Part shown: piece after piece, positions 1 to 64,000 of the stretch | How the letters are laid out: each line of letters starts with the position of its first letter | How positions within the stretch are numbered: position 1 is the first letter of the stretch | Assembly: GCA_029261355.1 (NCBI GenBank) | Contig: JAJDBM010000058.1 | Coordinates: 124,001-188,000 of the forward strand | Direction of reading: 5' to 3' | From: Nitrospirales bacterium | GTDB lineage: Bacteria > Nitrospirota > Nitrospiria > Nitrospirales > UBA8639 | DNA: 64,000 nt | Made by a program: the position numbers and the translations under genes | Notes under the pieces: model-generated | Database searches by the model: none | Told to the model about the DNA's origin: nothing | What the model saw: only the letters and a program-made list of their open reading frames with translations

Positions 1-303
1 GCAACAGCCAAGGTCAAGCGTTTTTCCCTCTGCTCCTGTGGAGACATTGGGTGCGAGTTGATACAGCATGGCTTTTCCTTCTCGTGTGGCTTGAACGAGT
101 CCAGCCTCTCGCAATTGTGCTAAATGGTGTGACAGTAAACTTTGCTCTATCTGCAAAGCATGGCTCAGATCACTGACATGTTTGGGGTGGTCTAGTAAGG
201 ATTCAAGGACAGCCAAGCGAGTGGTGTCGGCAAGAACCTTGAGCTTATTGGCGCACGAGGGAGCGTGAGACTTCATAGTCGTGAAGTCTTCGAACGGAGC
301 CAT
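1..303 (-). CDS. ArsR-family winged-helix transcriptional repressor (C-terminus off the left edge)
   Basis: The reverse strand is open from an ATG at 303 to the window edge (101 codons, no stop). After a short N-terminus the translation has the ArsR/SmtB pattern: a helix with DTTRLAVLESLL, then LSHALQIEQSLLSHHLAQLR as the helix-turn-helix, then AGLVQATREGKAMLYQL as the wing. Two adjacent Cys close the visible part. ArsR proteins are small dimeric repressors released by metals, metalloids or other stress signals; the inducer cannot be told because the rest is missing. It is divergent from the CBS gene at 637, with about 330 bases between that hold a dispersed repeat and presumably both promoters. 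The family call is firm; the ligand is unknown. Confidence 0.8.
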   Translation of the reverse strand, partial: MAPFEDFTTMKSHAPSCANKLKVLADTTRLAVLESLLDHPKHVSDLSHALQIEQSLLSHHLAQLREAGLVQATREGKAMLYQLAPNVSTGAEGKTLDLGCC

Positions 304-494
304 TCGTTACATGAATAACAGTTCATATGACAAATTTTTATGGTATTTATGAAAGAATGTCAATGGACAGATCAATAGGAAAATACTAGGCAGGAAAAAA
401 GAATGAAATTTTCTCTTGTCATGCTGCATCTTCTCATAGATAAAACAATAGAGAGGCATCGAGGTAGACTATGGGGTGAGATTTCTTCAAAATA

Positions 495-586
495 TAGCGA
501 ATTCAAATAAGTTCCAGTTGAACTATGCTGACTTTCCCTGCGGTATCAAACACTTCAAGGTACGAAAGTTAACTGAACCGGCTATA
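495..586 (+). repeat. Dispersed ~92 bp intergenic repeat, copy 1
   Basis: This stretch runs from TAGCGAATTCAAAT to CGGCTATA and can be aligned base by base to 6143..6235 in the same orientation. The first 41 bases differ at about eight positions, GCGGTATCAAA is identical, and both copies end in CGGCTATA; an indel of about two bases lies between. It ends 50 bases before the CBS start codon. No inverted ends or coding content were seen. It may be a regulatory element or a relic of a small mobile element. Confidence 0.65.
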
Positions 587-636
587 CGACATTCATGATT
601 GATCATACCTGGCATCCACAAAAAGGAGGATGTGTT

Positions 637-1029
637 ATGGCGACTGTTGGACAACTCATGACCAAAGACTTAAGTGTGATCGGTGAAGAAGCGAGTATTC
701 AAGAGGCGGCACGGCAGATGCAGAATAGGAAAATTGGTTCGCTTTTAGTTCAGAATGATCAAGAGTACGTAGGAATTATCACTGAGACCGATGTGGTGCG
801 TGCAGTCGCTGAAGAACAGGAGATCGGACTGTTAACGGTACAAGGTCTCATGTCCAGCCCTATTATCGCGATTGAGACAAAACTTTCGCCACAATATGCA
901 CGTGATTTGATGGCGGATCGTCACATACGTCATTTGGTCGTGCGAGAAAATGATATTATTGTTGGAATGATTTCTGTGCGTGATCTTTTGGGGTATTTTA
1001 AAACAGTTGCTAAGAATAATGTGGAGTAA
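637..1029 (+). CDS. CBS-domain pair protein
   Basis: This 130-residue protein consists almost wholly of two CBS motifs (about residues 4-58 and 68-124). Both show the typical pattern of a VMT/LMS-like start, a hydrophobic strand and a closing GIITETDVVRAV or GMISVRDLLGY. Paired CBS domains form a Bateman module that usually binds adenine nucleotides and senses energy state; nothing else is attached here, so it probably acts as a free-standing cytosolic sensor or partner. The open frame extends upstream, but ATG 637 follows a strong AAAAGGAGGA SD at 621-630 and starts directly at the domain. It is divergent from the ArsR gene. The partner protein cannot be inferred. Confidence 0.87.
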   Translation: MATVGQLMTKDLSVIGEEASIQEAARQMQNRKIGSLLVQNDQEYVGIITETDVVRAVAEEQEIGLLTVQGLMSSPIIAIETKLSPQYARDLMADRHIRHLVVRENDIIVGMISVRDLLGYFKTVAKNNVE

Positions 1030-1089
1030 GCAGTGTTCACCATCTCGAGTAGTCAGAGAGTTCCCCTGCTACTTCTTGTGTCTTCATGC

Positions 1090-1776
1090 TTAGCTATACT
1101 TCGAGTAGCTGCTCCGTTGTGGGCGTGATTTTAACATCACGCCTAGTAGCAGCCCAAGGAAGACCAGGCCCCCACCGATCATCAGCCAATCGCGTTGAAC
1201 ATTTTCTGTCAACCGGGCCTCTGTCGCTGAGAGCTCTCCTACCTCCTCAGATAAGAGTTTGTTTTGTTGAGTCAGTGCGACATTCTGGTTATGCAGGTTA
1301 ATGGCATCACCAGAAATTCGCTTCAGCTCCGCAAGCTCTTTGGCTAAGGTATCCCCTCGAGAAGTTAATGTCTTGTTCGTCGTTTCGACCTCTTTATGTT
1401 GAGACTGGATGCTCTTACGCGCTTGACGCTCTTTCTCAATCTTGGCTTGGAGGTTCTTTAGACGCTTCTTGGCCGTGGCCAGTTTCATGCGTGCGGTGGG
1501 TTCTCCGATGAGGTATTGCGTTCGTATCCAACCTTCAGTCTCTCCGTTCGTTCGAACCTGTGTGAATTCGGCTTCTTCATTAATTGCAAGCACCGTGAGT
1601 TGTGTTCCGCTGGGTAGGCCGCGATGAATGATGCGATGGGCGGTCGAAGGCCCACTGCGCAACGGTACGTTCAACACATCAGTGATGTAGGCCGCGTCTC
1701 CGACTGCTGCTATGGCCTGTGTAGTCAATGTGAGACTGGGGAGTAAAAGCAAGACGAGATAGATCAAAAATGTCAA
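1090..1776 (-). CDS. SH3-domain and membrane-anchor protein (TIGR04211/YgiM type)
   Basis: The order of parts is: a hydrophobic signal segment (FLIYLVLLLLPSL), a bacterial SH3 domain of about 65 residues (ITDVLNVPLRSGPSTAHRII through GWIRTQYLIGEP), a long Lys/Glu-rich coiled coil, one transmembrane helix (LMIGGGLVFLGLLLGVML) and a short basic tail. This is the SH3-and-anchor architecture of E. coli YgiM, predicted to sit in the periplasm tethered to the inner membrane and to bind cell-wall material. The open frame reaches a GTG at 1845, but an AAGGAGGA SD lies inside that extension at 1785-1792, so a TTG at 1776 (or ATT at 1779) gives a normal signal peptide and is preferred. No operon partner is visible. 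Confidence 0.8.
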   Translation of the reverse strand: MTFLIYLVLLLLPSLTLTTQAIAAVGDAAYITDVLNVPLRSGPSTAHRIIHRGLPSGTQLTVLAINEEAEFTQVRTNGETEGWIRTQYLIGEPTARMKLATAKKRLKNLQAKIEKERQARKSIQSQHKEVETTNKTLTSRGDTLAKELAELKRISGDAINLHNQNVALTQQNKLLSEEVGELSATEARLTENVQRDWLMIGGGLVFLGLLLGVMLKSRPQRSSYSKYS

Positions 1777-2287
1777 AATGATCGTCCTCCTTGTGGTGAG
1801 AGCATTGCTGCAGATAGGAGTGTTCTTTGTGCAAAGATTGCGCACAATGACTACTGGGATTTGGAATTACACACGATTGTTGAGATATAGAGATAAGTAG
1901 CAAAGCCATCGCATACTGTCAATCCCGTTAATCTATCGTTCATGATCATGCCTTGGCGATTTCATACCCAATCATCATGAACTTGGGGTGAACGAAAGAT
2001 GTTCCAGCAATAACCCCGAGCTCGTTGTGCCTATTTTGTCAAACGTATTGAGTGGACAGGTCCCCACATATAGTGAGTCTTCACGCAAAATCTATAGGAT
2101 GAACACTGATGGTAAGGGCAGCTCTTATAATGGATGAATTTGATATTAAAAACTGCTGAAAATATGGGTTGAGATTTTCAGAAGAAATCCCGAAATAGGA
2201 AGTATCCTGTCATGCTAACGAAACACGAACAACTAAGCAAATCGTCAAAAAACGACCCAAGACCAAACACAACATGAGGAGTGCGTG
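1777..2287. other. Intergenic region between divergent genes
   Basis: About 510 bases separate the SH3-anchor gene (leftward) from the pyrophosphatase gene (rightward). It must hold both promoters. No open frame with an SD, no strong hairpin and no repeat was found. The possible N-terminal extension of the SH3 gene up to 1845 overlaps its left end. Confidence 0.5.
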
Positions 2288-2971
2288 ATGAGTCAACCTG
2301 AGATAGAGTCTATTTTGGAATTAATCAGTCGTGTGTGTAAATCACATCCTTGGCATGGAGTGCCAATTGGCGCTGAGGCACCCAGGATTCTTACAGCCTA
2401 CATTGAAATTGTCCCAAGCGATACATTGAAATATGAATTGGATAAACATACTGGACATTTGAAGGTTGATCGACCTCAGCGATTTTCCAATATTTGTCCA
2501 ACATTGTACGGGTTAATTCCTCGCACCTATTGCGGGACACACGTCGCGAATCTTTGTGCCAGCCGGACAGGCAAGGTCGATGTGGTTGGTGATGACGATC
2601 CACTCGATATTTGTATTCTTGCGGAAAAAACCATTACCCATGGGGATGTCTTGTTAGAGGCAAGACCTATCGGAGGGTTGCGCATGATTGATGGGGATGA
2701 AGCCGATGATAAAATTATTGCTGTCATGAAAGGTGATGTGGTGTACGAAGATTGGACTGAAATTGAGCATTGTCCAACAGCACTGATCGAACGACTCAAA
2801 CATTATTTCCTCACGTACAAAGATATTCCTGGCTCCGGTCATCGCAATTGTGAGATTGCTGAGGTCTATGGGCGTGAAGAAGCCTACGAAGTGATTCGGC
2901 GAAGCCAAGAAGACTATGCGCTTCAGTACCCAAGTGTTGAGTCTCTGCTTGCTGCGCCTGTGCATAGTTAG
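2288..2971 (+). CDS. ppa: Inorganic pyrophosphatase, family I
   Basis: The enzyme hydrolyses pyrophosphate to phosphate in the cytosol and so pulls biosynthetic reactions forward. Family I signatures are present: an EIVPSDTLKYE block near residue 40 (compare EIP...KYE), YGLIPRT near 74, and the catalytic Asp cluster GDDDPLD at residues 101-107. At 227 residues it is longer than the ~175-residue E. coli enzyme, with extra sequence at both ends. GTG 2285 and ATG 2288 are adjacent; ATG 2288 has a GAGGAG SD at 2276-2281 and is chosen. It stands alone, with wide gaps on both sides. Confidence 0.9.
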   Translation: MSQPEIESILELISRVCKSHPWHGVPIGAEAPRILTAYIEIVPSDTLKYELDKHTGHLKVDRPQRFSNICPTLYGLIPRTYCGTHVANLCASRTGKVDVVGDDDPLDICILAEKTITHGDVLLEARPIGGLRMIDGDEADDKIIAVMKGDVVYEDWTEIEHCPTALIERLKHYFLTYKDIPGSGHRNCEIAEVYGREEAYEVIRRSQEDYALQYPSVESLLAAPVHS

Positions 2972-3290
2972 CGAGCGCAGGAGCTATCCAATGGGAATGG
3001 GGATTATCCTGATGTTGCCTCATGTGGAAAGGTGAATAGCTCTATTTCTGGACACCGTTAGTTCCTACCCCCAGTCCCACAAATTTGGATTGTTGTTCTA
3101 TCTCACCTACACTGAATTCTGCCGTTGTTTTTGAACCAAGTAGAGAAACCCCTAGTTTTTCATCGACTTCGAATAATTCCCCTAGTGCTGAAAAACCAGC
3201 ATGATTCTTGCCTGACTCCTCTGTCGAGGGGTACGCTCATACTTTCATATCATTGGTGGAGATTGTCATGTCCAAAGGAGGGACGAGACG
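2972..3290. other. Intergenic region, no gene seen
   Basis: About 320 bases between the pyrophosphatase and lipoprotein genes, both rightward. It contains the AAAGGAGGG SD of the lipoprotein gene just before 3291. No convincing intrinsic terminator, repeat or small gene was seen. Confidence 0.5.
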
Positions 3291-3920
3291 ATGAAATTTT
3301 TTTCTTATATTCATGCGAGTCTGCTGGCGGCAGTGGTGTTATTGGGTGGGTGCGAAGATTCTCCAAAGCCACCGACGTCTGAAGCAATTCAAGCTCTCAA
3401 TGCAGCGCGGCAAGCTGGTGCTGTCGAGGTGGCACCAGCGCTTTTTGGGCAAGCCGAGACATATTTTCAACGTGCACAGGATCAGCTTCAGATGCAAGCC
3501 AATCAGTTTGGACTGTTACGTGACTATTCGGAAGCGAAGGATTTATTAGACCAAACGGTAACTACTGCGACTCAAGCCAAAACCAAAGGGATGGCTTTTC
3601 AGTTTCAGCAGCTAGGGAAGGAACGTGAGCATGAGAAGGAAGAGGTCATTCATGCCATTACTGCAGCACGTGTGGCCTTAAAAGAGGTGAAGACCTTATT
3701 GGAGAAGGCTCCTGATGGAAAGGATGCCGAGCTCATCTTGGAAATTATGGAAAGTGATGTTTACTCTGCTGAGGAGACCTTAGCTGAAATTCCTGTCGAG
3801 GTAACCGCACAGGACTATGCCATGGTCAAGGAAAAAGCCGTCGAGGTGGAAGCTGTAACGACTCGAGTGCGTGAGCAAATTCTGCAGGCCATCCGCAAGG
3901 TTGAAGGTCAGAATCCGTGA
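3291..3920 (+). CDS. DUF4398-like lipoprotein
   Basis: A signal peptide ends in the lipobox LLGGC with Cys21 as the predicted lipidation site. The mature part is almost entirely helical and charged: an alanine-rich start with AIQALNAARQAGA and ALFGQAETYFQRAQDQL, the pattern of DUF4398 proteins, then heptad-like segments through residue 205. Such proteins are envelope lipoproteins of unknown function that often accompany peptidoglycan-binding or OmpA-like proteins. The start has a strong AAAGGAGGGA SD. The next gene on the strand is an L,D-transpeptidase about 100 bases on, which supports a cell-wall role. The lipoprotein call is firm; the family is likely. Confidence 0.78.
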   Translation: MKFFSYIHASLLAAVVLLGGCEDSPKPPTSEAIQALNAARQAGAVEVAPALFGQAETYFQRAQDQLQMQANQFGLLRDYSEAKDLLDQTVTTATQAKTKGMAFQFQQLGKEREHEKEEVIHAITAARVALKEVKTLLEKAPDGKDAELILEIMESDVYSAEETLAEIPVEVTAQDYAMVKEKAVEVEAVTTRVREQILQAIRKVEGQNP

Positions 3921-4022
3921 TGAAAAACGAAGCAGTTGTCAGTAGAGTTATAGGGGAACGTTTGGCATGAGCATGGTTGATCGTTGTCTTCTTCCGAAAC
4001 GGTCAAAAAAAGGGAATGCATA

Positions 4023-4730
4023 ATGTTGTCCATATTGCATTGGAGTGAAGACATCGATTGGCGAGCCGTCTGTCTGCTTTCCTTCGTCAGTTTCTTTAGT
4101 ATTTTACTGGTGTTTGCGGGTACCCTGAATGATGCGGTCGAATCAAGAATGATTGCGAAGAGTCGACTGATACCCGTCGAGAGTCAAGATCTTCCTGTTC
4201 CACCTCATGCCACATTTTCTCCTGACCAGAGACAGCATCCCTGGAAATTAGTGCTGAATTCAGGGTCCAATGCGACGGGAACCCATGATGACGTGTTTCT
4301 GCTATTAGACCTGTCAAAGAACCTGTTACAGGTCAAACGAGGTCAGCATGTGGTGTATTCCGCTCTTGCGGCAACGGGAAGCGGCAAGATGTTGCGGGAT
4401 CCACATGACCCTTCACGGATATGGAAGTTTGAGACGCCTCGAGGAAGTTTTAGAATTGAAAATAAGCTTGAGAATCCTGTGTGGATTCGGCCTGACTGGG
4501 CCTTCATCGAAAAGGGTCTTCCTATTCCGAAAGAGAGAACACGTCGTCTCTTACCCAATGTTCTAGGGGACTATGCGTTAGGTTTTGGCGATGGATATTT
4601 TATTCATGGTGCCCTTTACACATATTTGTTAGGATTCAATGTCACGCACGGCTGCATTCAATTGAATGACGAAGACCTTCGATATATTTATGACATAATC
4701 CCTGTTGGGGCCAAGTTAGTGATCGTGTGA
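4023..4730 (+). CDS. L,D-transpeptidase (YkuD domain), membrane-anchored
   Basis: The 235-residue protein has one N-terminal transmembrane helix (about residues 14-34), a linker, and a YkuD catalytic domain. The active-site block is YFIHGALY...NVTHGCIQLNDED, with the nucleophile at Cys211 and the upstream His in FIHG. These enzymes make 3-3 cross-links in peptidoglycan or attach proteins to it from the periplasmic side. The canonical motif is SHGC(I/V)RL; here Thr replaces Ser and Gln replaces Arg, both tolerated substitutions. A TTG at 3984 would add 13 residues; ATG 4023 after AAAAAGGGAA is preferred. It follows the lipoprotein gene and precedes carbonic anhydrase by about 50 bases. Confidence 0.85.
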   Translation: MLSILHWSEDIDWRAVCLLSFVSFFSILLVFAGTLNDAVESRMIAKSRLIPVESQDLPVPPHATFSPDQRQHPWKLVLNSGSNATGTHDDVFLLLDLSKNLLQVKRGQHVVYSALAATGSGKMLRDPHDPSRIWKFETPRGSFRIENKLENPVWIRPDWAFIEKGLPIPKERTRRLLPNVLGDYALGFGDGYFIHGALYTYLLGFNVTHGCIQLNDEDLRYIYDIIPVGAKLVIV

Positions 4731-4782
4731 GCGAAGTGGCAAATTAAAGGAGTGGTAGAATTGCGTGCCTGAGGAGATCATA

Positions 4783-5397
4783 ATGCAGAAATTGTTAGAT
4801 GGGCTTCGTACTTTTCAACGTCAGGTGTTTCAAAAAAAACAAACATTATTCCAAACATTATCGCGCCAACAAGACCCACGAGCTCTCTTTATCACCTGCT
4901 CAGACTCACGGGTTGATCCGACCCTCTTAACCCAGACAGACCCTGGGGATTTATTTATTCTTCGGACTGCAGGCAATCTGATTCCGACGTATGGGGCGGC
5001 TATTGGCGGAAGTACGGCGACTGTGGAATACGCGCTTTCAGTCTTGGATATCAACGAAGTTATTGTGTGTGGGCATACAGATTGTGGTGCAATGAAAGCA
5101 TTATTGCATCCTGAAAATCTCGAAAATTTACCTGCTGTGAAAGTGTGGTTGCAGCAAGCTGAAACTACTCAGAGAATCGTGCGGGATCATTTTCAGCATT
5201 TATCGGGAGATGAGTTGTTTGCGGCAACGATTAAGGAGAATGTGGTTGTTCAGCTAGATCACCTTCGTACCCACCCTGCTGTGGCGTCAAAATTAAGAAA
5301 AGGAGATCTTCGCCTGCATGGGTGGGTTTACTCGATAGAATCTGGTGAGGTCTGGACCTATGACTTCGAGAAGAAGGAGTTTATCGAATTGCGATAA
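4783..5397 (+). CDS. Beta-class carbonic anhydrase
   Basis: The enzyme interconverts CO2 and bicarbonate using zinc. The beta-class zinc ligands and dyad are present: Cys39, Asp41 and Arg43 in CSDSRVDP, and His98 and Cys101 in GHTDCGAM. At 204 residues it has the usual length. The open frame includes an upstream GTG at 4765, but ATG 4783 has a GAGGAG SD at 4771-4776 and starts at the family's normal N-terminus. It may be co-transcribed with the L,D-transpeptidase, although the roles do not obviously connect. It would serve bicarbonate-dependent carboxylases or pH balance. Confidence 0.93.
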   Translation: MQKLLDGLRTFQRQVFQKKQTLFQTLSRQQDPRALFITCSDSRVDPTLLTQTDPGDLFILRTAGNLIPTYGAAIGGSTATVEYALSVLDINEVIVCGHTDCGAMKALLHPENLENLPAVKVWLQQAETTQRIVRDHFQHLSGDELFAATIKENVVVQLDHLRTHPAVASKLRKGDLRLHGWVYSIESGEVWTYDFEKKEFIELR

Positions 5398-5440
5398 GGC
5401 ATCAGTCCTGTTGTACGGGTACCCACAGAAAATATAGGCT

Positions 5441-5480
5441 CATATTCCCTCGCCCCCATTCTGATGGGCGAGAGGATATG
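5441..5480. repeat. REP-like palindrome between convergent genes
   Basis: Arms 5441-5455 (CATATTCCCTCGCCC) and 5466-5480 (GGGCGAGAGGATATG) can form a 15-bp stem with one mismatch and one G-T pair around a 10-base loop. It lies between the convergent carbonic anhydrase and nitrobindin-like genes, and no T-run follows on either strand. The sequence type resembles the GGGTGAG/CCCTC repetitive palindromes common between bacterial genes. It could slow RNA decay or act as a weak two-way terminator. Confidence 0.5.
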
Positions 5481-5551
5481 GGTGAGAGGTTCGAACAGAA
5501 TTGAGCTAGGCGAGCTATGTTGTCGGTAAACCTTGGATTCAGTGGAAATGC

Positions 5552-6118
5552 CTAGTTGCTTCGTTTAAGTGTATTTTTGTCCGTATGATGGAAAATCTCT
5601 GCTAACCCTTGAATTTGTAGTTGAGAATCTTCTGAATAACTAAAACTCTCATTATCATGTATGGTGACCGTCAATTCGTATCGTACGGTTTTGGCATTTT
5701 TATCGAGATAGCGGTTTGAGAGAATGCCATAGGTTTCGGATCCCACCTCTGCCGTCATCGTCATGGTTTTGGCATCTGGCTCTGCTGACCCTCCAGCTTC
5801 CACGGCAATACCGCGAGGAACAATAAAGCAGCGCAGAACTTGCTTGGCTTCCGCATCCCACAACCAATATCCGACTTCTTCATGAAATGGATTATCGTCC
5901 CCTATTGGCCAAGCTGTGGTGTGGTATCGCAAGGCATACAGATTTTGCAGTCCATTAACCACCGGTCCGAATGGTTCAAAAGACATTCGTTCACGAAAGG
6001 GCGTTTCTTTATGTCCGTATTTTCGTGATGGGGCAATGTCGATACCTTGATCGCCTTCCCATATGCCGGCAAGTGGTCCTAAGGGGCCAAGGCTCTTGAT
6101 CAGTTCTGCATCTGCCAT
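5552..6118 (-). CDS. Nitrobindin-like heme-binding beta-barrel protein (FABP family, DUF1794)
   Basis: The protein has 188 residues. The N-terminal GxWxG signature (Gly18-Ile-Trp20-Glu-Gly22) and the alternating strands fit the THAP4-C/nitrobindin barrel. The C-terminus has EIFHHTDKNTLKR, matching the place where nitrobindins carry the axial heme His (His177/178). Known members bind ferric heme, bind NO and isomerise peroxynitrite to nitrate. ATG 6118 is used because AAAGGAGATG lies just upstream; the longer frame to 6154 would run into the dispersed repeat. It stands alone and converges on carbonic anhydrase. A general lipocalin-like carrier is the alternative. Confidence 0.75.
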   Translation of the reverse strand: MADAELIKSLGPLGPLAGIWEGDQGIDIAPSRKYGHKETPFRERMSFEPFGPVVNGLQNLYALRYHTTAWPIGDDNPFHEEVGYWLWDAEAKQVLRCFIVPRGIAVEAGGSAEPDAKTMTMTAEVGSETYGILSNRYLDKNAKTVRYELTVTIHDNESFSYSEDSQLQIQGLAEIFHHTDKNTLKRSN

Positions 6119-6142
6119 TTCTACATCTCCTTTTTTCAATTT

Positions 6143-6235
6143 TAGCGAATCCAAATATGTCCCAGCTTAACCATACGGACTTTTTACGCGGTATCAAAGG
6201 CTTCAAGCGTACTGTCGTTCATTGAATCGGCTATA
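6143..6235 (+). repeat. Dispersed ~92 bp intergenic repeat, copy 2
   Basis: Partner of 495..586, same orientation. It begins 25 bases upstream of the nitrobindin-like start (that gene runs the other way), so here the left end of the repeat faces the gene, whereas in copy 1 the right end does. Shared blocks include TAGCGAAT, GCGGTATCAAA, CTTCAAG and CGGCTATA. Confidence 0.65.
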
Positions 6236-6288
6236 ACATGTAATCAATTATTCATCTGTTTAATTAGGTTTATCCACATGAGGGGCTC

Positions 6289-6981
6289 TCAGGAAGTCCA
6301 AACTCTCAGGGATTGTATCCATCGCAGTCCAAAAAGAATAGCTCCGATTGGCTTTGGGACGCTCAGTTGAATGGGGCGTGTCTTCATACATCGCAAGACG
6401 TGTTCAGCTGCTCTTTCTACAGTCATCATCATGGGCTTTTGCTCTGCCTTTGGTAGCTTGGTGTCCACATATCCAAAGCGAATATTAGTGACGTTGACTC
6501 CATGGGGCTTGAGCTTCAATGCCATCGAGACTAAATAATTACTGAAGGCAGCTTTGGAAGCGGTATACGATGGGGCGTCTTGATTATAAAAGTCATCGGC
6601 CAAACTCGAAAGTCCAATAAAATGCCCATTTCCTCGACTCAGCCAGTCTGGGGTGAGCGCGGCCATTGTTCGTACCATAGCCGTGAGATTCACTTCAATG
6701 ACCTGTGCTTCTTTGGAAAGGTCAGGAAGGGTTAATTCCGAGCCAATGGCCGCACAATAGATGCATACATCAATTGGGTCTTCTTTCGAGACCAAACGTT
6801 GCAAGACTGCCGGATATTCTGGTGACGTGACATCGAGGGTCAGATGGCGTGGACCCTTCTCGGCAAGTGGGCTTGGACTGCGAGAAATCCCAACCACCGT
6901 ATCGCCACGCGCCACCAGGGCACGAGTCACGGCAGCGCCAATTCCATCAGAGTTCCCAATAATCAGGATGTGTTGTGACAT
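6289..6981 (-). CDS. Short-chain dehydrogenase/reductase
   Basis: This is a Rossmann-fold oxidoreductase of 230 residues. The nucleotide-binding turn is IIGNSDGIGAAV (residues 7-18), a variant of TGxxxGxG with Asn-Ser for Thr-Gly. The catalytic residues are Ser in IGLSSLADD (about 125) and the Tyr139-x3-Lys143 pair in YTASK. R33-S-R after the second strand suggests NADP preference. ATG 6981 starts directly at the first strand; the longer frame to 7038 adds a hydrophobic tail with no SD support. The substrate is unknown, and no pathway genes are adjacent. Confidence 0.85.
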   Translation of the reverse strand: MSQHILIIGNSDGIGAAVTRALVARGDTVVGISRSPSPLAEKGPRHLTLDVTSPEYPAVLQRLVSKEDPIDVCIYCAAIGSELTLPDLSKEAQVIEVNLTAMVRTMAALTPDWLSRGNGHFIGLSSLADDFYNQDAPSYTASKAAFSNYLVSMALKLKPHGVNVTNIRFGYVDTKLPKAEQKPMMMTVERAAEHVLRCMKTRPIQLSVPKPIGAILFGLRWIQSLRVWTS

Positions 6982-7250
6982 AGAGTAGAAAAAAGAAAAA
7001 CTCTGTTTGATCAAAACAGCAAGAGAAAGACTTGTCAACAGATCCAGGTCAACCTGTACATTTTATTGAGTGTTGGCTAGGATGACCCATTGTCACATAA
7101 GTGTGTGACATATTTTGAATCCTTCGCATGTACGAATCAAGAATGAACTGTCTACGCAAGGCCGCTTCGGCGAAGGTCGGGGATTGGCAGTGAGAGTAAA
7201 GACATTGTCACAGTCTAATATAGCCTTGAACATCACTCCTTGAGAACTCT

Positions 7251-8549
7251 ATGACTGAACCAACGATTATTTGTCCACAATGCCGTACTGAGATCAAACT
7301 CACCGAGTCGCTCGCAGCGCCTCTGCTTGAAACGACTAAGCAAGACTATGAACAGAAGCTCGCGCAGAAAGATGCTGATTCAGCTAAGCGCGAAGCGGCG
7401 CTTGTTGTGCGTGAAGCTTCGATTGCGAAGGAAAGAGAAACCCTGGATAGCCAGGTTGCTGAAAAAATCAAACACGAACGAGTCAAAATCTCTGCCGAAG
7501 AAGCCAAGAAGGCTAAAATGGCGATAGGAACCGATCTGGAATTGAAAGCCAAAGAACTATCTGAACTACAGGGTGTACTCAAACAACGCGATGAGAAATT
7601 GGCAGAAGCCCAGAAAGCCCAAGCTGATCTCATCAAAAAACAACGTGAACTCGATGATGCGAAACGTGAGCTGGAACTGACGGTCCAAAAGCGTGTGCAA
7701 GCTGGGTTGAATGAGACGCGAGAACAAGCCAAGAAAGAAGCTGAAGAGTCGTTGAGCCTCAAAGTAAGGGAAAAAGAACAGACTATTTCATCAATGCAGA
7801 AACAAATCGAGGACCTGAAGCGTCGAGCCGAACAGGGGTCACAGCAGTTACAAGGTGAAGTCCAAGAACTTGAACTAGAAAATCTTCTGATGACAAAGTT
7901 TCCACTTGATAAAATTCAGCCAGTACCCAAGGGCGAACATGGAGGCGATGTGTTGCAACGAGTGGTCAGTGGATTTGGGCAACCATGCGGTACGATATTA
8001 TGGGAATCAAAACGCACCAAGAATTGGAGTGATGGCTGGCTGGTCAAATTACGCGAAGATCAACGACAGGCCAAGGCAGAGATTTCTGTGATTGTCAGTC
8101 AAGTGTTGCCGAAAGAATTAGAGACGTTCGGGGAAAAAGATGGTGTGTGGGTCACCCATCCCAAAGCGGCGTTGCCGGTAGCCATTGTCTTGCGTCATAC
8201 ACTCATGGAAGTCGCTTCAGCACGACAGGCAACCGAAGGTCAACAAACTAAAATGGAAATGGTCTATCAATACCTCATGGGGCCACGTTTCCGACAACGT
8301 GTGCAAGCCATCGTCGAAGGCTTTACCTCCATGCAAGAAGATCTTGATAAAGAACGCAGAGTCATCATGAAACAATGGGCCAAACGCGAAGAGCAAATTG
8401 ATCGGGTCATGCAATCCACCATTGGCATGTACGGCGATCTTCAGGGTATAGCGGGCAAAACACTTCAAGAAATTGAAGGCCTCGAACTGAAGTCGTTGGA
8501 TGTTCCCAAAGATGGTGGAGCAGTAGAAGGAGGGAAATTGTTTAGCTGA
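7251..8549 (+). CDS. DUF2130 protein with coiled coil
   Basis: This 432-residue protein opens with a CPQC knuckle (Cys8, Cys11), followed by about 190 residues of dense Lys/Glu/Ala coiled coil and then the DUF2130 domain. The domain contains FPLDKIQPVPKGEHGGDVLQ and ILWESKRTKNWSDGWLVKLR, an arrangement close to the PD-(D/E)XK-like core (Asp, E-x-K). DUF2130 proteins are widespread and uncharacterised; a nucleic-acid role is guessed from the E-x-K motif and the zinc-knuckle-like start. It stands alone, with about 270 bases before it and 150 after. The family call is firm; the function is unknown. Confidence 0.85.
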   Translation: MTEPTIICPQCRTEIKLTESLAAPLLETTKQDYEQKLAQKDADSAKREAALVVREASIAKERETLDSQVAEKIKHERVKISAEEAKKAKMAIGTDLELKAKELSELQGVLKQRDEKLAEAQKAQADLIKKQRELDDAKRELELTVQKRVQAGLNETREQAKKEAEESLSLKVREKEQTISSMQKQIEDLKRRAEQGSQQLQGEVQELELENLLMTKFPLDKIQPVPKGEHGGDVLQRVVSGFGQPCGTILWESKRTKNWSDGWLVKLREDQRQAKAEISVIVSQVLPKELETFGEKDGVWVTHPKAALPVAIVLRHTLMEVASARQATEGQQTKMEMVYQYLMGPRFRQRVQAIVEGFTSMQEDLDKERRVIMKQWAKREEQIDRVMQSTIGMYGDLQGIAGKTLQEIEGLELKSLDVPKDGGAVEGGKLFS

Positions 8550-8697
8550 GACGATATTGGGAAATATTTCGGTACCCTATGTAAAATAGATAAACAGCTA
8601 GCAATTAGTTCAATTCTCAAATCATTTCCTAATCCAAAAATTTAATCTCAGTATTGCTGTTAGTTTCGGGAAGATCTATATCCTTTAGAGCTTATTC

Positions 8698-9495
8698 ATG
8701 GTTGATGATTCAATTTCAATTCCCCCTGAGCACCCACAATTAGGAGGAGAGGCACGACCAGGTCTCTACGGTTTTGAAGATGAAACAGGGAAGACGCTGA
8801 TGGGTGGTGTGGCTATTATTCCACTATTGGAGAAGTTGAATGACGGGAAACGTCGCTTTATTGGGACGGGTTTTTTCATTACAACCTGTGGTGTATTCCT
8901 CACTGCAAAGCATGTATTGGATAATTTCCCTAAAAATAATCCTCCTGTTGAAACGTGGCAATTGATTCCTCCTAACACGTGGTTGCTACGTCCAGTCGAG
9001 CAAATCACAGCTCATCCTAAATCCGATCTTGCTATTGGAGTGGCTAGCAAATTTATTGATGGGAGATTCTGGGAATTTTTAGTTCATCCAAAACTCAGCC
9101 TCACTACACAGATTCAGCAAGTAGGCGATCTTATTGCAACCTACGCTTATCCAAGCACAATTATTGAGCGAAATAACGATTCTCAGATTCTTTCATTTGA
9201 CCCTCAATTCTATGAGGGAACAGTTAAAGAGCATCATCCACATGGTCGAGATAAGATGATGTTGCCAGGCCCTTGTTATCGTACTTCTATGATAATTCAT
9301 CATGGTGCAAGTGGTGGTCCGGTTGCAGGGAGAGACGGAACGGTGTTTGGAGTAAACTCAACTGGATTCAATGGCACTGAAGAGTCATATGTTTCAAAGA
9401 TCGATGGCATTCTCGACCTTACGGTCACGGTGAACAATGTGGAAACTACGATTAACCAACTGGTAGATGAGGGTCTTGTTCAAATTGATTCCTGA
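8698..9495 (+). CDS. Trypsin-like serine protease (S1 fold)
   Basis: The 265-residue chymotrypsin-fold protease has a complete triad: His72 in LTAKHVLD, Asp110 in HPKSDLAIG and Ser205 in HHGASGGPVAG. No signal peptide, PDZ domain or membrane helix is visible, so it is probably cytosolic, unlike DegP/HtrA proteases. Its substrate is unknown. The next two genes on the strand encode an unrecognised small protein and a GIY-YIG nuclease. These three, with gaps of about 70-100 bases, appear more AT-rich than the flanking housekeeping genes, which may mean acquisition by transfer. Members of this type occur in some bacterial defence islands, but nothing here proves that role. Confidence 0.82.
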   Translation: MVDDSISIPPEHPQLGGEARPGLYGFEDETGKTLMGGVAIIPLLEKLNDGKRRFIGTGFFITTCGVFLTAKHVLDNFPKNNPPVETWQLIPPNTWLLRPVEQITAHPKSDLAIGVASKFIDGRFWEFLVHPKLSLTTQIQQVGDLIATYAYPSTIIERNNDSQILSFDPQFYEGTVKEHHPHGRDKMMLPGPCYRTSMIIHHGASGGPVAGRDGTVFGVNSTGFNGTEESYVSKIDGILDLTVTVNNVETTINQLVDEGLVQIDS

Positions 9496-9595
9496 ATTTT
9501 TCTGTCTCTCATGGAACGCTTCTTAGCTATCCTGACTTAACGCATACCGAGAGGTATTCCTTCTTGCCAGAGAGGCGAACTAAATCCGAGGTTGT

Positions 9596-9916
9596 TTGAT
9601 ACGCCAAAGGGATACACAACAGAAAATATCTAGTTTGGTAACAAAAGAGTTGGCATTACTATCTCCGTCTCTTCGTGAATGGGTCGAACGTCATCTCGTC
9701 ACTCCTCGCAAGGTAATCCTGGCTACAGATCCAGACGGAAACGAAAAGAAAGAATTTTGTCTTGTTACAGATAATATTGGATATGAAGATTCTAGTTACC
9801 GTGTCGCCTACGATGATGTTAAGGAATTTTTTGGTCTTGAGTGTACCCTTGATTCCGGGGTTGAATGGTTTATGGGCCTTTTCGGTGACTTTCCAGAAAC
9901 TATTGAACATATGTAA
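9596..9916 (+). CDS. Small protein of unknown function
   Basis: I do not recognise this 106-residue protein. It is mixed alpha/beta, with a basic N-terminal helix (LSPSLREWVERHLVTPRKV), a strand pair around FCLVTDNIGYEDSSYRVAYDD and an acidic, aromatic C-terminus. The acidic tail and size recall small immunity-like proteins such as SMI1/SUKH folds, but no signature is clear. The only start is a TTG at 9596 after CCGAGG, so the N-terminus is uncertain. It lies between the protease and GIY-YIG nuclease genes on the same strand. Confidence 0.5.
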   Translation: MIRQRDTQQKISSLVTKELALLSPSLREWVERHLVTPRKVILATDPDGNEKKEFCLVTDNIGYEDSSYRVAYDDVKEFFGLECTLDSGVEWFMGLFGDFPETIEHM

Positions 9917-9983
9917 TGTTTCTGATCTCTTTACTCTAGGTTATGAATAGGTACAGACCAGATGGAGGCAGTCTTCTTGCCGA

Positions 9984-10853
9984 GTGAAACAGTCCGTTGC
10001 CATCGGAAGCAAACCTTGTGAACTAATGGGACTCAAGCTTTTCGATAAGGTCTTTGGAAAAGAATTTATGGATTCTGTGCCTTCGAGCGTAGGTGTGTAC
10101 GAATTCAAAGTTGAAGCGAAAACCATTTATGTGGGGAAAGCGAATAATTTACGTGATCGAATCCGGCAGTACAGAAACACGACGAGAAAAAAGATACATA
10201 AAAAAATGCGTGAGATCGTTCGGGTGGCCACTGACTTGACGTTCCATGTTGTAGAATCTGAACAAGAGGCGTTGCTCTTGGAGAACCAACTTATTCAAGA
10301 ACTCACCCCAGAATTCAATGTTTCTGGTGCATTTTCATTCATGTATCCCGCCCTTGGCGTATGCTATGACGACCGTGTGTTCTATCTTTGTTATTCAACA
10401 GACCCAGAATCGTTTGACCATACGGTCTTTAAGCTGCATGGTGTGTACCGTTCTAGGGATTGCACGAAAGAGGCATATTGCTCCTTAGTTCGGATATTGA
10501 GTGTTCTTGGGCATCGTGAACCTCGTCACCGTTTAAAGCAATTCCCCCAAATGCCATACACCCACATTTCCGGCTTTAGACAGTTACGGTCTGAGTTGGC
10601 TGTAGAACTTTCTAATTTTTTAAATGGAAAAAATCGAGACTTTCTTCGAATGGCGATTGAGTTATTGCTGGAAAAGACCATCGGAAAGAGTGAGGAGGGA
10701 AAGGTTCAGGAAGCGATTCGTTCTTTGGTTGTCTTTTTTCGTGAAGAAGCGAATCGACTGAAAAAGGCTAAAAAGAAGTCAGGTTTTGAGGGTGAGTTTC
10801 TGAGCCAAACAGAACGAGATCGAACCTTTATTCTGGCACGTTTTGCTGAGTGA
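9984..10853 (+). CDS. GIY-YIG endonuclease related to UvrC N-terminus/Cho
   Basis: The 289-residue protein starts with a GIY-YIG nuclease domain: GVY at about 37-39, YVG at 49-51, Arg in NNLRDRIRQY, and the acidic helix SEQEALLLENQLIQ (about 92-105). It continues with a UvrC-like middle region that includes the ELSNFLNGKNRDF segment. Length and layout match E. coli Cho (about 295 residues), which makes the 3' incision in nucleotide-excision repair in place of UvrC. GTG 9984 is the longest start; ATG 10026 is possible, and neither has a clear SD. It lies beside the protease and the small unknown, so a role in DNA damage or phage response is possible. Confidence 0.78.
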   Translation: MKQSVAIGSKPCELMGLKLFDKVFGKEFMDSVPSSVGVYEFKVEAKTIYVGKANNLRDRIRQYRNTTRKKIHKKMREIVRVATDLTFHVVESEQEALLLENQLIQELTPEFNVSGAFSFMYPALGVCYDDRVFYLCYSTDPESFDHTVFKLHGVYRSRDCTKEAYCSLVRILSVLGHREPRHRLKQFPQMPYTHISGFRQLRSELAVELSNFLNGKNRDFLRMAIELLLEKTIGKSEEGKVQEAIRSLVVFFREEANRLKKAKKKSGFEGEFLSQTERDRTFILARFAE

Positions 10854-10996
10854 TTTTCCTGAAATTCTCCCGCCTTTGAAAATGTGGATATTTAAACGTG
10901 GGGTCACGTCTACACTGTTTTCAGTCTAGAACCAGCGGGAAGTGAGGTCATATTTTAGGTAATCCCTCAAGTTTGCCCTCAGCTATACGGAAGATT

Positions 10997-12439
10997 ATGA
11001 CAAAAATATTCACCGTTGTATTCCTCGTTCTTCTTACTCTCATACTCACCTCTCACGTTTTGGCCGAGACAGATGGTTCTCCCAAGGTCAGCGACATCCT
11101 GAGTTCGTGGATCGGAGACTTTGATGGGATGGCCGAGCGGAATCAGATCAGAGTTCTCCTTCCCTTTAGTAAGACCTACTATTTTCTTGATGGGGGACGT
11201 CAACGTGGGCTCACGTACGACATGATGAAGGCCTTTGAGGAACAAATTAACAAGGACCTCCAAAGGAAGACCTTGCGAGTTCGTATCGTGTTCGTGCCCG
11301 TCAACAGAGACGAACTCATACCGGGATTACTGAACGGGAAGGGTGATATCGCGGTAGGTGGTCTGACCATTACACCTGAACGAAAGCAGCTTGTGGATTT
11401 CTCCAAGCCCTTTATCAGGAATGTTCGGGAGATTGTTGTCTCTAGTCCTGAAGGCCCTGTTCTCAAGCGCATAGAGGATCTGGCTGGTCAGACGATTCAT
11501 GTCCGGAAGTCGAGCAGCTACTACGAGAGTCTTGTCCGTCTCAATCTTTTGTTTAAGCAATCGGCCAAGCCCGCGATGGAACTCGTTTTGACCGATGAAA
11601 TTTTCGAAAGTGAAGATCTTCTTGAAATGGTGAATGCCGGCCTGATTCCCATGATCGTGACGGATAGTCACATAGCTGATTTTTGGAAACAAATTTTCAC
11701 TCACATTCGTCCACATCACAACATCGTGGTTAACCGTGGTGGTGAAATTGCCTGGGCATTTCGTAAGAACAGTCCAAAGCTGAAGGCTGTCCTTAAGACG
11801 TTTGTGAACAAAAACAAGAAGGGTAGCTTGTTGGGTAATATGCTCTTCACGCGCTATCTGAAGAACACTCGTTATGTCACAAATGCCTTGGCTCGTAAGG
11901 AGGTAAAGCGGTTTCGTCAGACGGTTCCCTTCTTTAAGACCTATGCCAAGAGGTATGGATTTGATTGGTTGATTGTTGCAGCCCTTGGGTATCAAGAATC
12001 CGGGTTAGATCAGAGTAAGCGAAGCCCAGCTGGAGCGGTCGGAGTCATGCAGGTGTTGCCAAGTACAGCCGGCGATCGACGCGTGAATATTCATAATATC
12101 GAAAAACTCGAACCAAACATTCATGCGGGAGTGAAATTTCTGAATGTACTGCATGACCGGTATTTCAGAAAAGAAGACATGGATGTGATCAATCAGTGGT
12201 TATTCACGTTTGCGGCCTATAACGCTGGCCCAGCTAGAGTGATCAAGCTTCGCAAGGAAGCCACGACGATGGGACTAGATCCGAGCATCTGGTTTAAGAA
12301 TGTGGAGCTGGTTGCCGCCAAGCGAGTTGGTCGTGAGACGGTGCAATATGTGAGCAACATCTATAAGTATTATATTGCTTATCGTTTAATTCTTAATAAG
12401 ATCGATGACAAAGCCAGTTCACGATTGAGTCTTCAGTGA
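10997..12439 (+). CDS. mltF: Membrane-bound lytic transglycosylase, MltF type
   Basis: The parts in order are a signal peptide (IFTVVFLVLLTLILTSHVLA), a solute-binding-protein type 3 domain (about residues 45-290, with DIAVGGLTITPERKQLVDFSKP) and an SLT lytic transglycosylase domain (about 300-460). The catalytic Glu is Glu334 in YQESGLD, followed by GAVGVMQVLPSTA and FAAYNAGP. This is the MltF architecture: the first domain regulates cleavage of peptidoglycan by the second, at the periplasmic face. A TTG at 10973 would lengthen the protein; ATG 10997 after GGAAG is preferred. The N-terminus has no lipobox Cys. The 480 residues match the family length. Confidence 0.88.
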   Translation: MTKIFTVVFLVLLTLILTSHVLAETDGSPKVSDILSSWIGDFDGMAERNQIRVLLPFSKTYYFLDGGRQRGLTYDMMKAFEEQINKDLQRKTLRVRIVFVPVNRDELIPGLLNGKGDIAVGGLTITPERKQLVDFSKPFIRNVREIVVSSPEGPVLKRIEDLAGQTIHVRKSSSYYESLVRLNLLFKQSAKPAMELVLTDEIFESEDLLEMVNAGLIPMIVTDSHIADFWKQIFTHIRPHHNIVVNRGGEIAWAFRKNSPKLKAVLKTFVNKNKKGSLLGNMLFTRYLKNTRYVTNALARKEVKRFRQTVPFFKTYAKRYGFDWLIVAALGYQESGLDQSKRSPAGAVGVMQVLPSTAGDRRVNIHNIEKLEPNIHAGVKFLNVLHDRYFRKEDMDVINQWLFTFAAYNAGPARVIKLRKEATTMGLDPSIWFKNVELVAAKRVGRETVQYVSNIYKYYIAYRLILNKIDDKASSRLSLQ

Positions 12440-12577
12440 TGAGATTGTTAGGTTTTTCTTTGAGTAAGAATCGGGATGGCTCTATCGGTGAACTCCACTA
12501 TAACTCAGGGTATTGAACCGCGGTTGACTCATCCTCCAAGGAAGAGTTGAGTGGATTGGATGATGAATGAAGTTTTT

Positions 12578-12602
12578 CCTGAAGGACATGGTGTCCTTCA
12601 GG
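12578..12602. terminator. Perfect hairpin between convergent genes, possible terminator
   Basis: CCTGAAGGACA, loop TGG, TGTCCTTCAGG forms a perfect 11-bp stem with a three-base loop. It lies between the ends of the mltF-like gene (rightward) and the phosphatase gene (leftward). The T-run is on the 5' side on the plus strand and no U-tract follows in either direction, so it lacks the classical tail. It may still work as a two-way terminator or protect 3' ends. Confidence 0.45.
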
Positions 12603-12652
12603 ATTAAATGTGAGACTGTTCATTGCAATGTGGGCTGAAGTGTTCGTGTCTA

Positions 12653-13234
12653 TTAAAAGAGAGGGGCATTCCATGTCTGTATGGCTGGGGTTCCTCTATA
12701 GTATCCAAGTATATTTAACGTGCTGGTATCGAGAAGGAAATGACGTCCAGCCATTGCAGGAAGATCAAGCCAGCGAGCACCTAAGACTCGTAGGATATGG
12801 CCATGGGCAAACAGCGCAACATCTCCCTTGACAGCACGAACCCTCGCGATAATGCGGTCAGCTCTTAGCCCAACCTCTTCAGGGTTTTCTCCCCCTGGGG
12901 AACCATTGACAAATACTGTCCATCCGGGGTCATTTTCGTGGATCTGTGAGGATGTCATGCCTTCGTATTCCCCATAATTCCACTCGACGAGGTCAGGTGA
13001 AGTTTCAGCCTGCTCGCCAAGTCCCGATAGTTGACAGGTTTCTTTCGCACGTTGTAGGGGGCTTGTCAGGACGAGAGCGAATGATTGCTTGGCTAGAATT
13101 GGTTGAAGTAGTTTCACACTTTTTCGGCCATTATCAGTGAGCGGAATGTCCGTCATACCTGTATGTTGACCACTGACACTCCACTCAGTCTCCCCATGTC
13201 GAATCACATAGACCTTTTGTTTGTCATCAGGCAT
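12653..13234 (-). CDS. Histidine phosphatase superfamily protein
   Basis: The 193-residue protein has the phosphoglycerate-mutase-like signature RHGETEW (residues 12-18) with the phospho-accepting His13, then GQHTG, LTDNGR, TSPLQRAKET, EWNYGEYEG and the second catalytic His in FAHGHILRVLGARW. These enzymes remove phosphate from sugars or small molecules (for example acid phosphatases of the GpmB/CobC type). The short length and EYEG motif fit a phosphatase rather than a mutase. The start at 13234 is a clear ATG. The gene stands alone; the substrate is unknown. Confidence 0.88.
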   Translation of the reverse strand: MPDDKQKVYVIRHGETEWSVSGQHTGMTDIPLTDNGRKSVKLLQPILAKQSFALVLTSPLQRAKETCQLSGLGEQAETSPDLVEWNYGEYEGMTSSQIHENDPGWTVFVNGSPGGENPEEVGLRADRIIARVRAVKGDVALFAHGHILRVLGARWLDLPAMAGRHFLLDTSTLNILGYYRGTPAIQTWNAPLF

Positions 13235-13438
13235 TGTTTAATCCTTTTCATGTTGTTGCACGTATCCCAGAGCACCATACGTGTGAAGTTGAATCATAAC
13301 AGTCAATCCGTATTTATCCACTCATAAAATTCTTCCATTATCAGGTACGACAGCTAATGCTGTAGCAGAAATGCATTGGTCCAGGGTGGGGTGTTGGCGT
13401 GACTGTTTGCGAACGATTGGCGATCTTTTTCCCTTGTT

Positions 13439-14707
13439 TTACGAAATCTTGTGGTTGATCCGTGTGCGGACGAGGTCGATGTGGATGCGTAGATGATAGA
13501 GTTGGTCGGCATAGGACAAGGGGGTATCCACCTGTTTGACCTCCGTCTCGAGTTTATGCACGGCGGCGGTGAGTTCTTGTGTGTTGGCTTCCTCAGCATC
13601 TAGACGTTTTTCGATACGTTCTAAATCTTCGTACCAGCGATAGATGCGAGAACGTACTCTCCAGCGGTAGAGAGGAGGGAATAGCTTGAACAATGGGATG
13701 ACAAGTGCCGCCAGCGGAATCAGCATCACAATAAGTCGGTCAATTAATGTGGCGGCCCAGAAGGGTAGAAAGCGTTGAAGAAACGATGGACCGCGCTTGT
13801 GAAAACGTTGAGCCTCTTTACCTAACGGGATAGATAAGTACTGCCCGGATGGAAATTGTCCAGCCGAGTGAAACAGTCCATCGCCACCGACGATCTTGGG
13901 TGCTGATAAGAGTAACAGGTCGACCAACGCTGGGTGTAAGTCATCACGGGCCACCAACATCGCAGTCACTCCAACCATTTGCCGTTCTGTTGGTGGTCGT
14001 TCCCTGGCCAAGTCTATGGCTCCTGGAGGTAAGGATAGTGGTGAAAGATAACGACGATGCAGATGATACGCCTTGGTTCGAGGGAGGTTCATCAATGCAA
14101 TTCCTGGAGCATGTAACAGGGTTTGGGCTTCTGGTGAATTTTCGCCACTGACCATAAATAAGGCATCAATTTCTCCGGTCCGAAGAGCTTCGCTCGCAGA
14201 CGCAGTATTCAATTCGCTAAATGTTTCACTCGACACATTGTTTAACGCTAGTAACTCATCCGTTAGTGTTCGCGTGCCACTGCCAGGGGCACCACGATTC
14301 ACTTTCAGTCCAGCCAGCTCCGACAATCTGTTAGGTGCAGGATTTAATTGGTGGAATATCCATAATGGTTCGTAATAGAGGCTTGCGAGTGCTCGTAGGT
14401 GCTCGCTGCCAGGCATGGCATCCAATGGGGTCCCACCTTGCATCAACGCGATATCCACGGACTGTTCTGCTAGCAATACTGCGTTTTCATCACTGCCAGC
14501 GGTATTCTGCAATATGAGGTCAATGTCGTTTGCGGCCAATATGTCTCGCATAGCGAGACCGAAAGCATGGTACGCACCAGTAGGGCTACCTGTCGCGAGA
14601 GTAATTACTTTTGGTGGGGCCGGTTCGACAAACTGATAAGCCAGAAGAAAGCCAGCCAAGACAAGCACGATTGCCAAGGAGGTGCTTTTGAGTAAGGAAG
14701 AGTTCAC
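13439..14707 (-). CDS. TAXI-family solute-binding protein tethered to the inner membrane, orphan
   Basis: An N-terminal hydrophobic anchor (LAIVLVLAGFLLAYQF) precedes a TAXI binding domain (about residues 30-300) with ITLATGSPTGAYHAFG, GSDENAVLLAEQSVDIALMQ and GLKVNRGAPGSGTRT. A second membrane segment follows (LIVMLIPLAALVIPLFKLF, about 330-350), and the C-terminal 70 residues form a charged coiled coil. TAXI proteins normally deliver substrates to TRAP transporters, but no TRAP permease gene is nearby. The extra membrane helix and cytoplasmic coiled coil suggest a sensor or adaptor rather than a free periplasmic protein. The binding-domain call is firm; the role is inferred. Confidence 0.82.
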   Translation of the reverse strand: MNSSLLKSTSLAIVLVLAGFLLAYQFVEPAPPKVITLATGSPTGAYHAFGLAMRDILAANDIDLILQNTAGSDENAVLLAEQSVDIALMQGGTPLDAMPGSEHLRALASLYYEPLWIFHQLNPAPNRLSELAGLKVNRGAPGSGTRTLTDELLALNNVSSETFSELNTASASEALRTGEIDALFMVSGENSPEAQTLLHAPGIALMNLPRTKAYHLHRRYLSPLSLPPGAIDLARERPPTERQMVGVTAMLVARDDLHPALVDLLLLSAPKIVGGDGLFHSAGQFPSGQYLSIPLGKEAQRFHKRGPSFLQRFLPFWAATLIDRLIVMLIPLAALVIPLFKLFPPLYRWRVRSRIYRWYEDLERIEKRLDAEEANTQELTAAVHKLETEVKQVDTPLSYADQLYHLRIHIDLVRTRINHKIS

Positions 14708-14953
14708 AGAAAAAGATAGTCTCCGAAATCAAGGTTGATGGGACATGTGCGGTAAGTCGTGATAACGGTCGGATTGGTCGATTGGGTTAACGTATTGGTG
14801 ATACTAGCATACAACGAGTCATCGGGGAATGTTCATGTTGAATGCAAGAAGAAGATATCTTTTGCACAATCCAAGTGAGGTGAATGCTCTAATCAGTGAT
14901 GAAGGTTTTGAAGTGACATGTGATTACCACTCGGTGAGAAAGAAGGACCCCAT

Positions 14954-16027
14954 TTATGCATGAGCAGACTTTTTCATTTTGATTTCATTGATAAGATCAA
15001 TGAATACTGCATCTTCGGCTTTCATTTTTCCTTCAATCCATTGAAGTTGTTGTGCCTCGGCAACGTGATCATCCAAGACCCAATGTCCCGGACATTGATA
15101 GGCTGTTGGGGTTTCGAAATAGTAGCTCATTTCAACGATGTATGGTTTATGGTTTCGATCAAGAATGTCAAAGGTGATCACTTGTTGTCCGAGCTTTTTA
15201 GCCGTACTTAAAGCTAAACGTATTGAGGCTTCATCTATTTCTTGAGGGTTCCAATCAATGAGGCCACTACCGCTGGCCCGAAAATCACCAGGTCGATTCA
15301 TTCGGCGAAACCCAAATGCTCTATTCCCAATGACCAAAATTCGCAGATCATGCGTGTTATCTGGAATAAATTCTTGAAACAATATGCGACCTCTTTGAAT
15401 ATCCGGTTCTAAACTATATTCCGGGGGAGCAATACCCAAAATCGTTTTGGCCGCATCACGACCGCGTGCAGCGATTTCACGGAGTATGGGTCGTGGCTCT
15501 CGTATTTTCAAGGACGTGAGTCCTTCGCCAAAAAGCTTGGATACCCAATATTCACCTTCTTCGACATTGTGGATTAAGCAAACATTGTCTGATCCAATTC
15601 CGAAGGCGAGTTTGAGGACAACGGGATATTGAGTACCGTTCAGGAAATCTATGGCATCTTGTCGACTCCAAAAGACCCACGTTTTTGGCATTGGGATATT
15701 GCCGGCCTCCATCAAGTAGCGTTGCGAAATTTTATCTTCGAAAAACCATGAAGTTCGCCAATCAGGAAAGGTGATTAATGTATTGGCATGATAGAGCGCG
15801 GCCATCATCCGTTTGCCTAGTTCACGGCTTTTCGGGGCATTCCAAAAGGCCCACATAAAAGCATCACATCCATTTATCTCAGAAAAAAAATGTTCTTCGT
15901 CGTAGACATTGACGATTCGAACGTCATGCCCAGACGCTTGAGCCAGTTCTAGCCAACGCGTAGAAAATGACTGACGACGTCCGCTAAGCAACGGCACATC
16001 ATCTGGTTGGATGGCAATGGTGTACAC
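14954..16027 (-). CDS. ATP-grasp enzyme, RimK-like
   Basis: The 357-residue protein has an N-terminal nucleotide-fold-like region (FSTRWLELAQASGHDVRIVNVYDE), a central strand pair with YPVVLKLAFGIGSDNVCLI (Lys binding ATP, flexible Gly loop), ILFQEFIPDNTHDLRILVIG and a C-terminal metal-binding part (FDILDRNHKPYIVEMSYYF). Such enzymes join an acid to an amine through an acyl-phosphate. Related ATP-grasp proteins occur in polysaccharide clusters, but no such cluster is present here. It stands alone, with about 245 bases to the TAXI gene and a long empty stretch upstream. The substrate is unknown. Confidence 0.78.
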   Translation of the reverse strand: MYTIAIQPDDVPLLSGRRQSFSTRWLELAQASGHDVRIVNVYDEEHFFSEINGCDAFMWAFWNAPKSRELGKRMMAALYHANTLITFPDWRTSWFFEDKISQRYLMEAGNIPMPKTWVFWSRQDAIDFLNGTQYPVVLKLAFGIGSDNVCLIHNVEEGEYWVSKLFGEGLTSLKIREPRPILREIAARGRDAAKTILGIAPPEYSLEPDIQRGRILFQEFIPDNTHDLRILVIGNRAFGFRRMNRPGDFRASGSGLIDWNPQEIDEASIRLALSTAKKLGQQVITFDILDRNHKPYIVEMSYYFETPTAYQCPGHWVLDDHVAEAQQLQWIEGKMKAEDAVFIDLINEIKMKKSAHA

Positions 16028-17332
16028 GTGTGATTTTTTAATTAAATCGTGTGTTGATCGATAAGGTTATTTGTATTCTTCTTGTTCGGAACAAATCAAT
16101 GAATAATTAAAGCATTGAACCTTGGTCACTGTAAAATGTTTTTGCCTCATTCATTGACAAAAAGTACGTTTTTCTATTGTGCGGTTATTCAAGGTACAGT
16201 AATACATCGCAAGTGGTTGATTGAGGCCTCATTGCTTGTGATCGAAGGTATATCTAAGGAATGAGTGAGGTGAGATTTTGTTCTTGCGGGAGGCATCTAC
16301 AATGGGAGTGTCTGCGTGGCCATGCATAATTATTAGGGAATATTAGGTCAGGAGGGTTGGTTAAAGGGACTTGGCTTTTTCTGTTCTCAAGTGTGAATAG
16401 GGTTCAGGAACATGATGCAACATTCATGATTCTCTCAAAAGAAAAACAGGGGCAGATTGGTCGTTATGAGAAATTCACGGAGTCCTTGCTTTATGGCCAC
16501 TCATTCATTGAACGAGGCTCTTGTTGATTCGTTCGCTTTTTTAGGCTTATAGCCGTTTTTCTTCACGAAGATTTTACTCTAGAGTAATGTTCATGAGTAG
16601 CTGTCGAAGTTTATCGCTCTCAAACTGTTGAATTCTGTTTTCATTGAACATAAGAGCGGCTGCTGTATTGTTTTGAAGCGGTTACGGAGTTTTTCGAACG
16701 AACAGAAGGCAAGAGCAAGCACTTGGTCATTTATCCAAATGAATAACACATGGTATTGTATTTGATACTAGTCAATAACAGTCTTTACCGGTTCAAACAT
16801 GTTGGGGGATTTATGCGATGAAGCTGATTAGCTTGATTTGGGACTCTCCCACATCATGATTGATATAATGAAGAACACGTAGCATGGTTCTCGTGAAATT
16901 GAGACATGACTCGTAAGATGAAGAGGGGGATGGATGGTCTGTTAGAGCAGCTGACTACACTCGTTTGCCTCGTTTTAAGTTTGGTGCGGAAACTACTGCT
17001 TTTGAGTCTAAGAGTCATATTTATCCCTAGGTAACCTTCAATGTCAAAGGTTAATTCTATTCTGCGGGATTTGTCCAATGGCTTGAAGTCAGAGATTATG
17101 TTAGCCGACCACCGGGCGAAGTGCATGGCCCCTTTAAAGCCCTTGGTGAATGCATCGTGTTAGAGATGTCATGTCCGAGCCACGCCAATACCTGAAGCTA
17201 CTGACTCTGTTTAACCTCAGACGAAACGAGGCATGATGCCTGTTCTATTTTCCTTGAAACAATTAATGTACAATTATTATCTTGAATTTATCGTTCACTT
17301 AAGTAGTTGTAAAAAAATTAGGAGCTGATCAC
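16028..17332. other. Long gene-poor region upstream of ilvD
   Basis: About 1.3 kb without a convincing gene. On the plus strand 16357-16527 is open for 56 codons from a TTG just after GGAGGG, but the spacing is too short to trust. From about 16918 to 17175 one plus frame reads like a decayed soluble domain with stops at 17028 and 17052. A 6-bp inverted repeat (AGGCAT-G-ATGCCT, 17229-17241) and AT-rich sequence lie upstream of ilvD and may be regulatory. A 90-codon reverse frame at 16854-17126 has no SD or recognisable content. No tRNA or terminal repeats were seen. Confidence 0.45.
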
Positions 17333-19180
17333 ATGCCCCCACTTCGATCGAAGACCTCGACCCAAGGCCGTAATATGGCTGGTGCTAGAGCGCTCTGGCG
17401 CGCCACCGGAATGAAAGATGGTGATTTTGGAAAACCGATCATTGCCATCGCCAATTCGTTTACCCAGTTCGTGCCTGGGCACGTGCATTTGCATGACCTT
17501 GGGCAACTCGTTGCGCGCGAAATTGAAAAAGTCGGGGCGGTGGCCAAAGAGTTCAATACGATTGCGGTTGATGATGGGATTGCCATGGGCCATGATGGGA
17601 TGTTGTATAGCTTGCCATCCAGGGACATCATCTCGGATTCTGTTGAATATATGGTTAATGCACATTGTGCTGATGCCATCGTCTGTATTTCAAATTGCGA
17701 TAAGATTACCCCAGGAATGCTCAATGCGACATTGCGGTTAAATATTCCAACCATCTTTGTGTCCGGTGGTCCGATGGAAGCGGGACGAACTAAGTTGGCT
17801 GAGCATGGTACGAATCTTATTCATGCGATCGTGAAGGCTGCGGATGAAAAACTGTCAGATAGTGAGGTTGAGGAATACGAACGTTCTGCTTGTCCAACCT
17901 GTGGTTCTTGTTCCGGAATGTTTACGGCGAATTCTATGAATTGTCTGACGGAAGTTCTTGGGCTGGCATTACCCGGTAATGGTTCATTACTGGCCACACA
18001 TGCTGATAGAAAAGAATTATTTTTGGAAGCCGGTCGACAGATCGTGGCACTCACAAAGCGGTATTATGAGAAAGATGATGAGTCAGTCCTTCCGCGAAGC
18101 ATTGCGTCCTATGATGCCTTCGCAAATGCGATGAGCATGGATATCGCCATGGGAGGTTCCACCAACACTATTCTCCATTTGTTAGCAGCGGCTCAGGAGG
18201 CCGAGGTTGATTTCACATTAAAGGATATCGATCAGTTGTCCCGAAAAGTTCCGAACCTCTGCAAAGCTGCACCAGCTATCGACAAGTATCATATGGAAGA
18301 TGTGCATCGTGCTGGAGGCATGATGGGCATTCTTGGCGAGCTGAATCGTGGCGGCTTGCTCAATACTAAAGTGCAGAGTATTCATGGCACGTCCTTAGAA
18401 GACACGTTGAATCAGTGGGATATTGTGGGTACGACAAGTGAGTCAGTGAGGACGTTCTTTCGAGCAGGGCCAGCAGGTATTCCCACACAAACCGCGTTTA
18501 GCCAGGACACGCGCTATGAGACCTTGGATCTAGACCGTCATACAGGGTGCATTAGAGATATTGAACATGCCTACAGCCAGCAAGGAGGGCTAGCTGTCCT
18601 CTATGGCAATATTGCCGAAAATGGCTGCATTGTAAAAACAGCGGGTGTTGATGAAAAAAACTGGATGTTTTCTGGGCCAGCTCGTGTGTTTGAATCACAG
18701 GATTCAGCTGTTGAGGCTATTTTAAATAGTCAGATTCATGCAGGTGATGTGGTGGTCATTCGGTATGAAGGTCCCAAGGGCGGGCCGGGTATGCAAGAAA
18801 TGTTGTATCCCACCAGTTATCTCAAATCAAAAGGATTAGGTGCGGCTTGTGCTCTTTTTACTGATGGTCGTTTCTCCGGTGGTACGTCTGGACTTTCCAT
18901 TGGTCATGCCTCTCCCGAAGCAGCGGAAGGTGGTGCCATTGGTCTCGTGGAAGAAGGAGATGAGATCCAGATCGATATTCCCAATCGGAAGATTCATCTC
19001 AATGTTTCCACTGATGCCTTGGCGAAGCGTCGAAGCCAAATGGACGCCAAAGGTCAGGATGCCTGGATACCAACAGAGGTACGAACTCGGGTGGTATCCT
19101 CTGCATTGAGAGCGTATGCGGCCTTAACCACCAGTGCAGATAAAGGGGCAATTCGTAACGTCGATCAGCTAAAGAAGTAG
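17333..19180 (+). CDS. ilvD: Dihydroxy-acid dehydratase
   Basis: This enzyme makes the 2-keto acids that lead to valine, isoleucine and (via 2-ketoisovalerate) leucine and pantothenate. The 615 residues match E. coli IlvD (616). The iron-sulfur ligands are visible: Cys122 in [10 protein letters not shown] and the Cys187/190/193 cluster in [11 protein letters not shown]. The C-terminal [26 protein letters not shown] signature is complete. ATG 17333 follows AGGAG. It is not linked to other branched-chain genes here, and a long upstream region may hold its control elements. Sugar-acid dehydratases of the same family are the alternative, but length and motifs favour IlvD. Confidence 0.95.
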
Positions 19181-19285
19181 TTTTTTGCACGTGGTCTCGT
19201 TTTGCGTTGGTCGTCATTTTCAATAATCTGCCGATGTTCTCAACCCTTAGGTGGTCATCAATGCCAATTTGAAAGGAGAAGGGAT

Positions 19286-19750
19286 ATGTCTGTCAAACCC
19301 ATCCCTGATGGTTATCATAGCGTCACCCCGTACCTGAGCATTAAAGGTGCTGCTGAAGCCATAGCGTTTTATAAACGAGCGTTTGATGCTGTCGAGATGT
19401 TTCGTTTGGCCATGCCTAGCGGGGGAATTGGGCATGCAGAAATAAAGATTGGTAATTCACCTATCATGGTGGCTGATCCATGTGAAGAAGGGGGATTTCG
19501 TCATCCGAGGTCATTGGGCGGTTCGTCTGTTGGTCTTTATGTTTATGTCGAAGATGTGGATGCTCTCTTTGCCCAGGCGGTGGATGCAGGTGCAACGGTG
19601 GTGAAGGCCGTGGAAGATCAATTTTATGGTGACCGCAATGGTATCTTAGAGGATCCATTTGGACATGTGTGGTTTCTCGGCACTCATATAGAAGATCTTT
19701 CACCAGAGGAAATCAATACACGAGCAGAAGCATTTTTCAAGGAAGCTTGA
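19286..19750 (+). CDS. VOC-family (glyoxalase/PhnB-like) protein
   Basis: The 154-residue protein shows the PhnB-type VOC pattern: VTPYLSIKGAAEAIAFYKRAFDAVE, then GIGHAEIKIGNSPIMVAD, then YVYVEDVDALFAQAVDAGA and YGDRNGILEDPFGHVWFLGTH. VOC proteins are metal-dependent dimers or pseudo-dimers with varied chemistry (glyoxalases, resistance proteins, dioxygenases), so the reaction cannot be given. ATG 19286 with AAAGGAGAAGG upstream is clear; the longer frame from 19202 is not used. It lies about 100 bases after ilvD on the same strand and may be read through from it. Confidence 0.85.
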   Translation: MSVKPIPDGYHSVTPYLSIKGAAEAIAFYKRAFDAVEMFRLAMPSGGIGHAEIKIGNSPIMVADPCEEGGFRHPRSLGGSSVGLYVYVEDVDALFAQAVDAGATVVKAVEDQFYGDRNGILEDPFGHVWFLGTHIEDLSPEEINTRAEAFFKEA

Positions 19751-19898
19751 GTAACATTTAACGGGATAAGTGTCACTCACTGTATCATTGAATATGCAGT
19801 GGCAATGACATGGGAAAACAGAAGACAGTAGTATTCACTACATTTACGGATGGCCTATCTGCGAAGTGTCTCACATAAGTGATTTTGGTTTGGACAAC

Positions 19899-20384
19899 AT
19901 GAGTCGAGTCGAAATTCATCCTATCACCCCACCTCATTACCATCAGTTGTCCGTGATGGTTGGGGAGCTGTTGTCAGAGATCATGGAGACCATACAAGAA
20001 AGGGTGTTTAATTATGATCAGAGAGAAACAGAGAACAGGGCCAAGGCATTAGTCGAGCAGGGGAAGTATTGGGTGTTTCTTGCTGAAGAAAAAGAATCTG
20101 CATCGATTATTGGGTTTGTTTCTGTGTATGAGAGTTATGCCCTGTATTCGGAAGGATCCTATGGAACGATACCAGAGTTGTATGTTCGTCCCAAGTGGCG
20201 GTCCCAAAACATTGGTAAACGTCTTCTGACGAAGGCCACGGATTTTGGGAAAATAAAAGAATGGCGAAGGCTAGAAGTCACTACACCTCCGCTACCCCAA
20301 TTTGAGCGAACGTTGACATTTTATCAAGCCAACGGATTTGAAGTATCGGGTGGGCGAAAATTGAAAATCCCTCTCTGTCTCTAG
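19899..20384 (+). CDS. GNAT-family N-acetyltransferase
   Basis: The 161-residue protein has the GNAT core: strand IIGFVSVYESYALY, then IPELYVRPKWRSQNIGKRLLTKATDFGK (the V-x-x-x-x-R-x-x-x-IG-x-x-L acetyl-CoA-binding motif), then LEVTTPPLP and ERTLTFYQANGFE. It would transfer an acetyl group from acetyl-CoA to an unknown amine. A GTG at 19866 gives a longer form; ATG 19899 starts right at the domain, but no good SD supports either. It stands between the VOC gene and a hydrolase gene, all rightward. Confidence 0.8.
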   Translation: MSRVEIHPITPPHYHQLSVMVGELLSEIMETIQERVFNYDQRETENRAKALVEQGKYWVFLAEEKESASIIGFVSVYESYALYSEGSYGTIPELYVRPKWRSQNIGKRLLTKATDFGKIKEWRRLEVTTPPLPQFERTLTFYQANGFEVSGGRKLKIPLCL

Positions 20385-20527
20385 GAATATTATCAAAAGC
20401 GATGGACCTTCAATTGCGCAGTTCAGAACTTCCATTGTTTCTCCTACTCTTCATCCTCTCGGATCTTTCTATACAATATTGTTAGCCTGCAACGGATGTT
20501 ACGGTAACATTTCCCAACTACATTCAC

Positions 20528-21682
20528 GTGAATTCAAAGCCGAACAGATTTGAGACGTATTCTAAAATAGTACTAATCTTGTTCGTTTTTGTTGTTGTTT
20601 TGGTGTCAGACTTTGCTCTCACTGGCCTGTATCACATACAAAAGTATGGGACGATTCATAAATTTTCCGATCGAAGAGCGTTGCGCGTAGCCTCGCCAAT
20701 TTTCCACCATACGTTACAACCCAATGGACAACAAACGGAACAGAAATGGGGACATCTCTCCAGTTCGTTGTACACCAATTCATTAGGGTTTAAAGATCAA
20801 GGTATACGAAATATTCCTTTCGCATCCTCTTCTTATCGATTTCTGTTTATTGGTGATTCGTTTACCGAAGGGGTGGGATATCCATACGAAAAAACTTTTG
20901 TGGGACTTATTGATTCGACTCTCGAGGAAAGCCATATCGATGTTCTCAATGCCGCGGTCTCTTCCTATTCACCAATTATTTATTTCAAGAAAGTAGAATA
21001 TTTACTAGAGACCGTGGGTTTGGACTTTGATCACCTCATCGTGTTTCTTGATATTTCGGATATTGAGGATGAAGTCAAACGCTATGACCTTCAGGATGGA
21101 CGTGTCGTGGGGCTGATGAGTCAGAGTTCAAAGGTGAAAGATTTTGTATATGAATATACGGGATTAATGAAAAACCTGTGGACGTTGAGTCGCAATGTAC
21201 AAAAGGTGATGTTTCCAACTCATGAAGATCTCCGTTCTGAAGAAGAACGACGATATGGGATCAATCAGGGAAAAAGCTTATGGACGGTAGATGAGAAAGC
21301 TTTCGATGAGTATGGGAGAGATGGGTTGGAGAAGGCACAACAGCATATGGATCTGCTGTACCAGTTACTTCATCGGCATCAGAAAGAAATGACGATCGCT
21401 GTATATCCCTGGCCAGATCAAATTGTTCGCAATGACCTGGACTCTCGGCAAGTCATATTTTGGCAGGAATGGGCAGATCAACATTCAGTGAGGTTCTTCA
21501 ACTTCTTCCCGTTGTTTATCTCTACTAAGGAAAGTCCTCTGGACGTTCTGAGTCAGAACTTTATTGATGGGGACGTGCATTGGAATAAAAAGGGACATAA
21601 GATCATCGCGAAAGAGTTACTCAAGAAAATGCGAGCAACTTTTCCGAGTATTCTGAATAGGGAAATTAGATTATCAGAATAG
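20528..21682 (+). CDS. Membrane-anchored SGNH/GDSL hydrolase
   Basis: An N-terminal membrane helix (VLILFVFVVVLVSDFAL, residues 15-31) is followed by a periplasmic SGNH domain. Block I is FIGDSFTEGVGY with the nucleophile Ser111, and block V is DGDVHWNKKGH with Asp349 and His351. YTNSLGFKD before block I is typical of SGNH proteins in cell-surface glycan loci. Such enzymes deacetylate or acylate polysaccharides. The start is a GTG (20528) without a strong SD. It stands alone and converges on the FAH-family gene. No glycan genes are adjacent, so the substrate is open. Confidence 0.8.
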   Translation: MNSKPNRFETYSKIVLILFVFVVVLVSDFALTGLYHIQKYGTIHKFSDRRALRVASPIFHHTLQPNGQQTEQKWGHLSSSLYTNSLGFKDQGIRNIPFASSSYRFLFIGDSFTEGVGYPYEKTFVGLIDSTLEESHIDVLNAAVSSYSPIIYFKKVEYLLETVGLDFDHLIVFLDISDIEDEVKRYDLQDGRVVGLMSQSSKVKDFVYEYTGLMKNLWTLSRNVQKVMFPTHEDLRSEEERRYGINQGKSLWTVDEKAFDEYGRDGLEKAQQHMDLLYQLLHRHQKEMTIAVYPWPDQIVRNDLDSRQVIFWQEWADQHSVRFFNFFPLFISTKESPLDVLSQNFIDGDVHWNKKGHKIIAKELLKKMRATFPSILNREIRLSE

Positions 21683-21709
21683 AACTTCAAAATATTCCTC
21701 TATTTCCTC

Positions 21710-22510
21710 TTACTTTTCCTCTACGACCGGATTCGTCAGCTTGCCTATTTTTTCGATTTCAATCGTGACTTGGTCTCCGGCTTTAAGAAAGACCGGGGGA
21801 GTCCTTGTAAATCCGACCCCGGAAGGCGTACCCGTCAAGATGACGGTGCCAGGGAGCAGCGTCGTGCCTTGGCTTAAGAAGCTAATCAATGTTGGGATAT
21901 CAAAAATCATATCGGATGTGTGTGAATCCTGCATCCTTTCGTCATTCAGCATGGTTGAGATTCTGAGATTGTTTGGACTAGGAATCTTGTCCTTGGTCAC
22001 GATGTATGGACCAAGTGGGCAAAATGTATCGAAGGATTTCCCTCGGCACCATTGTTTCCCACCACCGTTTTTTTGCCATCGACGCGCACTGACATCATTT
22101 GCGCATGTGTAGCCCAACACGTAATCCAGTGCTTCCTGTTGAGAGACATTTTTGGCTGCTTTTCCAATAATGACAGCCAACTCAGATTCATAATCCACTT
22201 CGTCTGTTGCCACACGAGGAATGACGATCGGATCGTGATGGGCATTCAGCGTATTAGATGCTTTGATAAACAGGACAGGATGTTCTGGAAGTTTCGCTCC
22301 TGTTTCTTCGGCATGGGCTCTGTAGTTTAGGCCAATGCAAAGTATGGTCGGAGGAAGAAGAGGGGCTAACAGTTTTCCAATTATCGCGGTTTGGTCTGTG
22401 ACCTGGAAATTCTCTAGAATGTCACCGTTGATCAATCGAGCCGTCTGATCGTCTATTCGTTCGCCGTAGCAGATTTGTCCAGCAGGTTCTCGAAATCTAA
22501 TAATGTTCAT
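21710..22510 (-). CDS. Fumarylacetoacetate hydrolase family protein
   Basis: The 266-residue protein has the FAH fold: a short N-terminal part with CIGLNYRAHAEE, then the metal-binding core VDYESELAVIIGK, GYTCANDVSARRWQ, CRGKSFDTFCPLGP and ILTGTPSGVGF. Family members hydrate, hydrolyse or decarboxylate 2-oxo-acids (2-hydroxyhepta-2,4-diene-1,7-dioate isomerase, acylpyruvase), so the exact substrate cannot be assigned. It is divergent from the DUF169 gene across about 195 bases and may share control with it. It converges on the SGNH gene with a gap of only 27 bases. Confidence 0.88.
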   Translation of the reverse strand: MNIIRFREPAGQICYGERIDDQTARLINGDILENFQVTDQTAIIGKLLAPLLPPTILCIGLNYRAHAEETGAKLPEHPVLFIKASNTLNAHHDPIVIPRVATDEVDYESELAVIIGKAAKNVSQQEALDYVLGYTCANDVSARRWQKNGGGKQWCRGKSFDTFCPLGPYIVTKDKIPSPNNLRISTMLNDERMQDSHTSDMIFDIPTLISFLSQGTTLLPGTVILTGTPSGVGFTRTPPVFLKAGDQVTIEIEKIGKLTNPVVEEK

Positions 22511-22704
22511 GACCGAGTGTCCCTTTACTAATAGAGGGGGGTATAGAAACCGCAGTTTACGCCTTCACAATTGTGAAAGAAATAGGTTGAGGAAATAAGT
22601 TAATAGGCTTTCTCCTTCTAGGTTTATTCCCGATTGATAGTACGGCATGGTAGACTGCTACATCATGCTAAGAAATCATATGCATTATCTCTGGAGGAAA
22701 ACTC

Positions 22705-23433
22705 GTGGTCACGATTAAATGGGAAGAATTAGCCAATCGATTGAAGCAAACTTTGGGGCTCTCACATACCCCTATAGCCATCACATTTTCTCAGGAAGCC
22801 CCAGTAGGTGTGCCGATCCATGATGGAATGGTGCCTGATCCAAGTGCGGATGGACGTACTGGAAAAGTGACGGCCGGTTGTGTGTTCTGGATTCATTCTG
22901 AAGATCGTACTTTCACAACTAAAGCAGACGATCATTTTAATTGTAGCGTGGGGAGTGTGACCCATGGTCTCAAGTCGCTTGGTGATGTCATGCAGAACGA
23001 AGATGTTCAAGGTCTCTTGGAGAGTAAGTGGGTGACATCTGAAGAAGCCATGCAACTACCAGTCGTTAAGACCCAGTATAAGTATATCACCTATGGTCCT
23101 GTTTCTCAGACAAGTATTGATCCAGATGTCATTCTTCTTCGTCTGAGTGCTTTTCAGGGTATGGTGTTGCACGATGCCTTTGGCGATATGGAGATTGTGG
23201 GCAAGCCTCAATGTCATATTATTCCTCTTGCCAAAGAGGAAAACCAAATTGCCTTGAGCACAGGTTGTACGCTGAGCCGTATTCGCACGGGCATGTCTCC
23301 TACTGAAATGACCTGTACGATTCCTGCTAATCGATTGGCCGAGGTTGTTGAAAAATTAGAGGCCCGGCGTGAAGCGAATGCTTCTGTCGCAAGTTATGCC
23401 AATGCGGATGCTCGTCGATTCCACAAACAGTAA
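22705..23433 (+). CDS. DUF169 family protein
   Basis: The 242-residue protein fits DUF169: ANRLKQTLGLSHTPIAITF at the start, the Cys-bearing block VTAGCVFWIH, DHFNCSVGSVTHGL, and ALSTGCTLSRIRTGM near the end. Three conserved-looking Cys could bind metal or cofactor. DUF169 has no known activity; members occur in anaerobes, methanogens and many environmental bacteria. It starts with GTG after GGAGGAAAA. The radical SAM gene begins 32 bases after its stop and the ATP-grasp gene follows, which suggests one pathway. Confidence 0.85.
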   Translation: MVTIKWEELANRLKQTLGLSHTPIAITFSQEAPVGVPIHDGMVPDPSADGRTGKVTAGCVFWIHSEDRTFTTKADDHFNCSVGSVTHGLKSLGDVMQNEDVQGLLESKWVTSEEAMQLPVVKTQYKYITYGPVSQTSIDPDVILLRLSAFQGMVLHDAFGDMEIVGKPQCHIIPLAKEENQIALSTGCTLSRIRTGMSPTEMTCTIPANRLAEVVEKLEARREANASVASYANADARRFHKQ

Positions 23434-23464
23434 TCATATTAAGGTTTATCGAGAACAACCAAGC

Positions 23465-25060
23465 ATGATAACGCATACTTCTTCAGCATTGAACCAGCGC
23501 GATACGCCTCTTAAACGACCTGGGGCTATCCTGCTTATTTCTTGTTATGAACTGGGGCATCAGCCCATTGGACTAGCTCAACCAGTTGGATTTCTTGACC
23601 AACAGGGGTATGCCCCGCTTACTCTAGATTTATCGGTGGAAGATTTTAATTCTAAACTTGTGGAGCAGGCATGCGTGGTCGGTATTTCCGTTCCCATGCA
23701 CACGGCACTCTCGTTAGGGTGCCAAGTAGCTGAGCGTATTCGTCAAGTCAATCCCAGCGCTCATATCTGTTTTTATGGACTTTATGTTTCACTGAACGCG
23801 GAGTACGTATTTGGTCACCTTGCCGACTCAGTGATTGGTGGAGAGTATGAATTGCCTTTGATAAACCTTCTTGACCAATTGGGTCGGTCTCAACGACTTC
23901 CTCAAACTCACAATGACACTGGCACGGTGTTTACGACACAAGTTGAAGGCGTGAGTTGTGCAGATTCGATTGTCCCTCCTTTCTTGAAACGGATTAATTG
24001 GTCATCTCATGGTTCAACAACCGGTGCGACTGATGGTGGGGGATTTCCTGTTCCCATACGTACACAGCTTTCCCCTCTTTGCGAATATGCTCGCTTAGAA
24101 TATCAGGGCCAGGAACATGTGGTGGGATATGTTGAGGCGAGTCGAGGATGCTTGCATACCTGCTTGCATTGTCCGATCGTTCCTGTTTACCAAGGCAAGT
24201 TTTTCCTGATTCCGGCTCAAGTTGTCTTGGCGGATATTCGACAACAGGTTAAAGCTGGTGCTGTCCATATTACGTTTGGTGATCCAGATTTTTTAAACGG
24301 ACCTGGTCATTCACTGAACATTGTTCGGGTCATGCATGAAGAGTTCCCCGATATCACTTTTGATTTCACCACTAAAATCGAGCATATTCTGAAGCACCGA
24401 TCACTCTTCCGAGAGTTTAGTCAACTGGGGTGCCTGTTCGTGATTTCTGCAGTCGAGTCATTTAGTGAGACCGTGCTTGTTCATTTAGAGAAGGGGCATA
24501 CGCGACAAGACATCTTCATAGCGCACGACATTCTTCAGTCATTCGGAATTACCCTTCGTCCTTCTTTAGTGGCCTTTACTCCATGGACCACTTTAGATGA
24601 CTATGTAGAAATGTTTGCCTTGGTGGAACGCCATGGATTGATCGACTGTATTGATCCTGTTCAATATAGTGTTCGACTCTTAGTCCCTCCAGGCTCGGCA
24701 TTGCTGAACCCTCCTGATTCTCACTCCACACCGATACTCCAGTTTCTCGGTTCACTCAATCAACAAAAATTTCAACATACATGGAATCATCCTGATCCAC
24801 GCATGGACTCGTTACCGCAATCGGTGGCGAAGGTCGTAGAGAGTAGCGCTAAAATGAAAGAAGATCTTGAACATACCTTTTATCGTTTATGGGAATTGGT
24901 ATATGACAGTGCGGGACTTGAATTTTCTTCTTTACACAAAACGGCTTCGATGGATCCTGATCGTGTACGTCCGCCCAGGATGACCGAACCCTGGTTTTGC
25001 TGTTCGGAGCCCACGACGGATCAATTCAAAACTGTTGAGTGTTCCTCCAAGAAGTCATAG
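23465..25060 (+). CDS. B12-binding-type radical SAM protein with CCSEP tail (CUAEP/CCAEP-tail family)
   Basis: The 531-residue protein has an N-terminal B12-binding-like region (AILLISCYELGHQPIGLAQP onward), a radical SAM domain with the cluster motif Cys229-x3-Cys233-x2-Cys236 (RGCLHTCLHCP), and a C-terminal tail WFCCSEPT (Cys512-Cys513). That tail is a variant of the CUAEP/CCAEP ending of a radical SAM family in which some members carry selenocysteine; here both positions are Cys codons (TGC TGT). The cobalamin-binding DxHxxG motif is not evident. ATG 23465 is chosen because the earlier frame overlaps the DUF169 gene and the fold starts after it. The reaction is unknown; the ATP-grasp gene follows. 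Confidence 0.83.
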   Translation: MITHTSSALNQRDTPLKRPGAILLISCYELGHQPIGLAQPVGFLDQQGYAPLTLDLSVEDFNSKLVEQACVVGISVPMHTALSLGCQVAERIRQVNPSAHICFYGLYVSLNAEYVFGHLADSVIGGEYELPLINLLDQLGRSQRLPQTHNDTGTVFTTQVEGVSCADSIVPPFLKRINWSSHGSTTGATDGGGFPVPIRTQLSPLCEYARLEYQGQEHVVGYVEASRGCLHTCLHCPIVPVYQGKFFLIPAQVVLADIRQQVKAGAVHITFGDPDFLNGPGHSLNIVRVMHEEFPDITFDFTTKIEHILKHRSLFREFSQLGCLFVISAVESFSETVLVHLEKGHTRQDIFIAHDILQSFGITLRPSLVAFTPWTTLDDYVEMFALVERHGLIDCIDPVQYSVRLLVPPGSALLNPPDSHSTPILQFLGSLNQQKFQHTWNHPDPRMDSLPQSVAKVVESSAKMKEDLEHTFYRLWELVYDSAGLEFSSLHKTASMDPDRVRPPRMTEPWFCCSEPTTDQFKTVECSSKKS

Positions 25061-25145
25061 GTCATGAGTAACCCATAGCGAGTGGTGTGGTGCTCTCTAT
25101 AACTTCTCTCCATCGCTTTAGGCATAACCCGTAATAGCTTTTCCC

Positions 25146-26417
25146 ATGGCACATCTCCTTCTCCTCCTTCCATCCATGAGCTATCGAGGTGAAGCTTTTC
25201 TGGAAGCCGCTCACAAGGTTGGCGTGTCCCTTACGGTTGCTGGGGATGCTCCACCAGATTTTCTTGAGCCATCACTTGATAGTTTTTTGACCCTTGACCT
25301 CTACAGTCCCAATACCGCGGTTCAGACTGTTCTGGAATTTGACAAAACTTCGCCTATTGATGTGGTTCTGGGGGTAAACGATCACACGGCAATCTTGGCA
25401 TCGACCCTCTCTGTCGCTTTAGGTCTTTCTGCTAATTCCGTAGACTCGGTTCGTGCTGCAAGTAACAAGCAGATGATGCGTAGTCTGTTGCGTAAGGCCG
25501 GACTTCCTTGTCCAAATTTTGTCGTGGTGAAATTTGATGAAAATCCCGCAGATGTTGTTCAACAGGTCACCTTTCCCTGTGTGCTTAAACCTCTCACCCT
25601 CTCAGGTAGTTGTGGGGTGATTCGTGCAGATGATTGGGAGAGTTTTCAAAGTGCTTTTATCCGAATTGGTAATCTCTTGACGGCCATTTCTAGGCCAGAT
25701 CAAGACGTTGCTAGCTGGCAAATCCTTATTGAGGACTTTATCCCAGGAATCGAAGTTGCACTTGAAGGGTTACTTGCAAAGAATGTTTTTCATCCTTTAA
25801 CCCTGTTTGATAAACCTGACCCGCTTAATGGTCCTTATTTTGAAGAAACACTATATGTGACGCCTTCACGTCTTCCGCCAGAAACACAAGAACGAACTAT
25901 TGAGTCTCTGGCAAAGGCCGCCCGTGCCATTGGGCTCAGAGAAGGACCCGTTCATGGGGAGCTACGAATTCATGGTCAAAATATCTGGGTGATTGAGGTG
26001 GCCGCACGAAGTATCGGCGGGAAATGTTCTCGTATGTTGGAGTTTGGGACCGGCAGGTCTTTAGAGGAACTGATTCTGCTTCATGCACTTGGACAAGAAC
26101 TTCCTTCTTTGCATCTTACGAGGCGTGCAGGGGGAGTGATGATGATACCGATCCTTCAAGAAGGTATGTTAGAACGAGTTGACGGTCAAGAAGCTGCACG
26201 ACATGTTCTAGGAGTTGAGGAATTGGACATTACAATGCAATCAGGTGACCACTTGACTCCGTTGCCCGAAGGCAAACGATATCTTGGGTTTATCTTAGCA
26301 AGGGGAGCACGACCGGAAGAGGTAGAGGAAACTCTGCGAGAATCATACCGATGTCTAACCGTTGTGATGAGGTCACAGGGTTCACGTGTTGTTCCTGCAG
26401 GAGTCTTTCGAGTTTAG
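25146..26417 (+). CDS. ATP-grasp ligase, carbamoyl-phosphate-synthase-like
   Basis: The 423-residue protein has an N-terminal pre-ATP-grasp fold (HLLLLLPSMSYRGEAFLEAAH), the ATP-grasp domain with FPCVLKPLTLSGSCGVIRAD (ATP Lys and Gly loop), ILIEDFIPGIEVALEGLL, and the metal block GPVHGELRIHGQNIWVIEVAARSIGG, plus a C-terminal domain. It resembles L-amino-acid ligases and PurK-type enzymes that make an amide or peptide bond through an acyl-phosphate. With the upstream radical SAM and DUF169 genes it may build or tailor an unknown small molecule. The spacing of 85 bases to the radical SAM gene is compatible with co-transcription. Confidence 0.83.
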   Translation: MAHLLLLLPSMSYRGEAFLEAAHKVGVSLTVAGDAPPDFLEPSLDSFLTLDLYSPNTAVQTVLEFDKTSPIDVVLGVNDHTAILASTLSVALGLSANSVDSVRAASNKQMMRSLLRKAGLPCPNFVVVKFDENPADVVQQVTFPCVLKPLTLSGSCGVIRADDWESFQSAFIRIGNLLTAISRPDQDVASWQILIEDFIPGIEVALEGLLAKNVFHPLTLFDKPDPLNGPYFEETLYVTPSRLPPETQERTIESLAKAARAIGLREGPVHGELRIHGQNIWVIEVAARSIGGKCSRMLEFGTGRSLEELILLHALGQELPSLHLTRRAGGVMMIPILQEGMLERVDGQEAARHVLGVEELDITMQSGDHLTPLPEGKRYLGFILARGARPEEVEETLRESYRCLTVVMRSQGSRVVPAGVFRV

Positions 26418-26424
26418 TAGGGTT

Positions 26425-26850
26425 CTAGGCCGGTACGATCTCCTTAGCCGTTGTCTTCATCCAGGCATTCAGGCTGCTGACTTGCTCCGCAACATCAGGA
26501 ATTATTGTTAAGTCATGGACCCATGTACCTTGGACTTCTTCATCGTTTCCTGTGATCTCTTTTTTAATCGTCTCAATTTCTGTGTCAAATCTTGTCACAG
26601 GCTGGGACTCAATCCTCCTCACTCTTCTTTTTCCGAACATGGTTCCATCTGCGCCAAGATCGCACACAAAATGGACCAGGTCTAGCCGACCATCAGGTAG
26701 AGTCTTGGCTACCATACGATAAGTAGTTCCTTGCTTTGAATGCACTATCACTGCCTTATAAAACCGTTCGCCTTTGGATGGATCAACCTCAACGGCAGTT
26801 AAATCTATCGCCGGTGGTGGGGGTGCTGCGTTTGTATCAACTTCTCCCAT
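26425..26850 (-). CDS. Protein of unknown function
   Basis: I do not recognise this 141-residue soluble protein. It starts with a Pro/Ala-rich stretch (NAAPPPPAIDLTAVEVDP), continues with strands (FYKAVIVHSKQGTTYRMVAKTLPDGRLDLVHFVCDLG) and ends in helices. No signal peptide or membrane helix is visible. An AAAGGAG SD precedes the ATG, and the next eight bases contain CTCC, which can pair with that SD to form a small hairpin (AGGAG-TAC-CTCCT). A 14-bp AT palindrome (AATAATTAATTATT, 26874-26887) lies upstream. The gene converges tightly on the ATP-grasp gene (7-base gap). Confidence 0.7.
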   Translation of the reverse strand: MGEVDTNAAPPPPAIDLTAVEVDPSKGERFYKAVIVHSKQGTTYRMVAKTLPDGRLDLVHFVCDLGADGTMFGKRRVRRIESQPVTRFDTEIETIKKEITGNDEEVQGTWVHDLTIIPDVAEQVSSLNAWMKTTAKEIVPA

Positions 26851-27097
26851 AGGAGGTACTCCTTTATTTCGATAATAATTAATTATTGTGTAATGTCAGG
26901 AGCTTAACAAGCAGGGAGGATGGGAGCAAGTGCTGTCTAGAATAGTGTCTTTATAGGTCCTCTAGATTAGCATACCCTAGTGAGCATGACAGGGAATGAG
27001 ATGACGTACAACGTAGGGGACAAGATTTTCCCCTTAGATCTCTGTTGTCATCAAAGGGAGATATTTTCGTCTCGAAAAAACGAAGGGGGTCGAAGGT

Positions 27098-27274
27098 TTA
27101 TTTTTTCGTCGTTTGAAGTGCGGCGGCTTCAGGAGAAATGCTCACCGGATCAATAGAAATTGATGTTGGAGTTTTGACCTGCCTTGAAGACTGCACGTTG
27201 GTTGCAGCTTCAATAAGAGGCAAAGAGGTTTGAGCTTGAATATTGGCAGCGTTTAAAGCGGCAAGACCATCCAT
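27098..27274 (-). CDS. Small protein, resembling the putative motility protein family (YjfB-like)
   Basis: A 58-residue reading frame starts at ATG 27274 with a GGAGA SD six bases upstream and ends at a TAA at 27098. The start MDGLAALNAANIQAQTSLPL recalls the short YjfB-like 'putative motility protein' family (MD-x-x-A, then amphipathic helix). The later VSISPEAAALQ resembles the segment found in FlgM and other flagellar small proteins. No flagellar gene is in the window, so the link is weak. Composition (Ala, Gln, Ser, Thr; almost no Cys, Trp or Tyr) and the SD make a real gene likely. Confidence 0.55.
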   Translation of the reverse strand: MDGLAALNAANIQAQTSLPLIEAATNVQSSRQVKTPTSISIDPVSISPEAAALQTTKK

Positions 27275-27550
27275 GGTGAGTCTCCTTGTTTCAGGTTTTA
27301 TAATTTGTGATGTCTTGAGGGGGTTATCGGTGTATTTGGCGTACGGCTTGACGGTTCAATGCTCTTCATTCTTGTGAGATATCGTTCGTTTGTCCCTATT
27401 TCACTGATCCTTCTGCATGCAATATATTCTTGAAAAAGAACGTGCAGTAATCTTACCTATTATTTCTCTGAGTCCTCCTGTAATACTCGCCTGTTATTTT
27501 TTAGATCAATTTACGGAAGAAGTAAGTAGTCGTGTAGAAGAGTGGAGCCC
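27275..27550. other. Intergenic region, no gene seen
   Basis: About 275 bases between the 58-residue small gene and the SET-domain gene, both leftward. It is AT-rich and should hold the small gene's promoter. No hairpin with a T-run or open frame with an SD was found. Confidence 0.4.
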
Positions 27551-27988
27551 TTAGAGGAATTGGCGACATTTTTTATTATGGCACGTGCATGGTCTCAAGC
27601 CCTCGTGATGCGTTTCTCCATAGTTGCAGGTGAGTTCTTCCCCTGCCTGGATACGGCGTAAGGTATAAAACTCAGCTCGTTCACCAAAAATTCGAATATA
27701 GGTATTCGGTGCACAGGAATGATTGATATATCGAAACCCATGTTTCTGTTTGGCGGCATCAATGGCTTTATTATTATTGACCTCGACAATAGCGATGTGA
27801 CGTTGAATTTTGGCTCGTCGTCGGGCTTCTCGCCGGCTGATTTTTTCGCCTTCAAATTCACCAATTTTTCTTCGTGCTGGGAGTGCTTCTGCCGCAAAGA
27901 GACCTTTCCCATTGATGGGACTGGGTTGAACAATCATTTTTCTGGGCCAGTAACGTGGCGGAGTGGAGGCAGGTGTACGTGAAGGCAT
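27551..27988 (-). CDS. SET-domain protein-lysine methyltransferase
   Basis: The 145-residue protein is a compact SET domain. PINGKGLFAAEALPARRKIGEFEGE opens the SAM-binding fold, GFRYINHSCAPNTYI is the NHSC core, AGEELTCNYGE closes the pseudoknot with the catalytic Tyr, and CTCHNKKCRQFL is a post-SET zinc-binding Cys cluster. It would methylate lysine on an unknown protein. SET proteins are typical of eukaryotes but also occur in bacteria, where they modify chaperonins, ribosomal or chromatin-like proteins. It stands alone, next to the methyltransferase gene (57 bases). Confidence 0.85.
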   Translation of the reverse strand: MPSRTPASTPPRYWPRKMIVQPSPINGKGLFAAEALPARRKIGEFEGEKISRREARRRAKIQRHIAIVEVNNNKAIDAAKQKHGFRYINHSCAPNTYIRIFGERAEFYTLRRIQAGEELTCNYGETHHEGLRPCTCHNKKCRQFL

Positions 27989-28045
27989 GGTGCTAGAGGA
28001 GGATGGTAGAAAAGAGAAATTCTATTGTAACGTGTTACGAATTTC

Positions 28046-29056
28046 TTATTTGATTCCAATGACCATTGAGTCAGGGCCAATGAGGTGTTCGACTCGTGTT
28101 TCGCGAAACCCAGCTTCCCTTAACCAGCCAGTACAGTCTGCGCCTGAATAATCAAATCCTCCCGGGAGTTCGATCAACATGTTCAGACTCATAAGGAGGC
28201 CAAATGCATTGGTTCGCCGATCGTCGTCAATCAATGTTTCAAAAATGATCAAGGCGCCATTGTTAGGTAAGGCTTCATAGGCTTTGGCAATGAGTTGCTT
28301 TTTCTCTTCAAGGTTCCAGTCATGTAGGATGTGTCCCATGCTCAGCACGTCTGCATTCGGTAACGGGTTTTTAAAAAAGTCACCTGATATAAATCGTAGG
28401 CGCTCAGATAGTCCAAAGGAACGAATGTATTCTTCAAAGACTGGCCCGGTTGGGGGGAGATCGAATCCGCCGCCAGAAATGTGGGGATGGGCTAATGCTA
28501 CTTGGGAAACGAGTCCACCTTGTGCTGCCCCAATGTCAAAATATGTCTTGTATTCTTCCCACGGGAATTTTTTCGCAATGGCTAGATTACCACCCATACT
28601 GATGCCGGTCATTGATTGGAGAAATCCTTTGAGCTTATCCGGATCGCTGTATAATTTGCCAAAAAAGTCTCCACCTTCTTTGGTTTCGTTTTGCGGCAGT
28701 CCGGTGCGAAGGCCTTCGGTGAGTGATCCCCAATAGCGATAGAGGCGGGCATTGGCCATTTCTAAGAATCCTCCGATGTAGGAGGTCTTTGCTTTATCAA
28801 GATAGAGATCTGTCTCAGCCGTATTTGAGTATTGCCCATCTTGTCGCTCGAGCATTCCAAGCGCAACGAGGGAGTCGAAGAAGTCTCGCGCACTCCGCTT
28901 GTGTAGTCCCAGTCGTTCTCTCAATGTATCTGCATCAAGTGGTTGTCGAGCAAGTTCAGAGAACACGTCTAGCTCAACGGCACTCAGTAGAGTTTTGGAA
29001 CCCCAAAAGGCCATGCCCAGTTGCATGATGTTCGATGGAGAGGGTTGAGGGCTCAT
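28046..29056 (-). CDS. SAM-dependent O-methyltransferase (acetylserotonin-type) with winged-helix N-terminus
   Basis: The 336-residue protein has a dimerisation winged helix ([39 protein letters not shown]) and a class I methyltransferase domain: motif [19 protein letters not shown], a loop with [17 protein letters not shown] and [19 protein letters not shown]. This is the layout of O-methyltransferase family 2. A paralogue is at 59769-60845. It is the last gene of the leftward run that starts with citrate synthase and begins 21 bases after the preceding gene, so it is probably in that operon. The substrate is unknown. Confidence 0.85.
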
Positions 29057-29077
29057 TGTGCGGTTCCCTTGTCTTTT

Positions 29078-29509
29078 TTAATCTCCGCCAGCAAATGAGT
29101 CTTCTTCATATTCCTCAATGATTTCCTCAGTTTCCATGCCAAGTCCGGCTTGAAACGATTGCCGAATGTTGAGCACATGTTCATGAGATGGCGTGTTGAG
29201 AATGTCGTTAGAAAAATGTTCGAGGAATTGATTGCAGAGTTTGAGTCCTTGCTGAAAAAACTCAGGTAACGGTCCTTCTGTGACCTGTTGCCACGTAATG
29301 TAGATGAGGAATTCTTGGAAATAGCGTGTTTGAGGCAAGTTTTTACCAAATTCCTGTAAGGCTTTATAGGCACGAGTGGCTTCTGGGCCTTGAACAGAGG
29401 AGAAGGTTTCTTCTGCTTCAAGGATATCATCTTCAAGCTCTCCGAGCTCTCCTTGATTTTCAGCTTGTTGGAGTGCTTGTCGTGCTGCGACGGCTGGGTC
29501 AAAATTCAT
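29078..29509 (-). CDS. Acidic helical protein of unknown function
   Basis: I do not recognise this 143-residue protein. It is strongly acidic at both ends (LGELEDDILEAEE and EEIIEEYEEDSFAGGD) with a helical middle rich in Phe, Gln and Leu (FFQQGLKLCNQFLEHF). No signal peptide or membrane helix is present. A lysine-rich reverse frame of similar length (29053-29502) overlaps it out of phase; this one is preferred for its normal composition and for a start in line with the operon. It lies between the HdrB-like and methyltransferase genes and may be an accessory of the respiratory complex. Confidence 0.72.
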   Translation of the reverse strand: MNFDPAVAARQALQQAENQGELGELEDDILEAEETFSSVQGPEATRAYKALQEFGKNLPQTRYFQEFLIYITWQQVTEGPLPEFFQQGLKLCNQFLEHFSNDILNTPSHEHVLNIRQSFQAGLGMETEEIIEEYEEDSFAGGD

Positions 29510-29574
29510 ACGATGAATTCCTTCATCTTGTGGAAGAAAAATCGATAGTTTACGAGGGCCATATTAAATCAGAT

Positions 29575-30465
29575 TTAAGAAGATAGCACACTCGTGAGTT
29601 TTTGTAACACAGGTTCAGTGTCCACCAAATTTCGGTTGAGTCCCAGGGATGTTGGATCCATATTCATGGCGAGACCTAGGAGTTGTGGAAGGTGGAGGAT
29701 CGGGAGATCAATCGATGTGTTGTGTTGATTGGCGGCTTTGGCTTGCATGCCATCCAAGTTTAGGTGGCAGAGTGGGCAAGGCGTGACCATAATGTCAGCT
29801 CCATGAGCTTTGGCATCCGTCGTATGTGTCGCCACCATCGTCAGGGAGTTGGGTTCATTAATCGTCAGAATTGGAAATCCGCAACATCGACTCTTGCCTG
29901 GAAAATCTACGACCTCAGCTCCTAGGATTTCAATGACACGTTCCAAGGCCTTTGGACGATCAGGATGATCATCAAATTCTAGAGCTTCAGTGGGACGTTG
30001 AAGATAGCATCCATAGAATGGGGCGGCGCGTAGTCCCGTCAATGGTCGTTTAATGTAGCGTTTGAGTTGTTCTTCTCCGACATCTTCTAACAAGATCCAC
30101 ACAAAATGACGAATGCTCGTCGTACCTCGGTACTGGAGACCTTCTTCACCTAATAGCTGATTGATTTCAGACAAGTACTGTTTATCCGTGGTCATTCGGT
30201 AATTGGCCTGACTCATCACACCCTGACATGTCGAGCAGATGGTCATGATGGGCAAGTTTTGTTGTTCTGCCAGTGCGAAGGTGCGTGCATTCAAGACGTC
30301 ACCCAATCGTCGATTTTTTTCTTGGAGAACTCCTGCTCCGGTGCATGAGGCCGTGGTCATTTCTTCAAGTTCAATGCCTATTTGGGGATACACCTGCATG
30401 ACGGATTGATAAAGCTCGGGACAGGCGCCTTTTGAGACGCAGCCTGGGAAGAAGGCATATTTCAT
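29575..30465 (-). CDS. HdrB/SdhE-like CCG-domain subunit of succinate dehydrogenase
   Basis: The 296-residue protein has the CCG-domain layout: an N-terminal FFPGCVSKGACPELYQ block with CSTCQG, and a C-terminal CCG signature SRCCGFPILT with PCPLCHLNL. In HdrB and in subunit SdhE of type E succinate dehydrogenase these Cys bind an unusual iron-sulfur centre. SdhE-type subunits replace the usual cytochrome b anchors. The first CCG motif is incomplete here, as CSTCQG appears without a matching CCG. The gene overlaps sdhB by four bases, implying translational coupling. Confidence 0.85.
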   Translation of the reverse strand: MKYAFFPGCVSKGACPELYQSVMQVYPQIGIELEEMTTASCTGAGVLQEKNRRLGDVLNARTFALAEQQNLPIMTICSTCQGVMSQANYRMTTDKQYLSEINQLLGEEGLQYRGTTSIRHFVWILLEDVGEEQLKRYIKRPLTGLRAAPFYGCYLQRPTEALEFDDHPDRPKALERVIEILGAEVVDFPGKSRCCGFPILTINEPNSLTMVATHTTDAKAHGADIMVTPCPLCHLNLDGMQAKAANQHNTSIDLPILHLPQLLGLAMNMDPTSLGLNRNLVDTEPVLQKLTSVLSS

Positions 30466-31421
30466 GGTTGTTTCCTCATACGTGTAAAGAGACGCTTGAT
30501 TTGATCAATGCCCGGAACCGCTCGGTGAAACGGACCTGAAGGGGGAATTCTCTGATGGCGGAATGACTGAATCGCCACAGGAATCAGTCCAAGTAAACGG
30601 CGCCAATTTTGAAATCCAAATGTTCGAATCGCTAACATGGGTTCATCGAGTATGCCTTTATCCTCGATCAAGTCGGCAAAGACTTCAGCATGACGTGAGC
30701 CGCAGGTAGAAGGGACGGATTCGTTCATGCCTTGTTCTCGTAAGGCCATAATGCGATCCATCGGACCAACGCCTTTGGGGCAGACCTGGATACATTCCAT
30801 GCAACGAGTGCAATCCCACATCCCCGAAGGTTGGTTGAGGACTTGTAACCGTTGAGTGGTCGCAGCATCACGAGGGTCCGCGACAAACCGATAGGCTTTT
30901 GCCAGAGCGGCCGGTCCGACAAATGTCGAATCGACTTCCAGGACCGTACAGTCGGAGACGCACACGCCACACATGATGCAAGACATCACACCGGATAAAT
31001 GACTCATAGTCTCAGCTGGGGCGAGATGTTCGGCTGTTGGGGGAGGGGCTGCTGGTTGTAGCCATGGCTGAATTTGGCGAATCTTATCCCAAAACGGCGC
31101 CATGTCGGTAATGAGATCTTTAATGACCGGCATGTTGTTCATGGGTTCGACTTGAATCGTGCTGCCTTCCTGAGTGGCAGAGAGAATTTTGGTTTTGCAG
31201 GCTAAGGCGGCATGGCCATTAATGCGCATTCCACATGATCCACAGATCGCCCCGCGACATGAACAGCGAAGTGCAAGCGAATCATCCAGTGTTTCTCGAA
31301 TTTTAATGAGACCATCAAGGACGCTATCCGATGGGGCGAGCTCCAGCTCGTATTCTTGAAAAAAGGGAGCAGGAGATTTCTGCTCAGGGTTGAAGCGGCG
31401 AATGCGAAGGGTGGTATTCAT
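30462..31421 (-). CDS. sdhB: Succinate dehydrogenase/fumarate reductase iron-sulfur subunit
   Basis: The 319-residue protein carries a [2Fe-2S] site (Cys55, Cys60, Cys63, Cys75 in CRGAICGSCGM..AALAC) and two further cluster motifs, CIMCGVCVSDC and CTRCMECIQVCPKGVG, for the [4Fe-4S] and [3Fe-4S] centres. It passes electrons from SdhA to the next subunit. It is longer than the usual ~240 residues, with an extra tail of about 60 residues (about 260-319). The four-base overlap with the next gene couples it to the HdrB-like subunit. Electrons probably go to quinone, but the membrane partner is not encoded here. Confidence 0.92.
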   Translation of the reverse strand: MNTTLRIRRFNPEQKSPAPFFQEYELELAPSDSVLDGLIKIRETLDDSLALRCSCRGAICGSCGMRINGHAALACKTKILSATQEGSTIQVEPMNNMPVIKDLITDMAPFWDKIRQIQPWLQPAAPPPTAEHLAPAETMSHLSGVMSCIMCGVCVSDCTVLEVDSTFVGPAALAKAYRFVADPRDAATTQRLQVLNQPSGMWDCTRCMECIQVCPKGVGPMDRIMALREQGMNESVPSTCGSRHAEVFADLIEDKGILDEPMLAIRTFGFQNWRRLLGLIPVAIQSFRHQRIPPSGPFHRAVPGIDQIKRLFTRMRKQP

Positions 31422-31503
31422 ATGAAAAAGTATACAGGTAAAAGGTAGGGAGGGTTATTTGACAAGAGCCACACAACTTACCTTTCACCTTGAATTCCTC
31501 ATG

Positions 31504-33219
31504 TTAATAGACCCGTGTTTGTGGTTTCCACTGTGTGATACGAACGGGAAGGTAGTCTATCTCAGGTGAGCCATTGGCCGAATGGTAGAGCAAGATATGT
31601 CGAAGCCAATCCTCATCATCTCGGTTGAGATAATCCGTTCGAAAGTGTGCCCCGCGACTTTCTTGACGTGTTAGGGCTCCTGCAATAATGGTTTCGGCGC
31701 AATCCAGCATGAAGCCTAATTCAAGCGTATTCACGAGTCCTGTATTAAACACGTGACCCTTGTCTGTGATTCCAACCGTTAGCCAACGATCCTTAAGAGC
31801 GTGAATGACCTGCCGAGCGGTGCGCATGCCTTCCTCTTCGCGAAAGACGGAAAGATGGCGGTTCATGGTCTGCCCCATCTCGAGTCGAATGCGAGCGATG
31901 GTGTCATCGTGGCTTGGTCGGCGGAGGATCGAGGAGACAAGGTCATGGTCCACGTCGACCAGCGCTTCAGAAATCTTTGGATCGTTGAGTGTTTTGGCAT
32001 ATTCGGCTGCACAGGCTCCAGCACGTCGTCCAAATACCACCGTATCGAGAAGGGAATTTGCGCCAAGTCGGTTGCCGCCATGTAGGCTGACGCAGGCCGT
32101 TTCACCAGCGGCAAAGAGGCCAAGTAAGCCTTTCCATTCTTTGTTGATATCCCAACACCGTCCATCAATGTCTGTTTTTATCCCACCCATCTGATAATGC
32201 ATGCCTGGACGAATTGGAATAGGTTCCTCGGCGAGATCAATATTCGCGAACGTTTTAGCTTCTTCATTTATCTGACGAAGTCGATCATTGATCACTGTTT
32301 TGCCAAGATGTCGGCAATCTAATAAGACACATCCGTTAATGTCTCGTCCTTCATTAATCTCAAGCTGCTCCGCACGCGAGACGACATCGCGGGAGGCGAG
32401 CTCCATCATATTGGGGGCGTACCGTTCCATAAATCGGTCACCCTCACTGTTTAACAAATATGCGCCTTCTCCTCGTGCCGCTTCGCTAATAAGTAGGCCT
32501 TTTCCTTTGAGAGTCGTCGGGTGATATTGAACCATTTCCATATCCATCAAGGGGGCTCCGGCTCGATACGCCAGTGACATACCATCCCCCGTACAGATCA
32601 AGGCGTTGGTGCTGGGTTCGTAGACTCGACCTAAGCCGCCTGATGCGAGAATGACCGCTTTGGCTTTGAATAAGGCAAAATTTCCAGTTCGAATTTCAAA
32701 AGCGATGACTCCAGCGCATCGACCGTGATCATCTTTGACTGTGGAGGTGACAAACCATTCTTCGTAGATTGGGAGTTTTGCTTGGAGGATTTGTTCGAAG
32801 AGCACATGCAGCATGGCTTGTCCAGTAAAATCGGAGACAAAGAACGTTCTTGCGCGTTTTTGTCCACCAAAACGACGAGTGCCCAAACGCCCCTCTTCAT
32901 TGCGATTAAAAATGACTCCCATATGTTCCAAGGCAATAATGTCGTCTCCCGCTTCCTTTGCTAAGACTTCAATAGCATCTTGGTCGCCAAGATAGTCGCT
33001 TCCTTTAACCGTTTCGAACGCATGGTCCTCCCACTTGTCACCTCTGTCTGTGAGGGCCGCGTTGATTCCGCCTTGTGCGGCATTCGAATGACTCCGAACT
33101 GGATGTACTTTTGTCAGGATCGCGACGGTCGCGCCTTGTTGATATGCAGCTAACGCCGCACGCATGCCTGCTAGGCCAGCTCCAACGACGAGGACGTCAT
33201 ATGTATGAACCGTGCTCAT
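31504..33219 (-). CDS. sdhA: Succinate dehydrogenase/fumarate reductase flavoprotein subunit
   Basis: This is the FAD subunit that oxidises succinate to fumarate (or the reverse). It has the dinucleotide fold VVGAGLAGMRAALAA at the N-terminus, His44 in RSHSNAAQGGINAAL at the place of covalent FAD attachment, YHPTTL, and the substrate-binding HGGNRLGANSLLDTVVFG region. Its 571 residues match the family. It sits 60 bases after citrate synthase and 82 before sdhB in the leftward run, so the three are probably co-transcribed. Direction (succinate oxidation or fumarate reduction) cannot be read from sequence. Confidence 0.94.
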   Translation of the reverse strand: MSTVHTYDVLVVGAGLAGMRAALAAYQQGATVAILTKVHPVRSHSNAAQGGINAALTDRGDKWEDHAFETVKGSDYLGDQDAIEVLAKEAGDDIIALEHMGVIFNRNEEGRLGTRRFGGQKRARTFFVSDFTGQAMLHVLFEQILQAKLPIYEEWFVTSTVKDDHGRCAGVIAFEIRTGNFALFKAKAVILASGGLGRVYEPSTNALICTGDGMSLAYRAGAPLMDMEMVQYHPTTLKGKGLLISEAARGEGAYLLNSEGDRFMERYAPNMMELASRDVVSRAEQLEINEGRDINGCVLLDCRHLGKTVINDRLRQINEEAKTFANIDLAEEPIPIRPGMHYQMGGIKTDIDGRCWDINKEWKGLLGLFAAGETACVSLHGGNRLGANSLLDTVVFGRRAGACAAEYAKTLNDPKISEALVDVDHDLVSSILRRPSHDDTIARIRLEMGQTMNRHLSVFREEEGMRTARQVIHALKDRWLTVGITDKGHVFNTGLVNTLELGFMLDCAETIIAGALTRQESRGAHFRTDYLNRDDEDWLRHILLYHSANGSPEIDYLPVRITQWKPQTRVY

Positions 33220-33279
33220 AAATGTGTGGGAAAACGAAAGCCCAAAAGACGAAACCTTCGACCTTTGAGAGTTAATACG

Positions 33280-34431
33280 TTAGGTGGTAGAGGACGAGGG
33301 GCCTCGTATTTCGATTGGTTCATACGGACGATTATGTGGACCTTCATAAATTTGATCGGGGCGAAAGAGATGGTTGTGCTGATACTGTTCAAAGCAGTGG
33401 GCAAGCCATCCTGCAACCCGGGCCATCGCGAATATCGGTGTGAACATGTCTGTTTCAAGGCCCATTTGATGGTAGATGATACCAGAATAAAAATCTACAT
33501 TCGGGCGAATGCCTTTGTGTCCAACGCGTTGTTCCATTTCTTGTTCAACTGCACGCGCAACGGTGAGTAAAGAATTAGGCTTTTGGTCTTTGTTTATTTG
33601 TTGTGCAAGTGCCTGTAGGATAAGCGCGCGTGGGTCTTTCACTTTATACACGCGATGACCGAATCCCATGATTTTTTCTTTGTTTGTGAGTTTTTTATCA
33701 AGAAATGAGGCAACCTGTTCAACCGAGCCGATTGTCTCAAGCATATGAATGACGGCTTCGTTCGCACCTCCATGGAGTGGACCCTTGAGCGTTCCAATGG
33801 CCGACGAGATTACCGTGTAAGGGTCGGCAAGTGTGGAGGCGGTTACTAATCCACTAAAGGTTGAGGCATTCATGGTGTGTTCGGCGTGCAGGATGAGACT
33901 GGTGTCAAATATTTTTGCAACCGCAGGGTCAGGCTTTTTCTCAAAGAGCATGTAAAAGAAATTTTCGGAATAGGACAAGTTATCGTTTGGCTGAATGTGC
34001 TCATCCCCATGACGAAGACGAGCAAAAGCCGCTACCATCGTTGGGAGTTTGGCTAATAACCGAATGGCTGCCCAGTATCGAGCTTCAGGATCACGGACCT
34101 CGAGTGGCGGGTAAAACATACCTAGTGCCGCCACCGCGGCTTGAATCGCATCCATGGGGTGTCCATCCTCAGGTAGGCATTTCATGAGATCTGTGATGCG
34201 ATACTTAATCCGTCGGTGAGTCAGAAGATCATCTTCAAATTGTCGAAGGGCAGATGAGGTGGGAAGTTCATTGAACAAGAGAAGGTAGGCTGTTTCTAAA
34301 AAAGTGCCATGAGCGGCGAGTTCTTCTATACGAATGCCCCGATATTCTAGAATGCCCTGTTGGCCATCTACTGAACTGATAAAGGATTTTGTTGCCACCA
34401 CTCCAGCTAGTCCTGGGAAAAAGTCTCTCAT
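33280..34431 (-). CDS. gltA: Citrate synthase
   Basis: The enzyme condenses acetyl-CoA and oxaloacetate. Catalytic regions are visible: the His in LHAEHTMNASTFSGLV, GPLHGGANEAVIHML, GFGHRVYKVKDPRA and VDFYSGIIYHQMG. At 383 residues it is the short (non-allosteric) type seen in many Gram-positive and thermophilic bacteria, which also includes 2-methylcitrate synthases; context with succinate dehydrogenase favours citrate synthase. It is first in the leftward run and divergent from the His-rich protein gene. Confidence 0.93.
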   Translation of the reverse strand: MRDFFPGLAGVVATKSFISSVDGQQGILEYRGIRIEELAAHGTFLETAYLLLFNELPTSSALRQFEDDLLTHRRIKYRITDLMKCLPEDGHPMDAIQAAVAALGMFYPPLEVRDPEARYWAAIRLLAKLPTMVAAFARLRHGDEHIQPNDNLSYSENFFYMLFEKKPDPAVAKIFDTSLILHAEHTMNASTFSGLVTASTLADPYTVISSAIGTLKGPLHGGANEAVIHMLETIGSVEQVASFLDKKLTNKEKIMGFGHRVYKVKDPRALILQALAQQINKDQKPNSLLTVARAVEQEMEQRVGHKGIRPNVDFYSGIIYHQMGLETDMFTPIFAMARVAGWLAHCFEQYQHNHLFRPDQIYEGPHNRPYEPIEIRGPSSSTT

Positions 34432-34660
34432 ATGTTTCTGTCCCTATTGTCTAGTCATGCGTGAAGTAGGACCATGGCATCTCTATAAGGCCTTAATGGG
34501 TTTTCATGTGTTTCTGTCAATTTGCATTTTGATTACTATGATCTCTTGCTGTCTTTTAGGCAAGCCCAACTCGTGAACCAAAACTGCTATACTGCAATAG
34601 ACCCTTAGTCTATCGATTATTAATATTGTATCTTACTTAATTGTCTGAAAGGAGTGTTCA

Positions 34661-35293
34661 ATGAGTACACAAATCGTAGGTGGTTATGTGATGAGATTGA
34701 CTCTGGCCTTGGCTGTGACCTGCCTGTCATGGGGGGTGGCTATGGCCGACGAAGGACACCATCACTCGAGTAAGGAAGAATCTCATCATTCTGGAGACAT
34801 GAAGAAACATTCTGGGTCGGCTCATGGTGGTATGCAACATCATACCTCAGTGTCTCCATTGGGTATGAAAAAGGCCTTAGGCTTAACCGACGAGCAAGTC
34901 AAAGCACTAGAGCCAGTGGACTCTGGATATCGCAAGATGATGATCAAGAATGGAGCTGATCTTCGTGTTGCCATGATTGACCTAGGGACATTGCTGGATC
35001 AACAAGAAACAGATCGTGCGGCAGTCAGTCAAACAGTCGATGAGATTGGTGGGTTACAAAAACAATTGATGATGTTTCGCGTTGATACCTTGTTTAAGCT
35101 CAAGGATATTTTGACGCCTAACCAGTATCAACAATTTCGTGCTCAGTTGAAAAACCAAATGAGCCGTGGCTCGGGTAGTGGATCGCATGGGATGGGCAGT
35201 ATGTCGGACCATGGGTCAATGGGCAAGCATGGTTATGGGAAAGGACATTCGGAAGGTTATGGCCATGGAAAAGATTTAAAACATGGGCATTGA
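34661..35293 (+). CDS. His-rich periplasmic protein, Spy/CpxP-like
   Basis: A signal peptide (LTLALAVTCLSWGVAMA) precedes a His-rich stretch (EGHHHSSKEESHHSGDM), a helical core with ALGLTDEQVKALEPVDSGYRKMMIKNGADLRVAMIDL and ILTPNQYQQFRAQLKN, and a long Gly/His/Ser/Met tail. The core has the helical pattern of Spy/CpxP and 'heavy-metal sensor' proteins (LT-x-EQ motif repeated near the end). The His-rich ends suggest binding of zinc, copper or nickel. AAAGGAG lies before the ATG. It is divergent from citrate synthase and followed by a broken metallo-hydrolase gene. Confidence 0.75.
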   Translation: MSTQIVGGYVMRLTLALAVTCLSWGVAMADEGHHHSSKEESHHSGDMKKHSGSAHGGMQHHTSVSPLGMKKALGLTDEQVKALEPVDSGYRKMMIKNGADLRVAMIDLGTLLDQQETDRAAVSQTVDEIGGLQKQLMMFRVDTLFKLKDILTPNQYQQFRAQLKNQMSRGSGSGSHGMGSMSDHGSMGKHGYGKGHSEGYGHGKDLKHGH

Positions 35294-35343
35294 CTGGTCT
35301 AATCTGATTAGTGTTGTAGTCCAATTGAATGACATGGTTCTGT

Positions 35344-36213
35344 ATGGCGAATGTCAGTAAAAGCCTATCAACAAATGTTGAGGGTCATGTCTTCGTTGAT
35401 AGTACCTATATCAATTGCGATACCTGTCGGCAGCTGGCTCCTTTCACGTTTCAAGAGGTTGGTGAGTTCTCGAGTGTCTCTCACCAACCTCAAAGCCCTA
35501 CCGAGATGCTCCAAGCTTATCAAGCATTGTTGACCTGTCCCGTTGGATCAATTGGGACGATAGAGAAAAATAAAAACCTTCTCTTAAAGGCTCAACAGAG
35601 TTTCCCCATTCTATTAGCGAATCAGGTGTACTACAACGGCTTCAATTCAGAGAAGTCTTTTGGAGCCAATAGTTATTTCGTGACGCATTTAGACGGGAAT
35701 TGGCTTATTGATTCTCCACGGTATTTGCCATATTTAGTTGAAGCCTTTGAGGCAATGGGAGGCATTCGCTATATTTTCTTAACCCATAAAGATGATGTTG
35801 CTGATGCTGATCGATATGCAAAAAAGTTTCAGGCGACACGTATTATCCATCAGGCTGATCAAGAGGCCATGCTAGAGTCAGAATGGATTGTAGAAGGTCA
35901 GGAAATTATTCAAGCCGCTCCAGATTTTCAAATTATTCCAGTACCAGGTCATACGGCAGGAAGTTTGGCGCTACTCTATAAGGAGACCTATCTTTTTACT
36001 GGCGATCATCTCTAGTGGGATAAAGATAAAGGCATGCTCGACATGCCTTCTCGTTTAGTTTGGAAGGCTCAAGAATTGCTTCGATCAACACAACGTCTAG
36101 CTCAGCTTTCTTTTGAGTGGGTTCTGCCTGGTCATGGCGACCGAATTCGATTATTGTCAACAGACATGCAGAAAGAGTTAAAGCAGTTGCTTGAGTCTCG
36201 ACAGCCTGTTTAG
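35344..36213 (+). pseudogene. Ferredoxin-metallo-beta-lactamase-fold gene with an in-frame amber stop
   Basis: The reading frame has a ferredoxin-like part (YINCDTCRQLAPF and LLTCPVGSIGT, residues about 20-75) and an MBL-fold hydrolase part (FLTHKDDVADA, PGHTAGS, FTGDHL). It stops at a TAG at 36013-36015, but the same frame continues without break to a second TAG at 36211, giving WDKDKGM, LPGHGDR and a normal C-terminus. Reading the TAG as a sense codon restores a 289-residue protein. Two expected ligand positions also differ from the family as I know it (Cys to Tyr at the first cluster ligand, His to Ala after DVAD). The simplest explanation is a decaying gene. TAG is an ordinary stop elsewhere in this window. 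Confidence 0.8.
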
Positions 36214-36253
36214 CTTAATGGTGATATTTTTCTATACTAGAAACTGTGAGAAA

Positions 36254-37957
36254 TTAACCTATATCTCGGCTTCCACTTGGCAGTCGAATGTCATCGACCA
36301 TATTCTGCACTTCGATCGGAGGTTCTGGTGTGAAGTGACTGACGGTGATGGTGGCGATGAAATTGAGGATCATGCCGATAGTGCCGATGCCTTCAGGGCT
36401 AATGCCGAATAGCCATTGCTCGGCAGTTGCGGTGGGATCAAGAAACCGAAACCATATGATATAGGCTGCCGTAAATCCGATTCCCAGGAGCATGCCTGTA
36501 ATCGCACCCTCCTTCGTCGTACGTTTATCAAATATTCCTAGCAGCAAAATTGGGAAAAAGCTCGCAGCGGCTAGTCCGAAGGCGAACGCAACCACTTGAG
36601 CCACAAAGCCCGGTGGATAGATGCCAAGAAGTCCTGCCACGACCACGGCAAACGCCGCTGCGATACGTGCCATGCGCAGTTCATCTTTTTGACTCATATT
36701 TTTCCATAAGACGGACTTGAACAGATCGTGTGAGACCGAGGCTGAGATCACAAGGAGTAATCCTGCGGCTGTGGAGAGCGCTGCAGCCAAACCACCCGCG
36801 GCGACAAGTGCCACGACCCATGCCGGAAGTTTGGCAATCTCTGGATTGGCGAGCACCATGATATCCCGATCTACCATGAGCTCATTCTTCTGAGCATCGC
36901 CACTATATTGAATAACGCCGTCTCCATTGAGGTCTTTGAAGACAATGAGCCCCGTGGCTTCCCAACTTTTAAACCATTGTGGCGCTTCCACGTAAGGTTT
37001 TTCATTGAGGGTCTCAATCATGTTAACTCTGGCGAACGCACTTACGGCGGGTGCGGTGGTGTAGAGAAGGCCGATAAAGATTAATGCCCACATGGCACTC
37101 CATCGGGCTGCTCGGGAATTTGGCACCGTGTAGAAACGAATGAGGACATGCGGGAGTCCGGCGGTGCCAATCATGAGTGCCATGGTGATAGCCAGGACAT
37201 CAATCATGCTTTTTTTCCCATCAACCCATGCTCCTGTATATTCAGGCAGGCCGAGGTCTCGATGAATGGCATCGAGTGCTTCGAGTAGCGCCATGCCAGC
37301 ATGTTGTCCCTCAAGTAAGGTCGATCCAAACCCAATCTGTGGAATAGCCCAGCCCGTCATTTGCCATGAGATGGCCGCTGCGGGAACGAGGTACGCGACG
37401 ATCAATACACAGAATTGAGCGACTTGCGTGTAAGTTATTCCACGCATCCCACCCATGACGGCATAGAAAAATACAATGACGACCCCAATCACGACTCCGA
37501 TGTTCACATCAACTTCGAGGAAGCGTGAGAAGACGACGCCAACGCCACGCATTTGTCCTGCGACATAGGTGAATGACACAAAAATTGCACAGAATACTGC
37601 GATGACGCGGGCTGTTTGTGAGTAGTAGCGATCGCCTACGAATTCAGGAATAGTATAGCGTCCATATTTTCGCAGATACGGTGCTAAGAGAAGAGCTAAA
37701 AGGACATACCCGCCCGTCCAACCCATGAGATAGATGGTGCCGGTATATCCCATGAAGGAGACGAGTCCTGCCATGGAGATAAACGAAGCGGCACTCATCC
37801 AATCGGCCGCGGTGGCCATGCCATTGGCAAGTGGTGGGACGCCGCGCCCTGCCACGTAGAACCCTGATGTCGATTGAACGCGGCTCCATATAGCAATGCC
37901 GATGTAAATGGTAAACGTGATGCCGACGAGGAGATAGGTCCAGTCCTGAATGTTCAC
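36254..37957 (-). CDS. Sodium:solute symporter, large subunit (VC_2705/ActP type)
   Basis: The 567-residue inner-membrane protein has about 13 hydrophobic segments and SSS-family motifs: a start WTYLLVGITFTIYIGIAIW, AAGGLAAALSTAAGLLLVISAS and RMARIAAAFAVVVAGLLGIYPPGFVAQVVAFAFGLAAASFFPILLLG. It belongs to the subgroup that works with a DUF4212 small subunit, encoded immediately upstream with a four-base overlap. Probable substrates are acetate or other short organic acids, driven by Na+. A soluble loop with DLNGDGVIQYSGD looks like an EF-hand-like calcium site between membrane segments and is an uncommon insertion. Confidence 0.88.
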   Translation of the reverse strand: MNIQDWTYLLVGITFTIYIGIAIWSRVQSTSGFYVAGRGVPPLANGMATAADWMSAASFISMAGLVSFMGYTGTIYLMGWTGGYVLLALLLAPYLRKYGRYTIPEFVGDRYYSQTARVIAVFCAIFVSFTYVAGQMRGVGVVFSRFLEVDVNIGVVIGVVIVFFYAVMGGMRGITYTQVAQFCVLIVAYLVPAAAISWQMTGWAIPQIGFGSTLLEGQHAGMALLEALDAIHRDLGLPEYTGAWVDGKKSMIDVLAITMALMIGTAGLPHVLIRFYTVPNSRAARWSAMWALIFIGLLYTTAPAVSAFARVNMIETLNEKPYVEAPQWFKSWEATGLIVFKDLNGDGVIQYSGDAQKNELMVDRDIMVLANPEIAKLPAWVVALVAAGGLAAALSTAAGLLLVISASVSHDLFKSVLWKNMSQKDELRMARIAAAFAVVVAGLLGIYPPGFVAQVVAFAFGLAAASFFPILLLGIFDKRTTKEGAITGMLLGIGFTAAYIIWFRFLDPTATAEQWLFGISPEGIGTIGMILNFIATITVSHFTPEPPIEVQNMVDDIRLPSGSRDIG

Positions 37958-38292
37958 TCAAGTGTCTCCGAGGAATGTCCGGAAGAGGTCGGTGCTTGAC
38001 CGTCGTTTACGCCATGACGTCGGTCAATTCGATCCATGGCATGGGCATACACAAAGACGAGAATGATGAAGGTGTAGATGGAACCTTGTTGTGCGAACCA
38101 GAAGCCGAGTGGGAATCCACCGAGTTGAAATTGATTGAGTGGTTCAACGAAGACAATACCAAGAAGGTAGGAGACGACGAACCAGAAAAAAAGCAGTATG
38201 GACATCAGGCGAAGATTATCATGCCAATGAGCATGTGCCTTAGTTTTCTGATCGGCCTTTTGGTGTGGCTGAAGAGGCGGTGTCTTACCCAA
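37954..38292 (-). CDS. DUF4212 sodium/substrate symporter small subunit
   Basis: The 112-residue protein has two transmembrane helices (ILLFFWFVVSYLLGIVFV and FWFAQQGSIYTFIILVFVYAHAMD) and the DUF4212 pattern HWHDNLRLMSILLFFWFV. This small subunit pairs with the ActP-like symporter encoded next. Its last codons overlap the symporter start by four bases, so the two are translationally coupled. The only start on the frame is a TTG at 38292 with no clear SD, so the first 20 residues are uncertain. Confidence 0.82.
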   Translation of the reverse strand: MGKTPPLQPHQKADQKTKAHAHWHDNLRLMSILLFFWFVVSYLLGIVFVEPLNQFQLGGFPLGFWFAQQGSIYTFIILVFVYAHAMDRIDRRHGVNDGQAPTSSGHSSETLE

Positions 38293-38357
38293 GATGGAAG
38301 GACTTTCTGAAGAAATTCATAAGAGTGAAGGTGCTGTCAATGTTCAATGGAATTGCA

Positions 38358-38801
38358 TTATCCTATCCGGAAGAATTCATACAGTATCAAGATAGCCGAA
38401 ACACCTGCCGCAAAGCTCGAAAACATTCCCAAGTTTGTAGACTTGAGCCATCCCAAGAGTCCTACGCCTATCAAGAATGACAGAATTCCAATCGATATCG
38501 ACCATTGAATCACTATAAAAGAGAAATCAAGGTCTGGAGGTTCCGAATTATCGCCAAAATTCAACATAACTGGTAGCAGACGCAAGGCGCTGGCATAGAC
38601 CACAAGAATGATGAATGAGCACGTCGAAGAGAGAAAGGAGCCAGTGATATAGTTGGCCAGGGGATGACCATCGTTGCTGGCGGACATACGCGCGACTACA
38701 GCTACAGAAGATCCTGCGAGAAGCGCTCCTACGAAGGAGATAGGTTCAGCGACTCCTGAAATCAATACTTGCAGTTCTTCTACCGTCGTTTCTTCTTCCA
38801 T
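38358..38801 (-). CDS. Membrane protein of unknown function
   Basis: I do not recognise this 147-residue protein. It has four predicted membrane helices (about residues 20-40, 50-75, 90-112 and 120-143) with short loops and an acidic N-terminus (EEETTVEELQVL). It lies 65 bases upstream of the symporter small-subunit gene on the same strand and may be co-transcribed with it. Nothing indicates transport or signalling. Confidence 0.65.
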   Translation of the reverse strand: MEEETTVEELQVLISGVAEPISFVGALLAGSSVAVVARMSASNDGHPLANYITGSFLSSTCSFIILVVYASALRLLPVMLNFGDNSEPPDLDFSFIVIQWSISIGILSFLIGVGLLGWLKSTNLGMFSSFAAGVSAILILYEFFRIG

Positions 38802-39109
38802 GCTTATCTATTTGCTTGGACTAGGGTGGTTGCTTAGGGTAATTAGATTGAGCCTAGAGAGCACAATGGAATTGAATGTCTGTAGATTTATTGATTGTAT
38901 CGGTCATATAGAGAAAAATACAGAATTATTGTCAATATAAATTATGAAAGGCTCTCTAGGGATAATCGGGTTCCGTTTCATGAATGAGAGTGCAAGTGAA
39001 AAGATTGTCGATGTCCATGCTTAGAGGTTCAGTGTTGTGCTTCTGAAATTGATGTCGTAAAGGATTCACTCTGTCTTGCCTATTTAAACTACGAGGGTTT
39101 CAGGTACAT
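38802..39109. other. Intergenic region between divergent genes
   Basis: About 308 AT-rich bases between the leftward membrane-protein gene and the rightward DUF2891 gene. It should hold both promoters. No repeat, small gene or strong hairpin was seen. Confidence 0.4.
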
Positions 39110-40099
39110 ATGTCGAGAGAAAATCTACAATTTAGTGATCAGAACTCGTGGGAGAAATTCTGCGCGATGCGCATGGACTACATTTCTGCACTTGCAGAAG
39201 TGGTTGAACGAGGGATGATTAAACAAGATACGACGCATCCAGCATTTTGCGGTTGCATCGATTGGCATTCCAGTGTGCATGGGACCTACGCCTTGTTAGC
39301 GGCATCGCGGTTGACGGGGGAATCACGGTGGGTGGATGTGGTGGAATCTATTTTGACCTCTGAACGATTGGTCGGTGAATTGGCTTGTCTTCAACGTGGG
39401 GAGCTAACCCATGAATTACCCTATGGGTATGCATGGTTTCTGAAACTTACGCAGGAACGTGAGCGGTGGGGTGGTCAAACAGATTTACTTCCACTTGCAA
39501 CAGAAATTTCACGGCAACTAGAGCAGTGGATATTTTCACTTTCGAATGATGAAGTGTTACATCATGTTCTCCGCCGGGAATACGGAAATCTATCTTGGGC
39601 TGTGTTGAATCTGTGGGAGTGGAGCCAATGGAAAGGTTTGGTTGAGCTAGGTGAGAGGCTGAGGATCTTCACAAAGGAACGACTTATGACTCTCGATAAA
39701 CACCTTCCGTCATCATCTGACGAGCAAACCGATGAATTCTTTGCCGCCTCTCTTCAAAGGACCCGCGCTATTCTTCCCATTGTAGAGTCTGATGAATCGC
39801 AAGCATGGCTCACGTCATATTATAAAAATCAGATTATCCTTACTCCTCTGACAATGGTTTCGACGCCTCATTCGGGGGGATTAAATTTTAGTCGAGCCTG
39901 GGGGTTCTGGTCGCTATTTATTGCAACGGGTGATGAGTCATTTCGGGACATGTATGTGAATCATATCGTGACGCACATGGAGTCACCACAATATTGGCGA
40001 GATGACTACAAGAAGTATAGCCACTGGGTTCCGCAGTTTGGGATTTATGCGATTGCGTTGAGTTTGGATGAGAAAGTGAGAAAACTTGAAGAGCTTTAA
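39110..40099 (+). CDS. DUF2891 family protein
   Basis: The 329-residue soluble protein fits DUF2891: HPAFCGCIDWHSSVHGTYALL near residue 42, a run of alpha-hairpins and a C-terminal PQFGIYAIALSL. The HxxFxGC-DWHSxxHG block suggests a metal- or substrate-binding face on an alpha/alpha barrel like those of glycan-active enzymes. No signal peptide is present. The function of the family is unknown. It stands alone and converges on the gene at 40158. Confidence 0.82.
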   Translation: MSRENLQFSDQNSWEKFCAMRMDYISALAEVVERGMIKQDTTHPAFCGCIDWHSSVHGTYALLAASRLTGESRWVDVVESILTSERLVGELACLQRGELTHELPYGYAWFLKLTQERERWGGQTDLLPLATEISRQLEQWIFSLSNDEVLHHVLRREYGNLSWAVLNLWEWSQWKGLVELGERLRIFTKERLMTLDKHLPSSSDEQTDEFFAASLQRTRAILPIVESDESQAWLTSYYKNQIILTPLTMVSTPHSGGLNFSRAWGFWSLFIATGDESFRDMYVNHIVTHMESPQYWRDDYKKYSHWVPQFGIYAIALSLDEKVRKLEEL

Positions 40100-40157
40100 A
40101 GTGTAAGTCAACATGAGGATTTTTTTTAATATTGATTGAGACAATGGTTTCGCATTG

Positions 40158-40901
40158 TCAGGAGGGATTTTGTTTAAGTGTAAGAGTATTTTGATTCGAG
40201 AAAAGCCAGGTCATACCCGCATCACGGACCTTATAAGCAGTGAAGAAATCTCCATCATAGTCCTGATTTGTAGTTGCTTCTAGAAATCCCTTGTCTAGCA
40301 GTGCCTTTATTCCAAGCATTGTTGCAATTTTAGTAAAGCCTGTGCTCTCCATGTCTTGTCGAATTCTGTATATAGCAGTGCTGTCTTCGGGAGTATCAAG
40401 GTTTTGAACACAGGATATTAACGCTGCGATTTCGTATTGCTCAAGCCCTTCTACTTTAGCTACAGATCTTATGGTACTAAGCTTTCCAAGCTGGCTTTTC
40501 TTTTCGAGTATGGCTTTTAGCCTATCCGTAATCTTTGATTGGAGACTTTCGAAGTCACTGGATGATTCCGTTGAATATTGAATGACTTTGCGGTGTTGTA
40601 TATCAAAAGGAAAGCGAGAAGTTCGTTCATCGGAACATAGGAGAATAACTTCAACTTTGCTGGCTATCGCAAATCCTAGTTCAAACCAGACATTGGGGTT
40701 ATCAATTGTGATGTCAGCTAAGCAGGCGTCAGAGGATTCGATTCCTGATTCTATATCATCTATCGGAATGCTCACGTGAGGGTCTTGATCTACTCGATAG
40801 GGTTCAAGCCCGGAGTTTTGAATTGCTCGGGAATATATATCCTCGTATCTCTTATCAAACTTACCTTTATCAAATGGTTGAATTACAAAACATTTGCCCA
40901 T
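40158..40901 (-). CDS. Nucleoside 2-deoxyribosyltransferase-like/TIR-like protein
   Basis: The first 120 residues form a flavodoxin-like fold with CFVIQPFDKGKFDKRYEDIY at the start, the acidic DACLADIT strand and NVWFELGFAIAS, the Asn/Glu block typical of nucleoside deoxyribosyltransferase-like and TIR-related NAD-processing domains. The remaining 130 residues are helical, with a possible winged-helix-like part (MLGIKALLDKGFLEATTNQDYDG). Such proteins serve as nucleotide-cleaving effectors or sensors, some in phage defence. ATG 40901 has AAAGGAGA upstream and is preferred over the longer TTG frame. It stands alone. Confidence 0.7.
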   Translation of the reverse strand: MGKCFVIQPFDKGKFDKRYEDIYSRAIQNSGLEPYRVDQDPHVSIPIDDIESGIESSDACLADITIDNPNVWFELGFAIASKVEVILLCSDERTSRFPFDIQHRKVIQYSTESSSDFESLQSKITDRLKAILEKKSQLGKLSTIRSVAKVEGLEQYEIAALISCVQNLDTPEDSTAIYRIRQDMESTGFTKIATMLGIKALLDKGFLEATTNQDYDGDFFTAYKVRDAGMTWLFSNQNTLTLKQNPS

Positions 40902-41037
40902 ACGAATTCTCCTTTTCAAACCGAATACTTACATCAAACCATAAATTATTGAATTGCAATTGATTTTATACCCCCTAATTAATGCACGCCCCTAAAGGGA
41001 TTTGGCTTCATTTTTAGTGAATAAACTTGTCAGAGTG

Positions 41038-41940
41038 CTAGATAGTTGTAGTATTTTTCTGTTCTTCAGCGTGATAGGAACTTCGGACGAGGGGGCCAGA
41101 TTCCACATGTTTGAAGCCGAGGGTTTGTGCTTCCGTCTTGAGCATGTCGAATTCATCAGGATGGTAAAATCGAGCGACTAGCATGTGTTCTTTGGTGGGT
41201 TGTAGATATTGGCCAATCGTCAAAATGTCACAATCTACTTCGCGTAGATCTCGCATGACTTCACGGATTTCTTCAATGGTTTCTCCAAGTCCGGCGATCA
41301 GACCTGTTTTCGTTGTGGCACCTAATTGTTTGGCTTGTTTGAGGAGTTGAATTGATCGGTCATATTTACCTTGTGGTCGAATGGACGGAAATAAACGAGG
41401 TACGGTTTCGATGTTGTGGTTGAGAATATCTGGCTTCTCGTCTAGCACTGTGGCTAAAGCCGATAAATTACCTTGAAAGTCTGGTATCAACACTTCAATG
41501 CCACAGCTTGGAATTTTCTTTCGAGTGAGGCGGATGGTTTCTGCAAACAACGATGCCCCGCCATCGGGTAACTCATCACGATTGACTGACGTGATGACGG
41601 CATGTCGGAGATCTAATGCCTCTATCGCTTCAGCCACGCGTTGAGGCTCATCAAGATCAAGACTGGTTGGTTTGCCTGTTTCGACCGAGCAGTAATGGCA
41701 ACGTCTGGTGCAGACATCACCTAAGATTAGGAATGTGGCGGTTCGGTTGTTCCAACATTCCCACAGGTTAGGGCAACGGGCTTCTTCACAGATGGTGTGT
41801 AACCCTCGTTCATCAATAATCTTACGAATGTCTCGATAGTCCGGCCCTTGTCGCAGTTTGACTTTGAACCATTCGGGAAGACGTTGCCGTTGTGTGGATG
41901 GCCCTGTTTTTTTGACGTCCGTGATTGGGATTAAATTCAC
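41038..41940 (-). CDS. lipA: Lipoyl synthase
   Basis: This radical SAM enzyme inserts two sulfurs into octanoyl chains on lipoyl-dependent enzymes. Both iron-sulfur sites are visible: the auxiliary cluster in CEEARCPNLWECW and the radical SAM cluster CTRRCHYC, followed by VGxPxxLD-like sequence (VETGKPTSLDLDEP). GLGETIEEIREVMRDLR and the C-terminal VASGPLVRSSYHAEE-like end (VESGPLVRSSYHAEE) are standard. The length of 300 residues is typical. No lipB, pdh or gcv gene is adjacent, so it stands alone. Confidence 0.95.
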   Translation of the reverse strand: MNLIPITDVKKTGPSTQRQRLPEWFKVKLRQGPDYRDIRKIIDERGLHTICEEARCPNLWECWNNRTATFLILGDVCTRRCHYCSVETGKPTSLDLDEPQRVAEAIEALDLRHAVITSVNRDELPDGGASLFAETIRLTRKKIPSCGIEVLIPDFQGNLSALATVLDEKPDILNHNIETVPRLFPSIRPQGKYDRSIQLLKQAKQLGATTKTGLIAGLGETIEEIREVMRDLREVDCDILTIGQYLQPTKEHMLVARFYHPDEFDMLKTEAQTLGFKHVESGPLVRSSYHAEEQKNTTTI

Positions 41941-42144
41941 GAGGGACTATTCTCACTTTGCAAGAATGACTAGTTAAACGAACTTAGCTGTTCTGTTTTT
42001 TAGATAGAAGATACGAACGAAGCTTACTGTACTGGGTTTGACCGGAAGATTTCTAGTGGGGGTTGGAGTATCTGTTTAGGAGTCTTGTGGATAACTGAAG
42101 AATCATAAGATTTTGACTGGGTGTCATCATACTGTTGAAAATAG

Positions 42145-44007
42145 TCAGTATTTCAGCTGAAGTGTTGGTCCTTTGCTTGGATCACCTAAGGTTGCGGCAC
42201 CTTCCTTGGAATGATAAATGGCCTTACCCTCTTGGTTCTCGTTCGCTAGTTTTAAAAGCCAACTGATATGGCGACTCCCTTCATTGAGCGCATCACGAAC
42301 GTCAGTGGTGACATCCCAGGATACTTCTCCAGTCATTCCCGTAGTGTGATAGACCGTATCGGTGGCAGGACCAGCAACGACATCGCCACCAACCCACTGC
42401 ACTGCGCAGTTGGTCTGTGAGTTGCCAATGTCAGAATCCACCGGACAATTCCATGTCACCCCTTCGCCAGTTCCAGATGTTCGTTCTGACTGAGGAATAC
42501 CTAGGAGCTTTCCATTACCTTCCACAAATGAATCCATTAATCGATGCACATTCACGAAACGGTCTTGGGTGTCCATGTTTTTGACTGGTTTGGCCATGGT
42601 GAATGTGAGTGTTGCCTTGGTAAGACTTGCACCAGATGCTTGCGGAAGATTAAAGCCAGTCACCGTTCGTTTTGGACCTTGCTTTTGTATTCGGAGCGTT
42701 AAATTATCCCCTTCATTGGAATTCGCCGAGCTACTGTTAATGAAGCTATCTTGAGCACTGGTGAAGGTATGGTCAGATGAGAAGTCTGCTCGGTAAATGC
42801 CAGATGTACCATCATCAAAGTATGCCAAGAATACGAGATGATTCCCACTCAGTCCATATGGCCCCATGAGTAGCTGGGAGATAATTTTCTCATCCAACAT
42901 GTCATTGGTGTCGATGATTGTCGTGAGAGTTCCTCCCTTTGATAGATACAGGCCTCCATGTAGGTGGTTGTGGGCCATGAACGCGACGGTGTCTTGATCA
43001 ATGGAGGGCGATAGGACTGAGAGGGATTCTACGTCAGTACCTGGTAATGAAGAATGGGTATCGGCAATGAGTGAGAGTCCAGTGATGTTTGAATAAATAC
43101 TCGTTGGCCCATAGGAGGATTCGATATGAACAAATGCCGACTTTCCTGCAGAAAATAAGGGATATGGGCCTGAGTACACACATGATCCGAGCCTGACACA
43201 ATCAAACATTCCCTCGAATGAAGAAAATTTTTGAAAGTTGCCAGGGATGGGACTGTGGGTGTCAGCAATCGTAGAAATCGTGCCATCTTGTAGGGTAAAT
43301 ATCCCATTGTGGGAAGACGAGCCCCCAGCTCCAAATCCCAAGAGTCCATTGCTAAGAGACGCTCCTGCGAAGAATTCAAAAGAGCCCAAAATGGCCGGGG
43401 CAGGAGTGTTGTGATCAATCAGAGTCCGAAGGACGCCATTCTCATACTGGTAAATACCATGATTGTCGTTGGCATCTGCACCGACAAATGCAATCTTTCC
43501 GTTTTCCAGTGAAGGATAGCCTAAAGATTGAAAGGGTTCACTACTGTCTGGAATGAGGGTATTTCGGTCTGCAATAGATTCAAGCGTTCCATTACGCCAG
43601 AGATAAATGCCTTCTGTGTCTGGATAGGCTGTTCCCCAAAAGGCAATCTCTCCTTGATTCAACGACATGGCGACAGCCCAATCAAACGTTTCAGTAGTTC
43701 CAGGGATCAAGGTGTTGGTATCAGCGATCAATTGGACGCCATGGTCTTCAGTGAATTGGTAGAGCCCGAGCCGTGGCTTTGCTCCGTCATGGCTGCTTCC
43801 CCAAAAGACAAGGTTCTCATGATTGATTGCTGGAAGAGTGAGCTCTCCAACCGAACCGACAAATTCTTGAAATGTTCCATTGCCCGTTGGAGTGGGAGTT
43901 GTCGTGTCTACAATTTTTGTATAGGTCACTGTTAGTTCAGCAGATGCGACAGGTATCCATGTGATGGTCACGAAAGCTGCAAGGATGAAGTGCTTGAACA
44001 TTTTCAT
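42145..44007 (-). CDS. Secreted repeat protein with C-terminal DNRLRE domain
   Basis: A signal peptide (MKMFKHFILAAFVTITWIPVASA) is followed by about six ~60-residue units that repeat the pattern 'N...I.F.G.......GIY...G.L..IADTNT.IPG' (for example GIYLWRNGTLESIADRNTLIPD). That is the DUF7453-like beta-propeller type. From about residue 405 a DNRLRE-like beta sandwich follows (FTSAQDSFINSSSANSNEGD, LTLRI, WDVTTDV, WLLKLANENQEGKAIYHSKEG). The protein is exported and likely surface-bound or extracellular. The longer frame to 44070 is not used. The function is unknown; adhesion or polysaccharide binding are guesses. It stands alone with a long empty upstream region. Confidence 0.78.
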   Translation of the reverse strand: MKMFKHFILAAFVTITWIPVASAELTVTYTKIVDTTTPTPTGNGTFQEFVGSVGELTLPAINHENLVFWGSSHDGAKPRLGLYQFTEDHGVQLIADTNTLIPGTTETFDWAVAMSLNQGEIAFWGTAYPDTEGIYLWRNGTLESIADRNTLIPDSSEPFQSLGYPSLENGKIAFVGADANDNHGIYQYENGVLRTLIDHNTPAPAILGSFEFFAGASLSNGLLGFGAGGSSSHNGIFTLQDGTISTIADTHSPIPGNFQKFSSFEGMFDCVRLGSCVYSGPYPLFSAGKSAFVHIESSYGPTSIYSNITGLSLIADTHSSLPGTDVESLSVLSPSIDQDTVAFMAHNHLHGGLYLSKGGTLTTIIDTNDMLDEKIISQLLMGPYGLSGNHLVFLAYFDDGTSGIYRADFSSDHTFTSAQDSFINSSSANSNEGDNLTLRIQKQGPKRTVTGFNLPQASGASLTKATLTFTMAKPVKNMDTQDRFVNVHRLMDSFVEGNGKLLGIPQSERTSGTGEGVTWNCPVDSDIGNSQTNCAVQWVGGDVVAGPATDTVYHTTGMTGEVSWDVTTDVRDALNEGSRHISWLLKLANENQEGKAIYHSKEGAATLGDPSKGPTLQLKY

Positions 44008-44544
44008 TGATCGAAGTTGAGTACACATAGTCAAAGAGTTGTGTCGGAAAAAGTGTTGCCCGGGGTCCAATTATGAATACGTGATGCTACTTTCGGTCAC
44101 AGTTGAACATGACTAAAGACGGCGAGGAATAATACACATTCATCTCAATATGTTGTCGAGATTTTCTCATTTGAATTGGTTGTCAGGACTTCGAAGAGGT
44201 CTTGGCAGGATGATTGAAGATGACTTCCCGGAGTGAAGGGACGGGGAAAATTATAAGTTCAATCAATGATTGGGAAAACGTGAAGAAGTATTGAAATGCA
44301 TAGAAAGTCATTCAAAAAGTAGCGGATAGGAGCACTATGTTAAGGAATTCCTAAGAAGAAACATGATGAATGAGTAGCCTCTATCAATGATGGAGGCTAC
44401 TCATTCATTAAACTGATTTCTACAGAAAATAAAGGATCGTCCTGGGATTCTTCTAGCCTCTTGGTTGGAATGGGGACCCAGGTTGAGCTTCTTTGTCGTC
44501 GACCCTACTTTCCTCGTTCGTTACTTGTTCGGAGGTGGCAAATG
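44008..44544. other. Intergenic region with one strong hairpin
   Basis: About 540 bases between the secreted repeat protein gene and mscS, both leftward. Apart from the hairpin at 44367-44407 nothing with a start, SD or recognisable content was found. The 76-codon plus frame at 44461-44691 is mostly opposite mscS and is not used. Confidence 0.45.
44367..44407 (-). terminator. Hairpin downstream of mscS, probable terminator
   Basis: Arms 44367-44381 and 44393-44407 (TGAATGAGTAGCCTC / GAGGCTACTCATTCA) form a perfect 15-bp stem with an 11-base loop. On the leftward transcript of mscS it lies about 140 bases after the stop and is followed by UCAUGUUUCUUCUU, a weak U-rich tail. It is a probable intrinsic terminator or 3' stability element. 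Confidence 0.5.
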
Positions 44545-45360
44545 TTACCCTTCCGCATTGACCATATGCACGGTTCGTTGTGGAAAGGGGATGGAAATAC
44601 CTTCGGCATCGAAACGTTGTTTCAGGGTTTTGGTCATATCAAATTTTACTCCCCAATAATCTCCGGCGTTACACCAAACACGTATCGTTAAGTCCACTGA
44701 GTTGTCGCCAAGATTTCCAACGACCACCATTGGTGCTGGTTCTTTCATGATTCTCGAATCTGCACTCGCCACAGATGTGACCACTTGCATGGCATTATCA
44801 ATGTCATCGGCGTAATCAATGCCCATGACTAGGTCGACACGACGTGTGGCGTGATGGCTGAAATTTTTGACGATCGTTCCCCATACCTGATTATTGGGTG
44901 CTAAAATTTGCACGTTATCTGGAGTGGCTAATTCAGTCACCAATAGCGAGATGGATTTGACGGTGCCGGCAATGCCAGCCGTCTCGACAAAGTCGCCGAC
45001 TTTGAATGGGCGAAAAATGAGCAACATGACTCCTGCTGCCACATTGCTGAGGGTGCCTTGCAAGGCAAGGCCAATGGCCAAACTTGCGGCACCTAAGACG
45101 GCAATGAGACTTGTGGTTTCAATTCCAAATTGAGAGAGTACGGCCAATACGGTAATGATCAGGACAACGTAACGTGCAAAGTTGCTGAAAAATGGACGAA
45201 GCGTGTTGTCGACTTTTCCTGATTTTTCGAGCGATCGACTAACGGCTTTGGCTGTCCAGGAAGCTGCCATACGTCCCACTATGAGGATGAGGATGGCCCC
45301 AATAATTTTTAGACCATAGGTAGTCAGTATGGTGATTCCTTGTTGAACGATATCTTCCAT
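44545..45360 (-). CDS. mscS: Small-conductance mechanosensitive channel, MscS type
   Basis: The 271-residue inner-membrane protein has three membrane helices. The pore helix SLIAVLGAASLAIGLALQGTLSNVAAGVMLL has the Gly/Ala packing pattern of MscS, followed by the beta domain (FRPFKVGDFVETAGIAGTVKSI) and the cytoplasmic vestibule (NVQILAPNNQVWGTIVKNFS). The channel opens under membrane tension to release solutes in hypo-osmotic shock. The open frame goes on upstream to 45546, but ATG 45360 with AAGGAGGTT before it is clear. DUF1499, DUF3422 and this gene run leftward one after another, so they may be one transcript. Confidence 0.93.
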   Translation of the reverse strand: MEDIVQQGITILTTYGLKIIGAILILIVGRMAASWTAKAVSRSLEKSGKVDNTLRPFFSNFARYVVLIITVLAVLSQFGIETTSLIAVLGAASLAIGLALQGTLSNVAAGVMLLIFRPFKVGDFVETAGIAGTVKSISLLVTELATPDNVQILAPNNQVWGTIVKNFSHHATRRVDLVMGIDYADDIDNAMQVVTSVASADSRIMKEPAPMVVVGNLGDNSVDLTIRVWCNAGDYWGVKFDMTKTLKQRFDAEGISIPFPQRTVHMVNAEG

Positions 45361-45425
45361 GGCGTAACCTCCTTGTAAGTGCAGCAGATGACTTGCTGGG
45401 AATAAGTGAAGTGGCTTTAGTGAAT

Positions 45426-45791
45426 TTATGACTGCTTGAGGAAATGAGTGCGAATCGTTTCGACGTGTTTTCGATTGACCCCGAGATCCCAATACCCAAT
45501 ACGGGATGCTGAACGAACATGAATGAGCTTTTGCTCCTCGTCCCAAAGAAATTCTACATCGTCAGTGAAGTGAAAGAGAAACGAGGTTATCTCAATATGA
45601 AGGTACGCGTCCTGGTCTGAGACAATCTGTGTGCGTGGCTGAGTTGCAAGAATGGCGCGAAGCTTGGCTTTGGCCTCTGAGGCGGTTCCTGTATAGGAGA
45701 GTGGATCGACGTATTGTTCTGGGTTCTCACTTTGAGATGAGACGCAATTAGGTGATTCTGGGCAGGGGCGAAGTGACGGGCTTTCAGGCAT
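45426..45791 (-). CDS. DUF1499 protein
   Basis: The 121-residue soluble protein has the DUF1499 hallmark CPESPNCVSSQ near the start and the core YLHIEITSFLFHFTDDVEFLWDEEQKLIHVRSASRIGYWDLGVNRKHVE. DUF1499 proteins are of unknown function, often near membranes or in plant chloroplast homologues. It begins 9 bases after the DUF3422 gene ends, so they are probably co-transcribed, with mscS next. Confidence 0.88.
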   Translation of the reverse strand: MPESPSLRPCPESPNCVSSQSENPEQYVDPLSYTGTASEAKAKLRAILATQPRTQIVSDQDAYLHIEITSFLFHFTDDVEFLWDEEQKLIHVRSASRIGYWDLGVNRKHVETIRTHFLKQS

Positions 45792-45799
45792 AGAAAGAC

Positions 45800-47164
45800 C
45801 TAGTGGTCGTTGAAGAGTTGTTTGTTGAGAATTTTTCGTCCTATGAACACGAGTCCGAATGAAATACCCAGTGAAATAGGGACAAAAATTCCTGAGGCAA
45901 AGGTGTAACTGCCTAGAATGCCCGCTTCGTGAAGAGCTTTAAACACATAACTTCCAAGACCGCTGAGATAGTAGGCGATGACAATGACTGACAACCCTTC
46001 AACCGTATGTTGCAAGATAGCTTGGCTTTTGGTTGTTTTGTCAACACTGACTAACAATTTTAGATTTTGATCTTGAAGGGCAAGGTTTTGGTCTTGAAGT
46101 AGCAGGTCAACTTTTGTCCGAATGACCGATATGGTCCCTTGGAAATCATCTTCTAAGGCATCAATTCTGTTCATGAGTTGTTGATAGCCATCAGACACAC
46201 CGGTAATTTTATGGTGGATATATTCGGAAATGACGCGACAAAATGGGAGTGGTTGTTCCTTCAAAGCCTTGAGATTCCCCTTGACGATCGTGTCATATGG
46301 AACGGCAGCTGAGAGTTTATAGCGCATTGATTCTGCCAAACGACTCACGTTCATGAAATCTTGAGTAAGGACCGTCAACCATTGTTGAAGTTTCTCTGCT
46401 GTAGCGGTCTCGAGTTGTGTGGTGATGACATTACGTTGGTATAGGTGGCGTTGCTCAAATTGATGGACTTGGTCGACAGCAGAGCCAAAGGCTTGATAGG
46501 GGAGTAAGATAAGATGCGTATAGTTTTCAATTGCCACCAGAGTATCGGTGAGGGCTGACAGTTGGGGAATGAGGGTCTCTCGTGATTCCGAAGAAATGTA
46601 ATAACGCTCTCGGCCATGTTCGTCTGGTGTAAAATTGGCGATGACCGAAATGTCTTTTTGAAATATGAGACTGCCATAGAGGTGAGGCCCCGGCATACAT
46701 GCTTTGATTTCTTGTGGGGAGAGTTTGGTGCTTGGTGCGATGAGAATATCAAGTGAGTTGACTTCGATTCCAAGCGGTGACAAAGGAAATTGGTAATCAG
46801 GGAATGTAATGGGTCCAAATTCTAGGGTCGTGGTTTTGCCACGCGGAATATGCCAGACCTGATAGCTGTAGTATTCGGTATGCGCTTCCCATGCAATGAG
46901 GAGACGATCTCCATTTTCGGAAGTTTTGACCCCATAGCCAAATTTTTCGTGGATGTCGGTCTGTTCTTCTGGGATCTCTAAGCCATGTAAAAGATGTTGA
47001 AATTCTTTGCGGCTTTGTGGTCGTTCAAGGGGAGGGTTGGCCATTCGGTGGGCAATGTGATGAATATGCGCTGGCGCATCAATCCATTCTTCAAGGTATT
47101 TTTTTGTTGGCTCATGGACCTGTCGAAGAAATCGACGTTTAGGGGTGCTAATTTTTGGTTTCAT
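45800..47164 (-). CDS. DUF3422 membrane protein
   Basis: The 454-residue protein matches DUF3422: an N-terminal soluble part with EIPEEQTDIHEKFGYGVKT and KFGxG, a long helical middle (TATAEKLQQWLTVLTQDFMNVSRLAESMRYKLSAA), a coiled coil with the repeat LLLQDQNLALQDQNLKLL, and two C-terminal membrane helices (VEGLSVIVIAYYLSGLGSYVF and FVPISLGISFGLVFIGR). It is anchored in the inner membrane facing the cytoplasm. The function is unknown. ATG 47164 is used; a TTG at 47191 is the only longer choice. It is first of the DUF3422-DUF1499-mscS run. Confidence 0.82.
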   Translation of the reverse strand: MKPKISTPKRRFLRQVHEPTKKYLEEWIDAPAHIHHIAHRMANPPLERPQSRKEFQHLLHGLEIPEEQTDIHEKFGYGVKTSENGDRLLIAWEAHTEYYSYQVWHIPRGKTTTLEFGPITFPDYQFPLSPLGIEVNSLDILIAPSTKLSPQEIKACMPGPHLYGSLIFQKDISVIANFTPDEHGRERYYISSESRETLIPQLSALTDTLVAIENYTHLILLPYQAFGSAVDQVHQFEQRHLYQRNVITTQLETATAEKLQQWLTVLTQDFMNVSRLAESMRYKLSAAVPYDTIVKGNLKALKEQPLPFCRVISEYIHHKITGVSDGYQQLMNRIDALEDDFQGTISVIRTKVDLLLQDQNLALQDQNLKLLVSVDKTTKSQAILQHTVEGLSVIVIAYYLSGLGSYVFKALHEAGILGSYTFASGIFVPISLGISFGLVFIGRKILNKQLFNDH

Positions 47165-47315
47165 ACGTGCTGGGGCGCGAGAGAATAACAATTGTCTCGA
47201 ATGCGTATGGGGTCTGCTATGTTTCTAACCCAAGTTTTCATGATGTGCAAGCCTCTGCATGAAATAATTTCTTTTTGACAAGGTTGTTTTGTCGTGAGAA
47301 GAAACATGGTGTGAC

Positions 47316-48329
47316 TTAGCTATTATGATTATTGTGTGAGCCTACAGTTGTTGGACTCTGTCCGCTTTTTACAAATTCGACAATCCGATTTTCCACCCAA
47401 AAATTATCTTCATGCGGCTGGGACTCTTGATAGAAGCCACAATGTCCTCCCGTTTGGGGGGCAATGAGTTGAATATATGGATTCGTAGAGATGGCTTCGA
47501 TCTGAAACGTGTGATAGGGAATAAAGGGATCATCTTGGGAGGTCACTATGCACGTGGGAATGCGAATGTGATGTAAGACATGGCGAGAGCCGCATTGTTC
47601 ATAGTAGTCTGCTGCATCTTTATATCCATCGTCTGGTGCTGTATAGATGTCATCAAATTGCGACATAGTTTTGATTTTGGAAAGCTGTGTCAGGTCCCAT
47701 CGATTAGGGAAGTATTGGGATTTTCGTCGCAACCGTGCTTTGAGTCGTGGGAGGAAATATTGGTGATAAATGAAATTCCTTGGTTGTTGAAGCGCTTCAA
47801 CACAAGCAGCCGGATGAATATTAGGGCACACAGCCACGATACCCTGTAAACTGGTGAGCGTTTCGCTCGCTTCCCCGGCCAGCTTTAGCACGAGATTGCC
47901 TCCCATTGAAAACCCGGCGAGCCATATATGGCGCAGGCCGTCACGATTCGTCAGTTCGGTAATAACGGCCTGAAGGTCCCTACTCATTCCTGTATTGTAG
48001 AGTGTTGGGGTAAGGTGTTCAGTTCCACCACAATTTCGTTGATTTAATCTGACAACGTTGATGCCTGCCTGCCAGGCTTTTTGAGTGATTCCCATCATAT
48101 AATGCGAATCGGTGCAGCCTTCTAGGCCATGAATGATTAGTAGGGTTGGGTGATTTTTGGTAGAGGGGTGCCAATGGCATTTAGCTGAAATGTGAGAATG
48201 GGGTTCGACTTGAAAGAGTCGCTCCTCGACAGGCACATTTTGTAGTAGGGTGGGTCGGTAAAGCCAGCGCGGGAGGAGTGTCATTCGGTGAGGCCCCCCC
48301 AAAAGGGGATGAGGACTAAAAGGAAGCAT
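47316..48329 (-). CDS. Alpha/beta hydrolase, YheT/UPF0017-like
   Basis: The fold is complete: TLLIIHGLEGCTDSHYM (oxyanion region), the nucleophile elbow GFSMGGN, the acid in VTSQDDPFIP and the His in PQTGGHCGFYQ. NQRNCGGTEHLTPTLYNTG is typical of the YheT/EMB8 group. Members hydrolyse esters, including lipids; the substrate is unknown. ATG 48329 or ATG 48284 could start it; neither has a good SD. It stands alone, 150 bases upstream of DUF3422, leftward. Confidence 0.87.
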   Translation of the reverse strand: MLPFSPHPLLGGPHRMTLLPRWLYRPTLLQNVPVEERLFQVEPHSHISAKCHWHPSTKNHPTLLIIHGLEGCTDSHYMMGITQKAWQAGINVVRLNQRNCGGTEHLTPTLYNTGMSRDLQAVITELTNRDGLRHIWLAGFSMGGNLVLKLAGEASETLTSLQGIVAVCPNIHPAACVEALQQPRNFIYHQYFLPRLKARLRRKSQYFPNRWDLTQLSKIKTMSQFDDIYTAPDDGYKDAADYYEQCGSRHVLHHIRIPTCIVTSQDDPFIPYHTFQIEAISTNPYIQLIAPQTGGHCGFYQESQPHEDNFWVENRIVEFVKSGQSPTTVGSHNNHNS

Positions 48330-48852
48330 GAGATATTATTCTAAGCATGGGATGAAAGAGTGATACATACCGAGGTGATCGTCGTATATTTCATCAGTTC
48401 ATCGTGACAAGGTTTTCCTTGAGAGTATAGCGTGATTATGGGGAATTGTTTCTAGGGAAAAATTCCAAGTACGAGATATGGTGGTTCCTGAAATAAAGAC
48501 ACAATGCCTAAATACTGTGCAGTCTGTCATTCTCACGCAGTAGAAGAGGGCGAAGTGACTCCTATAACGTGTCCATTCACAACATTGTCCACAGAATCTG
48601 TGGGAGACTTCTGCCAAACAGTCTTACTACTCATTGAGTGGCCTAGCATAGGTTTTTCGATGAGTGAGTCCTATTGGTGTTCATACTCCATTGCGGTTTT
48701 ACTGTGATCCAAGTGCGTCAATAGGTTTGGGCCCTGGTTCGTTACTGAAGTGGGGCTACTCCTAGGTGATTTGAGGTTTGTCAATCATATATGGTAACGG
48801 ACAATATTCAGAATTTTTATTAACTATTTTTTCATCGTTACCCTGGGGCATT
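48330..48852. other. Intergenic region between divergent genes
   Basis: About 520 bases between the leftward hydrolase gene and the rightward cytochrome gene. Short opposing frames exist at 48399-48617 (minus) and 48504-48707 (plus), but they have odd composition and no SD. The cytochrome frame could extend to 48778. No hairpin with a tail was found. Confidence 0.4.
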
Positions 48853-49398
48853 ATGTCTGAAGAGAAATCGGATTCGTCTATTGACCGTGAGACGGGATTA
48901 ATTTTATTGGTGGTGTGTGGTGGGCTCTTCATCACATTATTAGTGACATTTTTTTCTGGTAACTCTAACTCTATCGCGCCCGGACCACGTGCGGCTGATT
49001 TCAAAGGAAGCCAGAGACCGAAATCCACAGGTGTTGCCAACCCCAAGGTCTCGCTGGCGAATGTTCCCTTAGCGACGGGGGATGAGCCGATTCAAAAACT
49101 TTTTATTCAATCAGGCTGTGCAGCATGTCACACGATTCCAGGAATTCTTGCTGCGAATGGGCGAGAAGGTCCTCGTCTTATTCTAGGAGTCGATGGCCCC
49201 AAGCGTCTGGAAGATCCGAATTATCATGGTACAGCCACGACGGTTCGTGAGTATATCATGGAGTCGATTCTTACTCCTGGAGCCTATGTCGTTGAAGGAT
49301 ATCCTGACCGTGTGATGCCACGTTGGTATGGTAAAAGGTTGAGTGCGGCAGCCCTTGATAAAATCATCGCCTATCTAGAGCGAGTCACTGATTCGTGA
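48853..49398 (+). CDS. Membrane-anchored monohaem cytochrome c
   Basis: One N-terminal membrane helix (GLILLVVCGGLFITLLVTFF) is followed by a periplasmic domain with the haem site CAACH (Cys-Ala-Ala-Cys-His) and a Met axial ligand candidate in DRVMPRWYGKRLS. It is about 181 residues, a class I cytochrome c with a linker of about 60 residues after the anchor. It would pass electrons between quinol-oxidising complexes and a terminal oxidase, or to a periplasmic dehydrogenase. ATG 48853 is chosen since the frame above it has no domain. It stands alone. Confidence 0.85.
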   Translation: MSEEKSDSSIDRETGLILLVVCGGLFITLLVTFFSGNSNSIAPGPRAADFKGSQRPKSTGVANPKVSLANVPLATGDEPIQKLFIQSGCAACHTIPGILAANGREGPRLILGVDGPKRLEDPNYHGTATTVREYIMESILTPGAYVVEGYPDRVMPRWYGKRLSAAALDKIIAYLERVTDS

Positions 49399-49666
49399 AG
49401 GCTGAGTTTTCCTTGTCGTTCGACCTCCTTTTGCTTTGAACGTTCACTATGTCACTTTTTAGGGGCCAGAGACTCTTTCAGCATATAACTTATCAATATG
49501 GTTTATGGTTTTGATGAACGAGTGAACGATACTCGGTTGAGGGAAATGCCTTGTAGGGATTAGGTAAATGTGGTCTGAGGTGTAGGGGGACAAGACGAGG
49601 TTGGCCTTATCTCAGTTTTTTAAGAAGTTGCTGCTGGGACATGGTGTGAGCATTCTCTAGAGTCTC

Positions 49667-50461
49667 TTACTGAGGCAGAAAATAGAAATGATTGGTTGGA
49701 CCGTTTCCATGGCCGATAGCAAGGCTGTGGCGAATGGCCGCGGTGATATATCGTTTTGAAGCCTCGATGGCGTCAGGAAGTGCCATGCCTTTCGCAAGGT
49801 TGGCTGCGATGGCTGAGGCATAGGTGCACCCTGTTCCATGAGTATGAGTGGTTTCGATGAACTCCCCAGGATACATTCTGAAAAATCGTCCATCGTAGAA
49901 TAAATCCATCGCTGGCTTTTCAAGTAAATGCCCACCTTTGATTAAGACATGTCGACATCCAAGAGTTTGAATGATTTTTGCGGCCTGTCTTGCTTCTGTC
50001 AGATTGTGAATTTTCATGTCCGCTAATATTTCAGCTTCATGAATATTAGGGGTTAAGAGTAGCGCTTTGGGAATAAGGTGCGTTTTTAAAACCTGAATGG
50101 CCTCTGTCTGCAAAAGAGGATACCCGCTTTTTGAGACCATGACGGGATCGACGATCAGGTTTGTGACTTGATAATGCGTGAGTTTTTTGTAGACCGTTTC
50201 AATAATGTCGATAGTCGAGAGCATGCCTGTTTTGACTACGGCCACGTCGAAATCTGAAAATATCGCATCGAGCTGGGCTTCAATAATTGAAGAGGGAAGG
50301 TCATGAACCGCGGTGACTTCTTTTGTATTTTGTGCCGTAATTGATGTCAGTACGCTCATGCCGTAGACACCATGAGCTGATATCGCTTTGAGATCTGCTT
50401 GAATCCCAGCGCCTCCGCCGGAATCTGAACCTGCGATGGTTAATACTTGCTTGATACTCAT
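49667..50461 (-). CDS. thiD: Hydroxymethylpyrimidine/phosphomethylpyrimidine kinase
   Basis: ThiD phosphorylates HMP and HMP-P in thiamine synthesis. The ribokinase-type fold is visible: TIAGSDSGGGAGIQADLKAISAHGVYGMSV at the start, VVKTGMLST, VDPVMVSKSGYPLL, LTPNIHEAEIL, HVLIKGGH and the ATP-site block HTHGTGCTYASAIAANLAKG. At 264 residues it is the usual length. It stands alone; no other thi gene is in the window. A short secreted protein gene is just upstream. Confidence 0.94.
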   Translation of the reverse strand: MSIKQVLTIAGSDSGGGAGIQADLKAISAHGVYGMSVLTSITAQNTKEVTAVHDLPSSIIEAQLDAIFSDFDVAVVKTGMLSTIDIIETVYKKLTHYQVTNLIVDPVMVSKSGYPLLQTEAIQVLKTHLIPKALLLTPNIHEAEILADMKIHNLTEARQAAKIIQTLGCRHVLIKGGHLLEKPAMDLFYDGRFFRMYPGEFIETTHTHGTGCTYASAIAANLAKGMALPDAIEASKRYITAAIRHSLAIGHGNGPTNHFYFLPQ

Positions 50462-50506
50462 GACAGTCTGTGCCTTTGTGTATGATGGGAATATGACCTG
50501 GGAGGA

Positions 50507-50839
50507 CTATTGAACCTCAATTTCGATGGTATCAGAAGCTGTTAGCACATCGTGGTCATGATTAGCCACTTTTACGGTTATGTGGTGTTTGCCTTTGGGT
50601 AGTCCATGAAATGTTCCTTTGAACTCTTTTTGATATTTCCCGTCAACATAGGTATGAACATGATCACCCTGTGTCCCTTTGCTTAATTCGTAGGTGAGCT
50701 CAAATGTATTGCTGACGATGTCGCCATTATGTGGGGAGGTGATCGTGACCGTTGATCCATCATCTGTCGCAAGAGCAGGGGAGGTCAAACTGATAAAGCC
50801 AAGCAACATGAGGAGCACAATGTTTCGGAGAATGTTCAT
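50507..50839 (-). CDS. Small exported protein with Ig-like core
   Basis: The 110-residue protein has a signal peptide (MNILRNIVLLMLLGFISLTSPALA) and a beta-sandwich-like core: VTITSPHNGDIVSNTFELTYEL, HVHTYVDGKYQKEFKGTFHGLPKGKHHITVKV. The HVHTYVDG segment and 'SPxNG' start resemble DUF4399-type and related periplasmic domains, but the match is loose. No Cys is present. It lies 45 bases upstream of thiD on the same strand and is divergent from the MFS gene. The function is unknown. Confidence 0.7.
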   Translation of the reverse strand: MNILRNIVLLMLLGFISLTSPALATDDGSTVTITSPHNGDIVSNTFELTYELSKGTQGDHVHTYVDGKYQKEFKGTFHGLPKGKHHITVKVANHDHDVLTASDTIEIEVQ

Positions 50840-50962
50840 GCTGAATTTCCTTTGTGAAGTTGAGAACAGGCACGGAATTGCTTGTAAGATGTTCTGTCTG
50901 TTTTGTGATTGAAGGTAGCGGATATTTCCTGGGCTTGTAAAGACGAAAATTTCTCGATAACC

Positions 50963-52294
50963 ATGTCATTTCTTTTATACCGAGTATCCTATCGTTGGAT
51001 CATCTTGTTCTGTTGTGTGCTGGCCTATGCCGTATCGTTTCTCGTGCGATGGAGTTATACGGGATTAGCCCCCTATATCAGTGAGGACTTAGGTCTTGAT
51101 AAAGGTGCGTTGGGGTTGTTGGGAGCCGCATTTTTTTATCCTTATGCATTGGCACAGATTCCTTGGGGCTGGCTCACGGATCGTATTGGAGGACGCTTGG
51201 TCATCGCCTGCGGGGTGCTTCTTTCGGCGATTGGGTTGGCTTGTTTTGCGACGGCCGTCAGTTTGTGGGAGGCCATGGCCTGGCGGATGGTCTTAGGACT
51301 TGTTGCAGCGACGGCGTTTGTGCCGATTGCGAGTCTTCTTGCTCAGTGGTTTTCTGCTCAAGAGCGAGGGTTGGCCAATGGAGTGTATTATGGTCTTGGC
51401 GGAGGGGTGGGTCAGGGTACAGCCTTCTTTCTGATGCCATTCTTAACAGTCTATGTCTTAAATGACTCTGTATTTCCAATTTCTGGGTGGCGAGGTGCCT
51501 TGGTTGTAGTCGCCCTGATTCTTGGGATTTTGGGAGTCATTTGTCTCTTGTTTCTTCGGTCATATCCATCAGGACTCAACAGTAGCCTCTCTCTTGGTGC
51601 CGTTCAGCCTATTTTGCGTATCAATCAACCTGAAAAAGAGAGCGTTTCATCTTTTCAAGCTTTTTATGATCCAACCTTCTGGCTTCTTGGCGCCTTGTTC
51701 TCGGCTAGTCTGATTGCCCTGCGACTGGTTCCAGCCTGGATTAGTCTGTATGCCAGTGATATTTTTTTTGTGGGGTGGAATTATGGGCGTGATGCAGCCG
51801 TTGTCGCAGGTGGAGTTATTGGCGTTCTCTATACCATCGGTCATATATTCGGAAGCCCGCTGTTGGGGAAACTCTCGGATTGGCTGTTGCATATCGGTGT
51901 ACAACGGCTTTTTCTCCCAATTGTTTGCCTTGGAATTGGAGCGCTTCTCATGACAGTATTTCTTACTGTTATTCCTCCTCCGTGGCTATTGGGAGCCGTG
52001 GCTTTGCTCCTTGGGATTGTGCTGCATGCGTTTCCAATTATGAATGCCGTGGTGGCAGAAAAATGGGGAGTCACCTTCACTGGTCAATCCTTGGGAGGAA
52101 TTAATATGATTGGGCAAATTGTTGGGGCTTTTGTTTTATCGGTGAGTGGCTATATAGGAATGGCATTTTCCTCGGGTGCAGCTGATCCATTAAGTGAGTA
52201 TCAAGGAATTTGGTATGGAGTGATGGTGTGTGGATTCTGTGGAGTGCTGTGTGGGTGGATGGCTTGCAGTCGGCTGTCCTTGTCATCGAAGTGA
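50963..52294 (+). CDS. MFS transporter
   Basis: The 443-residue inner-membrane protein has 12 hydrophobic segments and MFS motif A (GWLTDRIGGRLVI, residues about 69-81), with the second-half copy GKLSDWLLHIGVQRL. YPYALAQIPWGWLTDR and the overall form suit the anion/organic acid or NarK-like branches, but the substrate cannot be named. ATG 50963 is preferred to the longer frame because it starts at the first helix. It is divergent from the small exported protein and thiD genes. Confidence 0.88.
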   Translation: MSFLLYRVSYRWIILFCCVLAYAVSFLVRWSYTGLAPYISEDLGLDKGALGLLGAAFFYPYALAQIPWGWLTDRIGGRLVIACGVLLSAIGLACFATAVSLWEAMAWRMVLGLVAATAFVPIASLLAQWFSAQERGLANGVYYGLGGGVGQGTAFFLMPFLTVYVLNDSVFPISGWRGALVVVALILGILGVICLLFLRSYPSGLNSSLSLGAVQPILRINQPEKESVSSFQAFYDPTFWLLGALFSASLIALRLVPAWISLYASDIFFVGWNYGRDAAVVAGGVIGVLYTIGHIFGSPLLGKLSDWLLHIGVQRLFLPIVCLGIGALLMTVFLTVIPPPWLLGAVALLLGIVLHAFPIMNAVVAEKWGVTFTGQSLGGINMIGQIVGAFVLSVSGYIGMAFSSGAADPLSEYQGIWYGVMVCGFCGVLCGWMACSRLSLSSK

Positions 52295-52395
52295 CTACAG
52301 GCAAGAACGATTAATGTGGGAACTTATCCAAAGAGAGTATGTTTCACTTGCTATATTCCTGAGATATTGAGGGCAATGAAAGGGACGTGCTTGAC

Positions 52396-52875
52396 CTAAA
52401 TAAGCTTGCCAATAGCGTCAGAGAGATTCTCAAAACCGCAGGGTTTTTGGAGAATTGTGCTGATTCCAATTTTGTCAGCTCGGGATTGAAGAGCCAAATT
52501 CAAATATCCTGTTACTATGATGGCTGGAATACGATGGTGAGGTTGTTGAGAATAATACTTCTCTAGCAATGAAATGCCATCTAGTAGTGGCATCTGATTA
52601 TCAGTAATGATCAGGGAGAAATTGTGTTTGCTCAGCTCTTCCAATGCACGACCTCCATTAATAGCTTCGGTGCAGGCATACCCTTGGAATTCAAGGAAAA
52701 GGCGAACGCACCGACGCACAGCAGTATCATCGTCAACGAGCAGGATATGGTGTGTCGGTTCTTTTGTTAGAGGCAGAGCCTCTTGATTTGAAGGAGAATC
52801 TAAGCGAGTGTAATCAGGGTGCGATACCCATTCCCTCTGTCTTTCCCTTAAAAGTGGCATATGGTTGTGTCGCAC
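52396..52875 (-). CDS. Single-domain response regulator
   Basis: The 159-residue protein is a receiver domain with a 40-residue N-terminal extension: acidic triad DDD (48-50), phospho-acceptor Asp92 in IITDNQMP, Thr in IIVTGY and Lys in QKPCGFE. It has no output domain, so it would relay signals by protein contact. No histidine kinase is adjacent. The Cys in QKPCG after the Lys is unusual. A GC-rich inverted repeat follows between it and the next gene. Confidence 0.86.
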   Translation of the reverse strand: MRHNHMPLLRERQREWVSHPDYTRLDSPSNQEALPLTKEPTHHILLVDDDTAVRRCVRLFLEFQGYACTEAINGGRALEELSKHNFSLIITDNQMPLLDGISLLEKYYSQQPHHRIPAIIVTGYLNLALQSRADKIGISTILQKPCGFENLSDAIGKLI

Positions 52876-52943
52876 GATTTAGAAGAGCGAGGAAGGTTCC
52901 TCCATGCTTTCTCTGATGTAACTAGGATTCAGACTTGTTTGGC

Positions 52944-53037
52944 GGCGGAGGGACTAATGAGAAGGTGGCTGAGAGGAGTCCAGGTCCTCGGTGCGGCTCG
53001 GATCCCGGTGTCCCCATAGAGAATTAGTCCCTCCGCC
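52944..53037. repeat. GC-rich 15-bp inverted repeat around a 64-base spacer
   Basis: Arms 52944-52958 (GGCGGAGGGACTAAT) and 53023-53037 (ATTAGTCCCTCCGCC) are perfect complements. The 64-base spacer is much more GC-rich than its surroundings and has its own small inverted repeat (GAGGA / TCCTC). The right arm overlaps the last codons and stop of the gene at 53024-53266. No direct repeat flanks it. It may be a MITE-like insertion, a structured RNA, or a long terminator stem for the leftward gene. Confidence 0.6.
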
Positions 53038-53266
53038 ATTCTGCGTAAATCGTGCCAGTCGCTTCATTATGAAATTGTGAAGTGACTGGTAGCATTATTA
53101 TAAGAGAAGGTTCAGCTAAGGTTTCGACTGTAGCAGGTTTAATCAGTTGATCAGGTTCTGTGCCGGTGTGTTTCGTCAGCCCAAATCCAGAATGGGGCGC
53201 CAATAAAATTCCAGCCAGCAATATCAGCGAGAAAAAGATCCTGGGTCTTGTTCTTGTATGTTTCAT
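53024..53266 (-). CDS. Small secreted protein of unknown function
   Basis: The 80-residue protein has a signal peptide (FFSLILLAGILLAPHSGFG) and a short mature part with LAEPSLIIMLPVTSQFHNEATG. An excellent SD (GGAGGAGG, 53273-53280) lies six bases before the ATG, so it is probably real. I do not recognise the mature sequence. Its last codons and stop are inside the GC-rich inverted repeat, which may mean that the repeat inserted there or is its terminator. Confidence 0.68.
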   Translation of the reverse strand: MKHTRTRPRIFFSLILLAGILLAPHSGFGLTKHTGTEPDQLIKPATVETLAEPSLIIMLPVTSQFHNEATGTIYAEWRRD

Positions 53267-53868
53267 GGGAAACCTCCTCCGTGAGGCTGCTAAAACTTAC
53301 ATCGTTAACACAGGCATAATCATGAAGCAAATGCCATTCCTGTTAGGTGTTTTTCAATTATTGTCATTACTTACAATGCTTTGCGTCTGAGCCGTACTTA
53401 GGAAATCAGTTATATATTTTATATGAGTGAATGGTTCTGCCTTCACCATTTATGAGTAATCGGCCATGTGTCATGAGTGATGAGTGTTATTGTGAGGTTT
53501 TTCACTCGCTGTAGGGTTGAGAATACAGCAAAGGGAGTTCAGGGATATGCATGTACGATCTTAACCTTTTTGAGGGTACCTCTCGCGATTGCGGCATCAC
53601 TCTCGTGCTTAATTCCTCATGTATGCGCCGATACTTTGTGTTCTAGGCTTGCTCTCATGAAACAATTCTGATTGTCTATACGTATTGAATTTTATTTGCT
53701 TTACCTTCACAACGCGCTTTTTTTTAATGTCATGGTGAGAGGAAACGCTAGTCGATAAACCACTGATTTTAATTGGAGGACGTACAACCTGGTTGTTCAA
53801 GTCTTTGGTGTGAGTATGTGGCTATTGCGGTAGATGATGCGTAGAAAGTTGTTGATTGTTATGCTGAT
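53267..53868. other. Gene-poor region
   Basis: About 600 bases. A plus frame of 64 codons at 53477-53671 has no SD and no recognisable content. No hairpin with T-run or repeat was seen. The decayed VOC reading begins at its right edge. Confidence 0.4.
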
Positions 53869-54195
53869 GTGTTTCAGCTTCAAAATTTTGAGAGGGGGCG
53901 AAGGTGCGGGTTGGTGTCAGCTAGGAGAACACTAACTCCTTGCGCCCTTGAGGTTCAAGAACTCAACCTCGATAGGATGAAGCATTTTGGTCCGATGGTA
54001 TGTGATGAGGCACAAATACTGGAAGTTCCTACGAAGGTGATCCCAAAGCATAGATTGACTGTTCATCCAGGTTTTTGTTGTGATTTTCATGATCCTTGGG
54101 GAAATTAAATTCAAGTTGGTGATCTTCATGATCAGTCACTGATCTGAGTACATCCCTATCAAAAGATGCAATCCTTACATATTTTTTCTGAGTAA
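53869..54195 (+). pseudogene. Decayed VOC-family (glyoxalase-like) gene remnant
   Basis: One plus frame reads a VOC-type C-terminal half: ELNLDRMKHFGPMVCDEAQI, then PGFCCDFHDPWGN, a TAA stop at 54106-54108, IQVGDLHDQSLI, a TGA at 54145-54147 and VHPYQKMQ. The DPWGN-x-IQV block is the usual final strand of VOC proteins. The second stop sits where I expect Trp (TGG to TGA). No start with an SD or N-terminal half is present. The remnant is clear as homology by pattern but short. Confidence 0.5.
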
Positions 54196-54292
54196 TGGTC
54201 TTGCTGATGGTGGGGAATCTGTTTCATTCTACATAATGAACCTGGCCTGAATTTGCTCAGGACATTATTTCTCTAGAAAGGACTCCTCTTTC

Positions 54293-55129
54293 ATGCCTGC
54301 TTTTGCTCGGTTGCAGCCTCTTGGGATGACTCGTCGTTCGTTGCTGACAATCGGCGCTGGTGCTATTGGTCTACTGCTCACCCCTGGATGGGCTGTCGCG
54401 ACAACATGCTCTTCTATCTTGACGCCGCGACAGACGAGGGGGCCGTATTTTCCCTATGACCAGGTTGTTTCTTATCCGATTCGGGAAGATCAGAACAAGG
54501 ATCTTCCGCTTATCGAAGCGAACGATAATGACTTAACTCAGCTCAAAGGAATGACTGGTATCGCACAAGGACATATTATTTATTTTCAAGGACAGCTCTT
54601 GTCGTCAAGGATGACCGGGAGCAAGACAAAGGCAACATGTCAGCTGGTAGCTGGCGCGGAAATACTTCTGTGGCAAGCAAATTTTTCGGGACGATATAAT
54701 CATTCTCTTGATGATATGGCCCAGTTGCATTTTCGTCATCCGAAGACCAACGAAATGATTGAACGAGTACATGATGATTCTTTTCAATATTGGGGTAAAG
54801 CTACAACAGATGCAGATGGGCGATTTCAATTCAAGACAATTCTCCCAGGTTTTTATCCGGCAACAGAGGACTGGTTTCGTCCCCCTCATTTACATTTCTC
54901 GATTCGAATCAAAGGTTACCCTGAGTTCGTGACTCAGACATATTTTTCTGGAAACGAATTTCCGGATATCGATTTGATTCATGAACTTAATGCCAAGGAT
55001 GGAATCTTGCGTGATTCTCGGATTCGGCATGAACAGCAAGAGCAGGTCATTGTTGAATATCAAAGAGATCCGGAAGAAAAGTTTCCCGATGGTCTTGTTG
55101 GTTCCTGTCAATTCCTCATTCCATCCTAA
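54293..55129 (+). CDS. Exported intradiol-dioxygenase-like protein
   Basis: The 278-residue protein has a twin-arginine-like signal (MTRRSLLTIGAGAIGLLLTPGWAVA) and an intradiol ring-cleavage fold: ILTPRQTRGPYFP, ILLWQANFSGRYNH with Tyr, ILPGFYPATEDWFRPPHLHFSI with Tyr and two His. These are the four Fe(III) ligands (two Tyr, two His) of protocatechuate 3,4-dioxygenase and relatives. Typical family members are cytosolic; Tat export is seen in a secreted subgroup of unknown substrate. Aromatic-ring cleavage is possible but unproven. It stands alone. Confidence 0.78.
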   Translation: MPAFARLQPLGMTRRSLLTIGAGAIGLLLTPGWAVATTCSSILTPRQTRGPYFPYDQVVSYPIREDQNKDLPLIEANDNDLTQLKGMTGIAQGHIIYFQGQLLSSRMTGSKTKATCQLVAGAEILLWQANFSGRYNHSLDDMAQLHFRHPKTNEMIERVHDDSFQYWGKATTDADGRFQFKTILPGFYPATEDWFRPPHLHFSIRIKGYPEFVTQTYFSGNEFPDIDLIHELNAKDGILRDSRIRHEQQEQVIVEYQRDPEEKFPDGLVGSCQFLIPS

Positions 55130-55293
55130 ATGATTGTCTGGCAGTCGTGAGCCATTTGTATCTTTTGGGTTGTTGAGCTATACTATCCTTGATCGGACGT
55201 GTGCACCACGTGATATACTTCTATGTGAATGAGTAGTCAAAGCAATAGACATTTCCTACATGATTGTTTGGCCTCATAGCTCACTATTCATAA

Positions 55294-55659
55294 ATGGATG
55301 ACGATTGTTCGAAAAGAAGAGGGAGGGCGGTCTCAGTGAGGTTACGAAGTGTCTACATGGCCTTTCTCAGTATAAGTCTGTTTGTCTTGATCGTGAGCAG
55401 CTATGGCGCAAGGCTTCACAGTGACTCTCCTAATAATGATATTGGATTCACTCTCGGGTCTACATACCATCAAGTGGATGGGCGTCTGTTCGATTTGAGA
55501 GAGTCCAGTAATCGTCTGTATGTTGATAGCAAAAAAGACCAAATATTGTTTGCTCTTCGTGAACCACAAATTCCTCGTGAACCGCGAATTCCTAGCGAGC
55601 CTCAAATTCCTCGTGAGCCGAAAGCTTTCTGTATGCCTGAAAGCAAGAATATAGGCTGA
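55294..55659 (+). CDS. Small anchored protein with REP(Q/R)IP tandem repeat
   Basis: The 121-residue protein has a membrane segment (YMAFLSISLFVLIVSSYG), a short extracytoplasmic part and a hexapeptide repeat: REPQIP, REPRIP, SEPQIP, REP (positions 55558-55620), with an 18-base period in DNA. Such Pro-rich repeats form extended spacers or periplasmic linkers. No SD precedes the ATG and the function is unknown. It lies 50 bases before the next gene on the same strand. Confidence 0.55.
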   Translation: MDDDCSKRRGRAVSVRLRSVYMAFLSISLFVLIVSSYGARLHSDSPNNDIGFTLGSTYHQVDGRLFDLRESSNRLYVDSKKDQILFALREPQIPREPRIPSEPQIPREPKAFCMPESKNIG

Positions 55660-55711
55660 TGACTTAACGTGGTCGAATAGATATTCCATCTTTTCACTTT
55701 TTGTTTGTATT

Positions 55712-56722
55712 TTGGCACTGTTGTCTATTTTTCTCAGTAAGCCATCCCTTCATCGCATTGCCTCTCAGGCATGTAGTGGGTTCATCTTCCTGCTGATTGT
55801 CCAATTAAATCTTTCCCTCAGTATTGCCTCTCCACCTGAGGAAGGTTCCTCACAAGATGAGGGAAATTCTAATCCCTCATTGGTGTACGTATCTGATTAT
55901 TATTCGTTTATTGGTCGTGATGACCAAGGGTATGTGGCATTTGCCTTAGATTCGAATCGAGGAAGAGATGGCGAGTCTTTTCAAGCCGAACATTTTGTCG
56001 TGTTGCATGACGAACGTGCAGGTTGGGTCGATATCCAAGGGACTGGAGCCTATAACCATGTTGGGGGAAATGTCTTGGCTCTTTCAGATTCTCCGACCTT
56101 TCAGTTTAAAGGTCGACCTGAATTTGGTGTGACGATTACGAGCCAATCCAATGAGCTGACATTGACGACGTCATCTATTGTGAAAAGTCTATATCGGACT
56201 GATAACGGAGGTGAAATGTGGATGGGTTCTGCACCCGCTACGCTTCAGTGGGGGGATCGGACGTTAAAAGGACGAGTCATTTATGAATATCTCATGATAC
56301 CTGAGTTCAATCGTCTTTCTCGTACTTATTGGGGCCTGTGGAAGGAATATCAAGGGTTCTATCTATCACTAAATGGTGGCGGTGATCTCTACCTTCATCA
56401 TCAACGAAGCGAAAAGTTGACTCCATTAATTGGAGAATTGGATGGTTTTTTGAATATTGAAGAAAAAGTCGAGCGATTTCAAGTGTTACAGCTGACGCCG
56501 TTGAAATTTAGCCAGGCTTTGGGTCTTTACCAATGGCCGATGGAATGGGGGCTTCGCTGGGTTACGTCAAGTGGCGGAGGGGAAGTGCACCTCAAGGTGT
56601 CAGAGTTTCATCGTATTTCCAACTGGGTGTTAGGCGGTTTTGCTATGGGAATCGTCCAGGGAAACGTGACCTACCAAGGCCAGACGTTTCCAGTGTATGG
56701 TGTCGTAGAGCTTATCATGTAG
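55712..56722 (+). CDS. Exported beta-rich protein, lipocalin/AttH-like
   Basis: The 336-residue protein has a hydrophobic N-terminal signal (SGFIFLLIVQLNLSLSIA) and a beta-rich body: SDYYSFIGRDDQGYVAFALDSNRGRDGESFQAEHFVVLHDERAGWVDIQGTG near the start, and LSLNGGGDLYLHHQ, WGLRWVTSSGGGEVHLKVSEF later. The GRDDQGY and two-half form resemble the AttH/CrtC-type lipocalin pair, but I cannot place it confidently. The start is a TTG at 55712, so the N-terminus is uncertain. It follows the REP repeat gene. Confidence 0.6.
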   Translation: MALLSIFLSKPSLHRIASQACSGFIFLLIVQLNLSLSIASPPEEGSSQDEGNSNPSLVYVSDYYSFIGRDDQGYVAFALDSNRGRDGESFQAEHFVVLHDERAGWVDIQGTGAYNHVGGNVLALSDSPTFQFKGRPEFGVTITSQSNELTLTTSSIVKSLYRTDNGGEMWMGSAPATLQWGDRTLKGRVIYEYLMIPEFNRLSRTYWGLWKEYQGFYLSLNGGGDLYLHHQRSEKLTPLIGELDGFLNIEEKVERFQVLQLTPLKFSQALGLYQWPMEWGLRWVTSSGGGEVHLKVSEFHRISNWVLGGFAMGIVQGNVTYQGQTFPVYGVVELIM

Positions 56723-56922
56723 GTTTTTACTTTTAAGTGGCTGCCAAGGGCAATACGAATGGGTTGATCCAGCCATGGGTCGTGCTCAAACCCACCCCCT
56801 GTCATTCATCGAATGATTGATATGGCCTCCCTTTAATAACATCGTAGGTTGTTCCTCTCTCGTCTCGCGTGTGTTGTGCATTCAATCGTATCTTACCGTT
56901 TCCAGTAATTGAGGTGGTGTCA

Positions 56923-56951
56923 TTGACAATAGTTTATACATAAACTATATA
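56923..56951 (+). promoter_or_regulatory. Sigma70-like promoter with MarR-type operator in the spacer
   Basis: TTGACA (56923-56928), a 17-base gap and TATATA (56946-56951) form a near-consensus promoter 13 bases before the marR start. The spacer and the first bases of the -10 box are taken up by a palindrome, ATAGTTTAT-AC-ATAAACTAT (56929-56948). A MarR dimer bound there would block RNA polymerase, so autorepression is likely. The predicted transcript start is within a few bases of the ATG, and no SD is visible, so translation may be leaderless. Confidence 0.75.
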
Positions 56952-56963
56952 TGTGCGAACTAT

Positions 56964-57488
56964 ATGGATAATTACGATCTTAAATCTGATCCGTACTTAA
57001 AAGTTCTTCGGCCATTGGTTGAAGCCTATCAGGCAATTTTTGAAGTCGGCCATCGACATATTCGTACGATGGGACTGACGCCAGCTCAATTTGATGTGAT
57101 TGCTGAGTTGGGAGGGACCAAGGGGATGACGGCAGTTGAACTCTCGCATTCGACCTTGTTGGCAAAAGCGAGTTTGACAGGAATCATTGATCGATTAGAA
57201 GCGAAAGGGTTGGCTGAACGACATGCCGTCTCTGGAGATCGTCGGTCGATGAGCATTCAACTCACCAAGGAAGGAGAGCTTCTGCATCAACAGTGTTTTC
57301 CTGCACAGGCTGACTTTATGCGTCCATATTTTAAGCGAGCATTCAGTCAGCAAGAAATTATTGCGCTACAAAAAATGTTGCTGCGCTTACGTGATAGTTG
57401 TAAGGACCATCAGTCGCATTCTGAAATCCTCTCACGTCAAAAGAGGCATCAGAGTTCAAACGCGCGTCAACGGTTACAGGAGGAGTAA
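56964..57488 (+). CDS. MarR-family transcriptional regulator
   Basis: The 174-residue protein is a winged helix with the MarR pattern: RTMGLTPAQFDVIAELG, MTAVELSHSTLLAKASLTGIIDRLEAKGLAERHAVSGDRRSMSIQLTKEG. It would bind an AT-rich palindrome such as the one at 56929-56948. The gene starts 13 bases after the -10 box with no SD. It is followed immediately by an SDR gene (3 bases after its stop), so it probably controls its own operon in response to a small ligand. The inducer is unknown. Confidence 0.92.
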   Translation: MDNYDLKSDPYLKVLRPLVEAYQAIFEVGHRHIRTMGLTPAQFDVIAELGGTKGMTAVELSHSTLLAKASLTGIIDRLEAKGLAERHAVSGDRRSMSIQLTKEGELLHQQCFPAQADFMRPYFKRAFSQQEIIALQKMLLRLRDSCKDHQSHSEILSRQKRHQSSNARQRLQEE

Positions 57489-57491
57489 GTG

Positions 57492-58091
57492 ATGAAAATT
57501 GTAGTGGTTGGAGCAAGCGGAACCATCGGTTGTGCGGTCGTAGAGGAACTAGGTGCTCGCCATGAGATTGTGAAGGTTGGACATCGAGGCGGCGATGTGA
57601 CTGTGGATATTGGATCAGCAGAATCGATTCAGAAGATGTTTCATGCGATTGGGAAGGTGGATGCCGTTGTTTCAACAACGGGAAGTGGTCATTTTGGACC
57701 CTTGGAAACATTAACAGAGAAAGAGTTTGCTATTGGTATTGAGAGTAAACTCATGGGGCAAATTAATCTGGTCTTAATCGGGCGTGATTTTGTGAATGAT
57801 GGTGGGTCGTTTACGGTGACAAGTGGGGTGTTGAGTCATGACCCTATCTACTGCGGAGCTGCCGTAACGACAGTAAATGCCGGGCTTGAGGGGTTTGTTC
57901 TTGGGGCTTCCATTGAATTGCCTCGAGGACTTCGGGTTAACGCGGTGAGTCCTGAAGTCGTGGAAGAATCGATGGAGAAAATAGGTTCATTTTTTAGAGG
58001 GCATGTTCCTGTACCTGCGTCACGAGTCGCGTTGGCCTATAGTAAAAGTGTTGAAGGTCGATTAACCGGACAGGTATTCCCTGCTCATTAA
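57492..58091 (+). CDS. Short-chain dehydrogenase-like protein, atypical
   Basis: The 199-residue protein has the Rossmann turn VVVGASGTIGCAVVEEL (NADPH type) and the later RVNAVSPEVVEESM block. The usual Tyr-x3-Lys is absent in the catalytic segment: YCGAAVTTVNAGLEGFVLGA has Tyr but no Lys four positions on. That places it in the atypical subgroup of small SDRs, many without proven catalysis. ATG 57492 follows GGAGGAG and lies 3 bases after the marR stop. It is probably the target of the upstream regulator. Confidence 0.85.
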   Translation: MKIVVVGASGTIGCAVVEELGARHEIVKVGHRGGDVTVDIGSAESIQKMFHAIGKVDAVVSTTGSGHFGPLETLTEKEFAIGIESKLMGQINLVLIGRDFVNDGGSFTVTSGVLSHDPIYCGAAVTTVNAGLEGFVLGASIELPRGLRVNAVSPEVVEESMEKIGSFFRGHVPVPASRVALAYSKSVEGRLTGQVFPAH

Positions 58092-58196
58092 CATGTTGTC
58101 GATCGCATGATGATTTTTGGCATTTCCACAAAAGATCTATTTCCCTTGTTCGTCTTAACCGAGTCTGTGCTCATGTCAGATAAAGGCTAAAATTAA

Positions 58197-58841
58197 ATGT
58201 CTCATCATGCCACGCGAAGTCTCGTCTATGTTACGGATCCGATGTGTTCTTGGTGTTGGGGATTTTCTCCTGTCATTGAGGTCGTTCGTGAACAATATCA
58301 AGATCAATGTCCCATTCAGTTACTCGTGGGAGGGTTACGCCCAGGAAATACGGAGCGATTTGATCAGTATAGAAGAAAGACCATTCTTGAACATTGGCGA
58401 GCAGTGCATGAGCGCACAGGACAGCCGTTTAACTTTGCATTTCAAATGGGATCTGCCTTTACATATGATACCGAACCAGCTGCACGGGCTGTCTGTGTGA
58501 TGAGGCGATTAGAGTCGTCACAAGCGTTTCAATATTTAAAAAATATACATGAAGCGTTTTATGTCGCAAATAGGGATGTTACGCAAGAGGCTGTCTTGCT
58601 TGATCTTGCAAAGATGCAAGAGGTCGACCAGGAGAAATTTCTGCAGTTGCTTCAGGATGCCGACCTGAAGAAGCAAATCTGGGAGGAGTTTGAGTATGTG
58701 CGAACCTTGGGTGTGAACGGCTTTCCAACACTCCTTGCCTTGAATGGCGAGGAGTCAACGGTGCTCACTGATGGGTATCAATCCCTTGATGTACTTGTTC
58801 CCTTGATTGAAACATGGTTGAATGTTTCAGCGTCTCAATAA
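58197..58841 (+). CDS. DsbA-family (FrnE-like) protein
   Basis: The 214-residue protein has the thioredoxin-fold active site CSWC (Cys17-Cys20) in DPMCSWCWGFSP and the cis-Pro segment NGFPTLLALNG. The remaining helical insertion matches FrnE/2-hydroxychromene isomerase-like DsbA relatives. No signal peptide is present, so it is cytosolic. Such enzymes handle disulfide or glutathione-linked chemistry. It is 105 bases after the SDR gene on the same strand and may share its operon. Confidence 0.88.
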   Translation: MSHHATRSLVYVTDPMCSWCWGFSPVIEVVREQYQDQCPIQLLVGGLRPGNTERFDQYRRKTILEHWRAVHERTGQPFNFAFQMGSAFTYDTEPAARAVCVMRRLESSQAFQYLKNIHEAFYVANRDVTQEAVLLDLAKMQEVDQEKFLQLLQDADLKKQIWEEFEYVRTLGVNGFPTLLALNGEESTVLTDGYQSLDVLVPLIETWLNVSASQ

Positions 58842-58918
58842 GGTAGTCGTGTTGTTTCGTGTGAACGACAGTTCGATGAATCGACGATTTTAACGTGATT
58901 AATTAGGAGGTATCTGTG

Positions 58919-59557
58919 ATGAAACGTGTTTCAACAATGCAAATGGTGCTGATGTCGGTAGTAGTCAGTGCCCTCGTGTGCCTGTCAGGAGTCTCTGCAG
59001 AAATGACAAATTGGAAACTTGATCATGATCATACCACCCTAGGATTTCAGGTGAAACATATGGTTGTTTCTAAAACCAATGGGAAATTCCTTGAATATTC
59101 TGGTGTTGTTGAAATGGATCCAGAGGCAAAGGAATTTAAAACCTTTGAAGCAGTCATTCAAACCAAATCAGTATTTACTGATCACAAAAAACGTGATGAA
59201 CATTTGCGAAGCCCAGATTTCTTCGATGCGAATACCTTCCCGACGATGACATACAAAATGAAAAGTTATAAGAAAACCGGAGATAGCTATACTGCATTGG
59301 GGGATTTGACGTTACGGGGGATCACCAAAGAAATAACATTGGTTGGGACCTTTAATGGTGTGGCCAAGGATCCTTGGGGCAATACTCGTGCAGGATTTAC
59401 GGCGGAAGGAACATTGAATCGTAAAGACTTTGAAATGAAGTTTAGTAAGATGCTTGATAACGGTGGTCTGATGGTCGGTGATGAAGTAAACTTGATGTTG
59501 GAAATTGAAGTGATTCAAGAGAAGAAAATGCCAGCAGCGAAGCCAACGAAAGGGTAA
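58919..59557 (+). CDS. YceI-family periplasmic lipid-binding protein
   Basis: A signal peptide (MQMVLMSVVVSALVCLSGVSA) is followed by the YceI barrel: WKLDHDHTTLGFQVKHMVVSKTNGKFLEYSG, KRDEHLRSPDFFDANTFPTMTY, LTLRGITKEITLVGTF and AGFTAEGTLNRKDFEM. Members bind isoprenoid chains such as polyprenyl quinones or act under acid stress. GTG-ATG start at 58916/58919; ATG 58919 follows TAGGAGGT. It lies about 80 bases after the DsbA-like gene on the same strand. Confidence 0.92.
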   Translation: MKRVSTMQMVLMSVVVSALVCLSGVSAEMTNWKLDHDHTTLGFQVKHMVVSKTNGKFLEYSGVVEMDPEAKEFKTFEAVIQTKSVFTDHKKRDEHLRSPDFFDANTFPTMTYKMKSYKKTGDSYTALGDLTLRGITKEITLVGTFNGVAKDPWGNTRAGFTAEGTLNRKDFEMKFSKMLDNGGLMVGDEVNLMLEIEVIQEKKMPAAKPTKG

Positions 59558-59768
59558 GACTATCTTTACGATAACCTATTAACAGTCTTATTGTTTCGTC
59601 TTAGTCTGAGTGGTATTCGAGGACCAAGAAGGGGCGGGCCAACTCTCTCCGTTCATACAAGCCCTGCCCTATAATTGAGGTGTCCATTCAGGTAACTGGC
59701 CACCAGGCGCCATATAGGCACACTATAAGAAGAAGTTAAAGCACTATATCTGCAAAAGGAGTAGACGG

Positions 59769-60845
59769 ATGACAGCGTCAACGTTGGCAGCAGGAGTACA
59801 TTCCGGGTCCATCCAGCCACCTACCTGTACAGACAAGTTACTTTGGGATACATGGCTTTCCGTCTTTCAGCTTCCAGTCCTAACGGTTGCCGATGAACTC
59901 GATTTGTTCGGGCTATTGGCATCCCGAGCGATGCCCATAAGTGAGATAGCCGAATCACTTGCGATTGGTCCACGAGCAGCCGAAGCATTTCTTGGGATGT
60001 TGACCTCTCTTGGATTCTTGGTGCAACACGATGGGCAATTTGGTCTGACAGAATCTTCTCGTAATTTCCTGCTTCCCCAGAGCCCCTTTTACTGGGGAGG
60101 CGTGATGCATGGGTTTCGAGATAATTGGCCTACACCTCAGGGTATTAAGGAAGCCTTGCAACAAGATCGTCTCCAGGTCGGCCCTACGATTGGTGAGGAT
60201 GCCCCGAATACGGAAGAATGGGAAAAGGGGGAAATTGACCCTGTTCGGGCTGGACACTTTACCCGTCTCATGCATAGTCATTCTTTTCCTGCCGCAACAG
60301 GCGTGGCGCGGCATTCCCTTTTTCAAGGAAGACAGCGGGTGTTAGATGTCGCTGGGGGATCGGGATGTTTCTGTATTGCCCTGGCTTCCCAGTATGCGCA
60401 TATGCAATGTACGATTTTGGAGTTAGCTCCGGTGTGTCAGTTAGCTGAAGAATATGTGAAAGACTATGGATTGGAAAACCGAATCTCGACGCATGCAGCC
60501 GATATGTTTCGAGACCCGTGGCCTTCTGGACATGATGCAATTTTCTTTGCCAATATTTTTCATGACTGGACCAGGGAGCAATGTCTGGATCTTGCGAGAA
60601 AGGCTTACAATACTCTTCCTTCTGGCGGCTGTATTTTCTTACATGAAATGCTTCTGGAGGACACGAAAGATGGTCCGTTAGCCGCGACAACGTTTTCGAT
60701 GGTGATGCTGTTGGCGACCAAGGGTAAACAATTTTCGGCAAGTGAACTGGATGAGCTCTTAACCGAAGCTGGATTTCAGAATGTCTCTGTCACACCAACC
60801 TATGCTTACTACTCCCTCGTTAGTGCAAGGAAACCAGAGAAGTAG
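59769..60845 (+). CDS. SAM-dependent O-methyltransferase (acetylserotonin-type), paralogue
   Basis: The 358-residue protein has the same two parts as the one at 28046-29056: a winged dimerisation helix (LDLFGLLASRAMPISEIAESLAIGPRAAEAFLGMLTSLGFL) and a methyltransferase fold with VLDVAGGSGCFCIALASQYAH, ANIFHDWTREQCLDLARKAY and IFLHEMLLED. It would move a methyl group to an oxygen of an unknown small molecule. AAAAGGAGT precedes the ATG. It stands alone at the end of the rightward run. Confidence 0.87.
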   Translation: MTASTLAAGVHSGSIQPPTCTDKLLWDTWLSVFQLPVLTVADELDLFGLLASRAMPISEIAESLAIGPRAAEAFLGMLTSLGFLVQHDGQFGLTESSRNFLLPQSPFYWGGVMHGFRDNWPTPQGIKEALQQDRLQVGPTIGEDAPNTEEWEKGEIDPVRAGHFTRLMHSHSFPAATGVARHSLFQGRQRVLDVAGGSGCFCIALASQYAHMQCTILELAPVCQLAEEYVKDYGLENRISTHAADMFRDPWPSGHDAIFFANIFHDWTREQCLDLARKAYNTLPSGGCIFLHEMLLEDTKDGPLAATTFSMVMLLATKGKQFSASELDELLTEAGFQNVSVTPTYAYYSLVSARKPEK

Positions 60846-61271
60846 GTAATTGTATTTTTGTTAATATTTTTGGGTCAAGGGCACCTTTGGTCTTGGATGG
60901 TGGTGGATGCGAATCGAGTTTCGTTACGAGTCACGATGGAATTCTCTCCAGAAATAGCGGTTGCAAGTTCAGATCTTGCCATACTGTTTCTCCCATTCTG
61001 ATAAATTTGTATAAACAAATTGCTTGTGAAATTCAGTTGGAGTAACTGAAGAGAGTTCTATGACTGCTTGTGTGATGATCCGCGGGTGACATTTATTTCT
61101 AAAATGAAAAAGCTTAATATTTCCCATCCGACTTAATCTCACTCTTACATCATTCGTTGACATCATCGTTTTCCATGAACAGTCATTGGTATATGTCATT
61201 GGGAGGTGATTTTGAAGGATTGGTTCGTAGGAAATGATGAGCCACAGAGACTTCGTTTCGGATTTTTGGGA
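60846..61271. other. Intergenic region, no secure gene
   Basis: About 425 bases between convergent genes. A reverse frame at 60969-61199 (76 codons, MTYTNDCSWKTMMSTNDV) has no SD and no family match; its basic/aromatic composition looks non-coding. No T-tailed hairpin was seen. Confidence 0.4.
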
Positions 61272-62033
61272 TCAACGATGAGAGTGACTGTATTTGGGTG
61301 CCATTTTACTAGATCTTGGTGAGTCAGGCGTCGGGCATGCGGATATGCTCCTCTTTATCCTTTCCGTGTTCGGTGCACTGACTACAGAGGAATATGGAAA
61401 AAGAATCGCTTGAGTCCATAGAGGAAATAAAAGGAAGAGTGTGTAGAAGCCAAGTGTCAACTCTAAAGATTCTTCGACTATACCTCTCAGCACATCAATA
61501 GAAGGATCGGAAGCCTGTCGATACATCGGCAGATACACAGATTTATCTATGAGCATTGTGGTGACGATTACCAGAAGCCAAAGGAGAACATCGCGAGTCC
61601 ATTGGGCCCCGGATTGATACGCTGCCCACAGGGCCTTCCATCTTCGTGTAGGAAAGACAAAGAACATCCAACTGAGCAGGGTACAACCAAGACACAAAAT
61701 AAGAAACCGTTCATGGAAGGGAATCGATGGATTCCAGTATAAAGCCAATTTGTCGAGATTCCAGCCCAATAGCCAAATGTGACCGTCAAGTTCTCGAAAT
61801 CCTAAAAGGAAGAAGAAGATGGTCCCACTTATCCATTCTCTTTTATACTGTTTGGCTTGAATCGCAGAAATTGCACACCACACCGATGCCAGAAACCAAA
61901 TCCCAGCACTCATTCGTTCGATAATATCCCATTCTTGAACGTACGCATTTATGACTTCGGGATTTTGAAACTCAAGAAATCCCGGCAAACTCACACTAAC
62001 GAATAGAATGAGTATCGTGGTAATTCGTGACAT
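61272..62033 (-). CDS. Multi-pass membrane protein of unknown function
   Basis: I do not recognise this 253-residue protein. It has about six hydrophobic segments, including ITTILILFVSVSLPGFL, FLILCLGCTLLSWMFFVF, DVLLWLLVIVTTMLI and LELTLGFYTLFLLFPLWTQAILF, with an extended C-terminal tail rich in Ser, Pro and Lys. The tail could be cytoplasmic. It starts 7 bases after the gene at 62041-62472, so the two are a pair and probably act together. Confidence 0.68.
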   Translation of the reverse strand: MSRITTILILFVSVSLPGFLEFQNPEVINAYVQEWDIIERMSAGIWFLASVWCAISAIQAKQYKREWISGTIFFFLLGFRELDGHIWLLGWNLDKLALYWNPSIPFHERFLILCLGCTLLSWMFFVFPTRRWKALWAAYQSGAQWTRDVLLWLLVIVTTMLIDKSVYLPMYRQASDPSIDVLRGIVEESLELTLGFYTLFLLFPLWTQAILFPYSSVVSAPNTERIKRSISACPTPDSPRSSKMAPKYSHSHR

Positions 62034-62040
62034 CGTTTAC

Positions 62041-62472
62041 TCAGGAATTCAACGATCGCAGGGCTATGGCTATCGATTCCCAAAATGGGAGTCTTTGCGT
62101 AAAGTAGGGCATGCCGTCTGGATCAAACAGAATCAGAAATGACGAAAAGGTTAGACCTGCGAGCAAGAATGCCCCAAGTCCAAATTGCCATTCCTTGGTA
62201 ACGTTGCCAGGTTGAAAGAAGTAATGTATGAGGAAAGTGAGCGACCCAAAAATTCCCACACTCAAAAATCCCATCGCAAAATAAAAACAGACAAGTCCCC
62301 ACCCATTTATCCGAGGCACGGCATACGATGAGTCGAGCAACCATGCTATGAGAAACATAGGCAGACCAATGGAGATGAGAAATATATACCCGTAGACCGG
62401 CAACGAAAATGAACCGTGTGATTCAAGACTATTCATGTTGGGTATGCATGGGTTGTAGAAGTATTGATTCAT
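62041..62472 (-). CDS. Small membrane protein paired with the 61272 gene
   Basis: I do not recognise this 143-residue protein. It has four hydrophobic segments (VYGYIFLISIGLPMFLIAWLL, WGLVCFYFAMGFLSVGIFGSLTFLIHYFF, FGLGAFLLAGLTFSSFLILF) and a short C-terminal helix. ATG 62472 or ATG 62436 could start it; no SD decides. With the next gene it forms a two-gene membrane set. On the other side lies an opposing decayed efflux gene. Confidence 0.62.
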   Translation of the reverse strand: MNQYFYNPCIPNMNSLESHGSFSLPVYGYIFLISIGLPMFLIAWLLDSSYAVPRINGWGLVCFYFAMGFLSVGIFGSLTFLIHYFFQPGNVTKEWQFGLGAFLLAGLTFSSFLILFDPDGMPYFTQRLPFWESIAIALRSLNS

Positions 62473-62535
62473 TCATTATGTCTTGAAAATGAGTATGAGA
62501 CAACTAGTGAATTCATCTTTTTTCTTACCATCACA

Positions 62536-63466
62536 TATAATTATTCTCTTCTTGCTGACCTTTGGTGGGAGCTTGATGGATGGGAGCGAATCCGGAGGTC
62601 AACGGAGGTAGTCCTAGCGAATCTTCTCGCTTTTGAGGGAATTCGTTGAGCCGTTGTCCTTGGCCTTGTCAGTGGGTTAGCTCAGGGATATTTCGATGCC
62701 TTGCAGTTTGATAGGCAATTAGACATTGCCAGACGAATCTTTAGTGGTGGGAGGAGTCTGTGAGGATTGCGCAGGTCAGGTTGAAAAGAGGGATGACTTC
62801 AGGCTTAGATGCGGATCAGTTTGAGACTGAACGAGTGAATGTTGCGGCCGCGAGTCGTGTAACTTGAACGAGCCATGACACAGAGTGAACATGAGCTGAG
62901 TGTTCTGTTAGGGAGTAATTCTAGCAAAATTGAGAGGGGAACCATTCTCAGTGACCAGGTTTTTCCGCCGGAGATTCTAGCATGGCTACCTTGATACTTG
63001 GGGTAGCCATCCCACATCTTTCGAATCTCTTTAAATCGGAAACGGACTTTGTTGCTGCTGGCTTTGACCATTTTGGTCCATTACTTAACACTGAGGCGCT
63101 TGGCTTTGAATAAGCTCTTGCCGAAGTACAAGTCAAACAAGCTCTTGCCCAATATGAATAAACGTTTTTGTGGCGTTTAGGGAAGTGGAAGATGGGTTGA
63201 GTGTTGTGCGGACTGTGCGCGGTCAGCGTCTGGCAGAAGTCGAGCAAGTTGCTGCCTTGTATTTTGCATTATCCCTTGCGAATTTTTGTACTCAGGTTGG
63301 CGTGAACAGTGATATTGATGTTTCATTGTCAAGCGTAGCCTCTTCGACGCAGAGTTATCTCTTGCAGAAACACATCGCCTTTATCTTGTTTCAATTGTCC
63401 AACTCTACAACGTTCTTGGTGGAGGGTGGTCGTTTTATTCAGATGCCGTGTCCCCTGTTTCAGTAA
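62536..63466 (+). pseudogene. Decayed TolC/NodT-family outer-membrane efflux gene
   Basis: Successive plus frames give the C-terminal two thirds of an RND outer-membrane factor: YSLLADLWWELDGWERIRRS and AQGYFDALQFDRQLDIARRI, then VRLKRGMTSGLDADQFETER, then LERAMTQSEHELSVLLGSNS, then ALAEVQVKQALAQYE and AFREVEDGLSVVRTVRGQRL, ending LFQLSN. At least four in-frame stops and three frame changes interrupt it, and the first ~150 residues (lipobox and N-terminus) are absent. The order matches the family with no reordering. No RND pump or adaptor gene is adjacent. It is clearly inactive. Confidence 0.82.
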
Positions 63467-63630
63467 AAGGGTAGTGACAATTGAACATTTTTAATGCGAG
63501 TGTTGGGCCGAGGGCACGTACGAGCTTGTGATTGCTGTAAGAATAACGAAGAAACCATTGTTAGCCAGCTTCGTAAGCACGTGTTCGATGAAATGATGTT
63601 GGTCATGGTATAGCCTCTTTCGTTTGATGA

Positions 63631-64000
63631 TTACTCACAGTGACGGATGACACCAATAAGAATACCTTCCAGTTGAAATTCATCTTGAGGGGTCACAAAA
63701 ATAGAGTTCATTGTTGAATTGGCTGGACGAAGTTCTATGTGATTGTCTTTGCGATAGTACTTTTTAATGGTGGCTTCTTGGTTGAGTAGTGCGACGACGG
63801 TTTGGCCATTCTTTGCTGCGTCTTGCTTCCGAATGATGACTAAATCATTGGGGAGAATGCCATCCTCCTTCATCGATTCTCCTTTGACGCGAAGTGCAAA
63901 GGTTCTGTCGCTTGTGAGCATTGAGTGTGGAACTTCAACCAATTCTGTTTGGGGAATGGGTTCAATTGGACTTCCAGCGGCCACGATGCCGGCCATGGGT
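63631..64000 (-). CDS. lexA: LexA repressor, C-terminal part (N-terminus off the right edge)
   Basis: About 123 codons of the self-cleaving domain are visible. VAAGSPIEPIPQ contains the Ala-Gly cleavage site, VKGESMKEDGI has the catalytic Ser in GESM, and ATIKKYYRKDNHIEL has the Lys partner; PANSTMNSIFV and LEGILIGVIRHCE end the protein. RecA-stimulated cleavage of LexA starts the SOS response. Without the N-terminal winged helix a UmuD-like or phage repressor protein is the alternative. The frame passes the window edge. Confidence 0.85.
   Translation of the reverse strand, partial: PMAGIVAAGSPIEPIPQTELVEVPHSMLTSDRTFALRVKGESMKEDGILPNDLVIIRKQDAAKNGQTVVALLNQEATIKKYYRKDNHIELRPANSTMNSIFVTPQDEFQLEGILIGVIRHCE

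What the first reader, a model, noticed from the sequence alone, without database searches (positions are those of the whole stretch)
22705..26417. DUF169 - CCSEP-tail radical SAM - ATP-grasp cluster as a possible undescribed biosynthetic pathway
Seen: three rightward genes with 31- and 85-base gaps, encoding a Cys-containing DUF169 protein, a B12-binding-type radical SAM enzyme (Cys229/233/236) ending in WFCCSEPT, and an ATP-grasp ligase. Known: the CUAEP/CCAEP tail marks a radical SAM family that includes selenoproteins; ATP-grasp enzymes make amide-type bonds; DUF169 has no known reaction. Inference: the radical SAM enzyme modifies a substrate that the ligase joins to an amine, with the tail Cys pair acting as redox or ligand residues. 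An FAH-family hydrolase is divergent next door and may belong.
Basis: partly seen in the sequence, partly recalled or inferred. Interest (0 to 1): 0.72.

Follow-up and report, generated by a model that had tools for sequence, protein, structure and literature searches.

The report
ArsL-like radical enzyme plus peptide ligase
A bacterial gene set, shared across about a dozen phyla, nearly always pairs a radical enzyme related to the one that builds an arsenic antibiotic with an enzyme that joins amino acids, so it probably makes an undescribed small peptide-like compound from an unusual amino acid.

Summary
In detail: DUF169 (22705-23433), CCSEP-tail radical SAM (23465-25060) and ATP-grasp ligase (25146-26417) lie in that order with 31- and 85-base gaps. 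The radical SAM enzyme belongs to NCBIfam NF040546 (CUAEP/CCAEP-tail; 640 bits, cut-off 500). [quoted passage not shown] The ligase is of the L-amino-acid (dipeptide) ligase family. Among 198 Nitrospirota genomes the two occur in exactly the same 15, in five of them on different contigs; of 23 genomes (mostly other phyla) where the ligase is not beside the radical enzyme, 18 still carry it. The pair is a real functional unit. DUF169 and the Fe-S carrier Nfu are accessory partners, each in part of the sets. A convergent 141-aa gene (26425-26850) travels with the set in Nitrospirales; the FAH hydrolase does not belong. Best reading: the radical enzyme makes a SAM-derived 2-amino-4-substituted butanoate and the ligase builds a dipeptide from it. 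ArsL operons also carry an ATP-grasp ligase of another subfamily. ACP chemistry and acceptor are inferred; arsenic genes are nearly absent.

The parts
22705..23433 (+). DUF169 protein (242 aa), radical-SAM-linked subfamily with invariant C59, H77, C80, C170, C188
   Evidence: PF02596 76.8 bits; 26-sequence alignment A2; C59 and C80 shared with canonical DUF169, H77 and C188 special to this subfamily; model pLDDT 84, no clear PDB fold match
23465..25060 (+). CUAEP/CCAEP-tail radical SAM enzyme (531 aa), ArsL-related
   Evidence: NF040546 640.3 bits (cut-off 500), NF040542 ArsL 302.2 bits; tree; model pLDDT 88.5, nearest fold AprD4 Z 24.8
24149..24172 (+). CX3CX2C [4Fe-4S]/SAM motif (Cys229, Cys233, Cys236)
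   Evidence: sequence; invariant in A1 and in four ArsL proteins
24992..25015 (+). C-terminal tail WFCCSEPT; the second Cys is selenocysteine (TGA) in 48 of 80 relatives
25146..26417 (+). ATP-grasp L-amino-acid ligase (423 aa)
   Evidence: PF13535 107 bits, PF18603 LAL_C2 52 bits; 3vot BL00235 1.3e-33; same genomes as the radical SAM gene
26425..26850 (-). convergent 141-aa protein of unknown family, travels with the set in Nitrospirales
   Evidence: present in all 20 radical-SAM-positive relatives and 1 of 40 negatives; near the radical SAM gene in 23 of 81 loci; a relative has no Pfam match

Best explanation
The genes encode a short biosynthetic pathway. Step 1 (inferred from kinship with ArsL): the radical SAM enzyme cleaves SAM in the ArsL manner and transfers its 3-amino-3-carboxypropyl group to a soft, thiol-binding acceptor held by the C-terminal Cys-Cys (Cys-Sec in most relatives), giving a 2-amino-4-substituted butanoate, a methionine- or glutamate-like amino acid. 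Step 2 (inferred from the ligase family): the ATP-grasp enzyme activates one amino-acid carboxylate with ATP and joins the new amino acid to a second one as a dipeptide. DUF169, a protein with four invariant cysteines, and/or the Fe-S carrier Nfu serve the radical enzyme, most likely by cluster supply or by handling the acceptor (weak inference). Shown here: radical enzyme and ligase form one functional unit across phyla, the family memberships, the tail conservation and the relation to ArsL. Not shown: the reaction, the acceptor, the dipeptide partner.
For: The same 20 of 60 relatives hold radical SAM and ligase (19 over the family cut-off plus one fragment), none of the other 40 has the ligase; the same 15 of 198 phylum-wide, with the two genes on different contigs in G165, G202, G217, G224, G226; 18 of 23 further genomes where the ligase was not beside the radical SAM gene carry it elsewhere at 530-638 bits against 146 bits for the only other ATP-grasp listed. 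ArsL is the second-best family at 302 bits, the next is at 34 bits; 34-39% identity over about 410 aa; 54 invariant residues shared, including CX3CX2C and a tail Cys. ArsL transfers ACP from SAM to As(III) (PMC8552651; PMC12159101). The ligase is best matched by BL00235, which makes Met-Ala (PMC4302092). Six of seven ArsL plasmid loci read also carry an ATP-grasp ligase, only 23-26% identical to this one in the three compared, so the pairing looks independently acquired. An Nfu gene stands directly before the ligase gene in 7 of 7 ligase loci read from other families of the class.
Against: The ArsL cut-off (450) is not reached and the tail differs (RCCLKC against CCAEP), so substrate and even the SAM cleavage mode may differ; the nearest solved fold, AprD4, uses the ordinary 5'-deoxyadenosyl radical (own knowledge). 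No arsenic genes near the set except in 1 of 81 loci (L089). CUAEP-only invariants C27, H32, H79, H235 point to active-site changes. Five Planctomycetota/Verrucomicrobiota genomes have the radical enzyme but no ligase of this family.
Confidence: 0.42

Rival explanations
1. The radical SAM enzyme uses ordinary 5'-deoxyadenosyl-radical chemistry (dehydration, epimerisation, C-C or C-S bond formation) on a free amino acid or small acid, and the ligase then makes the dipeptide or amide. The Cys-Cys/Cys-Sec tail re-reduces or donates H to the substrate radical.
For: Nearest folds AprD4 (Z 24.8), OxsB, MgmA, TsrM; the tail Cys/Sec pair could be a redox pair or H-atom donor; ArsL threshold not met.
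Against: The nearest sequence family by far is ArsL (302 against 34 bits), and ArsL shares a tail Cys pair.
Confidence: 0.33
2. It is an organoarsenical pathway like arsinothricin, with a ligase making an arsinothricin-type dipeptide antibiotic.
For: ArsL kinship; ArsL operons also hold an ATP-grasp ligase; one relative locus, L089, has ArsM- and ArsR-like genes nearby.
Against: Apart from L089, CUAEP loci show no arsenic genes within 8 kb: one further weak ArsM-like hit (L077), no ArsB, ArsQ or ArsL-operon MFS homologues at all; ArsL cut-off and RCCLKC tail not met.
Confidence: 0.12
3. A methylcobalamin-dependent radical SAM methylase acts on an amino acid before ligation.
For: B12-domain-type fold; PF02310 24 bits.
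Against: PF02310 is below cut-off; AprD4 shows that this fold need not use cobalamin (own knowledge).
Confidence: 0.08
4. Ribosomal peptide (RiPP) maturation: the radical enzyme and the ATP-grasp enzyme modify a ribosomal precursor.
For: Radical SAM and ATP-grasp enzymes occur in RiPP clusters (own knowledge).
Against: No conserved small ORF of 70 aa or more beside the pair in 81 loci other than Nfu, CDGSH and lineage-specific genes; the ligase is of the free amino-acid type with LAL_C2; the genes are often unlinked.
Confidence: 0.03
5. Chance or shared-ancestry neighbourhood without functional link.
For: None beyond relatedness of the genomes.
Against: Identical presence pattern even when unlinked, over 12 genera, and recurrence in 12 phylum-level groups.
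Confidence: 0.02

Closest known systems
NCBIfam NF040546, CUAEP/CCAEP-tail radical SAM (seleno)protein
   Same: The window protein is a full member (640 bits, tail and cluster motif)
   Different: The family is named by its tail only; no held paper mentions it. The near-obligate ligase and the DUF169 and Nfu partners are added here
ArsL (NF040542) and the arsQML arsinothricin operon
   Same: Sister family by sequence, Cys-rich C-terminus, and in 6 of 7 loci read an ATP-grasp ligase in the same gene group
   Different: No ArsM/ArsR/ArsQ here, different tail, score below the ArsL cut-off, ligases only about 25% identical
L-amino acid ligases (BL00235, BacD)
   Same: ATP-grasp_4 + LAL_C2 domains, GPYFEE region aligned with GPFFEE of BL00235
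   Different: Distinct subfamily with a nearly invariant FDKPDPLxGPxFEETxYxTPSR stretch, found in Nitrospirota only with the CUAEP enzyme
DUF169 / COG2043
   Same: PF02596 member
   Different: Separate radical-SAM-linked subfamily with extra invariant H77 and C188

Membership tests
NF040546 CUAEP/CCAEP-tail radical SAM | score above curated cut-off (500) | tested here: met
   640.3 bits
NF040546 CUAEP/CCAEP-tail radical SAM | C-terminal C[C/U]AEP tail | tested here: met
   CCSEP in the window, CCAEP/CUAEP in relatives; Ser for Ala is a single-sequence variant
NF040546 CUAEP/CCAEP-tail radical SAM | CX3CX2C cluster motif | tested here: met
   C229, C233, C236 invariant
ArsL (NF040542) | score above curated cut-off (450) | tested here: not met
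   302.2 bits
ArsL (NF040542) | RCCLKC C-terminus | tested here: not met
   window has a CCSEP tail; four ArsL proteins end RCCLKC
ArsL (NF040542) | ars operon context (ArsM, ArsR, ArsQ) | tested here: not met
   no such genes within 8 kb of the window set; ArsM and ArsR together in 1 of 81 loci
ArsL (NF040542) | ACP transfer from SAM | not testable with these tools
   needs an enzyme assay
L-amino acid ligase | ATP-grasp_4 and LAL_C2 domains above cut-off | tested here: met
   107.3 and 52.4 bits
L-amino acid ligase | ATP-dependent dipeptide formation | not testable with these tools
   needs an enzyme assay; BL00235 is the best solved relative
DUF169 (PF02596) | score above gathering cut-off (27) | tested here: met
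   76.8 bits
Cobalamin-dependent radical SAM | B12-binding domain PF02310 above cut-off (32.1) | tested here: not met
   24.2 bits
Cobalamin-dependent radical SAM | binds cobalamin | not testable with these tools
   fold of that group, which includes members that do not use cobalamin (own knowledge)
RiPP cluster | conserved precursor peptide gene | tested here: inconclusive
   none seen among ORFs of 70 aa or more in 81 loci; shorter ORFs not searched

The most novel reading that the evidence does not exclude
A radical SAM family, mostly selenoenzymes, spread over 12 phylum-level groups transfers the ACP group of SAM to a non-arsenic soft acceptor (for example a selenium, sulfur or other metalloid species) held by its Cys-Sec or Cys-Cys tail, and a dedicated ligase turns the product into a new class of dipeptides, with DUF169 as a dedicated Fe-S or metalloid handling protein.
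Probability: 0.25. Interest if true: 0.85.

Novelty: new variant of a known kind. Interest (0 to 1): 0.62.

Why it matters
It turns a family known only by its tail (CUAEP/CCAEP) into a defined, testable pathway: an ArsL-like radical enzyme with a near-obligate amino-acid ligase, found in Nitrospirota, Rokubacteria, Poribacteria, Acidobacteriota, Gemmatimonadota, Chloroflexota and others, mostly uncultured. It predicts a product class, gives DUF169 a first functional context (partner of a radical SAM enzyme), and offers a setting in which the role of a C-terminal selenocysteine in a radical SAM enzyme can be tested. It also shows that arsinothricin-type operons themselves carry an ATP-grasp ligase that the held papers do not discuss.

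Tried and rejected
FAH hydrolase (21710-22510) as a member: counterpart beside only 1 of 80 relatives, rejected. DUF169 as a strict substitute for Nfu: in 81 loci the two never stand together near the radical SAM gene (29 and 28 loci, 0 both, 10 expected if independent), but four genomes (G165, G200, G224, G226) hold both at separate places, so strict exclusion is rejected; what remains is that the radical-SAM-positive Nitrospirales genomes checked, all but G002, have no NifU-domain protein yet have DUF169. The DUF169/Nfu label needs at least 3 changes on the radical SAM tree. Arsenic context: rejected for the family at large. The ligase and the ArsL-operon ligases as one inherited pair: only 23-26% identity, not supported. 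DUF169 fold: no usable PDB match by Foldseek or VIA-align (best Z 4.6), no conclusion drawn. The distance of the tail to the cluster in the model could not be measured (coordinates not available). The Haft and Gwadz 2023 and Haft and Tolstoy 2025 selenoprotein papers are not held, so prior mention of these neighbourhoods there cannot be excluded. A 2026 selenoproteome review has no occurrence of the words tail or DUF169. No DUF169 relative in plasmids. A first neighbour clustering by Louvain split the families too finely and was replaced.
Full report
WHAT IS THERE. The first encodes a PF02596/DUF169 protein, the second a radical SAM protein, the third an ATP-grasp ligase with the L-amino acid ligase C-terminal domain LAL_C2. 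The window lies in a Nitrospirales-like genome: the nearest relatives in the radical SAM tree are MAGs titled Nitrospirales bacterium NPIRA01 and NPIRA04.

THE RADICAL SAM ENZYME. It scores 640 bits against NF040546, the CUAEP/CCAEP-tail family (cut-off 500); the second best family is ArsL at 302 bits and the next is at 34 bits. A genome-contig scan found 323 relatives, of which 80 were kept. The tail WFC[C/U]AEP is present in every relative whose end can be read; in 48 of 80 the second position is an in-frame TGA followed by AEP, i.e. presumed selenocysteine. The window has CCSEP. Plasmid records supplied four ArsL proteins, 34-39% identical to the best-matching family members over about 410 residues and all ending RCCLKC. 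A joint alignment shares 54 invariant residues, including the CX3CX2C motif and one tail Cys; C27, H32, H79, H235 and the E508/W510/F511 tail residues are invariant only in the CUAEP family (the tail alignment crosses a long gap and is plausible rather than proven). The AlphaFold model is confident (pLDDT 88.5) and resembles AprD4 (Z 24.8), OxsB, MgmA and TsrM, i.e. the B12-domain radical SAM group, without evidence that cobalamin is used.

THE LIGASE. Its best solved relative is BL00235 (1.3e-33), followed by BacD. BL00235 is reported to make Met-Ala (PMC4302092). In 41 family members the stretch FDKPDPLxGPxFEETxYxTPSR is nearly invariant.

THE LINK. Among 60 relatives the radical SAM gene is in 20 (19 over the cut-off, one fragmentary), the ligase in exactly the same 20, DUF169 in 18 of them, and the convergent 141-aa gene at 26425-26850 in all 20 plus one other; the 40 negatives have no ligase and no DUF169 match at the thresholds used. 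Phylum-wide, 15 of 198 genomes have the radical SAM gene and exactly those 15 have the ligase, although in G165, G202, G217, G224 and G226 the two lie on different contigs. The chance of an identical set by random draw is about 8e-23, an overstatement because genomes are related, but the patchy spread over 12 genera and the separate positions argue against simple shared ancestry. Elsewhere, 45 of 81 loci have the ligase within seven genes; of 23 genomes without it there (some only because the contig ends), 18 carry a strong orthologue elsewhere (530-638 bits) and five, all Planctomycetota or Verrucomicrobiota, do not. This is a near-obligate pair across phyla.

DUF169 AND NFU. Beside the radical SAM gene DUF169 occurs in 29 loci and an Nfu/NifU-domain Fe-S carrier in 28, never both; Nfu comes in three architectures. 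I first read this as replacement. Testing further genomes changed that: DUF169 beside the radical SAM gene and Nfu beside the ligase coexist in G165 and G224, and both are present in G200 and G226. On the other hand the window's genome and most of its radical-SAM-positive relatives in the order have no NifU-domain protein at all. In a wider set of radical-SAM-positive genomes, DUF169 of this subfamily was found in 15 of 33, several times away from the radical SAM gene. Both are best seen as accessory proteins of the same system. The radical-SAM-linked DUF169 subfamily has C59, H77, C80, C170 and C188 invariant, of which H77 and C188 are absent from canonical DUF169. In one MAG (L058) the radical SAM and DUF169 reading frames are continuous, which could be a fusion or a lost stop. 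Four conserved Cys and the company of Nfu make an Fe-S or metal-binding role plausible, not shown.

MECHANISM. ArsL is the relative with a known reaction: ACP transfer from SAM to arsenite (PMC8552651; PMC12159101). If its relative here works alike, its product is an alpha-amino acid by construction, which is what an L-amino acid ligase needs. ArsL loci of Alicyclobacillus, Priestia, Pantoea and Klebsiella carry an ATP-grasp ligase as well, of a different subfamily in the three compared, so nature appears to have made this pairing more than once; the Pseudomonas amygdali locus lacks one. Arsenic itself is unlikely to be the general acceptor: only 1 of 81 loci has ArsM- and ArsR-like genes nearby. 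The acceptor remains open; a soft element bound by Cys-Cys or Cys-Sec is my guess.

CONFIDENCE. Radical enzyme and ligase are one functional unit: about 0.95. Ligase acts on amino acids: about 0.75. ACP transfer: about 0.45. DUF169 as Fe-S or metal partner: about 0.4.

Noticed in passing
L120, L122, L123, L124, L125, L126 (plasmid ArsL loci): Arsinothricin-type (RCCLKC radical SAM) gene groups carry an ATP-grasp ligase, in most a CMD/AhpD-like small protein, a CobW-type GTPase and an aquaporin; no held paper mentions arsinothricin together with ATP-grasp. Suggests a peptide form of the arsenic amino acid.
   Followed up: partly
window 26425-26850 (-): 141-aa protein without Pfam match above cut-off, convergent to the ligase, co-occurs with the set in 20 of 20 positive Nitrospirales and 1 of 40 negatives; one conserved Cys (C63).
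   Followed up: partly
L089, about 7330-8513 (-): The only CUAEP locus of 81 with both ArsM- and ArsR-like genes nearby (Chloroflexota).
   Followed up: no
window 19866-20384 (+): GNAT acetyltransferase with weak resemblance to ArsN1 arsinothricin resistance proteins (21.7 bits, cut-off 170); not conserved with the set.
   Followed up: partly
window genome G000 and most Nitrospirales relatives: No NifU-domain (PF01106) protein found in the whole genome at E 1e-8, unlike other families of the class.
   Followed up: no
L058 10001-12232: Radical SAM and DUF169 reading frames are continuous in one MAG: fusion or lost stop codon.
   Followed up: partly
L093, L095, L098, L106, L111, L116: A CDGSH iron-sulfur protein gene stands divergently next to the radical SAM gene in Rokubacteria.
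   Followed up: no
window 21710-22510 (-): FAH-family hydrolase, divergent from the set, with a counterpart in only one close relative (L039); not part of the system.
   Followed up: yes
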